Of a DNA stretch of 64,000 nt, positions 1 to 64,000 are shown piece by piece; positions within the stretch are counted from its first letter, which is position 1; every line of letters starts with the position of its first letter. The position numbers and the translations under genes are program-made. The stretch is from SAR86 cluster bacterium AG-313-D11 (lineage in GTDB: Bacteria > Pseudomonadota > Gammaproteobacteria > Magnimaribacterales > D2472), in assembly GCA_003284215.1 (NCBI GenBank), contig QBVW01000003.1, positions 1 through 64,000 on the forward strand, read 5' to 3'. The notes under the pieces were generated by a model. That model made no database searches. It saw only the letters and a list, made by a program, of their open reading frames with translations, and was not told the origin of the DNA.

Positions 1-2715
1 AAATTTTCATTTATCTTAAGTATTTTTGGTTTTATTCTTTTTGCATCTGCAGATATTGCAGCTGTTGAGTGGATAAGAAGAATTATTGAATATATTAATT
101 CTGATCAAGATGATTTCAGTATATACCTTGTTCTAGCATTGATTTTTATAGCAATTGGAAGAGGTTTAGGCTTTTTTATTGGAAACTATTTTATGTCAAG
201 AGTTGGTTTCGGCATTGTGCATGATCTTAGATCTGAGCTATTTTCAAAATTGATTAATCTTCCTAAGAATTTCTTTGATCAAAATCAATCCGGTCAATTA
301 ATTAATAGAATTACCTTTACCACCACTCAAGTTTCAGGCGCTGCCTCAAATGCTATTAAGACTTTTGTAAGAGAAGGATTTCTGCTTGTTGGCTTATTAG
401 CTTATATGCTTACTCTAAATTGGAAGTTAACACTCCTCCTGTTAATCACCACTCCGTTCATAGCCTTGATAGTGTATGTTGCTGGTCGCCGATTAAGAAA
501 ATTAGCAAAAACAATTCAAACAGCAATGGGTGATGTAACTCATCTTGCATCTGAGGCTGTTGACGGAAACTTGGAAATTAAATCATTTAATGCTGAAAAA
601 TATGAAAAGGATAGATTTTTCGCTGCCAATGCTTCAAATAAAAATCAAAATTTAAAACTTGAAGCAACTAGTAATTTAGCAACACCAATAATCCAACTAC
701 TTGTTTCAGTTTCATTATCTATTGTTGCTTATTTTGCATTAGGCTCACAACTTGGGATTGAGCTAAGCGCTGAAGATTTTGTTGCTTTTATAACTGCCGC
801 AGGATTAATGGCGAAGCCGATTAGGCAGCTTTCAAATATAAATGCTGTAATTCAAAAAGGGCTAGCGGCAGCAGTAGAAATATTTGACCAATTGGATGCA
901 AAAGAAGAAGAGGACTCAGGTGATTTAGACTCAGTCATTGTAGGAAATATTAAATTTTCAGACGTTTCTTTTGCTTACAACTCCAAAGAATCTGTTTTAG
1001 ATAATTTAAATTTTGAAATTATCCAAAATGAAACAATTGCCATTGTCGGAAAATCTGGATCAGGTAAATCAACAATTGCTAATTTGATTTCAAGATTTTA
1101 TTCTAATTATTCAGGGAAAATCTTTATTGATGGCGTAAGTATTTCAGATTATCAGCTGTCACACCTCCGAAAGTCTATTTCAATCGTTAATCAATCACCA
1201 ACTCTATTTAACGACACCATTGAAAAAAATATTGCTTACGGTGATAGTGATATTGATCGAGCAAAATTAGAAGAAGCAGCTACAATATCTGGCTGTAATG
1301 ATTTTATCTCAAGACTGCCCGAAGGTTTTAAATCTGAAATAGGCGATGATGGTGTTTTGTTATCAGGTGGCCAACGTCAAAGATTAGCAATTGCAAGAGC
1401 CTTTTATAAAGATTCACCTATTATTATTTTGGATGAAGCCACTTCAGCTCTAGACAATGAGTCCGAATTAATTGTGCAAGAGGCCATTGAGAAATTAATA
1501 AATAATAGAACAACGATCGTAATTGCGCATAGACTTTCAACTATTGAAAATGCAGATAAAATTTTAGTTTTAGATAATGGTTCAGTTGCCGAATCAGGAA
1601 CTCATGATGAGTTATTGGACCAAGATGGTATTTATAAGGGCCTATATCAAAATAAATTTCATGACTCTGCAGATCCAAAAAAGCTATCTAGCAAATCTTC
1701 AAGTCAGGATTATTTGCCAACATTCACAGAAGAGCCAACTCAGCAAGGCTACTTAATTGATGCTTGGTACAACAAAAGTTTTTGGTTGTATCTTTTAGTC
1801 CCTTTGACTTTTTTATTTTCCCGGTTAGTGAAGGCTCGAAGAAACTCTTATATTAAAAATCCTAGAAAGGTATGGAATTCTTCCAAGCCTGTTGTTGTCG
1901 TTGGTAATATTTCAATGGGTGGTACAGGAAAAACACCATTAGTTAAATTTATTGCAAGTGAGCTAACAAAAAGAGGTTTCAAGCCTGGTTTGGTAAGCAG
2001 GGGGCATGGTGGAAAGTATTCTGGAACTCTTGAGGTTACTCCTGATGTTACTTATAAACAAACTGGTGATGAAGCTCAAATTTTAGCTAAACTAAATATT
2101 CCATTTTTTATAGACAAAGATAGATCTAGGGCAGCAAGAAAACTTCAAGAAAAATATGATGTTGATGTTATTATTTCTGATGATGGATTGCAGCACTATG
2201 CGATGGGTAGGGATATTGAAATTGCTGTAATTGATGGTGCAAGAAGGCTTGGAAATGGTTTGGCATTTCCAGCAGGGCCACTTAGAGAGCCAAAGTCAAG
2301 ATTATCTGAAGTAGATTTTATTGTTAATAATGGTGGTCCAACTGAGAGTAATGAGATTCTAATGACCCTCAGCCCTGCTAAATTTATACACTTAAATTCA
2401 GGAAAAGAGTATTCAGTTGATAAATGGCCAATGCATAATCAAGTTCACGCAATTGCAGGGGTTGGAAATCCAAACAGATTCTTTGACTTATTGCTAAGAC
2501 TTGGTTTCGAATTCGATAAGAATCCATTTCCTGATCATCATAAGTATAATAAAAAGGATTTATATTACCTTGATCATCTGCCCATCTTAATGACTGAAAA
2601 GGATGCTGCTAAGTGTAAACATTTTAAAAATTCAAAGATCTGGTATCTAAGTATTGAGTCAAAAATAGAGTCTCAATTTGTTGATAGCCTCGAGGAAAAA
2701 TTAAATGATAGATAA
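1..2715 (+). CDS. msbA-lpxK: MsbA-LpxK fusion: lipid A flippase joined to lipid A 4'-kinase (5' end cut off)
   Basis: The frame is open from base 1 to the TAA at 2713-2715, so the true start lies left of the window; by comparison with E. coli MsbA roughly the first 25-30 residues are missing. The first part is an ABC exporter: membrane segments, then a Walker A (GKSGSGKST, near 1050) and the signature LSGGQRQRLAIARA (near 1360). It flips lipid A across the inner membrane. After a Ser/Lys-rich linker (about 1650-1750) follows a whole LpxK, with its N-terminal membrane helix, P-loop GGTGKTP (near 1920) and DDGLQHY (near 2185). LpxK phosphorylates the lipid A disaccharide. E. coli has msbA and lpxK as adjacent separate genes; here no stop divides them. 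A TTG inside the linker could allow separate LpxK translation, but no SD clearly supports it. Confidence 0.93.
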   Translation, partial: KFSFILSIFGFILFASADIAAVEWIRRIIEYINSDQDDFSIYLVLALIFIAIGRGLGFFIGNYFMSRVGFGIVHDLRSELFSKLINLPKNFFDQNQSGQLINRITFTTTQVSGAASNAIKTFVREGFLLVGLLAYMLTLNWKLTLLLLITTPFIALIVYVAGRRLRKLAKTIQTAMGDVTHLASEAVDGNLEIKSFNAEKYEKDRFFAANASNKNQNLKLEATSNLATPIIQLLVSVSLSIVAYFALGSQLGIELSAEDFVAFITAAGLMAKPIRQLSNINAVIQKGLAAAVEIFDQLDAKEEEDSGDLDSVIVGNIKFSDVSFAYNSKESVLDNLNFEIIQNETIAIVGKSGSGKSTIANLISRFYSNYSGKIFIDGVSISDYQLSHLRKSISIVNQSPTLFNDTIEKNIAYGDSDIDRAKLEEAATISGCNDFISRLPEGFKSEIGDDGVLLSGGQRQRLAIARAFYKDSPIIILDEATSALDNESELIVQEAIEKLINNRTTIVIAHRLSTIENADKILVLDNGSVAESGTHDELLDQDGIYKGLYQNKFHDSADPKKLSSKSSSQDYLPTFTEEPTQQGYLIDAWYNKSFWLYLLVPLTFLFSRLVKARRNSYIKNPRKVWNSSKPVVVVGNISMGGTGKTPLVKFIASELTKRGFKPGLVSRGHGGKYSGTLEVTPDVTYKQTGDEAQILAKLNIPFFIDKDRSRAARKLQEKYDVDVIISDDGLQHYAMGRDIEIAVIDGARRLGNGLAFPAGPLREPKSRLSEVDFIVNNGGPTESNEILMTLSPAKFIHLNSGKEYSVDKWPMHNQVHAIAGVGNPNRFFDLLLRLGFEFDKNPFPDHHKYNKKDLYYLDHLPILMTEKDAAKCKHFKNSKIWYLSIESKIESQFVDSLEEKLNDR

Positions 2716-2869
2716 AGACATTTTAAATATTATGGGATGCATAAGATGTAAATCAAAACTAATTGATAAAGAAGATCACCTTGAGTGCAGCCAATGCAAT
2801 ATCGGCTTTCCCGTGGAGGATGATATACCTAGAATGCTAGAGGATAGAATTTTTTCTCTTAATGACTAA
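2705..2869 (+). CDS. ycaR: Small Trm112/YcaR-like zinc-ribbon protein
   Basis: A 54-residue gene overlapping the end of the lpxK part by 11 bases and the start of kdsB by 8. It has four cysteines in two CxxC pairs (C12/C15 and C28/C31) and ends with the family-like IPRML segment. This matches the UPF0434/Trm112-like YcaR family (about 60 residues), and YcaR sits between lpxK and kdsB in E. coli and Pseudomonas. Eukaryotic Trm112 activates methyltransferases; the bacterial role is not settled. The identification rests on the Cys pattern, size and position, which agree well. Confidence 0.85.
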   Translation: MIDKDILNIMGCIRCKSKLIDKEDHLECSQCNIGFPVEDDIPRMLEDRIFSLND

Positions 2870-3599
2870 TTCCTTTGTTATTATAGTTCCAGCAAGAGCT
2901 GGTTCAACGCGTCTACCCAATAAACCCATGGCCATGATCAATGGTCGTACTGTCATCTCTAGGATTATAGAGCTAGCAAATTCCTCAAATGCATCAAATG
3001 TATATATTGCAACTGACAGTGGTGAAATTAAAAATCACTGTGAGTCCTGTGATGCCAATGTTGTGATGACTTCAAGTAATCATATTTCTGGAATGGATAG
3101 AATTGCTGAAGCCGCAAGAATACTTGACCTAAATGATGATGTTCCAATTGTTAATCTGCAAGGAGATGAACCATTTATGCCTGTTCAAATCATCAATCAA
3201 TTACCTATATTATTGAGTATAGATGCACCCATATCAACTGCATGTATTAAGTTTTCAGAGGGAATGGATATCAATAGCCCTCATGAAGTAAAAGTTGTAA
3301 GATCAATTGCAAAAGAAGCCATGTCTTTTTCACGTTCTCTAATACATAGCGAAAATACAGCTGATTACAGAGATAACCTCAAGCATCTGGGAATTTATGC
3401 TTATACTAATAAAACTCTGCAAACTTTAAGTAAATTGAAGCCAACTTACAACGAAGAATCAGAGAAATTAGAGCAATTAAGATTTTTAGATAATGGTTTT
3501 AATATTATTGTTGAAGAATTTGAATGTGAAGCACCAATTGGCATTGATACTCCTGAAGACCTAGAGGCTGCAATAATTTTTGCCAACACAAATGATTAA
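2862..3599 (+). CDS. kdsB: CMP-KDO synthetase (3-deoxy-manno-octulosonate cytidylyltransferase)
   Basis: 245 residues, the normal size for KdsB. It activates KDO with CTP for transfer to lipid A in inner-core LPS synthesis. The N-terminal nucleotide-binding segment IVPARAGSTRLPNKP, the LQGDEPF motif and the C-terminal GIDTPEDLE are typical. It overlaps the YcaR-like gene, so translation is probably coupled, and it belongs to one lipid A/LPS operon with the upstream msbA-lpxK. Start ATG at 2862. Confidence 0.95.
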   Translation: MTNSFVIIVPARAGSTRLPNKPMAMINGRTVISRIIELANSSNASNVYIATDSGEIKNHCESCDANVVMTSSNHISGMDRIAEAARILDLNDDVPIVNLQGDEPFMPVQIINQLPILLSIDAPISTACIKFSEGMDINSPHEVKVVRSIAKEAMSFSRSLIHSENTADYRDNLKHLGIYAYTNKTLQTLSKLKPTYNEESEKLEQLRFLDNGFNIIVEEFECEAPIGIDTPEDLEAAIIFANTND

Positions 3600-3601
3600 T
3601 C

Positions 3602-4564
3602 ATGATGATATCTAATTCTTTTGGTTTAGAGGCAAAAGCACAAAATTTTATTCACATAAAAACACTCAGTGATTTATCGGCTTTCGACAGCATAGATAAT
3701 AAACGTCTATTGATACTAGGTGCAGGAACAAATGTTATTTTGGGCGACTATTTTAATGGAACAGTTGTAGAAGTTTGTTTCAATGATATAGAAATAAATG
3801 ATGATTACATTTCAGTAGGAGCTGGTGTTGATTGGGCTGATTTAATTGAATATTGCTTGATAAATAAACTTTATGGCATAGAAAATCTGACTCATATCCC
3901 AGGATCTGTTGGGGCAGCGCCAGTGCAAAACATTGGTGCTTATGGAGTTGAAATTAGTTCCTTTATTAATAGTATTGAATGTTTTAATTTAAAAACAAAA
4001 AGGCTTGAAACTTTAAATAACGATCAATGTGAGTTCAAATATCGAGATTCAATATTTAAATTAAAAGATTTTGTTATTTTAAAGGTCAATTTTATATTTA
4101 ATGAATCCTTTAAACCCATCCTTAGCTATCCAGCATTAAGTAATTTTCTTAAAGATAATGCAATTGATGCATCATCTATAACACCAAGAATGCTTTCTGA
4201 ATCTGTGAAAGAGATTAGAAATTCTAAATTGCCTGATCCGAAGATAACGCCTAATGTAGGCAGTATTTTTAAAAATCCCATAGTCAGAACTAATGATTTT
4301 GATCATGCTTTTTTAGATGGTCATAGATGGGATCAGGGCGATGAATATACCAAGCTTAGCTCGGCCAGACTCATAGAGCTTATTAAGTCTGACTTAAGCA
4401 TCCCAGATACCTTGCAATTTTATGAGCATCACTCTTTAGTACTTATTAATAATGGTAGCGCATCATTTGATGAGGTTATCAATCTTCTTAATCAAATAAA
4501 ATCCAAGATATATGAAAAATTTAACATAGAGTTAGAAATAGAGCCTGAGATTATTTCATCATGA
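3602..4564 (+). CDS. murB: UDP-N-acetylenolpyruvoylglucosamine reductase
   Basis: 320 residues. The flavoenzyme reduces the enolpyruvyl group of UDP-GlcNAc-enolpyruvate to make UDP-MurNAc for peptidoglycan. Visible motifs: the FAD-binding LGAGTNVILGD, the IPGSVGAAPVQNIGAYG segment and KYRDSIFK; the C-terminal half carries LPDPKITPNVGSIFKNP with the active-site Ser. It lies two bases after kdsB, as in the Pseudomonas kdsB-murB neighbourhood, and overlaps the next gene by ATGA. The start could be either of two adjacent ATGs; the first is used. Confidence 0.95.
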   Translation: MMISNSFGLEAKAQNFIHIKTLSDLSAFDSIDNKRLLILGAGTNVILGDYFNGTVVEVCFNDIEINDDYISVGAGVDWADLIEYCLINKLYGIENLTHIPGSVGAAPVQNIGAYGVEISSFINSIECFNLKTKRLETLNNDQCEFKYRDSIFKLKDFVILKVNFIFNESFKPILSYPALSNFLKDNAIDASSITPRMLSESVKEIRNSKLPDPKITPNVGSIFKNPIVRTNDFDHAFLDGHRWDQGDEYTKLSSARLIELIKSDLSIPDTLQFYEHHSLVLINNGSASFDEVINLLNQIKSKIYEKFNIELEIEPEIISS

Positions 4565-5169
4565 TCTTCATTTCAGCAGCTTTAGCTCATCTGTTAGCCG
4601 TAATGTCACCTGGTCCAGATACTGCCATTATTTTTCATCAATCAGTCGCTAAAGGCAGAGCTCATGGAATTCTTACAGCTCTAGGCATTGGTTTTGGTAT
4701 ATTTATACACTGTTTTTTTGCTATTTCTGGAATTTCATTATTAATATATAGCTCTGAAGAAACAAAGTTTTTAATCAAATGTTTTGGAGCTTTATATCTG
4801 CTTTACCTAGGAATTAGCTTTTTTATTATAAATAAATCACCTAATTCTGATGAGGCAAAGGTCTTGTTCAAAAATCCTTTTATTATTGGCTTAGTAACTA
4901 ATTTATTAAATATAAAAGCATTTTTATTTACTGTATCTTTGTTCTCTTTTATAAATCTTGATCCAAGTTCGTTAATGCCCATCATCTACTTGTTATATTT
5001 TCCAATAATTACCTCAGCATGGTTTTCCTTTGTGACTTATGCATTAACACATGACTCAATGGGTGATATATTTAATAAGCATTCTGATAATATCCAATTT
5101 ACTTCAGCAGTCTTTATTGCTGGGTTAGGATTATTAATTTTACTGCAAACTCTATATGGACTTTTCTGA
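4561..5169 (+). CDS. LysE/RhtB-family amino-acid exporter
   Basis: 202 residues with about five or six hydrophobic helices, the size and layout of the LysE/RhtB/threonine-exporter superfamily. The N-terminal MSPGPDTAIIF closely resembles the family's SPGP(D/N) motif. Such inner-membrane proteins export amino acids or related small metabolites; the substrate cannot be read from sequence. The start overlaps the murB stop by 4 bases (ATGA), and the end overlaps the DUF1285 gene by 14 bases, so it is part of the envelope operon transcript. Confidence 0.88.
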   Translation: MIFISAALAHLLAVMSPGPDTAIIFHQSVAKGRAHGILTALGIGFGIFIHCFFAISGISLLIYSSEETKFLIKCFGALYLLYLGISFFIINKSPNSDEAKVLFKNPFIIGLVTNLLNIKAFLFTVSLFSFINLDPSSLMPIIYLLYFPIITSAWFSFVTYALTHDSMGDIFNKHSDNIQFTSAVFIAGLGLLILLQTLYGLF

Positions 5170-5695
5170 TCTACTGCAATCTGTAAACTCAATTGAGGAA
5201 AAATATCCACCAGTACATCTTTGGAATCCAGATTTGTGTGAGGGCGTCGAGATGAGAATTGATAGGGAAGGCAATTGGTTTTATAAAGACTCAATTATTG
5301 GCAGGAAGACATTAAAGGTCTTATTTTCTAGAATTTTAAAACTTGAACAGGGAAATTATTATTTGGTCACGCCAGTTGAAAAAGTACCTGTGATAGTAGA
5401 CTTAGCTCCTTACATGATAGTTGATTATGAGATAGATTCAGAGCAAAAAAATATTATTTTAAAAACAAATTTAGATTTATCCATACCCTTAGATAATGAG
5501 CATAAATTAGAACTTAGGAAAATAGGCGATGAAAATATTCCATTTGTGCATGTAAGAAATAATATTGAAGGATTTATATCTCGCTCTGTTTACTATTCAT
5601 TAATAGACATTGCACTCAAACAAGATGGCGGCTCCTCAGACCGATTGATCCTTAAAAGTTTTGATTGTAACTTTAACCTGGGGCAAACAATATGA
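5156..5695 (+). CDS. DUF1285 family protein
   Basis: 179 residues. The N-terminal VHLWNPDLCEG and the MRIDREGNWFYKDSIIGRK segment are characteristic of DUF1285, a family of cytoplasmic proteins common in alpha- and gammaproteobacteria with no established function. No membrane segment or signal peptide is seen. It overlaps the exporter upstream and a short interrupted frame downstream (ATGA at 5692-5695). Function unknown. Confidence 0.85.
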   Translation: MDFSDLLQSVNSIEEKYPPVHLWNPDLCEGVEMRIDREGNWFYKDSIIGRKTLKVLFSRILKLEQGNYYLVTPVEKVPVIVDLAPYMIVDYEIDSEQKNIILKTNLDLSIPLDNEHKLELRKIGDENIPFVHVRNNIEGFISRSVYYSLIDIALKQDGGSSDRLILKSFDCNFNLGQTI

Positions 5696-5814
5696 ATAAA
5701 GAACTTAAAGGTATTTAACCCTTTACTTTTGAAAAAGATTCAGCTTTTACTGCAAGTCCTCATCTAGATATTGATGAGCTATCTCAAATCTTTTTACTAG
5801 CTAAAAGAGATTAG
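5692..5814 (+). pseudogene. Short frame interrupted by one TAA; possible decayed small gene
   Basis: An ATG overlaps the DUF1285 stop in the coupled ATGA arrangement. The frame reads 8 codons, then TAA (5716-5718), then continues 31 codons in the same phase to TAG (5812-5814). The second part is not low-complexity and looks protein-like (PFTFEKDSAFT, then HLDIDELSQIFLLAKRD). It could be a 40-residue gene broken by one nonsense change, or chance. I recognise no family. The rest of this 146-base gap before the convergent ETF-QO gene shows no clear terminator. Confidence 0.3.
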
Positions 5815-5841
5815 ACCAAATGATTTTACATTGGTATCACA

Positions 5842-7467
5842 TTACATGTTTGGGTAATTAGGACCCCCAGTTCCTTCTGGAGTCACCCAAGTAATATTCT
5901 GTGATGGATCTTTAATATCACATGTTTTGCAATGCACACAGTTTTGCCCATTAATAACAAATTCCGGACCAGAGTCTTTTTCAACAACCTCATAAACCCC
6001 AGCTGGGCAATATCTTTGTGCTGGCTCATCGTACATTGGAAGATTTTGAAGTATTGGAATTGATGAGTCTTTCAGCGTTAGGTGACATGGTTGGTCTTCT
6101 TCATGATAGGTGTTGGAGAGGAAGACAGAACTGAGCTTATCAAAACTGATCTTCCCATCAGGTTTTGGATACTCAATTCTTGGCATATCAGCTGCGGGCT
6201 TCATACAAGCGTAATCAGGGGTTGTGTGTCGAAGTGTAAAGGGCAGCTTGCCTCTAAAAATTAATTGATCAATAGCATTAAACGCCGCACCAACTAAAGC
6301 TCCAAATTTATGAAACATAGGACCAAAGTTTCTGGACTTATAAAGCTCAGTCTGAATCCAGCTAGATTTAACTAATTCGTTAAATTGCAAGTCACCCTTA
6401 GTTTCAATGTTCTTAAATATGGCTTCTGCAGCAAGCATGCCCGATTTCATCGCGGTATGAGAACCTTTGATTTTTGAGAAAACTAAAGTACCTGCATTAT
6501 CACCAACAAGTACACCACCAGGAAATTCCATACTTGGCAGCGATTGAAGACCACCTTTAATAAGAGCCCGCGCTCCATAAGTTAATCGTTCTCCACCTTC
6601 TAGATATTTACGGATAGAGGGATGAGTTTTCCATGTTTGAAATTCATCAAAAGGGCTAAGAAACGGATTTTCATAATCCAGAGGAACCACATACCCTAAA
6701 TATACTTCGTTGCTATCAGCATGATAAAGATATGAACCAGCGGGAGTATTTTTAGCACTTGGCCACCCATTGGTATGAATGACGAGTCCTTCTTCATGCA
6801 TTTCATCTTTGATCTTCCAGACTTCTTTGAAACCGATTCCATAATGTTGGGGGTCTTTGTCCTTGTCTAGATCATATTTTGCAATAAGTTGTTTTCCAAG
6901 ATGTCCTCTGCAACCTTCACCAAAAATAGTATATTTGGCTTTAATGTCTATACCTGCTTCAAAACCAGGTTTCTCTTCTCCATTCAAGCCTACACCCATG
7001 TCCCCAGTCCTAACCCCAACTACTTTATCATTTTCATAAAGAATCTCACTTGCAGGGAAACCAGGAAATATTTCTATACCCAGGCCTTCAGCTTGAGTTG
7101 CGAGCCACCTACAAAGATTAGCCAAGCTAGTAACATAGTTACCATGATTATTCATTGGAGGCATAACAAAAGATGGAATAGATATTCCAAATTTTTCAAA
7201 TAAAAACATCAACTTATCTTTCTTTACAGGAACATTTAGAGGGCATCCTTTATCTTTCCAGTCTGGAATAAGTTCGTTTAATGCTGTTGGTTGAAATACA
7301 TTACCTGAAAGAATATGGGCGCCAATTTCTGATCCTTTTTCTAGCAGACATATCTCAAGAGGATGATTATTTTCTTGAGAAAGTTGAGCAAGTTTTATTG
7401 CTGCGCTGAGACCAGAAGGGCCTCCACCTACGATAACTACATCGTATTCCATTACTTCTCTTTCCAT
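5842..7467 (-). CDS. Electron transfer flavoprotein:ubiquinone oxidoreductase
   Basis: 541 residues, the normal length for bacterial ETF-QO. It passes electrons from reduced ETF to the quinone pool at the inner membrane. The N-terminus has the FAD motif VVIVGGGPSGLSAA; the C-terminal part has the 4Fe-4S ligands CPAGVYE and CVHCKTCDIKDP. The ATG at 7467 is preceded by a GGGAG Shine-Dalgarno; an internal ATG five codons on is the alternative. It is divergent from etfBA, which fits its role as their partner. Confidence 0.96.
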   Translation of the reverse strand: MEREVMEYDVVIVGGGPSGLSAAIKLAQLSQENNHPLEICLLEKGSEIGAHILSGNVFQPTALNELIPDWKDKGCPLNVPVKKDKLMFLFEKFGISIPSFVMPPMNNHGNYVTSLANLCRWLATQAEGLGIEIFPGFPASEILYENDKVVGVRTGDMGVGLNGEEKPGFEAGIDIKAKYTIFGEGCRGHLGKQLIAKYDLDKDKDPQHYGIGFKEVWKIKDEMHEEGLVIHTNGWPSAKNTPAGSYLYHADSNEVYLGYVVPLDYENPFLSPFDEFQTWKTHPSIRKYLEGGERLTYGARALIKGGLQSLPSMEFPGGVLVGDNAGTLVFSKIKGSHTAMKSGMLAAEAIFKNIETKGDLQFNELVKSSWIQTELYKSRNFGPMFHKFGALVGAAFNAIDQLIFRGKLPFTLRHTTPDYACMKPAADMPRIEYPKPDGKISFDKLSSVFLSNTYHEEDQPCHLTLKDSSIPILQNLPMYDEPAQRYCPAGVYEVVEKDSGPEFVINGQNCVHCKTCDIKDPSQNITWVTPEGTGGPNYPNM

Positions 7468-7555
7468 GAATAAACTCCCTCTTTTTTTAGTGGTAAAAAA
7501 ACATTACAATCATATCGCAAACTATTCCAATGAACGAATAATATTATATTAAAAA

Positions 7556-7583
7556 TTGATATTAAATTATAACTAAATATAAT
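7556..7583 (+). promoter_or_regulatory. Sigma70-type promoter for etfBA
   Basis: TTGATA at 7556-7561 and a perfect TATAAT at 7578-7583 are separated by 16 bases. The expected transcript start near 7590 leaves about 20 bases before the etfB ATG at 7610. It lies in the 142-base gap between divergent ETF-QO and etfB; a matching minus-strand promoter could not be placed confidently. Confidence 0.7.
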
Positions 7584-7609
7584 AGTATCAAATAAACAGA
7601 GTCTTTTAT

Positions 7610-8362
7610 ATGAAAATTGTAGTTCCTATTAAACGCGTTGTTGATTACAACGTTAAAGTTAGACCTCTTGGAGATCAATCTGACGTTGATCTTAACAACG
7701 TCAAAATGGCAATGAATCCCTTTTGTGAAATTGCTATTGAAGAAGCAGTAAGACTGAAAGAGGCTGGTACAGCAACAGAAGTTATTGCTGTAACAGTTGG
7801 TAAATCAGACTCGCAAGAACAGCTTAGAACTGCTTTAGCCTTGGGTGCAGATAGAGCCATATTAGTCGAAACAGATTCATTGCTTGAACCACTCTCGATT
7901 GCTAAAGCATTAGCAAAAGTTATTCAAGCTGAATCACCTCAACTTGTCATACTAGGTAAGCAAGCTATTGACGGTGATAATAATCAAACAGGTCAGATGC
8001 TTGCAGCCTTATTGAATTATGGCCAAGCAACTTTTGCCTCAGAAATTTCTATTGACGGAGACTCTGCCTCTGTTACACGTGAAATCGATGGAGGTCTGCA
8101 AACTATTAAAGTTTCACTTCCAGCTATTATTACAACTGATTTACGATTGAATGAACCACGTTATGCATCATTGCCTAATATCATGAAGGCAAAGAAAAAA
8201 GAATTAGATGTTCAACCCATTGATGCTATGGGCATAGATACAGCACCTCGAATGGAGTTGCTTTCAGTTGAATTACCTGCTGCAAGACAAGAAGGTATTA
8301 AGGTTGAGTCAGTTGAAGAATTAGTTGGTAAATTAAAAAACGAAGCAAAGGTGATTTCATGA
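7610..8362 (+). CDS. etfB: Electron transfer flavoprotein beta subunit
   Basis: 250 residues, the typical EtfB size. With EtfA it forms the soluble FAD/AMP heterodimer that collects electrons from acyl-CoA dehydrogenases. The N-terminus [16 protein letters not shown] and the [14 protein letters not shown] segment are diagnostic, and the C-terminal [13 protein letters not shown] matches the EtfB recognition-loop region that docks on dehydrogenases. It is followed by etfA with a 4-base overlap. The Shine-Dalgarno is weak. Confidence 0.97.
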
Positions 8363-9288
8363 GTACATTAGTAATAGCAGAACACGATAATACTAACCTT
8401 AAGCCTGCAACACTTAATACTGTAGCAGCGGCAAATGTAATTGGTGGTGCAGTTCACATACTTGTAGCTGGTAATGCCTGTCAATCTGTAGCCGATGAAG
8501 CTGCGGCTGTAGCTGGTGTTGAAAAAGTTATTTTAGCTGATGATGCTGCATACGAAAATCAATTGGCTGAGAGCACGGCAAATTTAATTAAATCGATTTC
8601 AGCAGACTATTCTCATATTCTTGCACCAGCGACTACTTTTGGTAAGAATGTTTTACCAAGACTCAGCGCACTGCTTGATGTTCAGCAAATTTCTGAAATC
8701 ACTGAAGTTATATCAGATGATACTTTTAAACGCCCAATTTATGCTGGTAGTTGTATAGCTACAATTAAATCTAGCGATTCAATAAAAGTTATTACTGTAA
8801 GAGCTACTGCTTTTGATCCAGTTAATGCTGCTGGTGGATCCGCATCTGTTGATTCTATATCTGCTAATGAGGTCTCTGATTTATCTTCATTTGTAAATGA
8901 AGAGATTGCACAGAGCGATAGGCCAGAACTTACTGCTGCAAGTATTGTTATCTCTGGTGGAAGAGGTATGCAATCAGGTGATAATTTTCATCTTTTAGAA
9001 ACTATTGCTGACAAGCTAGGCGCCGCAGTTGGCGCTTCAAGGGCTGCTGTAGATGCAGGATTTGTTCCAAATGACTATCAAGTTGGTCAAACAGGAAAAA
9101 TTGTTGCTCCAGACTTATATATAGCTGTTGGTATTAGCGGTGCCATTCAGCATTTAGCTGGTATGAAAGACTCAAAAGTTATAGTTGCAATAAATAAGGA
9201 TGAAGATGCTCCTATCTTTCAAGTAGCTGATTACGGCTTGGTTGCGGATTTATTTAACGCGTTACCTGAGCTATCAGAACAGTTATAA
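8359..9288 (+). CDS. etfA: Electron transfer flavoprotein alpha subunit
   Basis: 309 residues, the usual EtfA length. The C-terminal FAD domain is clear: [54 protein letters not shown]. The N-terminal domain pairs with EtfB. Its ATG overlaps the end of etfB (ATGA), indicating coupled translation. The gene ends one base before the end of the convergent acyl-CoA dehydrogenase gene, leaving no space for a terminator. Confidence 0.97.
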
Positions 9289-9289
9289 C

Positions 9290-10396
9290 TTACTGATTTG
9301 TAGTTATATTTACACCCAGCCTGTCGATATTTTGGCTTGCCGAACCGTTAATTAGTTCACATTCTTTAGCTAATAAGCAGTACCTCCACAGGACATAATC
9401 TTTATCAACTCCCATCCCTCCATGCAGATGCTGGGCTGAGTAGCTAATCTTATGACAAGCATCACCAGCCCAAATCTTAGATATCAGGGCATCATTTTCA
9501 CAATCAAGGTTGGTATTTAGGTTTATAGATGCTTGTTGATTAACTAGCCTTAAGCATTCAAGCTCTATAAAACAATCTGCTGCTCTATGAGATACAGCTT
9601 GGAAAGTCCCGATTACTCTTCCAAATTGCTCTCTCTCAGATGTATATCCTGCTATCAATGATGTCATTTTCTCAGTCACACCCAATGCAATATAACTTCT
9701 CATAACCATGTTTAATTGAATGAGATATCTCAAAGCCTCTAAACCCCGACCTTGCTCATGAATAATAGATTCTTTATTGACTTTTACTGAATCTAGCTCA
9801 ACCTTAAACAGAGGAGAGTTAGCCGTACTAGATAATTCTGTTAACTTGACTTGATCTGTATCCACCAGAATCAACAGAACACCCTTATTTGAACTAGCTG
9901 AAATGAGAATACTTTTTGCTATTGAGGTTATTTCAGATAAATATTTCGTTCCAGTAATTATTAACTGATCATCCTCAATTTTGGCTGTGGTTTCTGGATT
10001 TTCTGGATCTTGATTGGAGGGCTCTAAAATTGCTGAAGTGTAAATTTCACCTGCAATGATAGAAGTGAGTATTTTATTACAAGATTCTTGATTGCTAAAT
10101 TTTTGAATTGTTTGAGCTACATCTACCAAACAACCACTTAAACTTAATGGCGCAGCATGATATCCCAGTCGCTCAAATAATATACCCAGATCATAAAGAT
10201 CTTCTCCACTGCCACCATATTTTTCATTCAGACCTAATCCTAAATAACCATTGCTAGACAATAAAAAAAGTAAATTTTCATCATGTTTAAAGTTTGAATC
10301 ATATCTCTTTAAAAGTTCTTGCGAGCAATGTTTGCTGAGGATCTTATCCAATGAATCTCTGATTTCAGTTTGATGTGATAGCTCGGAAAAATCCAT
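9290..10396 (-). CDS. Acyl-CoA dehydrogenase family protein, small partner
   Basis: 368 residues with the acyl-CoA dehydrogenase fold: an N-terminal helical domain (LSSNGYLGLGLNEKYGGSG), a middle beta domain and the C-terminal helical domain (TSEREQFGRVIGTFQAVSHR, QHLHGGMGVDKDYVLWRY). At the position of the usual catalytic Glu (YEGT in MCAD) it has INGS, so that base is missing. It follows its 404-residue partner, sharing one base, and the two probably form a heteromeric enzyme like those in side-chain degradation of sterols or dicarboxylates (ChsE, PimC/PimD). The substrate is unknown. Confidence 0.88.
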   Translation of the reverse strand: MDFSELSHQTEIRDSLDKILSKHCSQELLKRYDSNFKHDENLLFLLSSNGYLGLGLNEKYGGSGEDLYDLGILFERLGYHAAPLSLSGCLVDVAQTIQKFSNQESCNKILTSIIAGEIYTSAILEPSNQDPENPETTAKIEDDQLIITGTKYLSEITSIAKSILISASSNKGVLLILVDTDQVKLTELSSTANSPLFKVELDSVKVNKESIIHEQGRGLEALRYLIQLNMVMRSYIALGVTEKMTSLIAGYTSEREQFGRVIGTFQAVSHRAADCFIELECLRLVNQQASINLNTNLDCENDALISKIWAGDACHKISYSAQHLHGGMGVDKDYVLWRYCLLAKECELINGSASQNIDRLGVNITTNQ

Positions 10397-11610
10397 TAGC
10401 GTGTCCTTGGCATTAATAATCCGGCCATTGCAATAATATCTCGCTGGACCTCATTGGTCCCACCACCAAACGTTAGAATCGAAGCAGTTCTGTACATGCG
10501 TTCAAGTCTCGCATTTAAAATTGTTAATTCAGAGTTATTCTTAAGGATACTTAGCTCTCCCATGACTTCCATCAAGAGCCTATAGGCTTCTATAAAAAAT
10601 TCAGATCCATAGACCTTTGCAACAGATGCCTCAGCCATATTTAATTGACCAGATTCCATAATCCACGTTTGCTTCCAGCAAATTAATTTAAGAGCTTCAA
10701 TGCCTGAATGAACTTTAGCAAAGTTATGTTTTACCCATGATAAGTCACTTAGATATTGATCATTATTAATTTTTGTAGATTGAGAAATTTTTAAGACATC
10801 TTTATACAATTCCTCTACAGGCCCATGATTTACAAGTGCAAGGCGTTCCAAGTTAAGCTGGCTTGTTATCAATGACCAACCTTGATTAAGTTCCCCCACA
10901 AGATGCGTTTCTGGGACATGAATATTGTCATAAAATGTTGCATTGGTTCGCACATCTCCTAAAGTGTTTATCGCAGACATCGAAAATCCTGGATCATCAG
11001 TTGGGACAATGAACATCGAGATTCCTTTATGATTTTTGGCTTCAAAATCAGTTCTTGTTGCTAACCAAATATAGTCAGAGAAATTAGCTAAACTAGTCCA
11101 CATTTTCTGGCCATTGATAAGAAATCCATCGGTTTGTCTAATTGCTTTTGTTTGCAATGATGCTAAGTCAGTGCCTGAATTTGGTTCTGAGTATCCAATT
11201 CCAAAAATTAGCTCACCTTTGAGAATCTTGGTTGCAATTTCTTCTTTTGCCCATGCAGAACCATGTTCTGCAATCATAGGGCCGACAGATTCAGTGGTTA
11301 AAAAGGGGAAGGGGAAGCCAGTTCTCATGACTGTCTCTACAAAAATGTATTGCTCAATTGGACTCAACTCCTTGCCGCCAAATTCTTTTTTCCAGCTTAA
11401 GCCTATCCATCCATCAGACCCCATGGTTCTCATGGCATTTTTGAATTCTGGCCCACCACCTTCGAAATGCTCTGGTTGATTAAGCTCTGATATAAGGGCA
11501 GGTGTAATCAAGCCTTCAAAATATTCTTGAAGCTCATTCTGTAGCTTTAATTGTTTTTGATTAAGTTGTATTAACATATTAGATCTTAGTATCTCATCTT
11601 CATTTCTCAA
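10396..11610 (-). CDS. Acyl-CoA dehydrogenase family protein, large partner
   Basis: 404 residues, full-length acyl-CoA dehydrogenase. SEPNSGTDLASLQTKA and GQKMWTSLANFSDYIWLATRT form the substrate/FAD segments, and FGGGTNEVQRDIIA is the C-terminal FAD-binding motif. The residue aligned with the MCAD catalytic Glu is Gly. It is transcribed ahead of the 368-residue partner and sits beside ETF and ETF-QO, its expected electron acceptors. The start at 11610 may be upstream of the true one; an in-frame ATG lies 11 codons on. Confidence 0.88.
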   Translation of the reverse strand: MRNEDEILRSNMLIQLNQKQLKLQNELQEYFEGLITPALISELNQPEHFEGGGPEFKNAMRTMGSDGWIGLSWKKEFGGKELSPIEQYIFVETVMRTGFPFPFLTTESVGPMIAEHGSAWAKEEIATKILKGELIFGIGYSEPNSGTDLASLQTKAIRQTDGFLINGQKMWTSLANFSDYIWLATRTDFEAKNHKGISMFIVPTDDPGFSMSAINTLGDVRTNATFYDNIHVPETHLVGELNQGWSLITSQLNLERLALVNHGPVEELYKDVLKISQSTKINNDQYLSDLSWVKHNFAKVHSGIEALKLICWKQTWIMESGQLNMAEASVAKVYGSEFFIEAYRLLMEVMGELSILKNNSELTILNARLERMYRTASILTFGGGTNEVQRDIIAMAGLLMPRTR

Positions 11611-11637
11611 GGCAATATCTTAGTGTATTATTTAGCT

Positions 11638-11817
11638 ATGACTAGTTACACACGAACAATGGATTTTCTGCATAAGAAACTTTTGCAAGCAACTACAAAA
11701 GTTCAAGAAGATAAAATAGTTGATTGGATGCTTGCTGAAGCTAGATTAAAGCAGGCTGCAGAAAAAAATAGTCAAAAGAGCACTTCAGATATTAATAAAT
11801 CAAATAACAAAGTCTAG
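11638..11817 (+). CDS. Hypothetical small helical protein
   Basis: 59 residues from the ATG at 11638; a GTG five codons earlier is an alternative start. The middle (HKKLLQATTKVQEDKIVDWMLAE) looks helical and charged, followed by a Ser/Asn/Lys-rich tail. There is no signal peptide, membrane segment or known motif, and I recognise no family. It fills the gap between a divergent gene start and the convergent trmA end, and overlaps no other gene, which supports it as real. A TATTAT six bases before the ATG suggests a leaderless transcript. Confidence 0.5.
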   Translation: MTSYTRTMDFLHKKLLQATTKVQEDKIVDWMLAEARLKQAAEKNSQKSTSDINKSNNKV

Positions 11818-11827
11818 AAATTAACTA

Positions 11828-12832
11828 TTACAGAAACGCAACCACTTCTAAATGTTGCGTGTTAGTAAACTGATCAAAAATACCAATCGATTTAATATTT
11901 CTCTCTAATTTAACTATGTCTCTTAGAAATGTTTCTGGGTTACATGATATATAAATCATATTTTTAAATTGTTTTGATAGATTAATTGTTTCATCACTTA
12001 ATCCAGCTCGAGGAGGATCCACTAATATATGACTGAATTGATAGGATTGCATATTAATATTTTCCAATCTTCTAAATGTTCGTTTGTTAGCAAGCGCAGA
12101 GGCTGTTTCATTATCTGAAAGTCTCACAGTTTCAATATTGGAAAGATTATTTAATTTGATAGATTCTTTCAAAAGTCTGATTGAATGACGATTATTTTCT
12201 GTTGCAAAGACTTTTTTAAATTTTGATGCCAAGGGTAAAGTAAAGCCACCACAACCGCAGTAAAGCTCTAATAAATCATTGGGTTCTTGAAGTTGCTGTG
12301 TAATGAATGAAATCATTAAAGAGTAAAGATAAAAATTAGGCTGAAAAAAAACTAAATCATTTTGTAAAATCCTAAAACTAGAGTTATCGAAATTACAAAC
12401 TACCTCTATATCCTCTGGGCCAATTGAGACTTTTTGTTTTTTGCTTCTTCCAATAACTGAAATATTTTTTATGCTTTCTTGAATATCCTTTGCTACATGA
12501 ATCCATTCTTCTTTAAGTTGTTTATGGTAAATCAGAGTTGCTAAACATTTTGTTCCTGAGGTTCTAAAATTTATTTGGAATAATTTCTTTTGTAATGTCT
12601 CAGATTCGTTAATTTTAGAAAGTAAATTTGGCATTAGTTGTTGAATGGAGGTATGAGGAATTGATGATTTGTCCATGTATTTCTTATCTTCATCTACTAC
12701 CATTGTGTAGGAACTTTTGCTAAAACCGAACTCAGCTCTTGCTCTATAGCCAGTTGCTGGTGATAAATAAATCTCAGGCTTAATTTTCGTAAAGTTACTT
12801 AGTTCTTTGCAGAATTTAGACAACTTATTCAT
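11828..12832 (-). CDS. trmA: tRNA (uracil-5-)-methyltransferase
   Basis: 334 residues, slightly shorter than E. coli TrmA (366). It uses SAM to make m5U54 in the T-loop of tRNA. Seen: FFQPNFYLY, the SAM-site LLELYCGCGGFTLPLA, DPPRAGL, and ISCNPETF carrying the catalytic Cys; the C-terminal QHLEVVAFL carries the general-base Glu. The related RlmD/RlmC enzymes are longer or have an Fe-S cluster or TRAM domain not present here. It lies two bases after the DUF2970 gene and is probably cotranscribed with it. Confidence 0.9.
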   Translation of the reverse strand: MNKLSKFCKELSNFTKIKPEIYLSPATGYRARAEFGFSKSSYTMVVDEDKKYMDKSSIPHTSIQQLMPNLLSKINESETLQKKLFQINFRTSGTKCLATLIYHKQLKEEWIHVAKDIQESIKNISVIGRSKKQKVSIGPEDIEVVCNFDNSSFRILQNDLVFFQPNFYLYSLMISFITQQLQEPNDLLELYCGCGGFTLPLASKFKKVFATENNRHSIRLLKESIKLNNLSNIETVRLSDNETASALANKRTFRRLENINMQSYQFSHILVDPPRAGLSDETINLSKQFKNMIYISCNPETFLRDIVKLERNIKSIGIFDQFTNTQHLEVVAFL

Positions 12833-12834
12833 AT

Positions 12835-12990
12835 CAAATTAATTGCGAGTATAATAAGACTTATAAATACTGCATTTAAAGTTAAAAATAGAATAATAAA
12901 TTTAGGTATACTGAGATTGCTAAGATCATTCTCTAAATCCCTTGAAGAGCGAACACCCATTAACGAAGCTAATATTCTTTTGAACCACAT
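12835..12990 (-). CDS. DUF2970 family small membrane protein
   Basis: 51 residues, ATG at 12988-12990 and TGA at 12835-12837. The N-terminal segment ILASLMGVRSSRDLENDLSN, followed by one hydrophobic C-terminal helix of about 22 residues, matches the DUF2970 pattern (a VLAAFFGVQS-like start and one membrane helix, about 60 residues). Function unknown. The start codon is only 3 bases from the divergent nfuA ATG; a minus-strand extended -10 (TGTGATAAT, 13006-13014) lies inside nfuA. The family call is by remembered pattern. Confidence 0.7.
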
Positions 12991-12993
12991 ATT

Positions 12994-13596
12994 ATGACAA
13001 GCAAGATTATCACAATAACGAATACTGCCGAAGATTATCTATCCAAGCTAATAGCTGAGAAGAATGAGCCTGGAACAGCTGTAAGAGTTTTCATCTCTGA
13101 TCCGGGCACCCCAAATGCTGAGACATGTTTGGCTTATTGTAAACCAGATGAGGTTGTACCTTCTGATACTCTAATCTCTATGCCAAAACTATCTGTGTAT
13201 GTCGAAGAAAGGAGTATCCCATTCCTAGCGGATGCTGAAGTTAACTATGATATTGATAATTTTGGTGGTCAGCTAACAATAAAAGCACCAAATGCAAGAC
13301 TGCCAAATATTTCGCCTGATAGTCCATTAGAGGATAGGGTAAATTACGTTATTTACAATGAAATAAATCCTATGCTTGAGTCCCACGGCGGCGTGGTAAG
13401 TTTAATGGAAATAACTGATGATATGTATGCGATTCTTCAGTTTGGAGGAGGTTGTCAAGGTTGCGGAATGGTTGATGTAACTTTAAAAGATGGCATAGAA
13501 AAAACTCTTTTAGAAACCTTGCCAGAATTAGCAGGCGTTAAAGATATGACAGATCATAGTCTAGATGAAAACGCGTTTTATAAAGATGAATCATAA
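12994..13596 (+). CDS. nfuA: Fe/S biogenesis protein NfuA
   Basis: 200 residues, close to E. coli NfuA (191). The N-terminal degenerate A-type domain (VRVFISDPGTPNAETCLAYC) is followed by the Nfu domain with the cluster-binding CxxC in GGGCQGCGMVDVTLKDGIEKTL. It carries 4Fe-4S clusters to target proteins; possible local clients are ETF-QO and other Fe-S enzymes. It ends inside the 3' end of the convergent CsiV-like gene, a 19-base overlap. Confidence 0.95.
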   Translation: MTSKIITITNTAEDYLSKLIAEKNEPGTAVRVFISDPGTPNAETCLAYCKPDEVVPSDTLISMPKLSVYVEERSIPFLADAEVNYDIDNFGGQLTIKAPNARLPNISPDSPLEDRVNYVIYNEINPMLESHGGVVSLMEITDDMYAILQFGGGCQGCGMVDVTLKDGIEKTLLETLPELAGVKDMTDHSLDENAFYKDES

Positions 13597-14450
13597 ACTG
13601 AAATGATGACTCCAATCTTTGGGTGATCAAAATAATGAGATTCATTTTTAAAAATTCTTCTTTCTTCAGCTAATAAATATTTTACTTTGCTGACTTCTAT
13701 GGGTTCGGGTTCATCAGTTCTGTCTTGAGTTATTTCAGGGTCAGATTTATAGATTTCACTGGAGCTGATTATCTCAGCACCTATTTCAATAGAATGATTT
13801 GTAACATTTTCAGGAATAGAACTTTTTAACGCATCAAACTTAATTTCTTTAATTAAATCTTGATTGCTATCTGTCCTGAGATTGCCTTGAAGATAAGTAA
13901 TAACATCAAGATGCAAGTATCTACCTTTATAAAGCTTAATTAAGAATCCGTTATCATCAAATATCTCATGCACAAATGGCGCGTCTCCCTTCCCGAGGGC
14001 AGGTTGAAGCCATGATAGCTTATGCAATATTCGATATTCTTTTCTTCGATCAAGCCTACGATATATATTGTCGAGTTGTTTAAGATTCTGCTCTTTCTCA
14101 TACCATTTGCTCTCATTTATTATCTTTCCTGATACCGAAGTATCAGTAGCCTGTCTTTGTTCATTCTTATTTTTTTCAATGATTAACTGATCGATTAATA
14201 ATTCAGTGTCTTCGTAGTCAAAAGATTGAAGAATTGTTTTTTTATTAAGAACAATTTCAGGCTTATCTAGCAAAGTGATGGTATTAATCTCCTCTAGATT
14301 TAAATTTTTTGGTTGAAGCGTTTCATTGCCAATTATTTCAAGCTGCTCAAAGACAATGACTTCAATAATATATTCATCTTGAATCTTACTTTGAGCAATG
14401 GAGCTCAAACTTAAAATAAATAATATTACAAAAAATCTAAACGAGTTCAT
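13578..14450 (-). CDS. CsiV-like exported protein
   Basis: 290 residues with an N-terminal signal peptide (hydrophobic stretch to about residue 20, SIAQS). Conserved blocks are YIIEVIVFEQ near the start and LSWLQPALGKGDAPFVHE plus YLHLDVITYLQGN in the C-terminal half, then EERRIFKNESHYFDHPKIGVII. This pattern and the location directly after mfd match CsiV, a periplasmic factor tied to peptidoglycan synthesis in Vibrio. The middle Asp/Glu-rich part is poorly conserved. It overlaps the mfd start of translation unit by 14 bases at its 5' end, so it is probably cotranscribed with mfd. Confidence 0.7.
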   Translation of the reverse strand: MNSFRFFVILFILSLSSIAQSKIQDEYIIEVIVFEQLEIIGNETLQPKNLNLEEINTITLLDKPEIVLNKKTILQSFDYEDTELLIDQLIIEKNKNEQRQATDTSVSGKIINESKWYEKEQNLKQLDNIYRRLDRRKEYRILHKLSWLQPALGKGDAPFVHEIFDDNGFLIKLYKGRYLHLDVITYLQGNLRTDSNQDLIKEIKFDALKSSIPENVTNHSIEIGAEIISSSEIYKSDPEITQDRTDEPEPIEVSKVKYLLAEERRIFKNESHYFDHPKIGVIISVYDSSL

Positions 14451-17400
14451 TCAGTAATCCTGCAACGGCAATTCTTTTATTATTATTCTCAGATACATCA
14501 AGAGTTATTTTATTTTCGTTATCAAGCTTTATCTTAGCTGATCCAGTTTGGATCAATTCAATTAATTTTTTATAAACTTGATCACTTAAATTATCGTTAA
14601 AAGTAATCATTGCCTTATTTAGGTTCGAATAGATTTTTTTAATACCTACTCTATTTGCAAGTATCCTAATTTTTGAACTTTCAATTAGATTCAATAAGTC
14701 ATCGTTTGGTTTGCCACACCGATCTGTCAGATCCTCTAGGATCTTATTAACTTCTTCATTATTTATAGCATCATTTAAGGATCTATAAATTTTTAATCTT
14801 TCATTTGCAACTGGTAAGAATGATTCTGGAATTAATGCTCGATCATTAAAGTTAATTTCAGTGTCTAATATTCTTTCTTGTTCATGCCCTTTGAGATCAT
14901 CAACAGCACTTTTTAACATTGAAAGATACATGCTAAGACCTATAGCCTCAATGTGACCGCTTTGCTTAACACCTAGGAAATCTCCAGCACCTCTTATTTC
15001 TAAATCCTCTTGTGCTATAAAATACCCAGATCCAAGATCGGAATATTTTACCAATGAATCAAGCTTTGCTTTAGGTGCTTTTTTCAGATCAGGAGTTGGA
15101 ATTAGTAGATAGCAGTATGCTTGTCGTATAGATCTTCCAACCCTACCTCTCAATTGATGTAATTGTGAAAGACCAAAATTATGAGCATCAATAACAATGA
15201 TTGTATTTGCATTAGGAATATCTAACCCCATTTCAACGATAGTTGTACAAATAAGAATATCGATTGAATTTGAATTGAAGCCATTCATAGTTTTTGTAAT
15301 GGCTTTTTTAGTTAATTTTCCATGTGCAATATCGATATTTGCATTAGGCACTAAATTTGTAATTTGATTTTTTAAACCTTCCATCTTAGAGATGTCATTT
15401 TGAACTAAAAAAACTTGACCACCACGGGTCAATTCTCTGTCAATTGCATTTTTAATAATTTGTTGATTTTGTACATTTAAAAAAGTTCTTACACTCAGTC
15501 TTTCCAAAGGAGGAGTATACAAATAAGAAAAATCTTTTAATCCTGAATAAACAAGATTTAAGGTTCGTGGTATTGGAGTAGCAGACATATATAAAATATG
15601 CGTTGTCGATTGTCTTGACTTAATTATGTCCTTTTGTTTAATTCCAAAACGATGCTCTTCGTCGATCACCAAGAGACCAAGATTATCTAGAGAAATATCA
15701 TTATTTAGTAATGCATGAGTTCCAATTAAAATATCAATTTTTCCATGCTTAAAATCATTGTAGATTTTTATCTTATTTTTTGATGAGGTATGCCTAGTCA
15801 ACAGCTCTATATTGACAGGAAAGTTCACAAACCTTTTAGTGAAGCTTTCTAAATGTTGCTTAGCTAAAACTGTGCTAGGCGCGAGAACCATTGCTTGTTT
15901 CTTTGCATGAACAGCTACAAATGCTCCACGCATTGCAACTTCAGTTTTTCCAAAACCTACATCTCCACATATCACTCTATTCATTGGCTTTATTAAAGCC
16001 ATGTCTTTAAGAATATCGTTTATGCAATTGCTTTGATCTGCTGTAAGTACATAAGGAAAGTCTTTATCGAATTCTAGATAGGAGCCTTCATCACAGAGTA
16101 ATTGATATGAGGATGCTATAGAGCGCCTAGATTCTATATCTAGTAACTCTGCAGCATGATCCTGGGCTTTTATTTTTGCCTTTTCTTTTTTTACTTTCCA
16201 TTTTGCAGAAGATAATGAATCAAGACGTACCCCATTTGTTTGAGATACTTGAAATTTTGAGACTAAATAGGCCTGTCTAATTGGAACATATAGTATCTCA
16301 TTTTCCAGGTATTCAATTCGAATATATTCTTCTTCGCTTGAATTAGTTTTTAAAAGCTCTAAACCTTTATATATTCCCACACCATAATCAACATGTATAA
16401 CAAGCTCCTCATCTTGAAATGGGTTTTCAAATTTATTGATAAGAGAGTCATGAGTGATCGAGGAAGATTTTGAATTCAATAATTCTGAACTTGTCACCTC
16501 ATCTAAATTAAAATGAACAAATTTTCCATTTTTACCAAGAAATGATCGGACGGGTAGATGCATACAGCAAAATATTCCCTTTTGAAGGCTAAAAGGAAGA
16601 GAGGTAACGCTTATTTGATATTGTTTGTTAAGTTTATCTAACTTAATTTGCTCGGAGGAGGTAATTAAAAGTGTATCTATTTCTCCATTAGATTGTTTGG
16701 ATATTAGGCTCTTTAATTGAATTTCTTTATTTTCAATTTTCTCAATGGTTAGACTATTATCTAAATGATTTAAAAGGTCTGCTGATTTTAAATAGATCTG
16801 GAGATCCTCAATCTCAAAAATATAGTCGTTTGGTTTTAATATAGGTCTTGAGGAATCAATGGATTCTTCTAGGTATCTTTCATTAACAAAATCTAGATAT
16901 GAAGATAGAACTTGATCTATTTTGTTAGATTTAATTATGCTAAATCCAGAAAAATAATCCATGAGATTTGAATCACCTGATTGAAAAAGAGGATTGTATA
17001 TCTCATATCCTTCTGGATATTTTCCTGCAGCTAAAGTTTGAAATATTTCACAATGTCTTTCATCATAGTTTTGAAAATAATTTCTCCATGCGTATTTAAA
17101 TCTTCCTATTGAGGCATCATCTAATAAAACTTCTGAACCACTAAATAACTGAAATTCAGTTAATTTTTTTGTCATATTCTGTGTGTGCGGATCAAATTCT
17201 CTAATGTCATCAATCTGATCTCCAAAGAAATCAACTCTTATGGGATGAAGTTGAAATCCAGAATAAAAATCAACAACACCACCTCTAACAGTATATTGAT
17301 TGATTGCATTAACTTTATCTGTGCGCTCGTAATTTAAGTTTTCTAGTGTTCTTGTTAGTTCTTTTATTGATAGCAAATCATTAACTTTAAAGTTCTTTCT

Positions 17401-17721
17401 AGCAACAAAAAAATCTTTTAATGGTAACTTTTCAAACAAATTTACGCAGCTAGTGATAATAATTCTAAAATTTTTTTTATTAGCATTCAAAAGATTAATT
17501 CTTTCTTGAATTATTGAATCTGCAGTTGAAAATCTATCGTAAGGTAGTAACTCTCTTTCAGGATAATAGCCAATGAGAGTAGCATCCATGAATAGCTTGA
17601 GCTCATTATTTATTAATCTAGCCTCTTTATCTGAATCACAAAGGTACAGAATCTGCTGGTTATTCATTCCTGCGGATTGTGCTAGCTCAAAAGCTATTGG
17701 TTCATGCTGTTTTTCTAACAT
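14437..17721 (-). CDS. mfd: Transcription-repair coupling factor
   Basis: 1094 residues (E. coli Mfd 1148). Mfd removes RNA polymerase stalled at lesions and recruits UvrA. Order: UvrB-like N-terminal domains (RGGVVDFYSGFQLHPIRVDFFGD), the CarD-like polymerase-interacting domain (LVIHVDYGVGIYKGLE), the RecG-like motor with Walker A GDVGFGKTEVA, DEEHRFG box and LRGRVGRS, then the TRCF C-terminal domain. The N-terminus is about 25 residues shorter than in E. coli, and no better upstream start is visible. A TATACT seven bases before the ATG hints at a leaderless message. Confidence 0.96.
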   Translation of the reverse strand: MLEKQHEPIAFELAQSAGMNNQQILYLCDSDKEARLINNELKLFMDATLIGYYPERELLPYDRFSTADSIIQERINLLNANKKNFRIIITSCVNLFEKLPLKDFFVARKNFKVNDLLSIKELTRTLENLNYERTDKVNAINQYTVRGGVVDFYSGFQLHPIRVDFFGDQIDDIREFDPHTQNMTKKLTEFQLFSGSEVLLDDASIGRFKYAWRNYFQNYDERHCEIFQTLAAGKYPEGYEIYNPLFQSGDSNLMDYFSGFSIIKSNKIDQVLSSYLDFVNERYLEESIDSSRPILKPNDYIFEIEDLQIYLKSADLLNHLDNSLTIEKIENKEIQLKSLISKQSNGEIDTLLITSSEQIKLDKLNKQYQISVTSLPFSLQKGIFCCMHLPVRSFLGKNGKFVHFNLDEVTSSELLNSKSSSITHDSLINKFENPFQDEELVIHVDYGVGIYKGLELLKTNSSEEEYIRIEYLENEILYVPIRQAYLVSKFQVSQTNGVRLDSLSSAKWKVKKEKAKIKAQDHAAELLDIESRRSIASSYQLLCDEGSYLEFDKDFPYVLTADQSNCINDILKDMALIKPMNRVICGDVGFGKTEVAMRGAFVAVHAKKQAMVLAPSTVLAKQHLESFTKRFVNFPVNIELLTRHTSSKNKIKIYNDFKHGKIDILIGTHALLNNDISLDNLGLLVIDEEHRFGIKQKDIIKSRQSTTHILYMSATPIPRTLNLVYSGLKDFSYLYTPPLERLSVRTFLNVQNQQIIKNAIDRELTRGGQVFLVQNDISKMEGLKNQITNLVPNANIDIAHGKLTKKAITKTMNGFNSNSIDILICTTIVEMGLDIPNANTIIVIDAHNFGLSQLHQLRGRVGRSIRQAYCYLLIPTPDLKKAPKAKLDSLVKYSDLGSGYFIAQEDLEIRGAGDFLGVKQSGHIEAIGLSMYLSMLKSAVDDLKGHEQERILDTEINFNDRALIPESFLPVANERLKIYRSLNDAINNEEVNKILEDLTDRCGKPNDDLLNLIESSKIRILANRVGIKKIYSNLNKAMITFNDNLSDQVYKKLIELIQTGSAKIKLDNENKITLDVSENNNKRIAVAGLLNELV

Positions 17722-17730
17722 ATCGTGCAG

Positions 17731-17736
17731 TATAAT
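17731..17736 (+). promoter_or_regulatory. -10 element for the second acyl-CoA dehydrogenase pair
   Basis: A perfect TATAAT at 17731-17736 would start transcription near 17743, leaving about 33 bases to the ATG at 17776, with AGGA at 17764-17767 as ribosome site. It overlaps a minus-strand TATACT (17729-17734) that could serve mfd, so the divergent promoters would interfere. The -35 is weak (TGTTTT, 17708-17713). Confidence 0.5.
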
Positions 17737-17775
17737 TTGCGCCTATAGAATAATCTTAAAAACAGGAACACTAAC

Positions 17776-18948
17776 ATGGATATAAGTTTTTCAGAACAAG
17801 ATCTTCAATTTCAAGAAGAAATAAGAGCTGGTTTAAATGGATCAGAATTTCCTTCAAATGTAAGGGAAAAACAAGAAAAGGGTACAGCTCTTTCTAAGCA
17901 AGATATGATTGATTTTCATAAATTCATTCATAGCAAGGGATGGATGGGATATAACTGGCCTGTTGAATATGGTGGAACTGGTTGGTCTCCGGTACAAATC
18001 TATTTATTTCTTAATGAATTAGCCCTAGCTCAATGTCCAACAATTCTACCATTTGGTTTAAGCATGGTTGGTCCAGTAATTTATACGTTTGGCAATCAAG
18101 ATCAGAAAGATAGATTTTTACCAGATATTCTTGAATTTAATACTTGGTGGTGTCAGGGATATTCAGAACCAGGCTCAGGTTCAGATTTAGCTTCTTTAAA
18201 AACTAAAGCTGTTTTAGATGGTGATCACTATATAGTAAATGGTTCTAAAACATGGACCACATTGGCTCAAAATGCAGATTGGATTTTTTGTTTGGTAAGA
18301 ACTGAAACTACACAGAAAAAGCAAGAAGGTATTTCTTTTCTTTTAATTGATATGAATACTCCAGGTATCGAGGTGAAACCTATTATTACAATTGATGGAG
18401 ACCATGAGGTTAATTCTGTCTTTTTTACTGATGTGAAGGTACCAGCTGATCAATTGATAGGTGAGGAGGGCAAAGGGTGGACTTATGCAAAATTCCTTCT
18501 AGCGCATGAGAGATTTGGAATTGCTGGAGTCCCTGTAGTGAAAGTTCAGATTGAAAAATTAAAAAATATAACTTCTGAATACAACGATGCTGATCTGTCC
18601 AAAAAAATTGCTGAATTAGAGATTGATCTTGAGGCCTTAGAATTTACTGAATTACGCACCTTAGCAGCAATTGCAGAGGGCGGTCATCCAGGCGCTGAAT
18701 CTTCAATCTTAAAGATACGTGGCACAGAAATTCAACAAAGATTAACGGAGCTTTTTGTGGAGGCTGCAGGTCAATACATTCTTCCATATGAGGGCCCTGA
18801 TGGCTTTGAATCAAATAGAACTCCAGCTGGTCCAGACTACGCAAGTCCGTCTGTTGCTCAGTATTTAAACTATAGAAAGACTTCTATCTATGGTGGAAGT
18901 AATGAAATTCAAAAAAATATTATTGCTAAAGCTATTTTAGGAGTTTAA
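17776..18948 (+). CDS. Acyl-CoA dehydrogenase family protein, large partner
   Basis: 390 residues with the full fold. SEPGSGSDLASLKTKAVL and GSKTWTTLAQNADWIFCLVRTE are the FAD/substrate segments, and YGGSNEIQKNIIAK is the C-terminal FAD motif. The canonical catalytic Glu position (YEGT) is Gly, as in the other large subunit at 10396-11610. Overall it resembles PimC-like large subunits. It is followed after two bases by its partner, and the pair sits between mfd and gap, genes that are adjacent in Pseudomonas. The substrate is unknown. Confidence 0.9.
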   Translation: MDISFSEQDLQFQEEIRAGLNGSEFPSNVREKQEKGTALSKQDMIDFHKFIHSKGWMGYNWPVEYGGTGWSPVQIYLFLNELALAQCPTILPFGLSMVGPVIYTFGNQDQKDRFLPDILEFNTWWCQGYSEPGSGSDLASLKTKAVLDGDHYIVNGSKTWTTLAQNADWIFCLVRTETTQKKQEGISFLLIDMNTPGIEVKPIITIDGDHEVNSVFFTDVKVPADQLIGEEGKGWTYAKFLLAHERFGIAGVPVVKVQIEKLKNITSEYNDADLSKKIAELEIDLEALEFTELRTLAAIAEGGHPGAESSILKIRGTEIQQRLTELFVEAAGQYILPYEGPDGFESNRTPAGPDYASPSVAQYLNYRKTSIYGGSNEIQKNIIAKAILGV

Positions 18949-18950
18949 AT

Positions 18951-20057
18951 ATGAATTTAAATTATTCTGATGAGCAGAACATGCTTAGAGAACAAGTTCT
19001 GAAGTTTTGCGAAACTAACTATGATTTTATAGATAGGGAGAAAATTCTAGATTCTCATTCTGGTTATAGCGAAGAAAACTGGAAACAGTTTGCAGAGCTT
19101 GGTTGGTTGGCAGTTCCATTTAAAGAAGATAACGGCGGCTTTAATTTTGGACCGGTTGAACTTACAGTATTATTTGAAGAATTTGGTAAAGCCCTTGTGG
19201 TAGAGCCTTATCTGAGTTCAGTAGTAATGAGCGGTACAGTTTTAGAAGGATCAAACCATCCACAAAAAACTTCAATCATTGAAAAAATTATTTCAGGAGA
19301 GCATCAAGTATCTGTTGCATATGCTGAACCTAATATTGGTTATAATTTTTTTCATTGCTTAAGTGCAGTATCTAAAAATGGCGATGGTTATATTTTAAAT
19401 GGCTCTAAGTCACTTGTCCTGAATGGGGGAAATGCAGATCAATTTATAGTCCTTGCGAATCATGAAAATTCTCCAATATTGGCTCTAATTGATGCTGGCA
19501 TAAAGGGTTTATCTGTTCAAAGCTTTAAGACTTTGGATGGACAAACATGCGGAGAATTAACCTTCGAAAACATTGCTCTTGATTCAGAATCAATTTTAGC
19601 TTCTGGAGATGATGCCAAGGCCTTGTTTAATAAAATGATAGATCTATCTATTCTATGTATTAGCGCAGAGGCTGTAGGCGCAATGACATCCTCATATATG
19701 AAAACAGTTCAATATACAAAAGAACGAGAACAGTTTGCTCAGCCTATTAGTAACTTCCAGGTTCTTCAGCATCGTATGGTTGATATGTTTATTGAAACGG
19801 AACTTACTAAATCTTTATTGATTAAGGCTACCCTGCAACTTGACTCAGATGATCCCGAGGCTGGAAACACTATATCAGCATTAAAAGTTCAAGTTGGTAA
19901 GGCTGGAAGATTAGTAGGTCAGCATGCAGTTCAGTTGCATGGTGGAATGGGAGTTAGTAATGAGATGTCTATTGGCCATTACTTAAAGAGATTTACAGCT
20001 ATTGATTCAATGTTTGGTAATACTCAACATCATATTAATAAATATCAAGCAAAGTAA
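18951..20057 (+). CDS. Acyl-CoA dehydrogenase family protein, small partner
   Basis: 368 residues. The N-terminal domain (WKQFAELGWLAVPFKEDNGGF), the middle domain (YAEPNIGYNFF, in place of the usual SEP..GSD) and the C-terminal domain (YTKEREQFAQPISNFQVLQHR, QLHGGMGVSNEMSIGHYLKR) are all recognisable. The usual EGT region reads FGNT, so the MCAD-type base is absent. It is probably the PimD/ChsE-like partner in a heteromer with the preceding 390-residue protein. Electrons would go to the ETF encoded about 10 kb upstream. Confidence 0.88.
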   Translation: MNLNYSDEQNMLREQVLKFCETNYDFIDREKILDSHSGYSEENWKQFAELGWLAVPFKEDNGGFNFGPVELTVLFEEFGKALVVEPYLSSVVMSGTVLEGSNHPQKTSIIEKIISGEHQVSVAYAEPNIGYNFFHCLSAVSKNGDGYILNGSKSLVLNGGNADQFIVLANHENSPILALIDAGIKGLSVQSFKTLDGQTCGELTFENIALDSESILASGDDAKALFNKMIDLSILCISAEAVGAMTSSYMKTVQYTKEREQFAQPISNFQVLQHRMVDMFIETELTKSLLIKATLQLDSDDPEAGNTISALKVQVGKAGRLVGQHAVQLHGGMGVSNEMSIGHYLKRFTAIDSMFGNTQHHINKYQAK

Positions 20058-20060
20058 CCA

Positions 20061-21557
20061 ATGACAGACCTTACTAAAAATCCTGATTTACGCTCTCGTG
20101 AAAAAATCGACGACTATTTCGGTGATTGGAAGTGGAGAGAGGGTTTGGCTGAACTTATGGTTCCGATTGTTGGGAGGCTTTATAGGCATGGTGTTCATAT
20201 TATGATTTATGGTCAGTCTCTCGTAAATAAATCTCCTATAGATATTATGCATGCACACAGATTTGTAAGGCAGATTGAAGAGAATGAATTAAGCGAACTT
20301 GAGACATACCCTTTGTTAGAAAGACTTAGTAAAATGGATTTAGGTGATTGCGAAGTCGATATAGGTGAACTTGCAATGAGATGTTCTTTTTTTCATGACT
20401 TGCCAACCAATCCAGATTCAATAAATGACTATCTGCATCATCAAATAAATGTTGATGAGATTACCTCGAGGCGCCCCAATCAGCCGCAAGATATTGTCCT
20501 TTATGGCTTTGGTAGGATTGGAAGGTTGATGGCAAGAATGCTTGCGCAAACAACAGGCCCTGGAAATTATTTTCGTCTAAAAGGTGTAGTTGTGAGGAAG
20601 ACAGGCGAAAATGACTTAATTAAACGTGCAAGTTTACTAAGAAGAGACTCTGTGCATGGAAGATTTGATGGAACAATCAGAGTTGATCTTGAGAATGAGC
20701 TTTTAGTCATTAATGGCAATCCGGTCAAATTTATTTATGCTGATTCACCATCGGATATTAATTATGCAGATCTCAATATTAATTCACCAATTGTGATTGA
20801 TAATACTGGTATATGGCGTGATGAAGAGGCCCTAGCTCAGCACTTAGCTTGTGGTGCCTCGAAAGTTATACTAACTGCACCTGCTAAAGGTGATATTAGG
20901 AATATAGTTTTTGGTGTTAATGATTCAGCTCTCCAGGAATCAGATAAAATAATTTCTGCAGCATCTTGCACAACCAATGCAATCGTGCCTGTGCTTAAAC
21001 TCATCAGTGATAATTATGGAATATCTAATGGTCATATTGAGACAGTTCACTCTTATACGAATGATCAAAATTTAATAGATAATTTTCATAAAGGAGATAG
21101 GAGGGGCAGAAGTGCTCCACTGAATATGGTTATTACTTCAACAGGTGCTGTAAAAGCAGTTGCTAAAGCTATTCCAGAGCTAAAAGATAAGTTAACAGGA
21201 AATGCAATCAGGGTTCCAACGCCAAATGTTAGTCTAGCTGTATTAGTTCTAAATCTAGATAACTCGGTTAAGAAAGATGAATTGAATGAATTTTTAAAAA
21301 CATCAGCTTTTACCAGCAAATATAGAGAAATTATCGGATACACTAATTCACCTGAGGCGGTCTCTACTGACTTTTATTCAAGCCCATATGCAACAATTAT
21401 TGACTCTCAGGCAACAATTGCTGATGGCAAACAAATCACCCTTTATTGCTGGTATGACAATGAGTATGGTTATACGAAACAAGTCCTTAATCTTACAAAA
21501 AAAGTCGCCTCTATTGAACTGCAAAGATTTCCTAAAGCAATTGAAGAATCAGTATAG
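20061..21557 (+). CDS. gap: Glyceraldehyde-3-phosphate dehydrogenase, long form
   Basis: 498 residues, about 160 longer than classical GAPDH. The NAD-binding start GFGRIGRLMARML begins near residue 150, and the catalytic Cys lies in SAASCTTNAI (about residue 303); the C-terminal WYDNEYGYTKQVL is typical. The long N-terminal extension is helical and also occurs in the Pseudomonas GAPDH encoded next to mfd. It interconverts glyceraldehyde-3-phosphate and 1,3-bisphosphoglycerate. The direction in vivo is unknown, but with isocitrate lyase present a gluconeogenic role is reasonable. Confidence 0.93.
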   Translation: MTDLTKNPDLRSREKIDDYFGDWKWREGLAELMVPIVGRLYRHGVHIMIYGQSLVNKSPIDIMHAHRFVRQIEENELSELETYPLLERLSKMDLGDCEVDIGELAMRCSFFHDLPTNPDSINDYLHHQINVDEITSRRPNQPQDIVLYGFGRIGRLMARMLAQTTGPGNYFRLKGVVVRKTGENDLIKRASLLRRDSVHGRFDGTIRVDLENELLVINGNPVKFIYADSPSDINYADLNINSPIVIDNTGIWRDEEALAQHLACGASKVILTAPAKGDIRNIVFGVNDSALQESDKIISAASCTTNAIVPVLKLISDNYGISNGHIETVHSYTNDQNLIDNFHKGDRRGRSAPLNMVITSTGAVKAVAKAIPELKDKLTGNAIRVPTPNVSLAVLVLNLDNSVKKDELNEFLKTSAFTSKYREIIGYTNSPEAVSTDFYSSPYATIIDSQATIADGKQITLYCWYDNEYGYTKQVLNLTKKVASIELQRFPKAIEESV

Positions 21558-21577
21558 AAACAGCTGATATTTCCATT

Positions 21578-21583
21578 TATAAT
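21578..21583 (+). promoter_or_regulatory. Probable -10 element of the nqr operon
   Basis: A perfect TATAAT in the 52-base gap between gap and nqrA. A start near 21590 leaves about 20 bases to the GTG start of nqrA, with AAGGG (21601-21605) as ribosome site. No good -35 lies at the right distance, so strength and independence from the gap transcript are uncertain. Confidence 0.45.
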
Positions 21584-21609
21584 GCACCCATCTTTTACTG
21601 AAGGGTATA

Positions 21610-22929
21610 GTGATTAAAACCAAAAAAGGCTTAGATTTACCAATTTCTGGATCTCCATCGGGGGATATAGACTCATCTACTGCAATAAACTCAGTTGCAG
21701 TGCTTGGTGCTGATTATGTTGGCCTTAAGCCAACAATGATGGTTGATGAAGGTGACACAGTTCGTTCAGGCCAAAAATTATTTGAAAACAAAAAAAATCC
21801 AGGAACCTATATTACAGCTCACTCTTCAGGTATTGTTAAGTCCATAAATAGAGGTGACAAACGAAGATTCTTATCTCTCATTATTGAAACTGATGATTCT
21901 ATAGAACCAATGAATTTCAGCACTGAAGATTCCTCAAATTCTATTAATTTTTTGATTGAAAGCGGATCACTTTCATATTTTCGTACCAGGCCTTATAACA
22001 GAATGCCCGATCCAAAAGATTTACCATCAGCGATTTTTATTAACGCTTGTGATACAAATCCTCTTGCCATAGATCCACATGAATTAATTAAATTAGATCA
22101 AGATCATTTTAATAGGGGTCTTGAATTTATCAGAGACATCAATGACAGCATTAAGACGTTTTGTTCTTATCAAAATGCTGATTTTAATCAATCAGTAGAT
22201 GGGATTAGCTATAACCAATTTGAGGGCCCGCATCCAGCAGGATTGGTGGGAACACATATACATTTTCTTTATCCGGTGGGTCAAAACAGATCAGCTTGGT
22301 CAATTTCGTGGCAGGAAGTCATTTCCTTAGGATATCTCCTTGAAACCAATTGCTTACGTGCTGAAAAGCATATATCTATTGGCGGTCCGAATGTCCATGA
22401 TCCAAAGATTTTAAAATTAAGATATGGTTCTAATCTCACCGAAGTAACTGCAGGAAAAATATCTGAGAACTCTAGAGTTATTTCAGGCTCAATTCTAAAT
22501 GGGCATACTGGAGAGAATGTAATGAACTATTTAGGTTCATTTGATAATCAGGTTTCAGTATTGCCTGATGAGACAAATGATATTTTATTTAACTGGGCGA
22601 TGCCTGGTACCAAGCTACATTCTAAGCTACCTGCCTTTCTTTCAAGCTGGTTAAAGCCTAAAGAATTTAATTTTAATGTCTCGATGAATGGTGGGAATAG
22701 AGCAATTGTTCCAATCTCCTCTTACCAGGAAATCATGCCCTTGAATATTTTAACTACTCAATTGCTAAAGTGTTTAGTTACACTTGATATTGAGCTTGGG
22801 GAAAAATTAGGTGTATTAGAGTTAGCTCCAGAAGATTTAGCCTTAGCAAGTTATGTGTGTCCAAGTAAGTATGACTATCAATCAATTCTCGATTCTAATT
22901 TAGATAAAATGTATGAGGAATTCAAATGA
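21610..22929 (+). CDS. nqrA: Na+-translocating NADH-quinone reductase subunit A
   Basis: 439 residues (Vibrio about 446). It is the cytoplasmic subunit of the sodium-pumping NADH:quinone oxidoreductase. Its N-terminal MIKTKKGLDLPISGSP and the HPAGLVGTHIHFLYPVG segment are diagnostic. It starts with GTG at 21610 after an AAGGG ribosome site. First gene of nqrABCDEF-apbE-nqrM, overlapping nqrB by 4 bases. Confidence 0.97.
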   Translation: MIKTKKGLDLPISGSPSGDIDSSTAINSVAVLGADYVGLKPTMMVDEGDTVRSGQKLFENKKNPGTYITAHSSGIVKSINRGDKRRFLSLIIETDDSIEPMNFSTEDSSNSINFLIESGSLSYFRTRPYNRMPDPKDLPSAIFINACDTNPLAIDPHELIKLDQDHFNRGLEFIRDINDSIKTFCSYQNADFNQSVDGISYNQFEGPHPAGLVGTHIHFLYPVGQNRSAWSISWQEVISLGYLLETNCLRAEKHISIGGPNVHDPKILKLRYGSNLTEVTAGKISENSRVISGSILNGHTGENVMNYLGSFDNQVSVLPDETNDILFNWAMPGTKLHSKLPAFLSSWLKPKEFNFNVSMNGGNRAIVPISSYQEIMPLNILTTQLLKCLVTLDIELGEKLGVLELAPEDLALASYVCPSKYDYQSILDSNLDKMYEEFK

Positions 22930-24161
22930 AAGCTTGGCTTAGATCAATTAATGAGAGCATTAAGCCTAAGTTTATGCATGGAGGCGCTCAAGCTAAATGG
23001 TTTCCTATTTATGATGCTATTGAAAACTTTATTTTCTCCTCAACAAACAAAACAACTAATCCAATTCATGTAAGAGACTCGATCGATATACAAAGAATCA
23101 TGGTAATAGTTTGGTTAGCTGCGTTTCCTGCAATGTTTTTTGGAATGTACAATATTGGCAACCAAACTCTAGATTACTTAACGCTAGTAGGTTCCGCAAA
23201 TACAAATGATTGGCATCATGTATTAATTAATTTAGTTGGTTACTCTAATGATAGTTTTATAACAAAAATGTGGATTGGAGCTGTGTATTTTGTTCCCATC
23301 TACGCTGTTACATTTGCTGTTGGCATCCTATGGGAAATTCTTTTCGCTGTGGTGCGTAAGCATGAAATTAATGAAGGCTTATTTGTTTCATCAATCTTAT
23401 TTGCCTTAAGCTGTCCGCCAGATTTACCACTGTGGCAAGCTGCAATGGGCATAACTTTTGGAATTGTTATTGGTAAGGAAGTCTTTGGCGGTACAGGTAA
23501 AAATTTTTTAAATCCAGCGCTAACTGGTAGAGCATTTTTATATTTTGCTTATCCCTCGCAACTATCAGGCGATAAAGTATGGATTGCTGGACTTTCTGAT
23601 ACTGGTATTACTCCTGAGGGATTTAGTGGAGCAACACCACTCGGTTATGCTGCCGAAGATGGTTTGCAAGGCTTGAGTGATAATTTTTCTTGGTTTGATG
23701 CCCTGATTGGTAATATTCCTGGGTCTGTTGGTGAAACTTCTGTTATTGCCATAGGTATAGCCGCTGTAATACTTTTAGCAACAGGAGTTGCTTCATATAG
23801 GATTATCTTAGGTACTTTTATAGGGATGATAGTTATGTCCTCAATTCTAAATATTGTTGGGTCAGATACTAATCCAATGTTTCAAGTTCCATGGTATTGG
23901 CATTTTGTAATAGGTAGTTTCGCATTTGGATTAGTCTTCATGGCAACTGAACCAGTTTCAGGCTCAGGAACTAATGCTGGGCGATGGATTTACGGGGCTT
24001 TGATTGGTGTCACCGTAGTATTAATTCGAGTCATTAATCCTGCTTTTCCTGAAGGCATGATGTTAGCAATTTTATTTGCTAATCTATTTGCTCCTGTAAT
24101 AGATCATATGGTTGTATCTAATAATATTGCAAAACGTAAGAGGGCTCTCTCATATGAATGA
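22926..24161 (+). CDS. nqrB: Na+-translocating NADH-quinone reductase subunit B
   Basis: 411 residues, an integral membrane subunit with about ten helices that carries riboflavin and a covalently bound FMN. The FMN-attachment Thr lies in GFSGATPLG. The cytoplasmic N-terminal segment (KPKFMHGGAQAKWFPIYDAIENF) is typical. It is central to sodium translocation. It overlaps both nqrA (ATGA) and nqrC. Confidence 0.97.
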   Translation: MKAWLRSINESIKPKFMHGGAQAKWFPIYDAIENFIFSSTNKTTNPIHVRDSIDIQRIMVIVWLAAFPAMFFGMYNIGNQTLDYLTLVGSANTNDWHHVLINLVGYSNDSFITKMWIGAVYFVPIYAVTFAVGILWEILFAVVRKHEINEGLFVSSILFALSCPPDLPLWQAAMGITFGIVIGKEVFGGTGKNFLNPALTGRAFLYFAYPSQLSGDKVWIAGLSDTGITPEGFSGATPLGYAAEDGLQGLSDNFSWFDALIGNIPGSVGETSVIAIGIAAVILLATGVASYRIILGTFIGMIVMSSILNIVGSDTNPMFQVPWYWHFVIGSFAFGLVFMATEPVSGSGTNAGRWIYGALIGVTVVLIRVINPAFPEGMMLAILFANLFAPVIDHMVVSNNIAKRKRALSYE

Positions 24162-24927
24162 TTCAGTTTTAAAAACACTAACAGTTTCATTTTTAGTTTG
24201 TTTATTTTGCTCGCTAGTTGTTTCATATGCAGCTGTGAGCCTAAGAGATATGCAAAATCTAAATAAGCTCAATGACCAAAGAATTAAGATTCTTAAAACA
24301 GCTGCGATTTATAATCCAGAGGAATCTATTGCATCTCAATTTACTCGTCTTACACCTAAATTTGTAGACTTTAGCACCGGTGATCTTTTAGATTCATATG
24401 GCGAATATGACTTAAATACCTATGATCCAGTATATTTTTCTAAACAGCCCGATCATTCAACTCCAATACCTGCATCTAAAGATATAGCAATTGTAAAAAA
24501 CCATGAAAATATTGGAAAAATATATTTACTTAAAGATTCCTCTAGTAACCTTGAGAAAATTATCCTTCCAATAAGGGGCTATGGGCTGTGGGGTACTTTA
24601 TTTGGCTATATTGCTATTGATAAAGATTTAAATACGATTAAGGGCCTTGAATTTTATGCCCATAAAGAAACACCCGGTTTAGGCGCGGAAGTTGATAATC
24701 CAAAATGGAAGTCACTATGGGATGGTAAATCTATCTACAAAGATGGCGAAGTGGAAATTGAAGTAATAAAAGGAAAAGTTGATCCATCAAACCAGATGGC
24801 GTCTTATCAAGTGGATGGGCTTTCAGGCGCGACTTTAACCAGTCGAGGCGTTACAAACATGTTGGTTTACTGGTTTGGTGAAAGTGGTTATAAAGAAACA
24901 TTAAAGAATATTAATTATGACAGTTAA
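24154..24927 (+). CDS. nqrC: Na+-translocating NADH-quinone reductase subunit C
   Basis: 257 residues from the ATG at 24154. The frame stays open to an ATG at 24112, but the sequence from 24154 ([19 protein letters not shown]) is the conserved NqrC start and gives the usual 8-base overlap with nqrB. One N-terminal membrane helix is followed by a periplasmic FMN domain. The covalent flavin Thr is in [10 protein letters not shown], the site modified by ApbE, encoded downstream. Confidence 0.95.
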
Positions 24928-25603
24928 GCAATACAAAGAGGTTCTTGCTAAGCCATTACTTGAAGAAAACCCAATTACACTCCAGATACTTGGAATATGT
25001 TCAGCATTGGCTGTGACGAGTAATCTTTCTGTCACTCTAGTGATGTGTGTCGCGCTGACAAGCGTTGTTTCGTTTTCTAATTTATTCATTTCTATCATTA
25101 GAAATTACATTCCAAGCAGCGTTAGAATTATAGTTCAAATGACTATCATTGCATCTCTAGTGATAGTTGTAGATGAGTTACTTAAGGCTTATGACTATGA
25201 GACTAGCAAGAAACTATCAGTTTTTGTTGGCCTAATTATTACTAATTGCATTGTTATGGGTAGGGCAGAGGCATTTGCCATGAAAGAGAAGCCATTTATT
25301 AGTTTTTTAGATGGTTTAGGTAATGGCCTTGGATATAGCATTATTTTAATTGCAGTAGCCATTGTAAGAGAATTATTTGGTGCTGGAACTCTCATGGGTT
25401 ATGAAATTTTACCCTTAGTTTCTAATGGTGGCTGGTATCCTGCTAACAATCTTTTATTGCTTCCTCCGAGCTCATTTATCCTAATAGGATTGATGATTTG
25501 GGCTATTAGAGCCTATAAGACTGATCAAATTGAACCCAATGAATATAAACTGTCTGGACATGCAACAGCTCCAGATACATCTAAAAGAGAAGTAAATGTT
25601 TGA
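24917..25603 (+). CDS. nqrD: Na+-translocating NADH-quinone reductase subunit D
   Basis: 228 residues, about six membrane helices. NqrD and NqrE form the pseudosymmetric pair that carries the intramembrane Fe-S cluster. Typical sequences are [28 protein letters not shown] (with the Cys ligand region) and [10 protein letters not shown]. It overlaps nqrC by 11 bases and nqrE by 8. The ATG at 24917 is conserved in position. Confidence 0.96.
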
Positions 25604-26207
25604 GCATTATCTTAGTATCTTTATTACGACTGTTTTCATAGAAAATATTGCTCTGTCTGTTTTCCTAGGTATGTGCACATTCATAGCTATATCAAAAAAA
25701 ATAGATGCTGCTTTTGGTCTAGGCGTAGCTGTAATAGTAGTTTGTTTAATAACAGTTCCATTAAATAACCTTATTTATAATTCAATATTAAAAGAAGGAG
25801 CGCTTGCATGGGCAGGTCTCCCTGAAGCAAATCTAGAGTTCGTTGGTTTAATTAGTTACATTGGTGTAATTGCAGCAGCTGTTCAAATATTAGAAATGTT
25901 TTTAGATAGATTCGTACCTGCACTTTATAATGCTCTAGGTGTATTTTTACCCCTAATCACAGTTAATTGTGCAATTCTTGGTGCCTCACTATTCATGATC
26001 GAAAAAGACCTGAAATTTGGTGAAAGCGTCGTATATGGTCTTGGTGCTGGTGTTGGTTGGGCAATGGCTATTGTTGTTTTAGCTGGTATCAGGGAAAAGT
26101 TAAAATATTCAGATATACCAGAAGGATTGCAAGGTCTAGGTGTTACATTTTTGATTGTAGGATTAATGAGTTTTGGATTTATGTCATTTGGTGGGATATC
26201 TCTTTAA
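25596..26207 (+). CDS. nqrE: Na+-translocating NADH-quinone reductase subunit E
   Basis: 203 residues, six membrane helices, homologous to NqrD but inverted. [22 protein letters not shown] and the [15 protein letters not shown] segment (with the cluster Cys) are characteristic. It overlaps nqrD by 8 bases. A 31-base gap then separates it from nqrF. Confidence 0.97.
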
Positions 26208-26238
26208 AAAAAAATATTAATAACTATATAAGGTACTT

Positions 26239-27471
26239 ATGCAAATTGATTTATTTTTAGGCGTCATATCTTTTACTGGAGTTGTTCTTCTTCTGGTTGG
26301 CATTATTATTGCTGCAAGAAGTCAATTAGTTAGTTCTGGTGATGTCTCAATTGAGATTAATGGAGATTCGTCTAATCCAATCATAGTTCCATCAGGTAAT
26401 AAGTTACTGCAAACTCTAGCTGAAAATAAAATTTTTCTTTCATCTGCTTGTGGAGGTGGCGGCACTTGTAGCCAATGCAAATGCCAAATATCTGACGGTG
26501 GCGGTTCAATATTACCGACTGAAGAGTCTCATTTTAATTCAAAAGAAAAAAAAGATGGATGGAGATTATCTTGTCAGGTAGCTGTTAAAAATGATATGAA
26601 GATTAATATTCCAGAAGAAGTTTTTGGAGTTAAAGAATGGGAGTGTGAAGTAATTTCTAACGATAATGTAGCAACCTTTATAAAAGAACTAGTTTTAAAA
26701 TTACCAGACGGCGAAGATGTGAATTTTAAAGCCGGAGGATATGTGCAGCTAGAAGCACCTGCTTATAAAGATTTAACATACAAATCATTTGATGTGGCTG
26801 AAGAATATAGGGAAGATTGGGACAAATTTAAAATCTGGGATAACGTAGCTAATAATTCTGAATCAATCATAAGAGCATATTCGATGGCTAATTACCCAGG
26901 TGAAAAAGGGGTTCTAAAGTTTAATATTAGAGTTGCCAGTCCTCCACCAGGCTCATCTGATATACCACCTGGTCTTATGTCATCCTGGACGTTTAATCTT
27001 AAGCCTGGAGATAAAGTTAGAGTGTTTGGACCATTCGGTGAGTTTTTTGCAAAGAAAACACCTGCAGAAATGGTTTTCATTGGTGGTGGAGCCGGTATGG
27101 CTCCTATGCGAGCTCATATTTTTGATCAATTATTAAGAATTAATAGTGAAAGAAAAATATCGTTTTGGTATGGCGCTAGGAGTTTGAAGGAAATGTTTTA
27201 TGTTGATGATTTCGATAAATTAGCGGAAACAAATGAAAATTTTGACTGGCATGTTGCACTCTCCGATCCACAGCCAGAAGATGACTGGGATGGCCTAACA
27301 GGCTTTATTCACCAAGTGATTTTTGAGAACTATCTAAAATCTCACAAAGCTCCAGAAGATTGTGAATTTTATATGTGTGGTCCACCGATGATGAATAAAG
27401 CATGTATTGATATGTTGATTAATCTTGGAGTGGAGCCTGAAAATATCATGTTGGATGATTTTGGTGGTTAA
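26239..27471 (+). CDS. nqrF: Na+-translocating NADH-quinone reductase subunit F
   Basis: 410 residues, the NADH-oxidising subunit. An N-terminal membrane helix is followed by a 2Fe-2S ferredoxin domain ([14 protein letters not shown] and a later LSCQV), an FAD domain ([10 protein letters not shown]) and an NADH domain ([26 protein letters not shown]). Electrons pass NADH to FAD to 2Fe-2S and then to the membrane flavins. The last residues LDDFGG are typical. Confidence 0.97.
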
Positions 27472-27479
27472 TTAACTTT

Positions 27480-28460
27480 TTGAATCGACTAACTGCATCC
27501 AAATTAATTGCTCTTGTTATTGGGCTAATCTGCATTCTCTTTGCATATAACTACAACAAATCTGCTACATATAAAATTTCTGGATCAATATATGGAACTT
27601 ATTGGCAATTAGTTTCAACAGAATATATTTCTGACTCACTAATAAAATCAATTAAAGGTGAACTTTCTCGAATTGATTTAATAGCATCTAATTATAAAGA
27701 AAACTCTGAGTTATCAAATATTAATAAAGCACCAATAAATCAAAAAATTTTGATTTCATCTGATATGTATTCTTTATTAAGTTTTGCCGAAAGTCTCTTT
27801 AAAATCACTGATGGTTTTTATGATATTACTCTCGGCTCATTGGTTATTAAAAATGGTTTTGGTCCAGACTATGCAATGATTGACAACACTCTTCCAGTTT
27901 CTTTAAAAAGGTTTAAGTTAATTTCCAATAATACTGTTATTAAAAATGATAATTTTCAATTCGATTTATCATCTATAGCTAAAGGCTATGCTGCAGATAA
28001 AATAGCTCAGTTGCTTACAGAATCTAATAAAAAAAATTATTTACTTGATATTGGAGGTGAAGTTATAACCAATGGATCTAAGCATGGCGTTCCTTGGTTA
28101 ATTGGTATTCAAGATCCGTCATCCATACAAAATCAATCAATTTTTGAAATTTCTAGTTCAGATTTTTTAGCTATTGCAACATCTGGTGAGTATAGAAACC
28201 AAAAAATAAATAATAATGGTGAGATTATTAGCCATACATTTGTGCCTCAAACTAAATTGTCCATTCCAGACAAGTCTTACTCAGTAACAGTTGCCTCTGA
28301 AGAATCTTCAATGATTGCAGATGCCTGGGCTACAGCATTGAATGTGCTTGGTCCAGAGAAGGGCATAAGAATTGCAAATGATCATAAAGTTGCAGTTATG
28401 TATATAATGCAAAAAGACAATAATGTCATTAAGTCTAAATCGTGGAATTATAGTGATTGA
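27480..28460 (+). CDS. apbE: FAD:protein FMN transferase
   Basis: 326 residues with an N-terminal signal/anchor helix (KLIALVIGLICILFAY). ApbE attaches FMN covalently to Thr in periplasm-facing SGAT motifs, here NqrB and NqrC of the same operon. Family segments: DLSSIAKGYAADKIAQLL, YLLDIGGEVITNG, and SYSVTVASEESSMIADAWATALNVLG. The start is TTG at 27480; no ATG gives the complete signal helix. It overlaps nqrM. Confidence 0.92.
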   Translation: MNRLTASKLIALVIGLICILFAYNYNKSATYKISGSIYGTYWQLVSTEYISDSLIKSIKGELSRIDLIASNYKENSELSNINKAPINQKILISSDMYSLLSFAESLFKITDGFYDITLGSLVIKNGFGPDYAMIDNTLPVSLKRFKLISNNTVIKNDNFQFDLSSIAKGYAADKIAQLLTESNKKNYLLDIGGEVITNGSKHGVPWLIGIQDPSSIQNQSIFEISSSDFLAIATSGEYRNQKINNNGEIISHTFVPQTKLSIPDKSYSVTVASEESSMIADAWATALNVLGPEKGIRIANDHKVAVMYIMQKDNNVIKSKSWNYSD

Positions 28461-28632
28461 ATTTCTAACAGTCTTTTTATTAATAACTATTTCTTTTGCA
28501 GCTATTGCAATTGGAGTTATATTCAAAAATAAACCTATTTCAGGGAGTTGTGGGGGTATGGCAAATTTAGAGGATGGTGCACCCTGCAAAGTTTGCGGGC
28601 GCACCACCATAGGGGATTGTGAAACTAGTTAA
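28453..28632 (+). CDS. nqrM: NQR maturation factor NqrM
   Basis: 59 residues from a GTG at 28453 with GGA eight bases before; an ATG 30 bases upstream is the alternative. One membrane helix is followed by GVIFKNKPISGSCGGM and a four-Cys tail (CGG, C..C and DC), the DUF539/NqrM pattern. NqrM is needed to insert the Fe in the NqrD/NqrE cluster. It overlaps apbE by 8 bases and shares its last 4 bases with the convergent aceA stop. Confidence 0.88.
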   Translation: MIEFLTVFLLITISFAAIAIGVIFKNKPISGSCGGMANLEDGAPCKVCGRTTIGDCETS

Positions 28633-30215
28633 AATTGATTCATTGTATTGTCTTTACCTGATGCTTTGAGAGCAGCTTCTCCTGCAAAATATTCTTTATG
28701 GTCATCACCCATATCAGATCCAGCCATGTTTTGATGTTTAACGCAGGCAATACCTTGCCTAATTTCTTTTCTTTGAACGCCTTCTACGTAACCAAGCATT
28801 CCTTTATCACCAAAATATTCTTTTGCAAGATTGTCTGTAGATAGGGCCGCTGTATGGTAAGTTGGCAAAGTAATAAGATGATGAAATATTCCTGCTTCTC
28901 TAGCAGCATCAGCTTGAAAAGTTTGAATTTTTTTATCAGCCTCAATACCTAATTCAGTCTCATCATATATCTCATTCATCAGATCTTCTCTTTCATATGC
29001 TGAAACATCGCCACCATTCTCAGAAATTGAATCAAATACTTGCTGTCTAAAGTTAAGAGTCCAATTAAATGATGGACTATTGTTATAGACAAGCTTAGCG
29101 TTAGGAATGACTTTTTTAATCTCATCCATCATGGCACCGATTTGTCCTATGTGGGGCTTTTCAGTTTCAATCCAGATTAAATCAGCACCATTTTGTAAAC
29201 TTGTTATTGAGTCTAAGATGCATCTTGCTTCACCCGTACCTTCTTTAAATCTATATAGGTTACTTGGCAGTCTTTTGGGCCTTACAACTTTTCCGTTTTG
29301 ATTGATCAAAACATCACCATGATTAAGCTCTGAGTGATCAAGCTCTTCAACATCAAGAAAAGAATTATACTGATCACCTAAATCGCCGACCTCTTGAGTT
29401 ATAGCAATCTGTTTAGTTAGACCGGCACCCAATGAGTCTGTTCTCGCTACTATCACTCCGTCGTCGACACCAAGCTCTAAGAATGCATACCTAACAGCAT
29501 TAATTTTTGCTAAGAAATCAGAGTGGGGCACAGTGACTTTGCCATCTTGGTGACCGCATTGTTTTTCATCAGAGACTTGATTTTCAATTTGTATGCAACA
29601 AGCGCCAGCCTCGATCATTTGTTTAGCCATTAGATATGTAGCTTCTTCATTACCAAACCCCGCATCGATATCTGCAATTATTGGAACTATGTGAGTTTCA
29701 AAATTATCAATTTTCTCTTGAATTTTTGGTTTATCCGCATCAGATGCTTTATCGAGTTCTCTAAATAAACCACCTAGCTCACGAGCATCCGCTTGACGTA
29801 AAAATGTGTAAAGTTCTTTTATTAGAGATGCGACAGATGTTTTTTCATGCATAGATTGATCAGGTAATGGGCCAAATTCTGATCTAAGGGCTGCAACCAT
29901 CCAGCCAGAAAGGTAGAGATATTTTTTATCTGTTGTACCAAAGTGCTTTTTTATAGATATAAGTTTTTGCTGCCCAATGAAGCCATGCCAACAACCAAGT
30001 GATTGAGTATATGCCGATGGATTTTTATCATATGCATCCATATCCTCTCTCATCAAAGAAGCTGTATATTTTGCAATATCAATTCCTGATTTAAACTGAT
30101 TTTGAAGCCTCATTCGTGCAGCATATTCAGGTTTAATTGAACCCCAGTTAGAGCCACTGAATGCAGGAATAGAATTAAGATTATCTACCTCAGATGAAAA
30201 ATTATTTTTTGACAT
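28629..30215 (-). CDS. aceA: Isocitrate lyase, long form
   Basis: 528 residues, the long subfamily seen in Pseudomonas (about 530) rather than the E. coli form (434). It splits isocitrate into glyoxylate and succinate, opening the glyoxylate shunt for growth on acetyl-CoA units. The catalytic Cys lies in EKQCGHQDGKVTVPH; PIIADIDAGFGNEEATY and NYNSPSFNW-like (VYNNSPSFNW) segments are clear. The ATG at 30215 has AGGGG eight bases upstream. No malate synthase is in the window. It pairs functionally with icd, 2.7 kb away. Confidence 0.95.
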   Translation of the reverse strand: MSKNNFSSEVDNLNSIPAFSGSNWGSIKPEYAARMRLQNQFKSGIDIAKYTASLMREDMDAYDKNPSAYTQSLGCWHGFIGQQKLISIKKHFGTTDKKYLYLSGWMVAALRSEFGPLPDQSMHEKTSVASLIKELYTFLRQADARELGGLFRELDKASDADKPKIQEKIDNFETHIVPIIADIDAGFGNEEATYLMAKQMIEAGACCIQIENQVSDEKQCGHQDGKVTVPHSDFLAKINAVRYAFLELGVDDGVIVARTDSLGAGLTKQIAITQEVGDLGDQYNSFLDVEELDHSELNHGDVLINQNGKVVRPKRLPSNLYRFKEGTGEARCILDSITSLQNGADLIWIETEKPHIGQIGAMMDEIKKVIPNAKLVYNNSPSFNWTLNFRQQVFDSISENGGDVSAYEREDLMNEIYDETELGIEADKKIQTFQADAAREAGIFHHLITLPTYHTAALSTDNLAKEYFGDKGMLGYVEGVQRKEIRQGIACVKHQNMAGSDMGDDHKEYFAGEAALKASGKDNTMNQF

Positions 30216-30236
30216 TAATATACCCCTATATGTATG

Positions 30237-30291
30237 TAGTGCATTTGAATTTATTAAGAAAGTAATGTCAATAATTACTATAAATGCACTA
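30237..30291 (-). promoter_or_regulatory. aceA promoter with nested inverted repeats
   Basis: On the minus strand TTGACA (30266-30271) and TCAAAT (30243-30248) are 17 bases apart, upstream of the aceA ATG. A 10-bp inverted repeat, TAGTGCATTT (30237-30246) and AAATGCACTA (30282-30291), brackets them, one arm overlapping the -10. A second pair AGTAAT/ATTACT (30261-30266, 30274-30279) flanks the -35. The -35 is good and the -10 moderate. The regulator is unknown. Confidence 0.5.
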
Positions 30292-30337
30292 ATAAAGGGT
30301 CTAAGAGATAATATTTTATGTAGTCAAACTACAAATT

Positions 30338-31690
30338 TTAGGATTTTGCTAATATCGAGGCGATTCCAACATAATTTAGAGGAGTAAGCTTTTTTAGTTT
30401 CTCTTTAGATTTATTGCTGATGCTTAAGTCATTTACGATTTCAATGTACGAATCTTTGTTCATACTGTGGCCTCGAGTTTTACTTTTAATTTCTTCATAG
30501 GCATTGTTATAACCTTCGAGCTTCATGACTATTTGAAGTGCCTCAGCTAAGACTTGCCAATTATCAGATAACTCATTACGTGCAATATCTTTATTTGGTT
30601 GAATTTTACTTAAACCACTCAAACAAGAAGTTATTCCTAAAAAGCTGTATCCAAAGCCAACACCAAGGTTTCTTAAAACTGTTGAATCAGACAAATCTCT
30701 TTGAAGTCTTGATTTAGTTAACTTATCAGCAAAGAAAGTCATCAATGAATTGGATAATCCAAGATTTCCCTCGGCATTTTCAAAATCTATTGGGTTGACC
30801 TTATGAGGCATTGTCGAGGATCCAATTTCACCATCTTTTTGTTTTAACTTAAATATATCGTTAGCAATATAAGTCCAAATGTCTTGATTAAGGTCAATGA
30901 GGATATTATTAATTCTTTGTATGCAATGAGAAATTTCAGCTATACCGTCATGAGGTTCAATTTGAGTAGTTATAGGGTTCTGCTCAATTTTAAAAGAGGA
31001 TAGAAATTTTTGAGTCTTCGACAACCAATCAATACTAGCATCAGATAATTCCAAAGTGTGAAAATTACCAGTTGCGCCTCCAAACTTTGCCAAAGGAACC
31101 ATTTTCGATAATGAATCCTTTTGTCTCAGTAAGCGTTGATGAAAAACTTTAATTTCTTTTCCAATAGTTGAAGGAGATGCAGCTTGCCCATGAGTTCTTG
31201 CGAGGATAGGTATTGATGCCCAAGTTCTTGATTTAGAATTTAAATCTTTAATAAGAATATTTAGTTTTTTTAAATATATATTTTTTGCATCTCTTAGTAA
31301 TACTGCGTATGACAAAGAATTAATATCCTCACTTGTTAAAGCAAAATGAACTAAATGTTGATATTGTTTAAGATTAGTAAAGCGATCCATCTCCTCTCTA
31401 ATAAAATATTCTACAGCTTTTACATCATGATTAGTTTTTGATTCAATTGACTTTATTCTTTTAGCAGATTTTTCATTAAAACTATTCTTAATTAGTAAAA
31501 GATTTTTCTTAGCAGCGGAGGAAAGTGTTTTGAAGTTTTTCCCGCCATAAGTTGTTAAGAACATAATCCAATCTATCTCAATTTCAAATCTAGTCTTATT
31601 TAGATTAGACTCTGAAAAATTATTTGCTAGGTCAATAATTTTATTATTGTAACGATTATCAAGTGGTGAAATTAGCTCTTGGTGTTTCAT
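30338..31690 (-). CDS. purB: Adenylosuccinate lyase
   Basis: 450 residues from the ATG at 31690. The frame is open to 31747, but the protein aligns with PurB only from MKHQELISPLDNRY, and the longer start would run into mnmA. PurB removes fumarate from SAICAR and adenylosuccinate in purine synthesis. The family signature GSSTMPHKVNPIDFENAEGN and the LTSEDINSLSYA segment are present. It follows mnmA by 20 bases on the same strand. Confidence 0.94.
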   Translation of the reverse strand: MKHQELISPLDNRYNNKIIDLANNFSESNLNKTRFEIEIDWIMFLTTYGGKNFKTLSSAAKKNLLLIKNSFNEKSAKRIKSIESKTNHDVKAVEYFIREEMDRFTNLKQYQHLVHFALTSEDINSLSYAVLLRDAKNIYLKKLNILIKDLNSKSRTWASIPILARTHGQAASPSTIGKEIKVFHQRLLRQKDSLSKMVPLAKFGGATGNFHTLELSDASIDWLSKTQKFLSSFKIEQNPITTQIEPHDGIAEISHCIQRINNILIDLNQDIWTYIANDIFKLKQKDGEIGSSTMPHKVNPIDFENAEGNLGLSNSLMTFFADKLTKSRLQRDLSDSTVLRNLGVGFGYSFLGITSCLSGLSKIQPNKDIARNELSDNWQVLAEALQIVMKLEGYNNAYEEIKSKTRGHSMNKDSYIEIVNDLSISNKSKEKLKKLTPLNYVGIASILAKS

Positions 31691-31710
31691 AGTTTGAATT
31701 ATAGCTAGTC

Positions 31711-32796
31711 TTACAATGCTTTTGCTATGATGCCTCCACCTAAACATTCATTATTTTTATACAACACTGCTGATTGCCCTGGAGCAATTGCTCTTATTTT
31801 TTCAGAGAATAAGACTCGCACACCATCATCTTCAAAATGCGCAACACAATCCACTGGTTTTCCTCTATGGCGGACTTGCACTTTGCAATTAAGTTGACTC
31901 ATACCGTCGGATTTATTTATCCATTTCATTTCTTCCATTAACAACCCATTGCTCATCAATAATTCATTAAATTCACCCTGACAAACATATACTTCATTTA
32001 ATTCAATACTTTTGTCATATACATACCAGGGTAATTCTGGTTTATCTTTAACCCCGCCAATATTTAAACCTTGTCTTTGACCTTGCGTAAAAAGGAGCGC
32101 GCCTGGATGAGTTCCAACAATATTACCCTCTGAATCTTTAATGCTTCCACTTTTAAATGTAATAAATCTTTTCAGGAAATCTTTTAAATTCCTCTCGCCA
32201 ACAAAGCATATTCCAACAGAGTCTTTTTTATCATGATTGATAAAATTATTTTTTTCAGCTATGGCGCGGACTTCATTTTTATTTAATTCTTCTAGAGGAA
32301 AAATACATTTTGCAAACTCATTACCGGTAACCTCATGAAGAAAATATGTCTGATCTTTATTGAGGTCCTTTGCCCTCATCAATACAGAGTGATCTTTTTT
32401 ATGTTCAATTTTTGCATAATGGCCAGTTGCAATATGATCAGCTCCAATTTTAAGGGCATAATCTAAAAAAGATTTAAATTTTATTTCTCTATTGCATAAT
32501 ATATCTGGGTTCGGCGTCCTTCCTTTTTCATGTTCAGAAAGAAATTCTTTGAAGACTCTGTCCCAATACTCATCGCTAAAATTAGCTTTATGTAATGGAA
32601 TATCAAGCTGATCGCAAACCTTTGATGCATCTGCAAAATCCACTTCTGAAGTGCAGACCTCGCCAGGTTCATTTTGCCAATTCTGCATAAACAATCCTTG
32701 CACTTTGTAGCCTTGATTTTTTAATAAATAAGCAGCCACAGATGAATCAACTCCACCTGACATTCCTACAACAACTGTTTTATTTATATTTGACAT
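31711..32796 (-). CDS. mnmA: tRNA-specific 2-thiouridylase
   Basis: 361 residues, the E. coli size. It makes s2U34 in Glu, Gln and Lys tRNAs using the sulfur relay. The ATP P-loop SGGVDSSVAAYLL, the catalytic Cys pair in PDILCNREIKF and VGICFVGERNLKDFL, and ATGHYAKIE are seen. It precedes purB, as in E. coli (mnmA-hflD-purB), but hflD is missing between them. Confidence 0.96.
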   Translation of the reverse strand: MSNINKTVVVGMSGGVDSSVAAYLLKNQGYKVQGLFMQNWQNEPGEVCTSEVDFADASKVCDQLDIPLHKANFSDEYWDRVFKEFLSEHEKGRTPNPDILCNREIKFKSFLDYALKIGADHIATGHYAKIEHKKDHSVLMRAKDLNKDQTYFLHEVTGNEFAKCIFPLEELNKNEVRAIAEKNNFINHDKKDSVGICFVGERNLKDFLKRFITFKSGSIKDSEGNIVGTHPGALLFTQGQRQGLNIGGVKDKPELPWYVYDKSIELNEVYVCQGEFNELLMSNGLLMEEMKWINKSDGMSQLNCKVQVRHRGKPVDCVAHFEDDGVRVLFSEKIRAIAPGQSAVLYKNNECLGGGIIAKAL

Positions 32797-32836
32797 ATTT
32801 TATCTATAAAGCTTAATTTTAAAGGTTTTTTTAGAG

Positions 32837-32842
32837 TATAAT
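32837..32842 (+). promoter_or_regulatory. -10 element for icd
   Basis: A perfect TATAAT in the 89-base gap between divergent mnmA and icd. A start near 32849 leaves a leader of about 37 bases with an AGAGG ribosome site before the ATG. The -35 region (TTAATT, 32813-32818, 18 bases away) is weak. Confidence 0.5.
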
Positions 32843-32885
32843 TCACCCAAATTTTACAATATATTTCTGTTTTAAAGAGGATAGC

Positions 32886-34139
32886 ATGGCTTATAAGCAT
32901 ATAAAGATTCCAGAAGAAGGTACCAAAATCACATTTAAAGATGGCACGCTACAAGTTCCAGATAATCCCATTATCCCATATATTGAGGGTGATGGTATTG
33001 GGATTGATATCACTCCGGCAATGATTGATGTTGTCGATACTGCTGTTGAGACAGCATATAAAGGAAGTAAAAAAATATCTTGGATGGAGGTTTATTGTGG
33101 TGAAAAATCTACCCAAGTTTATGATGCTGATACGTGGTTACCAGATGAAACTATTGACGCTTTGAAAGAATACATCGTAAGTATAAAAGGGCCTCTTACG
33201 ACTCCAGTTGGTGGCGGAATAAGGTCACTAAATGTTTCATTACGTCAGATTCTTGACCTTTATGTTTGTTTACGACCAATTCGCTATTTTGCAGGTGTTC
33301 CTAGTCCAGTTAAAAATCCATCTCATGTAGATATGGTAATTTTTAGAGAAAACTCTGAAGACATTTATGCTGGTGTAGAATTTGAGGCTGGTTCTCCAGA
33401 ATCAGATGCTATGGTCAAAGTTCTTCAAGAGCAATTTGGGGTAACACAAATAAGATTCCCAACTGATGTAGGGCTTGGAGTTAAGCCTATCTCTAAACAA
33501 GGAACAGAGAGACTCGTTAAACAGGCTCTTGATTATGCTATTAAAAATGATAGATCATCTGTCACTCTGGTTCATAAGGGTAATATCATGAAATTTACTG
33601 AGGGTGCCTTTAGGGATTGGGGGTATGAACTTAGTATGAATTCATACAATGGAGAGCTATTAGATGGAGGTCCATGGGTAACAATTAAAAATCCAAATAG
33701 TGGTAAAAATATAATTGTTAAAGATGTCATCTGCGATGCATTTCTCCAGCAAATTCTAACAAGACCAAAGGAATATGATGTGATTGCAACCATGAACCTA
33801 AATGGTGATTATGTATCTGATGCTTTGGCTGCTTGCGTTGGTGGTATTGGTATAGCTCCAGGAGCAAATATCGGCGATGACTCAGCTCTATTTGAAGCTA
33901 CACATGGTACAGCACCTAAATATGCGGGTCAGGATAAAGTTAATCCAGGTTCATTGATCTTATCAGCGGAGATGATGCTAAGACATATGGGTTGGGTTGA
34001 GGCGGCAGATCTTATAATTTCATCCATGGAAGCAGCAATAACAGACAAAATGGTTACATATGATTTTGAAAGATTAATGGATGGCGCCAATCTTGTTTCT
34101 TGTTCTGGCTTTGCCAAGGAAATGATCAAAAGAATGTGA
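32886..34139 (+). CDS. icd: NADP-type isocitrate dehydrogenase
   Basis: 417 residues, one more than E. coli Icd. It oxidises isocitrate to 2-oxoglutarate in the TCA cycle. The substrate/phosphorylation Ser lies in RSLNVSLRQ, followed by [27 protein letters not shown] and [19 protein letters not shown] are the metal and coenzyme segments. The regulatory Ser is kept, but no AceK gene is present here. It competes with isocitrate lyase for substrate. ClpS follows 8 bases after the stop. Confidence 0.96.
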
Positions 34140-34147
34140 GGATTGAT

Positions 34148-34486
34148 ATGTCTTCAGAATCATCAAATGGTTCAAATGGCTTAGGTGACACCGGTACTGT
34201 TGTTCTGGAGAATAAACCGGATCTAAAAGAACCTCCAATGTATCAAGTCGTGCTCCTAAACGATGACTTCACTCCGATGGAATTTGTTGTTTACATACTC
34301 CAAGCAATATTCGGTTACGAGCATGAAAGATCAACTCAAATAATGTTGGCTGTTCATACAAAAGGAAAGGGTGTCTGTGGTATATTTCCTAAAGAGATAG
34401 CTGAAATGAAATCTCACGAAATTAATGAGATGGCAAAAGCCCATGAGCATCCTCTCATAAGCGAAATTGAACCTTTAACAGATTAA
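34148..34486 (+). CDS. clpS: ClpS adaptor for ClpAP
   Basis: 112 residues from the ATG at 34148, which has GAGG upstream; the frame is open 16 codons further into icd. ClpS delivers N-degron substrates to ClpA. The core YQVVLLNDDFTPMEFVVYIL, the AVHTKGKGVCGIF segment and the acidic pocket are intact, and the flexible Ser/Gly-rich N-terminal tail is normal. The stop overlaps the clpA start (TAATG). Confidence 0.95.
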   Translation: MSSESSNGSNGLGDTGTVVLENKPDLKEPPMYQVVLLNDDFTPMEFVVYILQAIFGYEHERSTQIMLAVHTKGKGVCGIFPKEIAEMKSHEINEMAKAHEHPLISEIEPLTD

Positions 34487-36741
34487 TGTTTAGTAAAGAA
34501 TTAGAACAATCCATAGCAAACTTATTTGATCAAGCTCAAGATCAAAACCTTGAATATCTCACCATTGAGCATTTACTATTAATGCTTATTTCAGATTTTG
34601 AAGTTCGACAGGCTCTTGAAACAAATGATGTAAATATAGCCACCTTAAGAGAAAATCTTGAAGAGCATGTAAGGGATAATACACCTAGTAAAATTGATGC
34701 TAAAAAACCTGTTCAACCTACATTAGGATTTCAAAGAGTTCTTCAGAGAGCTGTGTTTCATGTTCAATCGTCGGGTAAGGGCGTCGTGAAACCTATTAAC
34801 TTATTAGTAGCTATATTTTCCGAAAAAGAGTCTCATTCTGTTTTCTTGCTATCCAAGCAAGGCATCGGAAGGCTTGATATTGTGTCTTATATTTCTCACG
34901 GAAAGCCAGAAGGTTCTGAAACTGAGACTGATTCCAAATCATCGGATGAGGGAGTTGTGACTGAGTCAATTACAACAAATAATGAATTAGAATTTTTAAT
35001 TGATTTAAATGCTCTAGCTGAATCTAATAAAGTAGATCAACTAGTAGGGCGTAAAGATGAGGTTGAAAGAATTTTACAAATTCTGGCTAGACGAACTAAA
35101 AATAATCCCTTACTAGTTGGAGAATCTGGTGTTGGTAAAACAGCAATAGCTGAAGGCTTAGCGCATCTGATTAACTCTAAAGATACACCCGAATTCTTAC
35201 ATGAATCAAAATTATATTCTTTAGATATAGGAGCATTAATTGCTGGCACTAAATATCGTGGAGACTTTGAGAAGAGATTGAAGTCAGTTTTAAAATTCTT
35301 AGATGATCAAAATAATCCTATATTATTTATTGACGAAATTCATACCATCATTGGGGCTGGATCAGCATCTGGTGGAAGCCTAGATGTATCTAATTTATTA
35401 AAACCAGCTCTGGGCAAAGGTAAGCTTAGATGTATAGGATCGACAACATTTCAAGAGTACAGAGGTGTTTTTAATCAAAATCAAGCATTATCAAGAAGAT
35501 TTCAAAAAATTGATGTTTTAGAGCCGTCAGTAGACGAATGTATACAAATATTAGACGGGTTGAAGAGTAATTATGAGGATCACCATAATGTAAAATATTC
35601 AGGCGAATCTATAAATTCGGCTGTCACTTTATCTAAACGTTTTTTAAATGATAGATTTTTACCTGATAAGGCGATTGATCTGATAGACGAAACAGGAGCT
35701 TTGTTAAATATTTCAAGGAAAAATACAAAAAAAATAACCGTAAAACAGATTGATATTGAAAAAACTATTTCAAAAATATCTAAGATTCCTGAACAAACTA
35801 TATCTAGTCAAGAGTCAATTAATCTTCAAAAATTAGAATCCGATCTTAAAACTGTTATTTTTGGTCAAGACACAGCTATTAAGAGTCTGGTTAATGCTAT
35901 TAAATTATCTAGAGCAGGGCTTAGAGATGACAATAAAACGATTGGATCGTTTTTATTCGCTGGTCCAACTGGAGTAGGTAAGACAGAAATTACAACTCAA
36001 TTGGCAAACATGATGGGTATCGAGCTTGTGAGATTTGATATGTCAGAGTACATGGAAAGGCACACAGTCTCGAGACTGATTGGGGCGCCTCCTGGTTATG
36101 TTGGATTTGATCAAGGCGGCTTATTAACTGAGGCCGTTGTACAAAATCCACATTGTGTTCTATTGCTTGATGAAATAGAAAAGGCTCATCCAGATATCTT
36201 TAATTTACTTCTACAAATCATGGATTCCGGGGTCTTAACAGATAACAATGGTCGCAAAGCGGACTTTAGGAATATCATTGTAGTCATGACAACTAATGCA
36301 GGTGCTGATTTATTAGAAAAGAAAAGCATAGGTTTCAGCGATCAATCCAATGAATCTGATGCATTGTTATCTTTAAAGAAACTATTTTCTCCTGAATTTA
36401 GGAATAGGTTAGATGAAATTATTCAGTTTAACTATCTACCAATGAAAGTCATTCTATCGATAGTAGATAAATTTCTTACTAAGCTTCAAGCACAGCTTGA
36501 TGCCAGAAATGTAGAATTAATTTATTCTAAAAAAGTTTTAAACTGGATCGCTGAAAATGGCTATAACAAAGAAATGGGTGCAAGGCCCATGGAGAGATTT
36601 ATTACCAATAAAATTAAGAAACCTCTAGTTGATAAGGTCTTGTTTGGTGAGCTCAGTAAGGGTGGTCAGATTAAAGTTGATTTGGTAGCTAATGAAGTAA
36701 AATTCAGCGCTACAAAGAAAACAGCTAAATCTAAAGCCTAA
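34486..36741 (+). CDS. clpA: ATP-dependent Clp protease ATPase subunit ClpA
   Basis: 751 residues (E. coli 758). An N-terminal ClpS-binding repeat domain is followed by two AAA+ modules: [15 protein letters not shown] (near residue 210) and [15 protein letters not shown] (near residue 495). It unfolds substrates for ClpP. The ClpP-docking tripeptide in KKSIGFSDQ is IGF, where E. coli ClpA has IGL. Coupled to clpS, and convergent with infA through a 4-base stop overlap. Confidence 0.96.
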
Positions 36742-36956
36742 CGGCCTCTAAAAGTAATTCTTCCTTTTGTTAGATCGTATGGCGTCATCTCAACTTTAAC
36801 TTTATCGCCAGTTAAGATTCTGATGTAATGTTTACGCATTTTGCCAGAAATGTGAGCTTCGATTATATGATCGTTCTCTAATTTTACTTTAAAGGTAGTA
36901 TTGGGGAGAGTTTCAATAACTTCTCCTTCAAATTCTAAATTGTCTTCTTTAGCCAT
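36738..36956 (-). CDS. infA: Translation initiation factor IF-1
   Basis: 72 residues, the exact E. coli length, with the OB-fold sequence [19 protein letters not shown] and [24 protein letters not shown]-1 binds the ribosomal A site and helps select the initiator tRNA. The clpS-clpA-infA order matches E. coli. No strong Shine-Dalgarno is visible before the ATG. Confidence 0.97.
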
Positions 36957-37062
36957 ATGTTGTTATTTTACACTAATTAATTTAACTTTAAGTTAATAAA
37001 TCTTTATAGGATGCATATACGTATTTATTGTTATACGAAAGAATAAACTTAAGGAGAAAACT

Positions 37063-37380
37063 ATGTCAGAAACTGTAAGTGTTTATATGGTCGTAAATCT
37101 ATCTATCAATGATCGAGATGAATACAGAATATATGAAAAGGGATTCTTTCCTTTTTTAAAAAAATATAATGGTTCATTCATTACATTCGATGATTCACCA
37201 GTTTGTCTCGAGGGAGAGCCTCCAAAACAGTTTGATCGAGCAATTATATTTTCCTTTCCATCAGAGGCAGATGCTGATAATTGGTGGGCTGATGAAGGAT
37301 ATCAAGAGCTTAGTAAACATAGAAGAAATGCTACTAATATAACTCTGCAGCGTATAAAAGGTATTCCACCTAGAAATTAG
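37063..37380 (+). CDS. DUF1330 family protein
   Basis: 105 residues, a small alpha/beta (dimeric ferredoxin-like) protein. YMVVNLSINDRDEYRIYEKGFFP, FDRAIIFSFPSEADADNWWADEGYQEL and the end HRRNATNITLQRIKG follow the DUF1330 pattern. No function is established for the family. It has a strong AAGGAG ribosome site and stands alone between divergent infA and a convergent hydrolase. The 45-base gap after it holds only an AT palindrome. Confidence 0.85.
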   Translation: MSETVSVYMVVNLSINDRDEYRIYEKGFFPFLKKYNGSFITFDDSPVCLEGEPPKQFDRAIIFSFPSEADADNWWADEGYQELSKHRRNATNITLQRIKGIPPRN

Positions 37381-37425
37381 TGTATATAATTTAACATAAT
37401 ATATATTATGCGAAGTAGTATATTA

Positions 37426-38541
37426 TTATAGGTTTATATTAGGCACCACTCTATCCTTCTTAAATGGCTGTGGATTACCATCAATAAAGTCAATTATTAA
37501 TTGAGCATATTCAGGACCTGCCTCTTCTTGAAGGAAATGTCCTGGTCCCTCAATAATAATTTCTTGAGCTGAAGGAATTCTCTTTAACATGTCTACCATT
37601 CTTGGGTTATTTCCAGTAACTGGATCATTATCACTATTAGCAATCAAAAAAGGTTTGTGCCATTTTTCAAACACCTCTCTATAAGCTGCTTCATTTTTTC
37701 TTAGTTCACTAGGAATTAAATATGGAAAAATTTGAGCACCAGCTTTATAAGTAGCATTTGGATATGGTGCCTCATACCCCGCTCTTTCTGCATCACTTAC
37801 ATTTCCTAGAGTTTGCATGACCCCTCCAACATCAATATTATCTGTATATCTTGAATATCTAATCCAATTCGTAAATCCATCTCCACCAATAAACTCTTCC
37901 CATGAAGCTGGACCTTGGAACCAAATACCCAACTTAAACAGTGGATAACTAATGAATGATATTAAATCTTTAATAAAACCTCTTCCAGGCGCTATTAAAC
38001 TTGTATTGGAGGCAATAATTCTTGTGAATCTGTTAGGCTCTTCTGATATAACTCTAAGTCCAACCAAACCGCCCCAATCATGGACATGTGCAGTAATGTT
38101 ATTTAAATCAAGCTCTATTATTAACTGAGCCATCTTATCTACATGCATTTGATGTGAGTAATCATCAATCGAAATATATTTATCTGACTTACCAAATCCC
38201 ACCATGTCTGGTGCTATGACTCTATATCCTGCTTGAGTTAGGGTAGGAATCATTTTTCTGAATAAATAACTCCATGCTGGCTCACCATGAAGTAAATATA
38301 TAATGTCTCCATCTTTTGGACCCTCATCTAAATAATGTATTCTTGTGTCTCCTATCATTAGATAATTTGGTTCATAAGGATAATCAACTATATTATTAAA
38401 ACGTTCAGCAGGTGTTCGTAAGACGCCGGGAGCTACAAGATTAAATCTTTCATAATTTATTTCTGGATCTTTGCTACTAGAATAATGGAAGATGCTTACT
38501 AGAATAATTAAACTAATTCCTAAGAAAATTATCTTTTTCAT
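37426..38541 (-). CDS. Membrane-anchored haloalkane dehalogenase-like alpha/beta hydrolase
   Basis: 371 residues, about 60 more than haloalkane dehalogenases, because of an N-terminal signal/anchor helix (residues 3-20) and linker. The core resembles DhlA: HGEPAWSYLFR (85-95), the nucleophile Asp155 in HDWGG with the halide-site Trp156 next to it, acid Asp304 or Asp306, and His335 in GPGHFLQEE. Asp as nucleophile argues against an esterase. It probably acts in the periplasm. The substrate is unknown and could be an organohalide or another small molecule. It lies three bases after the symporter gene, so cotranscription is likely. Confidence 0.82.
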   Translation of the reverse strand: MKKIIFLGISLIILVSIFHYSSSKDPEINYERFNLVAPGVLRTPAERFNNIVDYPYEPNYLMIGDTRIHYLDEGPKDGDIIYLLHGEPAWSYLFRKMIPTLTQAGYRVIAPDMVGFGKSDKYISIDDYSHQMHVDKMAQLIIELDLNNITAHVHDWGGLVGLRVISEEPNRFTRIIASNTSLIAPGRGFIKDLISFISYPLFKLGIWFQGPASWEEFIGGDGFTNWIRYSRYTDNIDVGGVMQTLGNVSDAERAGYEAPYPNATYKAGAQIFPYLIPSELRKNEAAYREVFEKWHKPFLIANSDNDPVTGNNPRMVDMLKRIPSAQEIIIEGPGHFLQEEAGPEYAQLIIDFIDGNPQPFKKDRVVPNINL

Positions 38542-38544
38542 TAC

Positions 38545-40293
38545 TTAAGGTTGTCTGATTTTATCCACCATACGATAGATATTATCTGGTGGCTTAGTAA
38601 AGAAAAAAGAAACAATAAGAGCAACAATAAAATTAATAATCATTCCAACAAAACCAAAACCCTCAGGTGATATTCCAAAAAACCAATTGTCTACAGAATT
38701 TAAATGCACATTCAAAAATTTGAAATTAATGATGTATGAAGATGTAATGATTAGTCCAGAAAGCATTCCAGCGATAGCGCCCTCTTTATTAAGTCGTTTA
38801 CAAAATATTCCCATTAATAATGCTGGAAAGATAGTTGCAGCTGCCAAGCCAAATGCAAATGCTACTACTTGAGCTACAAATCCAGGTGGGTATATACCAA
38901 ATAGCCCAGCGATCAATATCGCAACAGCTGCAGAACATCGTGCATAGAAAAGTTCTTGCTTTTCAGTTATTTGTGGCATGAATGTTTTTTTCAAAACGTC
39001 ATGTGATATTGAGGCTGATATCACTAACAATAAACCAGCTGCAGTAGATAATGCTGCAGCCAAAGCCCCTGCTGCAATCAAAGCAATAACCCAGCCTGGT
39101 AGTTGTGCTATCTCGGGATTAGCAAGGACTATGATATCCCTATCAATATAGACTTCATTAGAATTAGTATAATCCGCATTGTTAATTAGGAGCCTTTCTC
39201 CAGAAAGCCCTCTTTCACTTGCAAAATTAGGTTTGACACCTTCTAATGCATTGCCAGCTGAATATTGAATAATCTTGTCATTATTTTTATCTTTCCAAGC
39301 AATTAATCCAATGTTCTCCCAATTTTTGAACCAACTTGGTGCTTCTTCGTATTGAATTTCCTGAACAGAATCGATGAAGTTCATTCGAGCAAATGCAGAA
39401 ACTGCTGGCGCAGTTGAGTATAAAATAGCAATGAATATCAAAGCATATCCAGCTGATTTTCTAGCATCACTTACTTTTGGAACTGTAAAAAATCTTACGA
39501 TAACGTGTGGTAAACCTGCAGTACCAAACATCAGGGCAGCTGTAATACAAAAAATATCAATATTAGATTTTATATTTTCTGTGTAGGCACTAAATCCAAG
39601 CTCTGTTGTAACTTTATCTAATTTATCTAGTAAATAAACATCGCTATTAACAAGAGTATCACCAAAACCTAATTGAGGAATGGGATTGCCAGTCATAAGG
39701 ATCGAGATAAATATTGCAGGTACTAAATATGCAAAAATTAATACGCAATACTGAGCTACTTGGGTGTATGTGATACCTTTCATGCCTCCTAAGACTGCAT
39801 AAAAGAATACTATGCACATACCAATAATAACTCCTATATTAATATCAACTTCAAGAAATCTAGAGAAGACGATACCAACACCTCTCATTTGACCTGCTAC
39901 ATAAGTAAATGAAATAAATATTAAACATATAACAGCAACCAATCTAGCGGCATTAGAGTAGTACCTAGCTCCAATAAAATCAGGAACTGTATATTGACCA
40001 AATTTTCTTAAATATGGAGCTAATAATAAAGCTAAAAGCACATATCCTCCTGTCCAGCCCATTAAATAAACAGAACCATCTTTTCCAAGAAAGGCTATTA
40101 GACCAGCCATTGAAATGAATGAAGCAGCTGACATCCAGTCAGCAGCTGTTGCCATACCATTTGCAACAGGATGAACGCCTTTTCCAGCTATATAAAATTC
40201 ATTAGTTGATGAGGCACGCGACCAAATGGCAATACCAATATATAAAGCAAAAGAAAGACCAACAAAAATATATGTAAGGAGCTGAGTGTCCAT
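38545..40293 (-). CDS. Sodium:solute symporter large subunit (VC_2705/acetate-permease-like)
   Basis: 582 residues with about 13 membrane helices, a member of the SSS family. FYIAGKGVHPVANGMATAADWMSAASFISMAG and the GLPHVIVRFFTV segment are typical of the ActP-like subfamily that comes with a DUF4212 partner. A hydrophilic insertion of about 110 residues sits between helices in the middle. Substrates in the subfamily are thought to be short carboxylates or amino acids; not determinable here. It depends on the sodium gradient that NQR would create. Confidence 0.9.
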   Translation of the reverse strand: MDTQLLTYIFVGLSFALYIGIAIWSRASSTNEFYIAGKGVHPVANGMATAADWMSAASFISMAGLIAFLGKDGSVYLMGWTGGYVLLALLLAPYLRKFGQYTVPDFIGARYYSNAARLVAVICLIFISFTYVAGQMRGVGIVFSRFLEVDINIGVIIGMCIVFFYAVLGGMKGITYTQVAQYCVLIFAYLVPAIFISILMTGNPIPQLGFGDTLVNSDVYLLDKLDKVTTELGFSAYTENIKSNIDIFCITAALMFGTAGLPHVIVRFFTVPKVSDARKSAGYALIFIAILYSTAPAVSAFARMNFIDSVQEIQYEEAPSWFKNWENIGLIAWKDKNNDKIIQYSAGNALEGVKPNFASERGLSGERLLINNADYTNSNEVYIDRDIIVLANPEIAQLPGWVIALIAAGALAAALSTAAGLLLVISASISHDVLKKTFMPQITEKQELFYARCSAAVAILIAGLFGIYPPGFVAQVVAFAFGLAAATIFPALLMGIFCKRLNKEGAIAGMLSGLIITSSYIINFKFLNVHLNSVDNWFFGISPEGFGFVGMIINFIVALIVSFFFTKPPDNIYRMVDKIRQP

Positions 40294-40298
40294 AAACT

Positions 40299-40553
40299 TT
40301 ACAGATCCTCTTCATGATTATCTTTATATTTCTTATCTAATTTATTCATAAAATATATGTAAATGAAAATTAATAATACAAAGAAATAAATACTCCCTTG
40401 TTGAGCAAACCAAAAACCAAGTTTAAATCCGCCAATTTGAAATTGATCGAGAGAGTCTGACCAAATAATTCCAAACCCAAAAGAAACGATAAACCAAACA
40501 GTTAAAAGGATAGAAAGAATTTTTAAATTAGAATACCAATAATTATTTTTCAT
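40299..40553 (-). CDS. DUF4212 small subunit of the sodium/solute symporter
   Basis: 84 residues from the ATG at 40553; an ATG 15 codons earlier (40598) is possible, but family members begin near KNNYWYSNLKIL. Two membrane helices with the conserved VSFGFGIIWSD and GFKLGFWFAQQGSIYFFVLLIF identify DUF4212 (the TIGR03647-type small subunit). It is always found just before the large subunit, as here with a 5-base gap. Role in assembly or transport is not well defined. Confidence 0.85.
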   Translation of the reverse strand: MKNNYWYSNLKILSILLTVWFIVSFGFGIIWSDSLDQFQIGGFKLGFWFAQQGSIYFFVLLIFIYIYFMNKLDKKYKDNHEEDL

Positions 40554-40677
40554 TGAATGTTGCTCAAAGTACTTAATATATTTAATAAGAAAACGCATTA
40601 ATAGTATATCTTTTTAAAAAAAATCTTAAGTTAACAATCTATATTTCAATTTAAAAAATTATGCATACAATGTAGGT

Positions 40678-43536
40678 ATGAAAAATTTTATAGCCCTCTC
40701 TTTATTTTGTTCACTTTTTTGCACTGTGCTTCTCTCTGAAGAGCTAATGAAGCCAACTAGCTTTTCTAAGGATTTGTATCCAGAAGAAATATTAGATGGT
40801 AATTATTTATCAGATATTGATCATCCTAGTAGTTTTTTAGATTTTAATTATGGAGAAAGAGTTGCCTCACCTGCTCAAATTTCTTCAGCGATTGTGGCTT
40901 GGTCAAAACAGTCAAATCGTTTGAAGGTTGTTGAGTATGCAAAATCTCATGAGGGCCGTCCTCTTTATGCTCTCTTTATCTCAGCTCCTGAAAATATAAA
41001 TAACTTAGATGTCATAAAATCGAACATCACCAAACTATCTGATGCAAGGAATATTAACGATAAAGAAGCTGAATCCATAATTAAATCAATACCTAGTGTT
41101 GCATGGATGGCTTATTCTATTCATGGCAATGAAACTTCTGGTGCTGATGCTGCGCTTGGGATTATCTATCATTTGATAGCAAGTAAGGACTCTGATGTCA
41201 TAGATATGTTGTCAGAAATGATCATTGTAATAGATCCTATGATGAATCCAGATGGTCGTGATAGATTCGCAAAATCTCTTGAACAATTTAGAGGAACAGC
41301 ACCAAACTATGATGATCAATCATTGCTTCATACTGGTGATTGGCCATATGGAAGAACAAATCATTATTATTTTGATCTAAATCGAGATTGGTTATATCTA
41401 ACTCAACCTGAAACTCGAGGACGCGTTGCATTAATAAATGAATGGCGTCCTCAAATATTAGTTGATGGTCATGAGATGGGCGCACAAGATACATTTATGA
41501 CTGGCCCACCACGAGAACCAATTAATAAAAACATTGACAGAAACCTTATTAAATGGGGAAATCAATTCGCCAGCGATCAAGCAAATGAATTCGATCTAAG
41601 AGGCTGGAGATTTTATACTGGTGAGTGGCACGAAGACTTATATCCCGGATATTCATTTTACGTTCAATTTAGAGGCACTCTGGGAATCTTGTATGAACAA
41701 TCACGTATGTCTGAAGATGGTGTGCGCAGACCTGAAGGTACAATCCAATCCTATAAAGAGGCAGTTCATCATCAATACATAAGCACATTGGCAAATCTTA
41801 AAACATTGCAAAAAAATTCATACCAAATGTATCTAGATTATTGGGATGGTAGAAAGCTTAATGTTTCAAAAAATGGTAAGTATGGTAATCAAACTTTTGT
41901 AATTCTGCCTACAGATAATTATGGCCGTCTTAATGCTTTGGTTGCCAAACTCGAAGCACAAGATGTTGAGCTTTTCAGAAATACGAAGATATTGAGTGTG
42001 CAATCAGCATTAAAACAATCTGGTGAATTGGTAGAGGATTTTGTAATTCCCAAGGGAAGCTTAATTATCCCTAATAGGCAGCCTGAAGCCCCTTTAATTT
42101 CTGCAATATTAGAATTTGACGCCGATATTGATGAATCAGTCTTACTTGAAGAAAGGCAGGCAAGCTTAAGAGATGGATCATCAATTATGTATGACACGAC
42201 AGCTTTTAATTTCACTATGATGTTTGGATTATCTGCTGTAACTGTTCCTGAAAATTTATCTAATAATCTTGAGCCATGGTCGCCCTTCCCTTCAAGTCTT
42301 GAGATAAATGAAAGTGCAGTGATGTGGGCCGTTGATGCTGAAGATGATAGATCAGTTGCCTTTGCTGCAAGATTAATGGAAAAAAATATTAACGTTCGTA
42401 TTGTTGATAAAGATGCAGTGCTTTCTAAACACTCATTATCTAGAGGTAGCGTGGCTGTATTAGCAATGGATAATTTAAATCATAAGGATTTAATTAATGA
42501 TATTAGACAAATTGCAACAGACTTAGACATATCATTAGTTTCAATAGAGTCTGGCTTTGGTTCTAAAGAGCTCCCAGATTGGGGTGGAAGGCATTTTCTT
42601 CTTTTGCAAAAACCTCAGATAGCTATATTGAGTCATGCTGATTTTAGTTCATATGATGTTGGAGTTACTTGGTGGTCAATTGATCAGTATCTTGGCATTA
42701 GACACAGTCAAGTAAATTCATCCATGGCTGGATATGCTGACTTAAGACGTTATAACACAATTGTTATGCCAAGTGGTTATGCTGATCTAAATGGCTCTAA
42801 AAAAGAAGCCTTAATGACATGGGTGGCACAGGGCGGAACACTTATAGCGCATAATCGAAGCAGTAGATTAATAGCTTCAAGCGAGGATTTTGGTAATGTG
42901 AAATTACTTCAAAATACTTTTGAAAATAGTGTTGATTATAATTTTAATCTGCTTAGAGAAATTGCAGCTTCAGAAAACAATATTAATAAAGCAAAAATAT
43001 TAGCTCATGGTATAAATTTGGATATTTCCTATCCTTGGGAATCTTTTGATGAGCAGTTATCTGAAAAAGATTTGCAAAACAGAGATAAATGGCAATCTAT
43101 TTTTATGCCATCTGGTTCAATGGTGGCTGGAAGAGTTGATCAAAAGCATTGGCTGTCATTTGGAACACCTCCAACACTTCCCATTCTTTATGCGAACTAT
43201 CCCATTCTCATGACAAATAATCAGAGTGAAGCAGTTGTAAGAATTGGAGAGCTAATATCAGATGATACTATTAATGATTTTAGAATGATTAATTGGTCTT
43301 CTATTCCACCTGGAAAAGATCTAAATGTAAGAATGAGTGGATTAGTTTGGCCTGAGGCAGCCCAAAGGATTGCGAATTCAGCCTACTTAACCCGTGAAAG
43401 AATAGGAAGAGGACAAATTATATTATTTGCTGGAGAGCCAAACTTTAGGGGCTCAACAAGAGGCACTAATAGACTTTGGCTTAATGCATTAATTTATGGC
43501 GCTGGTCTTGGTGCAAGCAGTAAAATTAATCTCTAA
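40678..43536 (+). CDS. Secreted M14 family zinc carboxypeptidase-like protein
   Basis: 952 residues with a signal peptide (residues 1-20). The M14 domain has the zinc ligands His149 and Glu152 in HGNETSG and His265 in DGHEMGAQ, and a probable catalytic Glu340 in GILYEQSR. A long C-terminal half contains a flavodoxin/GATase-like fold segment (IVMPSGYADLNGS, VAQGGTLIAHNRSS). It probably trims peptides in the periplasm or outside. Followed by an S9 oligopeptidase, suggesting a peptide-degradation pair. A TACAAT sits six bases before the ATG, and there is no clear ribosome site. Confidence 0.9.
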   Translation: MKNFIALSLFCSLFCTVLLSEELMKPTSFSKDLYPEEILDGNYLSDIDHPSSFLDFNYGERVASPAQISSAIVAWSKQSNRLKVVEYAKSHEGRPLYALFISAPENINNLDVIKSNITKLSDARNINDKEAESIIKSIPSVAWMAYSIHGNETSGADAALGIIYHLIASKDSDVIDMLSEMIIVIDPMMNPDGRDRFAKSLEQFRGTAPNYDDQSLLHTGDWPYGRTNHYYFDLNRDWLYLTQPETRGRVALINEWRPQILVDGHEMGAQDTFMTGPPREPINKNIDRNLIKWGNQFASDQANEFDLRGWRFYTGEWHEDLYPGYSFYVQFRGTLGILYEQSRMSEDGVRRPEGTIQSYKEAVHHQYISTLANLKTLQKNSYQMYLDYWDGRKLNVSKNGKYGNQTFVILPTDNYGRLNALVAKLEAQDVELFRNTKILSVQSALKQSGELVEDFVIPKGSLIIPNRQPEAPLISAILEFDADIDESVLLEERQASLRDGSSIMYDTTAFNFTMMFGLSAVTVPENLSNNLEPWSPFPSSLEINESAVMWAVDAEDDRSVAFAARLMEKNINVRIVDKDAVLSKHSLSRGSVAVLAMDNLNHKDLINDIRQIATDLDISLVSIESGFGSKELPDWGGRHFLLLQKPQIAILSHADFSSYDVGVTWWSIDQYLGIRHSQVNSSMAGYADLRRYNTIVMPSGYADLNGSKKEALMTWVAQGGTLIAHNRSSRLIASSEDFGNVKLLQNTFENSVDYNFNLLREIAASENNINKAKILAHGINLDISYPWESFDEQLSEKDLQNRDKWQSIFMPSGSMVAGRVDQKHWLSFGTPPTLPILYANYPILMTNNQSEAVVRIGELISDDTINDFRMINWSSIPPGKDLNVRMSGLVWPEAAQRIANSAYLTRERIGRGQIILFAGEPNFRGSTRGTNRLWLNALIYGAGLGASSKINL

Positions 43537-43555
43537 TATTTATGGAACTAATAAG

Positions 43556-45658
43556 ATGAATAAAATAAAATTAATTTTTATCTTCCTTTTTGTAGGTTGC
43601 TCAAATCAAAACCAAGAAACAATGAAAGCGCCAATTGCAAAAAAAATTCCAGTAACCTATTCTGCCCATGGCGATATCCGCATAGATAATTATGACTGGC
43701 TCAGAGACGATACAAGAAAAAATGAAGAAGTATTACAGCATCTTAGATTAGAAAATAAATATGTTGATTCGTGGTTTAACAATCAAGAATATAACTATGA
43801 AGAAGAGATCATGCAGGAATTTCTTAGTCGCTTGCCTGAAAATGAAATATCATTTCCATTCGATAACTTCGGAACTGAGTATTTCACTAAATCATTTAAG
43901 GATAAGCAACTCAGCATTTACTATAGAAATGATGGAGGAGAAGAATCATTAATTCTTGATCCTAATATTAAATTTAGTACTCAAGATTATTATCAAGTAA
44001 GTAGATTCAATCCAAGTCCTTCTAATAAATTTGCTGTATTTGGTGAAGACAATGATGGTCGCAGGAAATATATTGCAAAATTTATAGATCTCAATTCTAA
44101 TCAATTAATTGAAGATGAGTTGGAGCTAACATCAGGAAATATGGTTTGGGCAACAGACTCTAAGAGTATTTACTATTTAAAAAAAGATCCAGTCACATTA
44201 ATTTCTAACAAGTTATATAAACATACATTGGGTGAATCTCAATCATCTGATGAGTTAATTTATGAAGAGCTTGATAATGAGTTTAATTTAGGTATTTCAA
44301 AGAGCTCTTCAAAGGAATTTTTACTTCTAAATATTGAAAAAACAAATTCAAATGAAATAAGAATTCTTTCATTAGGTAGCTCTAATCAAGACAAGCTAAC
44401 AATTTTCTTACAAAGACAGGAAGATCATCTTTATAAAATAGACCACTCCAATGATATTTTCTATATTCAAACTAACCTCAATAGTCCCAATTATAGAATC
44501 ATGCAAAGCAAGAATGGGTTTATTTCCCATATAGATGAATCTAATGAGTTGATACCTCATGATCCAAATGTTTACATTCAAGATTTTGTAATAACTTCTT
44601 CATATATAGTCTTAGAAGTAAGAAAAAATGGTTTGCCAGCAATAAGTCAATATAAAAAAGATTCATTGTTGGCGATAGATATTATGCTTCCTGATACAAG
44701 CTATTTTGTATCACTAGCTTCTTCTGATTATGTTGACTATGAGAATAATCAATTTCATTATTATTATTCAAGTCCTAATAGACCCCTTGCAATTTATAAA
44801 GCAAACGCAATTAATAATACTTCCTCTAAGGTTTGGCAAAAAATAGTAAACAACTTTAAAGAAGATGATTATGTGGTTGAAAGAACTTTCAATGAAGTAA
44901 GAGATGGGACTATGGTGCCTGCAACTATAGTTTATAAAGCTGATAAAAGTCTTAATCGCCCTATCCTATTTTATGGCTATGGTTCATATGGAATTAATAG
45001 GGAAGCTCGCTTCAGTGAGTCTATCTTGCCTTTAATTAATAAGGGTTTTATTTTTGTGTATCTCAATATTCGGGGTGGTGCAGAAATGGGAAAAGAATGG
45101 TATGAACAAGGAAGAATGCTCAATAAAATGAATTCATTTTATGATTTTAATGACTCTGTAGAAGCTATTCTTAATAAGGGTTATGGAGATAAAAACAATG
45201 TATTTGCACAGGGTGGAAGCGCTGGTGGTCTATTAATGGGGGCAATTGTTAATTTAAAACCAGAACTTTACAAGGGAATTATCTCTGGAGTGCCATTTGT
45301 TGATGTGCTTACCACTATGTCTGATGAATCTATACCTTTAACCACTTTTGAATATGATGAATGGGGTAATCCAAATAATTATGAGGAGTATATGTACATG
45401 AAAAAGTATTCACCATACGATAATATCGATTACCTGAATTATCCAAGTATGCTGATTACCTCTAGTTTATTTGATTCTCAAGTACAATATTTTGAACCTG
45501 CAAAATATGCACCTAAACTAAGAGAGTACTCAACCTCTTCAAATCCTATACTTTTTAAGATTAATTTGATTGGGGGCCATGGAGGAAAAAGTGGCCGAAT
45601 TAATGGATTTGAAGAGACCGCGATGGAGCATAATTTTTTATTAAACCTTGTTGATTAA
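43556..45658 (+). CDS. S9A prolyl oligopeptidase family lipoprotein
   Basis: 700 residues from the ATG at 43556; the frame is open 20 codons upstream, but from 43556 it gives a proper lipoprotein signal (IFIFLFVGCSNQ, lipobox Cys at 15). The N-terminal seven-bladed propeller begins YDWLRDD. The catalytic triad is Ser about 555 in GGSAGGLLMG, Asp in FDSQV and His in GGHGGKSGR. It cleaves short peptides, often after Pro or basic residues (oligopeptidase B-like). Translation may couple to the M14 gene just upstream. Confidence 0.9.
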   Translation: MNKIKLIFIFLFVGCSNQNQETMKAPIAKKIPVTYSAHGDIRIDNYDWLRDDTRKNEEVLQHLRLENKYVDSWFNNQEYNYEEEIMQEFLSRLPENEISFPFDNFGTEYFTKSFKDKQLSIYYRNDGGEESLILDPNIKFSTQDYYQVSRFNPSPSNKFAVFGEDNDGRRKYIAKFIDLNSNQLIEDELELTSGNMVWATDSKSIYYLKKDPVTLISNKLYKHTLGESQSSDELIYEELDNEFNLGISKSSSKEFLLLNIEKTNSNEIRILSLGSSNQDKLTIFLQRQEDHLYKIDHSNDIFYIQTNLNSPNYRIMQSKNGFISHIDESNELIPHDPNVYIQDFVITSSYIVLEVRKNGLPAISQYKKDSLLAIDIMLPDTSYFVSLASSDYVDYENNQFHYYYSSPNRPLAIYKANAINNTSSKVWQKIVNNFKEDDYVVERTFNEVRDGTMVPATIVYKADKSLNRPILFYGYGSYGINREARFSESILPLINKGFIFVYLNIRGGAEMGKEWYEQGRMLNKMNSFYDFNDSVEAILNKGYGDKNNVFAQGGSAGGLLMGAIVNLKPELYKGIISGVPFVDVLTTMSDESIPLTTFEYDEWGNPNNYEEYMYMKKYSPYDNIDYLNYPSMLITSSLFDSQVQYFEPAKYAPKLREYSTSSNPILFKINLIGGHGGKSGRINGFEETAMEHNFLLNLVD

Positions 45659-47322
45659 TAAATTATTGACGATTGCAACTCTACATCTGACATCTGCCAG
45701 ATAGCCTGATGCTTTAGCAAAGCATCGTTAGCTAATTTACTTTGACCAATCGATTTATAAGCTTTATGTAAACCAAAATAAGACCAGCCGTTTCTTGGAT
45801 AATTTTCTAAATCTTTTTTGAAAACATTGATGGCTTCTTCAAAATCATTATTCAATAATAACGCATGACCAAGTGACTGCCTGGTGGGATAATACCAAAA
45901 TTCTGGCTCTCTATAAGGTAACGCATCTTGGACGGCTACAGCCATCTTAAAGTGCATGATAGAAGCCTCTAGATTCATCTTAGATAACTCGATTTGACCC
46001 ATAGCAAGATGATTTGCAATTTCTAACAATTTATCTGATGGTTGGCCAGCCTTAATAATAACTTTAATTTCAGGAGCATCTTTTAAGGGCAAAATTTGTT
46101 GCTGCTCAGATTTTGCACTTATTAAATCACCAGTTGATGCAAAAGCAACGCTTCTTGCATAATGGTATAAACCCAGGGAGAATTTAAATTCTTCTATTGG
46201 TTTATCATAAGATAAAATTTCATCCCACTTAGCAAACCTGATGTATGAGAGCAAAGGAATTGTGTGGAAAAATTCGAGAAATGGAAGTTGTTTAATCTGT
46301 TCAGTTCGAACATATTTAGATACTTTCAAGGCAGACTCTATTGATAACCTGCTTCTCCCCTCCATCGTTGAAGCTGCCCATAAAAAATGAACATTGTGGG
46401 GATAATACAATGCTGGATAAAAGCCTTGAGCATTACATTGGGCAATATAATCTTCATCGACTTTTGCTGCTTCAATATTTGCAAGAGATGCATCATGGTA
46501 TCTTCCTACACGCCAATAAATATGAGCTGGCATATGAACTAGATGACCTGCTCCAGGTACCAACTTTGCCAATCTATCAGCTGGTTTCTCTGCTCTAGCA
46601 GGATCTGAAGATGCCTCTACCGCATGAATATATAAATGAATAGCTAGGGGATGATTTGGATTAGAAGCTAAAACAGACTCAAGACTGTGTAAAACTTTAA
46701 CAGTATCAGGTTTTGGATCTCCATCTTCAGCCCAATAATTCCAGGGCATAGTATTCATCAATGCTTCAGCAAACAATGAGGCCGCGTCATTATCATTGGG
46801 ATAAGCTCTCGATAGATCTTCCATAGCATTTGCGTATGCTATATCTAATGCCTCCCTATTAGTTTTAGGATTTCCGTTATATCTTGATGACAATGCTGAT
46901 ATATATGCCTTCTCTTTGTTTGAAGCATTGTCAGATAAATCCATAGCCTTATTAATTGCTTCAAAAGCAGCAACCCTATTTTGAGGGGCCATGATAACTT
47001 TGCCGTCACTATTAACGTTAATATTAGGGCCCAAAGCTAAAGCTTCACCCCAGTAACACATTGCACAGTTAGGATCTAATTTTTGAGCTGCTTTAAAACT
47101 TCTAATTGATTCGGCATGATTAAAGGCAAAAGCCATAATCATTCCTTGATCGAAATATTTTTGAACGCCATGAATATCAGATGATATAACATGTGAGTGA
47201 TTTCCTAAGCCCTTAAGCAATGGAGCTCCAGCTTTGCTTACTAGTTCACTGTTTGACCTTTCGGCACAAGAGAAAAATATAAATAAAGAAACAGTAATTA
47301 TTAAAATTTTTATTTTTACCAT
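45655..47322 (-). CDS. TPR-repeat lipoprotein, probably iron regulated
   Basis: 555 residues. The N-terminus is a lipoprotein signal with Cys19 (FIFFSCAE). The mature part has TPR-like helical repeats (FNHAESIRSFKAAQKLDPNCAMCYWGEALALG; LGHALLLNNDFEEAINVFKKDLENYPRNGWSYFGL) and conserved His-rich spots (HLVHMPAHIYWRVGRYHDA). I know this as a widespread uncharacterised TPR family; the function is unknown. Its promoter contains a Fur-box palindrome, so a role in iron or metal uptake is possible. Shares a 4-base stop overlap with the S9 gene. Confidence 0.8.
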   Translation of the reverse strand: MVKIKILIITVSLFIFFSCAERSNSELVSKAGAPLLKGLGNHSHVISSDIHGVQKYFDQGMIMAFAFNHAESIRSFKAAQKLDPNCAMCYWGEALALGPNINVNSDGKVIMAPQNRVAAFEAINKAMDLSDNASNKEKAYISALSSRYNGNPKTNREALDIAYANAMEDLSRAYPNDNDAASLFAEALMNTMPWNYWAEDGDPKPDTVKVLHSLESVLASNPNHPLAIHLYIHAVEASSDPARAEKPADRLAKLVPGAGHLVHMPAHIYWRVGRYHDASLANIEAAKVDEDYIAQCNAQGFYPALYYPHNVHFLWAASTMEGRSRLSIESALKVSKYVRTEQIKQLPFLEFFHTIPLLSYIRFAKWDEILSYDKPIEEFKFSLGLYHYARSVAFASTGDLISAKSEQQQILPLKDAPEIKVIIKAGQPSDKLLEIANHLAMGQIELSKMNLEASIMHFKMAVAVQDALPYREPEFWYYPTRQSLGHALLLNNDFEEAINVFKKDLENYPRNGWSYFGLHKAYKSIGQSKLANDALLKHQAIWQMSDVELQSSIIY

Positions 47323-47372
47323 CGTGTACTTCCTAAATTAAATTGTTTAACAGCTAAATTATCACATTAAAA

Positions 47373-47401
47373 ATTCTAAATGAGAATCATTCTCAATTCA
47401 A
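47373..47401 (-). promoter_or_regulatory. Promoter with Fur-box palindrome in its spacer
   Basis: On the minus strand TTGAAT (47396-47401) and TAGAAT (47373-47378) are exactly 17 bases apart. The spacer holds the perfect 7-1-7 palindrome TGAGAATCATTCTCA (47381-47395), which fits the gammaproteobacterial Fur-box core TGATAATNATTATCA with only A-to-G type changes. Fur binding would block polymerase. The TPR lipoprotein ATG lies about 44 bases downstream of the expected start; the divergent gene may be affected too. Confidence 0.75.
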
Positions 47402-47462
47402 AATTATTAGTGTAGTATTCAGACATATCTTAATAAAGAGATATTATTTTTGGAGAAAAAAT

Positions 47463-47864
47463 ATGGAACTTGAATTATGGAATATATTTCAAAGCTCAAG
47501 GGGAGCAAACGCAACAATGATTCTTTCAGTGACTATCGGTATATGGATAGCTGCTAGATTTGCCAGTGTTGCTAGAGAAAATGATGCGCCAGTTTTAATG
47601 AAGGCAATTATTTCTATATTTGCTTTATCTGGCTTTGCTTTTGGTTGGATGGTTATTACTAGAGCGGTTAATGGCTGGGTTGTTCAAGCAACAGCTTTAT
47701 CTGATTTAAGAGAATCTGGAACAGAATTAAGTCCAATTGCAACTCAATACGTTGAAATGTATGGAGGAGATTTTATGACTAATCCAGGTCTTATAGGAAT
47801 GGCATATTTAATATCTGGGTTACTTATTGCACTTTTACCCTTGTGGCTAAAGGATAATAAATAA
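47463..47864 (+). CDS. Hypothetical membrane protein
   Basis: 133 residues with three hydrophobic helices (about 17-37, 46-66 and 106-127) and a polar loop around residues 75-105 (SDLRESGTELSPIATQYVEMYGGDFM). A good TGGAG ribosome site precedes the ATG. I recognise no family. It is divergent from the TPR lipoprotein and shares its Fur-box region, and ends in a strong terminator, so it is a single-gene unit. Confidence 0.75.
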   Translation: MELELWNIFQSSRGANATMILSVTIGIWIAARFASVARENDAPVLMKAIISIFALSGFAFGWMVITRAVNGWVVQATALSDLRESGTELSPIATQYVEMYGGDFMTNPGLIGMAYLISGLLIALLPLWLKDNK

Positions 47865-47880
47865 TATAAATATTTATATA

Positions 47881-47907
47881 AAAAGCCTGCTTTGAGCAGG
47901 CTTTTTT
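47881..47907. terminator. Bidirectional intrinsic terminator
   Basis: A perfect 10-bp stem AAAAGCCTGC/GCAGGCTTTT with loop TTTGA (47891-47895) and a T run on one side, A run on the other. It lies between the convergent membrane-protein gene (ends 47864) and the dehydrogenase gene (ends 47906) and can stop transcription from both sides. It is the only clear G+C-rich terminator in the window. Confidence 0.92.
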
Positions 47908-48790
47908 ATATATTGAAATTCTTGATCAAACTAGAGGTATCTAAATTTCCATCATCATCATCGGAAAGAATTGTATAGTTTTTAAGAACAGCTTTAGCAA
48001 TATTAAGGTCAAGTGAAGCATTTCCAGATTCTTTTAATGCAATCTTTAAATCTTTAATCATCAAATCAACCGCAAAACCAAAGTCGAACTGACCTTGAAC
48101 CATAGTTTTAAACCTATTATCCATTTGCCATGATTGAGCCGCTCCTTTAGAAATAGCATCAAAAACCTTATTCATATTTAATTGCCTTTTCATACCAAGA
48201 GCTATGCCTTCTGACAATCCTTGAAGAAGCCCTGCTATGCATAATTGATTAACCATTTTTGTTAATTGGCCATGACCACTGGGACCAATCTTTATGATAG
48301 TACTAGAGTAATAGTTCATTATTTTTTTAATGGTTGAAATTTTTTTCTCAGGCCCACCGAACATTACAGACAGAGTGCCATTCTCAGCCCCAACCTGGCC
48401 ACCACTAATGGGAGCATCAAAAAAAGAAATATTATTCATGATTACATTGTGATTGGAATTAATATTCTCTATAAGCTCTAATGAAGTAGTTGAGTGATCA
48501 ATAATAAAAGAGTTTTTATTCAGGTATAGGAGTAGTTTTTTATTAACCAGCAAATCAACAATAGAATGATCATCTTTAAGGCAGATAATTAATCCGTGAA
48601 ATTTAATATTAGGTGAATTATTGAGTATAAATTTAGAACCATCATGCTTATTTAGCCATTTATCAGCTACCTCATCAGTTCTGTTGTAAACATAGAGGTC
48701 AAAATCCTTATTCTTTGATAAATGCCCAGCCATAGGGTATCCCATGGTTCCAAGACCAGCAAATAAGTATTTCTTTTTAGATTCTTGCAA
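47906..48790 (-). CDS. 3-hydroxyisobutyrate dehydrogenase-like beta-hydroxyacid dehydrogenase
   Basis: 294 residues. The Rossmann motif GLGTMGYPMAGHL is at the N-terminus; FFDAPISGGQVGAENGTLSVMFGG is the substrate motif, and the catalytic Lys is in LTKMVNQLCIAG. It belongs to the family of 3-hydroxyisobutyrate, tartronate semialdehyde and glyoxylate/succinic-semialdehyde reductases; the exact substrate is unclear. It overlaps the upstream peroxiredoxin gene by 14 bases. Aldehyde detoxification or valine catabolism are the main possibilities. Confidence 0.85.
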   Translation of the reverse strand: MQESKKKYLFAGLGTMGYPMAGHLSKNKDFDLYVYNRTDEVADKWLNKHDGSKFILNNSPNIKFHGLIICLKDDHSIVDLLVNKKLLLYLNKNSFIIDHSTTSLELIENINSNHNVIMNNISFFDAPISGGQVGAENGTLSVMFGGPEKKISTIKKIMNYYSSTIIKIGPSGHGQLTKMVNQLCIAGLLQGLSEGIALGMKRQLNMNKVFDAISKGAAQSWQMDNRFKTMVQGQFDFGFAVDLMIKDLKIALKESGNASLDLNIAKAVLKNYTILSDDDDGNLDTSSLIKNFNI

Positions 48791-49253
48791 GTTGTGATTC
48801 TGCTGATGAAACGTCCATGGCTCCTGGCTCTTCTATATCTATGGATTGGACAACACCATTATCAATAATCATTGCAAACCTTTTGCATCGATTACCCATC
48901 CCAAAAGCAGAACCATCCATGGTTAGCCCAAGTTCACTTGTTAGATCACAGTTTCCATCAGCTATCATATCAATGTCATGAGCATTAGATTCATCTGACC
49001 ATGATTTTATTACAAACGGATCGTTCACAGAAATAAATGTTACGGAATAATTTTTAGCTTTAAATTTTTGTAGATTCTCAACATAACCAGGTAAGTGAGA
49101 TAAGTGACATGTAGGAGTAAAAGCGCCTGGTACCCCTACCAAAATAATTTTTCTATCTGATAAGTATTGATCTGAGCTTATATTTTGCATTTCTCCATTA
49201 ATCAATACTCGTAATTCTTGTAACGGAAAATTATCATTTTTTGAAATAGTCAT
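48777..49253 (-). CDS. Peroxiredoxin of the Prx5 type
   Basis: 158 residues. The peroxidatic Cys49 is in VPGAFTPTCHLSHLPGY, the Prx5/atypical signature; there is no fused glutaredoxin domain. It reduces H2O2 and organic peroxides, often with glutathione/glutaredoxin in this subgroup; a GrxC gene is in the window at 56.7 kb. Strong AGGAG ribosome site before the ATG. It is divergent from the his operon, and its promoter region includes the 18-bp palindrome. Confidence 0.93.
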   Translation of the reverse strand: MTISKNDNFPLQELRVLINGEMQNISSDQYLSDRKIILVGVPGAFTPTCHLSHLPGYVENLQKFKAKNYSVTFISVNDPFVIKSWSDESNAHDIDMIADGNCDLTSELGLTMDGSAFGMGNRCKRFAMIIDNGVVQSIDIEEPGAMDVSSAESQLARI

Positions 49254-49318
49254 ATGCGTCTCCTTTATTTTTGATTTTAACCTATTTTAATTAATTTCAT
49301 ATATGTATAGTTGTTATG

Positions 49319-49347
49319 TTGTTTTAACATGTTAAAACGTATAGAAT
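49319..49347 (+). promoter_or_regulatory. his-operon promoter with 18-bp operator palindrome
   Basis: TTGTTT (49319-49324) and TAGAAT (49342-49347) are 17 bases apart. The perfect palindrome GTTTTAACATGTTAAAAC (49321-49338) overlaps the -35 and fills most of the spacer. It lies directly before the TrpR-like gene, so autoregulation of the his operon is the obvious reading. The start point would coincide with the ATG at 49354. The divergent peroxiredoxin gene could also be affected. Confidence 0.7.
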
Positions 49348-49353
49348 CTCCAC

Positions 49354-49611
49354 ATGAAATTATCAACTGTACTAAAAGGCATAAATTCAACAAAAGATAT
49401 AGATAATTTTTTGAGAGATTTATGCACACCATCAGAAATTGAAGCGATGGAGGAGCGTTGGGAAGTAGCTAAGCTTTTGTATAAAGGTGACTCAACATAC
49501 AGAGATATCGCATCTAAGTTGAACACTTCTACAGCGACTGTGACTCGAGTTGCTAGATTTCTATATAAAGAATCAAATCAAGGCTATTTAAAGGTTTTAA
49601 AAGAAGGTTAA
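49354..49611 (+). CDS. TrpR-like (YerC/YecD type) regulator heading the his operon
   Basis: 85 residues, an all-helical TrpR-fold DNA-binding protein. The C-terminal helix-turn-helix is TYRDIASKLNTSTATVTRVARFLY; the N-terminal LRDLCTPSEIEAMEERWEVAKLLYKG is the dimerisation half. Genes of this type head his operons in several bacteria and have been proposed as histidine repressors (HisR); I use this as inference. The ligand is unknown. No ribosome site is seen, and the -10 ends six bases before the ATG. Confidence 0.88.
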   Translation: MKLSTVLKGINSTKDIDNFLRDLCTPSEIEAMEERWEVAKLLYKGDSTYRDIASKLNTSTATVTRVARFLYKESNQGYLKVLKEG

Positions 49612-49613
49612 AA

Positions 49614-50480
49614 ATGCAATCAAAAATAACTATAGCTATTCAAAGAAAAGGCAGGCTCTTTGAAAGCAGTAAAAAATTATTAATTAAATCTGGTATTAAT
49701 TTTTCTACATCTGGTGAAAAATTATTAGCTCGTTCATCCAATATGGATATCGATATACTTTTAGTGAGAGATGACGATATTCCTTCGCTTGTTTCTAAAG
49801 GAGTCGCTGATCTTGGAATTGTTGGGCAAAATGTTTTAGCAGAGCAAGCAGCGACTAACAGACAAATCACAGCAAAATCTATACTGAAATTAGGATTCTC
49901 AAAGTGTAAACTTGCATTTGCAAAGCCTCTTAATTCAAAGTTACGATCGTTAAAAAATAAAACAATAGCTACGTCTTATCCCGCTTTAGTGAAAAAGTAT
50001 TTAAGTAAAAATAATATAAATGCTGATGTAATTAAAATTAATGGTTCTGTAGAATTAACTCCATATATAGGAATAGCTGATTGTATTTGCGATCTAGTTT
50101 CATCAGGCGCAACGCTTGATGCCAATAACTTGATTGAATTTAAAACACTTATGGAATCAGAGGCTGTTCTCATATCTACCGTTGAATCTAAAAAGATAAG
50201 CCAAATTAATATCATAAATTTAATAAAAAGATTTGAGGGAGTTATCAATGCAGCAGAAAGTAAATATGTAATGTTGAATGCTCAAAGTAATGCAATTGAT
50301 AAAATATGCAAACTGTTGCCTGGAGCGGATTCACCAACAATTATTCCACTGCAGAAAGATAATAAAGTTGCAATACATGCTCTCTGCAAAGAACCTGTAT
50401 TTTGGGAAACAATGGAAAAATTAAAATCAAATGGAGCATCTTCAATTTTGGTTTTGCCAGTTGAGAAAATATTAAATTAG
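49614..50480 (+). CDS. hisG: ATP phosphoribosyltransferase, long form
   Basis: 288 residues, the HisZ-independent long form with a C-terminal ACT-like regulatory domain (residues about 215-288). It condenses ATP with PRPP, the first, feedback-inhibited step. ITIAIQRKGRLFESS, GVADLGIVGQNVLAE and ADCICDLVSSGATL are typical. AGAAGG lies just before the ATG, inside the end of the regulator gene. Confidence 0.95.
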   Translation: MQSKITIAIQRKGRLFESSKKLLIKSGINFSTSGEKLLARSSNMDIDILLVRDDDIPSLVSKGVADLGIVGQNVLAEQAATNRQITAKSILKLGFSKCKLAFAKPLNSKLRSLKNKTIATSYPALVKKYLSKNNINADVIKINGSVELTPYIGIADCICDLVSSGATLDANNLIEFKTLMESEAVLISTVESKKISQINIINLIKRFEGVINAAESKYVMLNAQSNAIDKICKLLPGADSPTIIPLQKDNKVAIHALCKEPVFWETMEKLKSNGASSILVLPVEKILN

Positions 50481-52352
50481 ATGAAAATTATCAATCGATC
50501 TACATCAAATAGTCAAATTCAATGGCTTGCTAGCAATTTCAATGATGAAAGTGTTAACAAGACAGTGATGCGTATTAAAAATTTAGTTTTAAATAATGGT
50601 ACTAAGGCTTTTGATCAGATTAATCAAGAGTTAAATCTTACTTCTCCTCGTTCATATAAAGTAAAAATTTCAGAAATTAAAAAATCTGAGCTTTTAATTG
50701 CAGATCCTTTAAAGCAGTCAATTCTTAATTCAGCAGCTAACATAAAAATTATTTGTGAGAATGATAAAAAAAGCCTTTCTGGACCACCTATTGAAACAAC
50801 TAAAGGAATAAAAATATGGAAGGAATTTAGATCAATTGATTCAGTTGGTATTTATGTTCCTGGAGGAAGCGCTCCATTAATTTCATCATTATTAATGCAG
50901 CTTATTCCTGCAAAAGTAGCAGGGTGTAAAAAAATTATAATTTGCACTCCCCCAGATAAAAATGGTGAGATTGCTCCTGAAATATTATGGGTTGCAAAAT
51001 TATATGACATAACCAGTATTTATAAAGTAGGTGGCGCCCAAGCAATATTTGGAATGGCTTATGGAACAACCATCATCCCAAAAGTAAATAAAATATTTGG
51101 ACCAGGTAATGCATATGTAAATGAAGCTAAAAAAGTAAGCTCTAACGAAGTTTCTATAGATCTTCCTGCGGGACCTAGTGAAGTAATGATAGTGACTGAT
51201 AAAATTCAAAATGCTGCTATTGCAGCCGCTGATGCATTGTCTCAACTAGAACATGATCCAAATTCACGTGCCTTTGTTATCTCAAAGAATCTTAATATCC
51301 TTAATAAAATCAGAACAGAGATTCGAAAGCAGTCAAAAGATTTATCAAGGCAATCTGTTATTGAAAAAAGCATGCAAAACTTGCTCATGATTAAATCTAA
51401 ATCTTTCAAAGATTCACTAACTTTAATTAATGAATGTGCCCCAGAGCATTTAATTTTATTAGATGAGGATTATTCTAAATATATTGGTGATATTAACAAT
51501 GCTGGGTCTATTTTTTGTGGTTCATTAAGCCCAGAATCATTTGGTGATTATTCATCTGGCTCAAATCATGTCCTACCTACTAACGGGAAAGCAAAAGTTC
51601 ACTCAGGCCTAAGCGTGAGTGATTTTGGTAAACAAATTAGCGTTCAAACCGCTTCACCTGAGGGATTTAATAATTTAAAAGATACGGTAATTGCAATGGC
51701 TAAAGCAGAAACCTTAGATGCTCATGAGAAAGCTGTAAAAATCAGAGAGGCACTAGCTTCAAATGAAGCAAGCTCAAGAAGTTTTACAGAAATTAGAAAA
51801 ACCAATGAGACTAGTATTTATATAAACTTAAATCTAGATGGCACAGGAAATTACAATATTAAAACTGGACTCAATTACTTAGATCATCTTTTAGAACAAT
51901 TTTCCAAGCATGGATCAATAGATTTAAACTTAACTTGTTTGGGCGATTTAGAAATAGACGAGCACCACACTATTGAAGATATAGCAATTTCACTTGGTAC
52001 GGCTATTAATAATGCTCTTGGTAATAGAGTTGGTATTTCAAGATATGCTTCAAGCGAAATATTAGTAATGGATGAAGTGAAAAGTAATATCAGTATAGAT
52101 TTAAGTTCTAGACGATATCTAGATTTTAAATGCTCTGAATTAAGGGATTATGTTGGTGATTTTCCAACTGAGATGTTTGAACATTTTTTTGTATCTCTTA
52201 TAAATTCAATTGCAATGACATGTCATATTGAAACAACAGGAAAGAATTCCCATCATTTGCTTGAAGCAACATTCAAAACTTTTGCAAGATGTTTAAAGTC
52301 AGCTGTGGTTATAGAATCCACTAAGTCTTCATCAACTAAAGGTTTGCTGTGA
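50481..52352 (+). CDS. hisDB: HisD-HisB fusion: histidinol dehydrogenase joined to imidazoleglycerol-phosphate dehydratase
   Basis: 623 residues in one frame. Residues 1-430 are HisD: SQLEHDPNS and GDYSSGSNHVLP and ETLDAHEKAV supply the zinc ligands, and NECAPEHLIL the catalytic Glu/His. From about residue 433 (base 51777) comes a complete HisB dehydratase: NYLDHLLEQFSKHG, DEHHTIED, EHFFVSL, KNSHHLLEATFKTFAR and the end SSTKGLL. HisB makes imidazole-acetol phosphate (step 7) and HisD does the last two steps. There is no histidinol-phosphate phosphatase domain and no hisC. The linker is short (SNEASS). Confidence 0.95.
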   Translation: MKIINRSTSNSQIQWLASNFNDESVNKTVMRIKNLVLNNGTKAFDQINQELNLTSPRSYKVKISEIKKSELLIADPLKQSILNSAANIKIICENDKKSLSGPPIETTKGIKIWKEFRSIDSVGIYVPGGSAPLISSLLMQLIPAKVAGCKKIIICTPPDKNGEIAPEILWVAKLYDITSIYKVGGAQAIFGMAYGTTIIPKVNKIFGPGNAYVNEAKKVSSNEVSIDLPAGPSEVMIVTDKIQNAAIAAADALSQLEHDPNSRAFVISKNLNILNKIRTEIRKQSKDLSRQSVIEKSMQNLLMIKSKSFKDSLTLINECAPEHLILLDEDYSKYIGDINNAGSIFCGSLSPESFGDYSSGSNHVLPTNGKAKVHSGLSVSDFGKQISVQTASPEGFNNLKDTVIAMAKAETLDAHEKAVKIREALASNEASSRSFTEIRKTNETSIYINLNLDGTGNYNIKTGLNYLDHLLEQFSKHGSIDLNLTCLGDLEIDEHHTIEDIAISLGTAINNALGNRVGISRYASSEILVMDEVKSNISIDLSSRRYLDFKCSELRDYVGDFPTEMFEHFFVSLINSIAMTCHIETTGKNSHHLLEATFKTFARCLKSAVVIESTKSSSTKGLL

Positions 52353-52930
52353 CCGTAGCTATTATCGATTGCGGAGGAGCAAATCTTCGCTCAGTTCAAA
52401 AAGCAGTTGAGATTCAAGACATGAAAGTCGTTATTACGAAGGATAAAAATACGATATCAAATGCTTCTTTTGTTATTCTTCCTGGTGTTGGCTCTGCAAA
52501 GAGTGTCATGAATAATCTCCAAGATAGCAATCTCATAGAAACAATCAAAGAGCTGACAATGCCAGTTTTAGGAATTTGTATTGGGATGCATGTTCTCTTT
52601 GATTATTCTGCTGAGCACAATACTGAATGTCTAGGCATCGTCTCAGGTAATATTAAAAAATTTGATTCCAAATACACTGTTAAGGTTCCTCAGATGGGGT
52701 GGAATAAAGTAACATTTGATCAAGAAAAGTTTAAGGCACTTGATAATTACTATTATTTTGCTAATAGCTATTATTCACAAATTTCTGATCTAACCCTAGG
52801 TTCAGCTGAGCATAGCGAATCCTTTGCAGCCGTTATACAAAAAGATAATTTTCTTGGATGTCAGTTTCATCCGGAAAAATCATCATTTGCAGGTAAAAAA
52901 TTTCTTTATCATTTTTTTAATGCATCATGA
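52349..52930 (+). CDS. hisH: Imidazole glycerol phosphate synthase glutaminase subunit
   Basis: 193 residues; starts with GTG at 52349, overlapping the hisDB stop by 4 bases. Class I glutamine amidotransferase: Cys in LGICIGMHVLFDYS, His/Glu in GCQFHPEKSS. It feeds ammonia from glutamine to HisF. Typical order hisH-hisA-hisF. Confidence 0.95.
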   Translation: MTVAIIDCGGANLRSVQKAVEIQDMKVVITKDKNTISNASFVILPGVGSAKSVMNNLQDSNLIETIKELTMPVLGICIGMHVLFDYSAEHNTECLGIVSGNIKKFDSKYTVKVPQMGWNKVTFDQEKFKALDNYYYFANSYYSQISDLTLGSAEHSESFAAVIQKDNFLGCQFHPEKSSFAGKKFLYHFFNAS

Positions 52931-53646
52931 GAATTCTTCCTGCTATAGATCTAAAAAATGGACATTGCGTAAGATTACTCCAAGGTGATTTTAATAAGGT
53001 TACTAAATATAATTCAGATCCGTTAGCACAGGCAAATTACTTTAAATTAAATCAGCTAAATCATTTACATATAGTAGATCTTGATGGTGCAGAAACTGGA
53101 AATCAGCTCAACTCAAATATTATTAAGAAAATTTTAGGAATCCCTGACATTACATTACAAGTTGGTGGTGGTATTAGGTCTATTCAAAAAGCTGAATCCA
53201 TGCTTAATATGGGTGTCTCAAGGGTTATTGTTGGTACTGCCCTATTCCAAGGAAATTTTTTACAAGACTTAAAAATGAATTTTGATGCAGATCAAGTTGT
53301 ATTAGCGTTAGATTTTAAAATCAATAATTTGATACCTACAATTTATACTCATGGCTGGCAGGATAATAGCCAAATAGATCTGTATGACTTCTTAGACACT
53401 CAATCATTCTTTTCAAATATACTAGCTACTGACATTTCTTTGGATGGATTGATGAAGGGTCCCAGTTTTGATGTTTATAAAGAAATTTTAAATCTATTTC
53501 CATCATTAAATCTTATAGCTTCAGGGGGCATTAAAAGCCTTCAAGATCTTGATGAGCTGAAGGCTTTGCAAATTACAGAAACTGTTGTTGGAAAAGCTAT
53601 ATACGAAGAAAATATTTCCTTAAGGGATCTTAGCAATGATTACTAA
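52927..53646 (+). CDS. hisA: ProFAR isomerase
   Basis: 239 residues, an eight-stranded barrel. MRILPAIDLKNGHCVRLLQGDF has the catalytic Asp; QVGGGIRSIQKAE, ATDISLDGLMKGPS and IASGGIKSLQDL are the other phosphate-site loops. It converts ProFAR to PRFAR in the fourth step of the pathway. The ATG overlaps hisH (ATGA), and its 3' end overlaps hisF by 11 bases. Confidence 0.96.
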   Translation: MRILPAIDLKNGHCVRLLQGDFNKVTKYNSDPLAQANYFKLNQLNHLHIVDLDGAETGNQLNSNIIKKILGIPDITLQVGGGIRSIQKAESMLNMGVSRVIVGTALFQGNFLQDLKMNFDADQVVLALDFKINNLIPTIYTHGWQDNSQIDLYDFLDTQSFFSNILATDISLDGLMKGPSFDVYKEILNLFPSLNLIASGGIKSLQDLDELKALQITETVVGKAIYEENISLRDLSNDY

Positions 53647-54403
53647 GCGAATAATACCTTGTCTTGACGTTAAAGAGGGCAAAGTTGTAAAAGGAGTACA
53701 ATTCAAAAATCACAAAATAGTTGGTTCAATAATTGATTTAGCACAAAAGTATTCTAATGATGGAGCTGATGAATTGGTATTTTATGATATCTCAGCAAGT
53801 ACGGAAGGTTCTATTGTTGATAAAGAGTGGGTATCAAAAATTGCTGAAGTAATTAATATACCTTTTTGCGTTGCAGGAGGTATAAAGTCTATAGAGGATG
53901 CAAGACAGATACTAAACTTAGGGGCTGATAAAATTTCTATCAATACTCCAGCTTTAAATGATCCTCAATTAATTCAAATACTTAGCAATGAATTTGGTTC
54001 ACAATGCGTTGTTATAGGTATGGATATAAAGCTTATTGATGGTCAGGCGTACTTATTTGCAAAAACCGGTAGCGAGAAAACAGCCTTTGCAACTAACATA
54101 AAAGCCGATGATTGGATGATTAAGGTGCAAGAGCTTGGAGCTGGTGAGGTTGTAATTAATGCTATGGGACAAGATGGTGTTAAGAATGGATATGATATCG
54201 AATTACTAAAATCACTTGGATCCATATGTTCAATACCCATGATTGCATCAGGTGGTGCTGGAGAACCCCAACATTTTATTGATGTTTTTAAACAAACAAA
54301 TGTTGATGGAGCTCTTGCAGCGACTATATTCCATAGAAATGAATATTCCATAAATCAGGTTAAGAAAGAGCTGCAAGCTAATAATATAAATATAAGGATA
54401 TAA
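53636..54403 (+). CDS. hisF: Imidazole glycerol phosphate synthase cyclase subunit
   Basis: 255 residues, the usual size. The catalytic Asp are in IPCLDVKEGKVVKGVQF and VVIGMDIK; VINAMGQDGVKNGYDIE and SGGAGEPQHFIDVF complete the barrel. With HisH it makes imidazole glycerol phosphate and AICAR, which links to purine synthesis (purB is in the window). Confidence 0.97.
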   Translation: MITKRIIPCLDVKEGKVVKGVQFKNHKIVGSIIDLAQKYSNDGADELVFYDISASTEGSIVDKEWVSKIAEVINIPFCVAGGIKSIEDARQILNLGADKISINTPALNDPQLIQILSNEFGSQCVVIGMDIKLIDGQAYLFAKTGSEKTAFATNIKADDWMIKVQELGAGEVVINAMGQDGVKNGYDIELLKSLGSICSIPMIASGGAGEPQHFIDVFKQTNVDGALAATIFHRNEYSINQVKKELQANNINIRI

Positions 54404-54404
54404 G

Positions 54405-54995
54405 ATGATGAATTTAAATTGGGAAAAAGTGAATGGGTTAATGCCCGCTATCATCCAAGATCATGAAACGTTAGAGGTATTAATGCTTGGTTACATGAGC
54501 AAAGAAGCCTTGGAAATTTCTCAATCCTCAGGTTTTGCTACTTTTTATAGTAGAACACGACAAAAATTATGGACAAAAGGTGAAACATCTGGAAATAAGC
54601 TCACTATAAAAAAAATAATCCATGATTGTGATAACGATACGCTATTAGTTCTTGCAAAAAATAGTGGCCCTACATGTCATTTAAATAATAATTCATGTTT
54701 TATAGGTGCTCCCTCTTCCTTAAATATTTTAGATGAATTAGAGCAAACCATAGATACTAGATTTAAAGATGCTAAGAAGTCTTCATATACTTATCAGCTG
54801 TATACAGATGGAATAAAAGAAATTGCAAAAAAAATAACAGAGGAAGCGGGAGAGGTATCAATATCAGCAGTAACAGATGATGGGAGAGTTATAGATGAAT
54901 CTGCTGACCTGATGTACCACCTTTTGGTCATGCTTAGAAAGTTAAATCTAAGTCATTTGGATGTCTTGCAAGAATTAAAAAACAGATCTAAGTAA
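54405..54995 (+). CDS. hisIE: Bifunctional phosphoribosyl-AMP cyclohydrolase / phosphoribosyl-ATP pyrophosphatase
   Basis: 196 residues. HisI part: VLMLGYMSKEALEIS, TFYSRTRQKLWTKGETSGN, DCDNDTLLVLA and GPTCHLNNNSCF (zinc/Mg sites). HisE part from about residue 107: LEQTIDTRFKD and AKKITEEAGEVSISAV, DESADLMYHLLVML. It performs steps 2 and 3. The first of two adjacent ATGs is used. The gene ends one base before the convergent symporter gene. Confidence 0.96.
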   Translation: MMNLNWEKVNGLMPAIIQDHETLEVLMLGYMSKEALEISQSSGFATFYSRTRQKLWTKGETSGNKLTIKKIIHDCDNDTLLVLAKNSGPTCHLNNNSCFIGAPSSLNILDELEQTIDTRFKDAKKSSYTYQLYTDGIKEIAKKITEEAGEVSISAVTDDGRVIDESADLMYHLLVMLRKLNLSHLDVLQELKNRSK

Positions 54996-54996
54996 A

Positions 54997-56661
54997 TTAC
55001 TTTTCAACAATATAATTAGTAACTTGTTCTTTCATCTCCTTTCTTAGAATAAACAAAGCAAATAAGTTGGGTATTGTTACCAAAGCTACTACTACATATG
55101 CGATATTCCAAACAACAGTTGTGTCTATTACAGCTGCAGCAATAAAACAAACTACGTAGATTATTCGATACCAAGGAACTGCATTCTCGCCAAAGATATA
55201 AGCCGTGGATCTGTCGCCATAGTATGACCAAGCTATGGCTGTAGAAAAAGCAAATAATAGCAATCCAATTGCTACAATATATTCGCCATATTTACCAAGC
55301 ACGCCTGAACCAAAAGCTTTGGATGTTAATTCAGCTGAATGAATTAACGATTTACCTTTTACAGATACAGAAGAATCCATTATCTCACCATTAACTACTT
55401 CTAAATCTCCCTCGAAGAAATTGTTATTCTTATGAAAAGTAACATCTTCAGCAATAGAGTTGTTATGAAAAATTGTAATATTGCTTTGTTGGATTTCACC
55501 ATTTACAACAGGCAAATTTCCAGAAAAGTTTTTTACTGCCGTTGTATTAGTAGTGAAATTCCTAGCATCAAGAATATATTTACCAAGTTCCTCCACATCG
55601 TTTAGATTTGATTCATTATATTCACCAGCAAAAATTGCCATCGAAGATCTTTCAAAAGTATTATCGTACTTCTGAATCCATGCTCCGCTGGATAAGATTA
55701 CAAGAGCAGTAACGCTACAAACAACAATTGTATCTATGAATGGTTCTAAAATAGATACCATGCCTTGCTCTACTGAATGCTCTGTCCTTGCAGAAGCATG
55801 AGCAATTGGTGATGAGCCTTGACCTGCTTCATTCGAATACAAGCCTCTTGCAACACCAAGTTTTAGACTCATTGCAAAACTTGCTCCTAAAAATCCACCG
55901 GCAGCAGCAGAGCCTGAGAAAACTTGAGAAAAGATAGAGTGAAAAGAAGGAATTATGTTTTGATAGTTCTCAATTACAACAACTAGCGCCCCTCCAAAAT
56001 ATATTACAGCCATAAATGGAACTAATTTACTGGCAATTTTAGCAATTCTCTTGATACCACCAGAGATTATCATCCACAACATGATCCCTAAAATTAATCC
56101 TGTTGCAAGCTTAGGAATGCTAAAAGTTGAATCAAGAACACTTGCTATATTATTGATTTGCGGCATATTACCAGATCCAATAGCACAGATCATCATTAAA
56201 GCAGCAAATAGAACCCCTGCCCATCTCTTATTAAAGCTTTTCTCAATGTAGTACATTGGTCCACCAGAAATTGAGCCATCAGACAACGTTGTTCTATATT
56301 TATGAGCCATCGTCACTTCAACAAACTTTGTAGTCATCCCAAATATTGCAGTTATCCACATCCAAAAAATTGCTGCAGGGCCTCCAATCCATATAGCTAA
56401 TGCGACACCACCAATATTTCCGGTACCAACAGCACCAGACATAGCTGTGGTTAAAGCTTCAAAAGGAGTCGTCTCGCCTTGCACATCATCTTTTGCATAT
56501 TTGCCAGTAACAATTCGCCACCCATGGGCAAAGAATTTAAACTGCGGAAAACCTAAATAAGCTGTAAAAAATATACCTGTGCCAATAAGAAATGCTGGAA
56601 ACCACCATGAACCACTGAGATATCCATCTAAGAGCAACAAAAAATCATTAAAGGCAACCAT
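54997..56661 (-). CDS. AGCS family sodium:alanine/glycine symporter with extra loop domain
   Basis: 554 residues; most AGCS proteins have about 450-500. Conserved: AMSGAVGTGNIGGVALAIWIGGP, GLYSNEAGQGSSPIAHASA and AIAWSYYGDRSTAYIFG. Around residues 335-430 an extracytoplasmic hydrophilic insertion of about 100 residues interrupts the fold after ALVILSSGAWI. It contains two similar units (PVVNGEIQQSNITI and EVVNGEIMDSSVSV). It imports amino acids with sodium. Next upstream is grxC (10-base gap). Confidence 0.9.
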   Translation of the reverse strand: MVAFNDFLLLLDGYLSGSWWFPAFLIGTGIFFTAYLGFPQFKFFAHGWRIVTGKYAKDDVQGETTPFEALTTAMSGAVGTGNIGGVALAIWIGGPAAIFWMWITAIFGMTTKFVEVTMAHKYRTTLSDGSISGGPMYYIEKSFNKRWAGVLFAALMMICAIGSGNMPQINNIASVLDSTFSIPKLATGLILGIMLWMIISGGIKRIAKIASKLVPFMAVIYFGGALVVVIENYQNIIPSFHSIFSQVFSGSAAAGGFLGASFAMSLKLGVARGLYSNEAGQGSSPIAHASARTEHSVEQGMVSILEPFIDTIVVCSVTALVILSSGAWIQKYDNTFERSSMAIFAGEYNESNLNDVEELGKYILDARNFTTNTTAVKNFSGNLPVVNGEIQQSNITIFHNNSIAEDVTFHKNNNFFEGDLEVVNGEIMDSSVSVKGKSLIHSAELTSKAFGSGVLGKYGEYIVAIGLLLFAFSTAIAWSYYGDRSTAYIFGENAVPWYRIIYVVCFIAAAVIDTTVVWNIAYVVVALVTIPNLFALFILRKEMKEQVTNYIVEK

Positions 56662-56670
56662 AATTAATCC

Positions 56671-56904
56671 TTATTTTTCAACCCATTCCATTAAGTCTGT
56701 ATAGCCACCTATTAATTGATCATCGACAAAGATTTGAGGCATTGTTCTTGCATGAGGATTTCTTTTTATCAGAGCTTCAAAAACTTCAGGAATCTCTACA
56801 TTATGCTCAACATAGGCAATATCATTTTGCGCAAAGTAGTACTTAGCTTTGTCACAAAAGACACAATTTGATTTAGAATATATTTCTACGTTTTTTAACA
56901 TCAT
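56671..56904 (-). CDS. grxC: Glutaredoxin 3-type
   Basis: 77 residues (76 if the second ATG is the start). Small thioredoxin-fold glutaredoxin with active site CVFC in place of the usual CPYC, then TMPQIFVDDQLIGGYTDLMEW with the cis-Pro and GG glutathione site. It reduces disulfides with glutathione. A perfect TATAAT (minus strand, 56908-56913) lies six bases before the second ATG, so translation may begin there on a leaderless mRNA. Divergent from the SDR gene by 15 bases. Confidence 0.93.
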   Translation of the reverse strand: MMLKNVEIYSKSNCVFCDKAKYYFAQNDIAYVEHNVEIPEVFEALIKRNPHARTMPQIFVDDQLIGGYTDLMEWVEK

Positions 56905-56919
56905 AGGATTATAAGCTAA

Positions 56920-57684
56920 ATGTCATTATTTAATTTAAAAAATAAATCATTTTTGATAACAGGTTCCTCCAAAGGTATTGGTAAATCAATTGCTTTTCAT
57001 GCAGCATCTCATGGAGCTCAAGTCATAATTTCAAGTCGAAAAATTGATTCGTGCATAAAAACAGCTGATGAGATAAATGAGCATGTTGGATCAGAGCTAG
57101 CTATCCCAATTGCAGGTAATATTGCTCATGAGTCAGAGCTTATAAATCTTGTTGATGAAACAAATAAGGCGCTAGGCAAGATCGATGTCTTGATTTGTAA
57201 TGCTGCAACAAATCCATTTATGGGTTCAATGGCAGATATTCCTTCTGATGCTTTTGATAAAGTGATGAATAACAATATAAAAGCAAACCACATATTAACC
57301 AATTTAGTGACACCTCAAATGATTGAACGAAAAGATGGTGTGATCATTATCATTTCAAGCGTTGGCGGCACTAAAGGAAATAATCTCATAGGGACATATA
57401 ACTTGAGCAAAGCAGCAGATATCCAAATGGTAAAAAATATTGCTGTTGGATATGGTCATCACAATATCAGAGCTAATAGTATTGCTCCTGGACTCATTCG
57501 CACTGATTTTGCTAAAGGATTGTGGGAGAATCCTACCATTCACGATCAATACACAAGCACACATCCAATGAAAAGAATTGGTGAGCCCGATGAGGTTGCT
57601 GGAGTAGCTATAATGCTAGCATCTGATGCAGGTAAATATATAAATGGTCAAACAATTATTGTTGATGGCGGAGCCACTGCTTAG
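56920..57684 (+). CDS. Short-chain dehydrogenase/reductase
   Basis: 254 residues, classical SDR. Coenzyme motif TGSSKGIG (14-21), NNAA-like NAATNP (94-99), catalytic Ser146/147, Tyr160 and Lys164 in GTYNLSKAAD, and the C-terminal GQTIIVDGGATA. The residues after strand 2 (ISSRK) suggest NADP(H) preference. Substrate unknown; FabG-like enzymes and fatty-acyl-CoA or alcohol dehydrogenases are candidates. Convergent with holB, 4-base overlap (TTAG). Confidence 0.88.
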   Translation: MSLFNLKNKSFLITGSSKGIGKSIAFHAASHGAQVIISSRKIDSCIKTADEINEHVGSELAIPIAGNIAHESELINLVDETNKALGKIDVLICNAATNPFMGSMADIPSDAFDKVMNNNIKANHILTNLVTPQMIERKDGVIIIISSVGGTKGNNLIGTYNLSKAADIQMVKNIAVGYGHHNIRANSIAPGLIRTDFAKGLWENPTIHDQYTSTHPMKRIGEPDEVAGVAIMLASDAGKYINGQTIIVDGGATA

Positions 57685-58673
57685 CTAAAAAGGATTTTAA
57701 TTTTGTAAAAAAAATTATTAAGTCCTATTTGTTCATTCAATGAAGGGACCTTGTGGAGTAAATGTTTATAATCAACCAATTCCTCAATTAAGTCTGATGC
57801 TTTTCTTAGGTCTAATTCTATGTTTTGTATAGATGTGATGGATGGATGTGATTTGTAGAAGTCTTGATTTATGCCTAAGCAGGTTTTTAAAAAAAGAATT
57901 ATTGAATTAATTTTTTCCTCAAATGGAATATTAATTTCTTTATAAAACTTTATTAAATCAGGAGTGGTTATTTCACCTAGACAAAAAGAATTTAGATTTT
58001 GAGAAATATCCATATGTTGGCCAGCCATATCACTGTTAATCAGTTTTTCAATTTCTAAGGGCGTTGAGTCAGGGGCGAAATTTAAGATTGAGAAATCAAT
58101 ATAGCCTTGATCTAATATCCATTGATTTAAGTCGCTTGTGCTTGGATTTTTTATTGAAATCAAACTTGAACGACTATAAATAGTAGGCAAAAAATATTTG
58201 CGTTGATTCGAGACAATAAATATATGCTTATTTTGAGGTAATTCTTCTAAAGTTTTCAGAAGAGCATTTTGCGCATTAATATTCATCAAATGAGCGTCAA
58301 ACACAACAACCACTCTTCTCTCCGAGACAGAATGTGTCATAGCAATAAATTCATTTAGAGCTCTAATACCCTCAATTTTTTTTGAAATTAATGCTTCAGG
58401 TTTTGCTTTAGAATATGTATTTAGAACACTAGAGCATGAATTGTGCCCAATAAAACAGTAATCGGGATGAGAACCGGCTGAGAAATAATTACAAGAATTA
58501 CACTCACCACAGGGAGCTAGAATATCTGAACATAATAGTTTCTGAGCAAAATAATTTGCGAGTTGTTTTTTTGCTAAACCAGACTCCCCTTCAATTATTG
58601 CTGCAGATGGAAAGGAAATATCTTTATACGAACTAATTACTTCATTTAGCCAAGGAAATCTTTCAATACTCAT
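57681..58673 (-). CDS. holB: DNA polymerase III delta' subunit
   Basis: 330 residues from the ATG at 58673; an in-frame TTG six codons upstream is possible but lies inside tmk. Clamp-loader AAA+ protein: PSAAIIEGESGLAKKQLANYF replaces a perfect P-loop, as usual in delta', and the zinc site is CGECNSCNYFSAGSHPDYC. NAQNALLKTLEELPQN is conserved. It starts one base after the tmk stop. Confidence 0.9.
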   Translation of the reverse strand: MSIERFPWLNEVISSYKDISFPSAAIIEGESGLAKKQLANYFAQKLLCSDILAPCGECNSCNYFSAGSHPDYCFIGHNSCSSVLNTYSKAKPEALISKKIEGIRALNEFIAMTHSVSERRVVVVFDAHLMNINAQNALLKTLEELPQNKHIFIVSNQRKYFLPTIYSRSSLISIKNPSTSDLNQWILDQGYIDFSILNFAPDSTPLEIEKLINSDMAGQHMDISQNLNSFCLGEITTPDLIKFYKEINIPFEEKINSIILFLKTCLGINQDFYKSHPSITSIQNIELDLRKASDLIEELVDYKHLLHKVPSLNEQIGLNNFFYKIKILFS

Positions 58674-58674
58674 A

Positions 58675-59268
58675 TTAGAATAAACGTTCAACTAACACTT
58701 TAGTTTTTTCAGTAACAGATTCTATTGATTGAGATGCATCCAACAACTCAACCTCTTTCCTATCATTAGCTAATTTCTTATAACCTTTTCGAACATCTTC
58801 AAAAAAATCTATTCCTGAAGACTCTATTCTATCAATAACATCATTAGACTTTCTTTCAAATCCAACCTTAACATCTAAATCATAAATTATCGTTAAGTCG
58901 GGAGTTGGGCAATCAATAGCTTGTACAAGATGATCAATTAATTCAAGAGAAAGCTTTCTCCCAAATCCTTGATAGGCTATCGATGCATGATAATATCTGT
59001 CACATAAAATAAAGTCGACATTTGAATCAATTAAATGTTCTACAATCATTTCAGATCTTGCTGCAAACATTAACAATAATTCTGTATGGGAAGTTATATT
59101 AGATTCCTTGGATAAAAGTAATTCCCTTATTTTTTCACCAAAATCAGTTGATCCAGGTTCTCTAAGGAGTTTGGTAGAAAATCCTTTGGATTTGAGCCAA
59201 TCTAAGACTAAATTGATTTGAGTTGATTTGCCGACCCCCTCTATTCCCTCAAATGTTATTAGTTTCAT
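58675..59268 (-). CDS. tmk: Thymidylate kinase
   Basis: 197 residues. P-loop FEGIEGVGKSTQ, LLREPGSTDFGEKIR with the DR(Y/H)-type motif CDRYYHASIAYQGFGR, and the LID region. It phosphorylates dTMP to dTDP. It follows mltG by three bases in the conserved mltG-tmk-holB order. Confidence 0.96.
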   Translation of the reverse strand: MKLITFEGIEGVGKSTQINLVLDWLKSKGFSTKLLREPGSTDFGEKIRELLLSKESNITSHTELLLMFAARSEMIVEHLIDSNVDFILCDRYYHASIAYQGFGRKLSLELIDHLVQAIDCPTPDLTIIYDLDVKVGFERKSNDVIDRIESSGIDFFEDVRKGYKKLANDRKEVELLDASQSIESVTEKTKVLVERLF

Positions 59269-59271
59269 AAT

Positions 59272-60264
59272 TTAATTAAGTTGATATTTTTTTACAGCCT
59301 CAAGATGTTCTTTGTAAGTTTTTGAAAATTTATGTGTTCCGTTTCCTTTGGCTACGAAATATAAATAATTATTTTTCATACCCAATATTACTGCTTCCAA
59401 AGATGATTGGCTAATGGTTGATATTGGCGAAGGAGGTAAACCTGGTATTTGATATGTATTGTATAAATTACTCTTATCCCTAATATTAGCTTTTGTTATG
59501 TCGCCATTAAATTCAGGCATTAGTCCGAAGATGATTGTGGGATCGGCTTGCAACTTCATGCCAATAGAAAGTCGATGTAAAAAAACCCCAGCTATAGTCG
59601 GTTTCTCCTTATCATTACCAGCTTCTTTTTCAACTATTGACGCAAGAATGATTGCTTCTGATAAATTTTTCAGGGGTAAGCTTGGGTTTCTTTTTGCCCA
59701 CAAATTGTCTGCTAACGTGAAAAATTCATTCTGAGATTGTTGTAATATTTTTGTTGAGGATAAAGCATATTTATAAAAATATGTATCTGGTTTTAATGTT
59801 CCCTCTATAAAACCAAAACGATTATTCAGGCAATTAAAATTATCACAATCATGATTTAAGTTTGATGCCAGAAGTATCTTTTGAATTTCAAAAAAATTTT
59901 TTCCTTCTGGAATTTGTATTTTAAATACAACCACATCACCTGTAGTAAGTGAAAAAATAAAATCTTTCCATGACTTATTCTTGAGAGAGTAATGTCCAGC
60001 TTGAACAATATTTATGCTATTAGTTTTAAGATAAACCTTAAGTAAAAAATTTTGAATAGGCCCAATGGTTAAATCCTCTAGGATTGAGTTAAAAGTTGCT
60101 CCATCGTTAACACTATAAAATTCAATATTTTCATGGACTCTAGTGTGGGAAAAAGAATGAGACGAGCCAATTAAAACTATTATCAATATAGCTAAAGAAA
60201 TTAAGAGGACAGTAATATTAGATTTTTTTGAAGACAAGTGTAGAGTTCGTTCCTCCAAATCCAA
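59272..60264 (-). CDS. mltG: Endolytic murein transglycosylase MltG
   Basis: 330 residues with an N-terminal membrane helix (residues 17-33). YceG-like domain with catalytic Glu in ASIVEKEAGNDKEKPTIAGVFLHRL; LQADPTIIFGL and YNTYQIPGLPPSPIS are conserved. It cuts nascent glycan strands. No ATG starts the frame: TTG at 60264 or TTG at 60237 are candidates, both inside the end of fabF; GGAGG (60252-60256) precedes the second by 14 bases. The start is therefore uncertain. Confidence 0.88.
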   Translation of the reverse strand: MDLEERTLHLSSKKSNITVLLISLAILIIVLIGSSHSFSHTRVHENIEFYSVNDGATFNSILEDLTIGPIQNFLLKVYLKTNSINIVQAGHYSLKNKSWKDFIFSLTTGDVVVFKIQIPEGKNFFEIQKILLASNLNHDCDNFNCLNNRFGFIEGTLKPDTYFYKYALSSTKILQQSQNEFFTLADNLWAKRNPSLPLKNLSEAIILASIVEKEAGNDKEKPTIAGVFLHRLSIGMKLQADPTIIFGLMPEFNGDITKANIRDKSNLYNTYQIPGLPPSPISTISQSSLEAVILGMKNNYLYFVAKGNGTHKFSKTYKEHLEAVKKYQLN

Positions 60265-61450
60265 AAGAGTTATTCATAGCTACTTTAACCTCTTTATCAG
60301 TAGAAATTAATGGCGTGTAATTCAAATCACATAATGGATCAGGATTGTCTAGATTAATGGTAGGTGGAATAATTCCGTCATTGAGAGCTTTGATACAAAA
60401 AATGGATTCAATTGCACCTGCTGCACCAAGAGTATGACCAGTCATTGATTTTGTTGAGCTGATTTGAGGAACAAGCTCACCAAATACTTTTTTAAGTGCA
60501 ATGGTTTCAGCAATATCCCCAAGGGGTGTAGAAGTACCATGGGCATTTATATAGTCTACTTCAGTGATATTAATTTCAGCATCACTAATTGCATTAGACA
60601 TAGCTAAAGCTGCGCCTCTGCCATCTTCGGGTGGAGCTGTCATATGATAAGCATCTGAACTGGTCCCAAAACCAATGATTTCTGCATAAATTGTTGCACC
60701 TCGTGCTTTAGCATGATCAAAATCTTCTAGCACTAGCGACCCAGCACCATCGGAGAGAACAAATCCATCTCTATCTCTATCCCATGGCCTACTAGCCACT
60801 TCAGGATTTTCATTGAGAGAAAGAGCTCTAGCAGATATAAATCCTGCTATCGAAAGAGGCGTTGAAGCCATTTCTGCGCCTCCAGCTATCATTACATCAG
60901 CTTCACCGCATGCAATAGATCTGGCTGCAGTTCCAATACAATGATTTCCAGTTGAACAGGCAGTTACAACCGAAGTATTCGGACCCATAAAACCATGTTT
61001 AATTGATACAAGGCCTGAGATCATATTAACAATTGATCCAGGAACAAAAAATGGGGAAACTTTTCTGTAACCCTTGCTTTCAAGAAGAGTTTTATTATTT
61101 TCAATTGTGTCTATTCCGCCAATACCAGATCCAAAATTAACACCAACTTTGGTTAAATCTAAATTAGATTCAAGTATTCCAGAATTCTCAATTGATTGGT
61201 TTGCAGCAATAATTCCATATTGAATAAATGGATCTACCCGTCTAACTTCCTTAGGATCAAGAAAGTTATTTGAATTAAAATTTTTTAAACGACCACCAAT
61301 TTTCACTGGATTATTTTCTAATCCAATATCAACGGTTGTAATGCCTGATTTACCTTCTACACATGAAGACCATGCATCATCAACAGTATTACCTATAGGT
61401 GATAGGATACCCAAACCAGTAACTACAACTCTTCTGTGTAGTTGCTTCAT
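60218..61450 (-). CDS. fabF: 3-oxoacyl-ACP synthase II
   Basis: 410 residues. Condensing enzyme with Cys in VVTACSTGNHCIG, His in NAHGTSTPLGD and His in KSMTGHTLGAAGAIE. It elongates acyl-ACP with malonyl-ACP. The sequence around the nucleophile (CSTGNHC) differs from E. coli FabF (CTSGVHN). Follows acpP by 10 bases and overlaps mltG at its 3' end by 47 bases; no pabC between them, unlike E. coli. Confidence 0.95.
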   Translation of the reverse strand: MKQLHRRVVVTGLGILSPIGNTVDDAWSSCVEGKSGITTVDIGLENNPVKIGGRLKNFNSNNFLDPKEVRRVDPFIQYGIIAANQSIENSGILESNLDLTKVGVNFGSGIGGIDTIENNKTLLESKGYRKVSPFFVPGSIVNMISGLVSIKHGFMGPNTSVVTACSTGNHCIGTAARSIACGEADVMIAGGAEMASTPLSIAGFISARALSLNENPEVASRPWDRDRDGFVLSDGAGSLVLEDFDHAKARGATIYAEIIGFGTSSDAYHMTAPPEDGRGAALAMSNAISDAEINITEVDYINAHGTSTPLGDIAETIALKKVFGELVPQISSTKSMTGHTLGAAGAIESIFCIKALNDGIIPPTINLDNPDPLCDLNYTPLISTDKEVKVAMNNSFGFGGTNSTLVFKKI

Positions 61451-61460
61451 TTAAGAGATT

Positions 61461-61691
61461 TTAGCTGTTTGAATTTATATAATTTACAGCTTCTTGGACG
61501 GTTGAAATCTTTTCCGCTTCTTCGTCAGCAATCTCAAGTTCAAACTCTTCCTCGAGAGCCATTACAAGTTCTACTGTATCAAGCGAATCAGCGCCTAGGT
61601 CATCAACAAATGAAGAGTCGTTTTTCACTTCCTCATCTCCAACACCCAGTTGCTCACAAACAATTTTTCTTACTCTTTCTTCGATACTCAC
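61461..61691 (-). CDS. acpP: Acyl carrier protein
   Basis: 76 residues, acidic, with the phosphopantetheine Ser in [21 protein letters not shown]. It carries acyl chains for fatty acid and lipid A synthesis. The start is GTG at 61691, backed by a strong GGAGG seven bases before, which decides the start; the first residues [11 protein letters not shown] match the family. Between fabG and fabF as in E. coli. Confidence 0.97.
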
Positions 61692-61753
61692 AAGGCATCC
61701 TCCGTTTAAAAAAATCTATTCTACAACATTTCCAGCAAAAACAAATAAAATCA

Positions 61754-62476
61754 TCAACTCATATATAAACCACCATCAACAGAGATAGTTTGACCAGTTA
61801 TATAATCGCCCTTAGAAGATGCTAAAAATAAAGCTAAATCAGCAATTTGCTGAGGATTACCCATTTTTTTACTTGGAATTTGATCTAATACATTATCCAG
61901 GTCTTCGCCTTGAAAATGGTTAGTCATATCAGTCGCAATGAAACCAGGGGCAATACAATTAACTGTTATATTTCTTGAGGCCACCTCTTTAGCTAACGCC
62001 CGGGTAAACCCACCAAGGCCGGCTTTGCTAGCGGAGTAATTAACTTGACCAGGGTTTCCCATTAATCCAGCAACACTAGAAATATTAATAATTGAACCAG
62101 CACGTTCTTTTATCATCGATTTAATAAATAATTTAGTCATATTGAAAACGCTTGTAAGGTTTGACTCTATAACATCATCCCAATCTTCGTCTTTCATTTT
62201 TAAAAAAAGCTGATCTTTAGTTATACCAGCATTGTTTATAAGTACATTGGGGATTATATTCTGCTCCTTCAATTTTGATAAACAGGATGACACTTGATCT
62301 CTATTTGTAACGTCCAGTGGAATATGAAGGCATTGATCAGAGCTCAAAGCATCATGAAGATTAAATTCTGACCTAGAAGTTCCAATCACAAAAAAACCAT
62401 CGTTTGAAAAACATTTAGCTATCTCTAACCCAATGCCTCTCGATACACCTGTAATAAAAACTATTTTTTTATCCAT
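61754..62476 (-). CDS. fabG: 3-oxoacyl-ACP reductase
   Basis: 240 residues, SDR. TGVSRGIG (10-17), NNAGITKD (81-88), Ser134, Tyr147 and Lys151 in NYSASKAG, and the end GQTISVDGGLYMS. It reduces beta-ketoacyl-ACP with NADPH. It overlaps fabD by 8 bases and precedes acpP. Confidence 0.95.
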   Translation of the reverse strand: MDKKIVFITGVSRGIGLEIAKCFSNDGFFVIGTSRSEFNLHDALSSDQCLHIPLDVTNRDQVSSCLSKLKEQNIIPNVLINNAGITKDQLFLKMKDEDWDDVIESNLTSVFNMTKLFIKSMIKERAGSIINISSVAGLMGNPGQVNYSASKAGLGGFTRALAKEVASRNITVNCIAPGFIATDMTNHFQGEDLDNVLDQIPSKKMGNPQQIADLALFLASSKGDYITGQTISVDGGLYMS

Positions 62477-63407
62477 AACTATTTATCTTCTCATAAAAAT
62501 CTACATCAGAAACAGAAAAATAGTTTTCAAGTTTATTTGCTTTAAATAAACCTGATAAAACTTTCCCGGGACCACACTCAATGATCGGTAGATCCAACGT
62601 TGAAATGAGATTACATGTTTCGACCCATCTAACAGGCGAGTACAGTTGAGAATTTAGGAGAGATCTAATGTCATCAAGCGATGATGATGGCTCTGCAGAT
62701 ACATTATGAATAATTTGCATATCTGGCAAAGAAAAATCTGCAGCTTTTAAACTCTCTTTAAATGCATTAGCAGCTTCTAGCATCAGCATACTATGTGAGG
62801 CAATACTAACATTGAGCTTTACTGAACGTTTTGCACCTTGTTTAATGCAAAGATCTTGCGCTCTATCAACTGCATCTTCATGCCCTGAAATAACAGTCTG
62901 ATTGGGCGAATTCAAATTAGCGCATTGAACATTAGAATGAGTTCCATTCGATGCAGTTTCGCAAATGTCAGCTATAGTATCTTGTCCTAAACCCATAATC
63001 GCAGACATTCTGCCTTTAGGGGCTTGCTCCATTAACTGCCCTCTTTTTCTCACTAGAGCTAAAGCTTCATTAATTGATATGGAATTAGCAGCAACCAATG
63101 CAGAATATTCACCCAATGAATGTCCAGCTAGATAAGTGGGAGTTACATTTATAGAATTAAGTAATTGATGATAGTGAAGATAAGAACATAGCACCAAAAG
63201 AGGCTGAGTAATTGAAGTTTGATTAATTAAATCTTCAGGGCCCTCCTCGATTAATTTATAAGCATCATGCGATATCAAGTCGCTACAGCACTCAATTGCA
63301 TTGGAATATTCGCTTGAAAGAGCTATCTTTTCAATTCCACCCTTGGATAGCATGGAAAGATGCTGTGATCCTTGACCGGGAAACGCTAAGAAAGCAGAAA
63401 AAGACAT
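62469..63407 (-). CDS. fabD: Malonyl-CoA:ACP transacylase
   Basis: 312 residues. LAFPGQGSQ at the N-terminus, nucleophile Ser in GHSLGEYSAL, His in SIASHSMLM, and Gln-containing TSITQPLL. It loads malonate on ACP. It begins two bases after the rpmF stop; plsX and fabH, normally between these two genes, are absent. Confidence 0.95.
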   Translation of the reverse strand: MSFSAFLAFPGQGSQHLSMLSKGGIEKIALSSEYSNAIECCSDLISHDAYKLIEEGPEDLINQTSITQPLLVLCSYLHYHQLLNSINVTPTYLAGHSLGEYSALVAANSISINEALALVRKRGQLMEQAPKGRMSAIMGLGQDTIADICETASNGTHSNVQCANLNSPNQTVISGHEDAVDRAQDLCIKQGAKRSVKLNVSIASHSMLMLEAANAFKESLKAADFSLPDMQIIHNVSAEPSSSLDDIRSLLNSQLYSPVRWVETCNLISTLDLPIIECGPGKVLSGLFKANKLENYFSVSDVDFYEKINSYG

Positions 63408-63409
63408 GG

Positions 63410-63622
63410 TTAGTCTTGAGCTTCGTTGTCCTCTACTTCTTTGATTGGTTTTCTTAAATCTTTGATTAGACGTCCCTTGTAAAAACCATCGGCTGTCATT
63501 TGATGACGTAGATGCCTCTCTCCAGAAACGGGATCAGTTGATAGGGTTAGATCGGAAAGATGATCGTGAGAGCGAATCATTCCCCGTTTTGATCTGGTTT
63601 TTTTACTTTTTTGTACTGCCAT
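63410..63622 (-). CDS. rpmF: Ribosomal protein L32
   Basis: 70 residues, longer than E. coli L32 (57) by a short acidic tail (VEDNEAQD). [22 protein letters not shown] and the later [18 protein letters not shown] are typical; no zinc Cys, as in E. coli. Followed closely by the fab genes, tying ribosome and membrane synthesis. Confidence 0.93.
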
Positions 63623-63657
63623 AATATTTTAGAAAAAATGCATACTATCAGATTAAA

Positions 63658-64000
63658 TTAAGATTTAATAGTTAATTTATTTAGCTTCGACAACAGTATA
63701 TCAAAATCATTATTTTTTTGACCTTCATAGCTTACTTTTTGGCCATCTAAGGTTTCGAATGATATTGAGGAGGCATGTAAAGCAAGTCGAGATATAGATG
63801 TCTCACGAGCTATGAATTGATTTAAACTGAATAAACCATACTTTCTATCATTTACTATGGGGTGATTAAGGTTTGCGCTCTGAAGACGTATTTGATGCAT
63901 TCTACCTGTTGATATGAGGATTTCAGCATGGGTGAAAGATTTATATTTTTTTTGAATCTTAAATATAGAAATCGCTTTTTTACCATCTTTTGATTCTTTT
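63658..64000 (-). CDS. RluC/RluD-type 23S rRNA pseudouridine synthase, C-terminal part
   Basis: Only the last 114 codons lie in the window; the frame continues past base 64000 with no start. The segment STGRMHQIRLQSANLNHPIVNDRKYG matches the C-terminal motif of RluA-family synthases (usually TGRTHQIRVH), preceded by the typical KAISIFKIQ strand. RluC is the expected member next to rpmF (E. coli rluC-yceF-yceD-rpmF); RluD remains possible. The catalytic Asp region is outside the window. Confidence 0.82.
   Translation of the reverse strand, partial: KESKDGKKAISIFKIQKKYKSFTHAEILISTGRMHQIRLQSANLNHPIVNDRKYGLFSLNQFIARETSISRLALHASSISFETLDGQKVSYEGQKNNDFDILLSKLNKLTIKS

Follow-up and report, generated by a model that had tools for sequence, protein, structure and literature searches.

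We consider it very probable that, in the SAR86 bacterium analysed here, a dimer of the TrpR-family protein HisR, sitting on a 20-bp palindromic site, represses its own gene and the histidine biosynthesis (his) operon when histidine is plentiful. According to the proposed mechanism, the HisR dimer, most likely with histidine as co-repressor, would occupy this site. Since the operator fills the space between the −35 and −10 hexamers, a bound dimer would exclude RNA polymerase; the models for this are TrpR and the HisR protein of Ruminococcus gnavus. An ample supply of histidine would then switch off both hisR itself and the his operon. Histidine as the presumed ligand is taken from R. gnavus HisR, a distant homologue and the only HisR assayed for binding by Ashniev 2022 (PMC9413887), for which histidine was the most effective stimulator of site binding in vitro. 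The preliminary description of this DNA had proposed an autoregulated histidine repressor, and the conserved site, its match to the published HisR motif and the position of hisR at the head of the operon largely support that proposal at the level of sequence. The relevant features of the window, by which we mean the whole stretch of 64,000 nucleotides that was analysed, are the following:

49319..49324, + strand: probable −35 hexamer TTGTTT, placed by its 17-nt spacing to the −10 hexamer; it overlaps the left half of the operator
49320..49339, + strand: predicted HisR operator of 20 bp, based on the perfect core at 49321-49338, conservation and the published motif
49342..49347, + strand: probable −10 hexamer TAGAAT, separated from the ATG by 6 nt, a position typical of HisR promoters
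49354..49611, + strand: hisR, encoding a predicted repressor of 85 amino acids (TrpR family, YerC/HisR branch), based on family models, the nearest solved chain and residues
49614..50480, + strand: hisG, long form with a C-terminal regulatory domain, based on profile matches
50481..52352, + strand: hisD-hisB fusion (histidinol dehydrogenase and imidazoleglycerol-phosphate dehydratase)
52349..52930, + strand: hisH, named by sequence and position, with the same order in relatives
52927..53646, + strand: hisA, named on the same grounds
53636..54403, + strand: hisF, named on the same grounds
54405..54995, + strand: hisIE, the last gene, named on the same grounds

The operon thus comprises seven reading frames in the order hisR-hisG-hisDB-hisH-hisA-hisF-hisIE, which overlap slightly or are separated by gaps of 0-2 nt. 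The reading frame at 49354-49611 matches PF01371 and is followed by hisG from position 49614, 2 nt after the hisR stop codon, just as the preliminary description had it (a TrpR-fold regulator of 85 residues and then hisG). At the other end, a convergent gene for an AGCS-type transporter ends at 54997, adjoining hisIE. An imperfect inverted repeat with 20-nt arms lies within the start of hisR (49379-49425, + strand), and the stretch 49354-49460 that contains it has a folding z of −2.1. It was also observed that hisD and hisB (IGPD) share one frame of 623 amino acids and that this fusion occurs in every related SAR86 locus with readable genes; the term 'hisDB' gives no hits in a survey of fused his genes from 2007.

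Sequence matches to solved HisR and TrpR chains settle the family membership of the predicted repressor. The protein matches PF01371 with an E-value of 2e-21 and scores 52 bits with the YerC model TIGR02531, above the cut-off of 42.2. Its nearest solved chain is 3g1c from Eubacterium eligens, which has been called HisR and used as the HisR structure (Ashniev 2022, PMC9413887). It is highly unlikely that the regulator is instead a true TrpR with tryptophan as co-repressor, which would place the his operon under tryptophan control. Such a reading could draw on the shared fold family and on the resemblance between the published proteobacterial HisR motif and the TrpR operator (Ashniev 2022, PMC9413887). 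However, the score with the TrpR equivalog model TIGR01321 is 39.9 bits, below the cut-off of 67.25, and after the recognition helix the window protein reads STATVTRVAR where the TrpR group has RGSN. RVAR, which conforms to the R-V-A/K-R pattern of HisR, is typical of his-linked homologues and RGSN of unlinked ones.

The distribution of the gene also argues against TrpR, because hisR tracks hisG across genomes. Of the 107 family genomes, 53 possess hisG and each of these also has hisR (53/53), while hisR was found in 54. Even where the genome is streamlined to about 1.3 Mb, a dedicated histidine repressor is thus retained for almost precisely as long as the histidine pathway itself. Furthermore, the genome to which the window belongs (1.3 Mb, 75% complete) contains no site other than that at hisR-his when up to 2-3 mismatches are allowed, in line with one operator site per genome, and no PF01371 protein other than HisR was found in it. 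A candidate second regulon site, TGCTTTAGCATGTTTAAGCA, which occurs with close forms in many relatives, was rejected because it lies inside a TPR/sulfotransferase-like coding sequence; we regard it as a coincidence. The gene hisC is located on another contig among other genes, and no site was detected near it in this genome with up to 2 mismatches. The expectation that the palindrome would also precede the his genes of relatives was thus borne out for hisR and not for hisC, where the window's own genome has no site.

The site is well conserved within the SAR86 family. In the genus of the window, every readable genome with both hisR and hisG carries TGTTTTArCATGyTAAAACA, or a form of it with a single mismatch, 14-15 nt upstream of the hisR ATG. 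The other genera carry a variant, TGTnnnA-6-TnnnACA, 8-17 nt before the ATG, and across the family almost every readable hisR has a 20-bp TGTnnTA-6-TAnnACA in front of it. Relatives that share the gene order have therefore kept the palindrome, whose absence from them had been named beforehand as the result that would speak against an operator. All named records with a 73-89% identical hisR belong to SAR86 cluster bacteria, except for one contig filed under Flavobacteriales. This contig (NYWQ01000037.1, locus L075, 'Flavobacteriales bacterium') carries a SAR86-like hisR (86% identical) and hisDB, and is probably misbinned. In one further genome (G010, locus L189) hisG and hisD seem to be interrupted by stops or frame breaks despite a perfect operator, which may reflect pseudogenes or sequencing errors.

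The palindrome lies in an intergenic region shared with a divergent peroxiredoxin gene, 66 nt upstream of the start codon of the latter, and it might accordingly serve that gene, for example as the site of a redox regulator, and be near hisR only incidentally. We judge this to be very improbable, and as the sole function of the site it is already contradicted by the comparison of genomes. Upstream of hisR there may be the peroxiredoxin gene together with a hydroxyisobutyrate-dehydrogenase-like gene, the latter gene alone, or neither of them. The site is nonetheless retained, at a roughly constant distance from hisR, where the peroxiredoxin gene is missing, where the upstream gene is a different one or lies on the same strand, and where the neighbourhood is different altogether. 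Because the operator is conserved whatever the upstream neighbour, the site belongs to hisR, and the earlier assignment of the site to the peroxiredoxin promoter as well does not hold up. The reverse case is provided by G015 (locus L188, G015:C2:50000-62000), the sole genome among the 107 with hisR and no hisG. Here hisG-hisIE have been lost, the flanking genes on both sides are kept in order and hisR is still open; the peroxiredoxin gene remains, but the operator has decayed to TTTATTATCAGAATAGAACA. Decayed, variant and intact operators together constitute a natural data set on the evolution of TrpR-family repressors and their sites.

The idea that the palindrome is a functionless product of chance in AT-rich DNA can be given hardly any credence, although perfection by itself would not dispose of it. 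The perfect palindrome of 18 bp without spacer that had been pointed out is indeed present, as GTTTTAACATGTTAAAAC at 49321-49338, and its core ends 15 nt before the ATG (49354) of the 85-codon gene. The 20-bp form TGTTTTAACATGTTAAAACG at 49320-49339 describes the functional unit better. In the window, 2 perfect palindromes of at least 18 bp (arms of at least 9) were observed versus 0.53 expected (the mean over first-order Markov sequences), so that perfection alone is weak evidence. What makes the palindrome significant is its conservation, together with its placement. It is conserved in 46 distinct promoters from nine genera of the family while the flanks have diverged, and it agrees with an independently published motif. 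In these 46 promoters the 20 operator columns contain on average 1.48 bits of information (a value inflated by the placement of operators by best consensus match), compared to 0.69 bits for the 30 upstream columns and 0.79 bits for the downstream columns, which contain the −10 box. A different perfect palindrome in the window, ATAAAATGAATTCATTTTAT at 45123-45142, is 20 bp long and thus exceeds the one at 49321-49338 in length.

The hexamers between which the operator lies are present where they had been described (TTGTTT-17-TAGAAT, with the palindrome over the −35 hexamer and the spacer), at 49319-49324 and 49342-49347. TTGTTT is a weak −35 hexamer that agrees with TTGACA at only 3 of 6 positions, and a scan for generic sigma-70 promoters did not call the hisR promoter at its threshold. 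The position of the −10 hexamer is characteristic: the best −10 box is located 6-7 nt upstream of the ATG in 48 of 60 HisR promoters, and a misassigned upstream ATG accounts for some of the exceptions. In the whole window only 2 of 13 boxes of comparable quality are placed in this manner (a small sample), which indicates that such a position is no general rule there. Judging from the position of the promoter, the predicted transcription start coincides with 49354 or lies at most about 1 nt from it, and the hisR mRNA appears to be leaderless. Such a transcript would leave no room for an attenuator, a T-box or a riboswitch. Consistent with this, neither a leader with His codons nor a T-box structure was found, an Rfam search gave no match, and no His-rich peptide is encoded in any of the three plus-strand frames over the 200 nt that precede hisR, as had been noted before. 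An RNA hairpin (terminator or attenuator) in a his leader, which an inverted repeat 5' of an amino-acid operon might call to mind, is scarcely conceivable here since the palindrome lies upstream of the predicted transcription start, has neither loop nor T-tract, and is accompanied by no Rfam match and no His-rich leader peptide.

The preliminary description further regarded the repressor as a replacement for the attenuator of enterics. The attenuator is indeed missing here, but the notion of a swapped element fits the sister families less well. In the two sister families that possess hisG (loci L193-L198) the HisG protein is short and there is no TrpR-family (PF01371) protein. At the two fully read loci hisG comes straight after murA, abutting or overlapping it without a leader, and no attenuator was seen. 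The short HisG, the lack of a TrpR-family protein and the adjacency to murA point to a different his operon rather than to a swapped regulatory element, and this contrast suggests operon replacement. One order thus contains two types of his operon, one with a long HisG and hisR, the other with a short HisG and no hisR. In class and phylum samples outside SAR86, nearly all HisR-type genes (RVAR) precede hisG, and most have a TGTAnTA-6-TAnTACA-like site not far from the start codon, whereas none of the TrpR-type genes (RGSN) in these samples precedes hisG.

Judged by its sequence features, the system in the window has every HisR property that could be tested and is of a kind that has essentially been described already. 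For alpha- and gammaproteobacteria, Ashniev 2022 (PMC9413887) reported the HisR motif TGTAnTArnnnnyTnTTACA, with hisR as the first his gene and the site just upstream; these proteobacterial sites are predicted only. The linkage of YerC-like genes with his genes, which had been attributed to other phyla, is therefore real but has been described within Proteobacteria as well. The type of operator motif and the hisR-first arrangement are shared with the window, while the half-site differs at base 4, which is A in TGTAnTA and T in the TGTTTTA of the window genus. The HisR proteins of Firmicutes (Bacillus YerC, R. gnavus HisR) share the family and the his targets, and histidine-stimulated binding is expected. 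Their operator consensus, cacTTTAnnnnnnTAAAgtg, is unlike that of the window, and their genes are often located outside the his operon, unlike hisR in the window. Escherichia coli TrpR and its relatives have the fold family, the 20-bp operator spacing and autoregulation in common with HisR, but differ in the residues after the recognition helix (RGSN versus RVAR), in the ligand and in the target genes. The enteric his attenuator (RF00514) likewise switches the his operon by histidine supply; it is, however, RNA-based and requires a leader with His codons, which the promoter in the window lacks.

Predicted HisR control is hereby extended to SAR86, a group of abundant and mostly uncultivated marine bacteria. 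The main text of Ashniev 2022 (PMC9413887) mentions neither SAR86 nor leaderless transcripts, and the additions to the known picture, namely the leaderless geometry and a weak co-change of HisR residue 80 and operator base 4, are modest. We tentatively propose, as a possibility with somewhat less than even chances, that the HisR-controlled his mRNAs of SAR86 and some other Proteobacteria are leaderless from the hisR ATG with the operator inside the core promoter, and that repressor residue 80 and operator base 4 have co-evolved in SAR86. In SAR86, every protein with Ala at residue 80 (TrpR numbering) is paired with a half-site that has T at base 4, and Thr80 is nearly always paired with A or G, locus L029 being an exception. 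On the SAR86 tree the direction of this co-change is consistent, but it reflects just 1-3 independent events and is not significant, so the link is a suggestion rather than a result. In Firmicutes, Ala80 is common and the sites read cacTTTA (Ashniev 2022, PMC9413887), which fits the pairing seen in SAR86.
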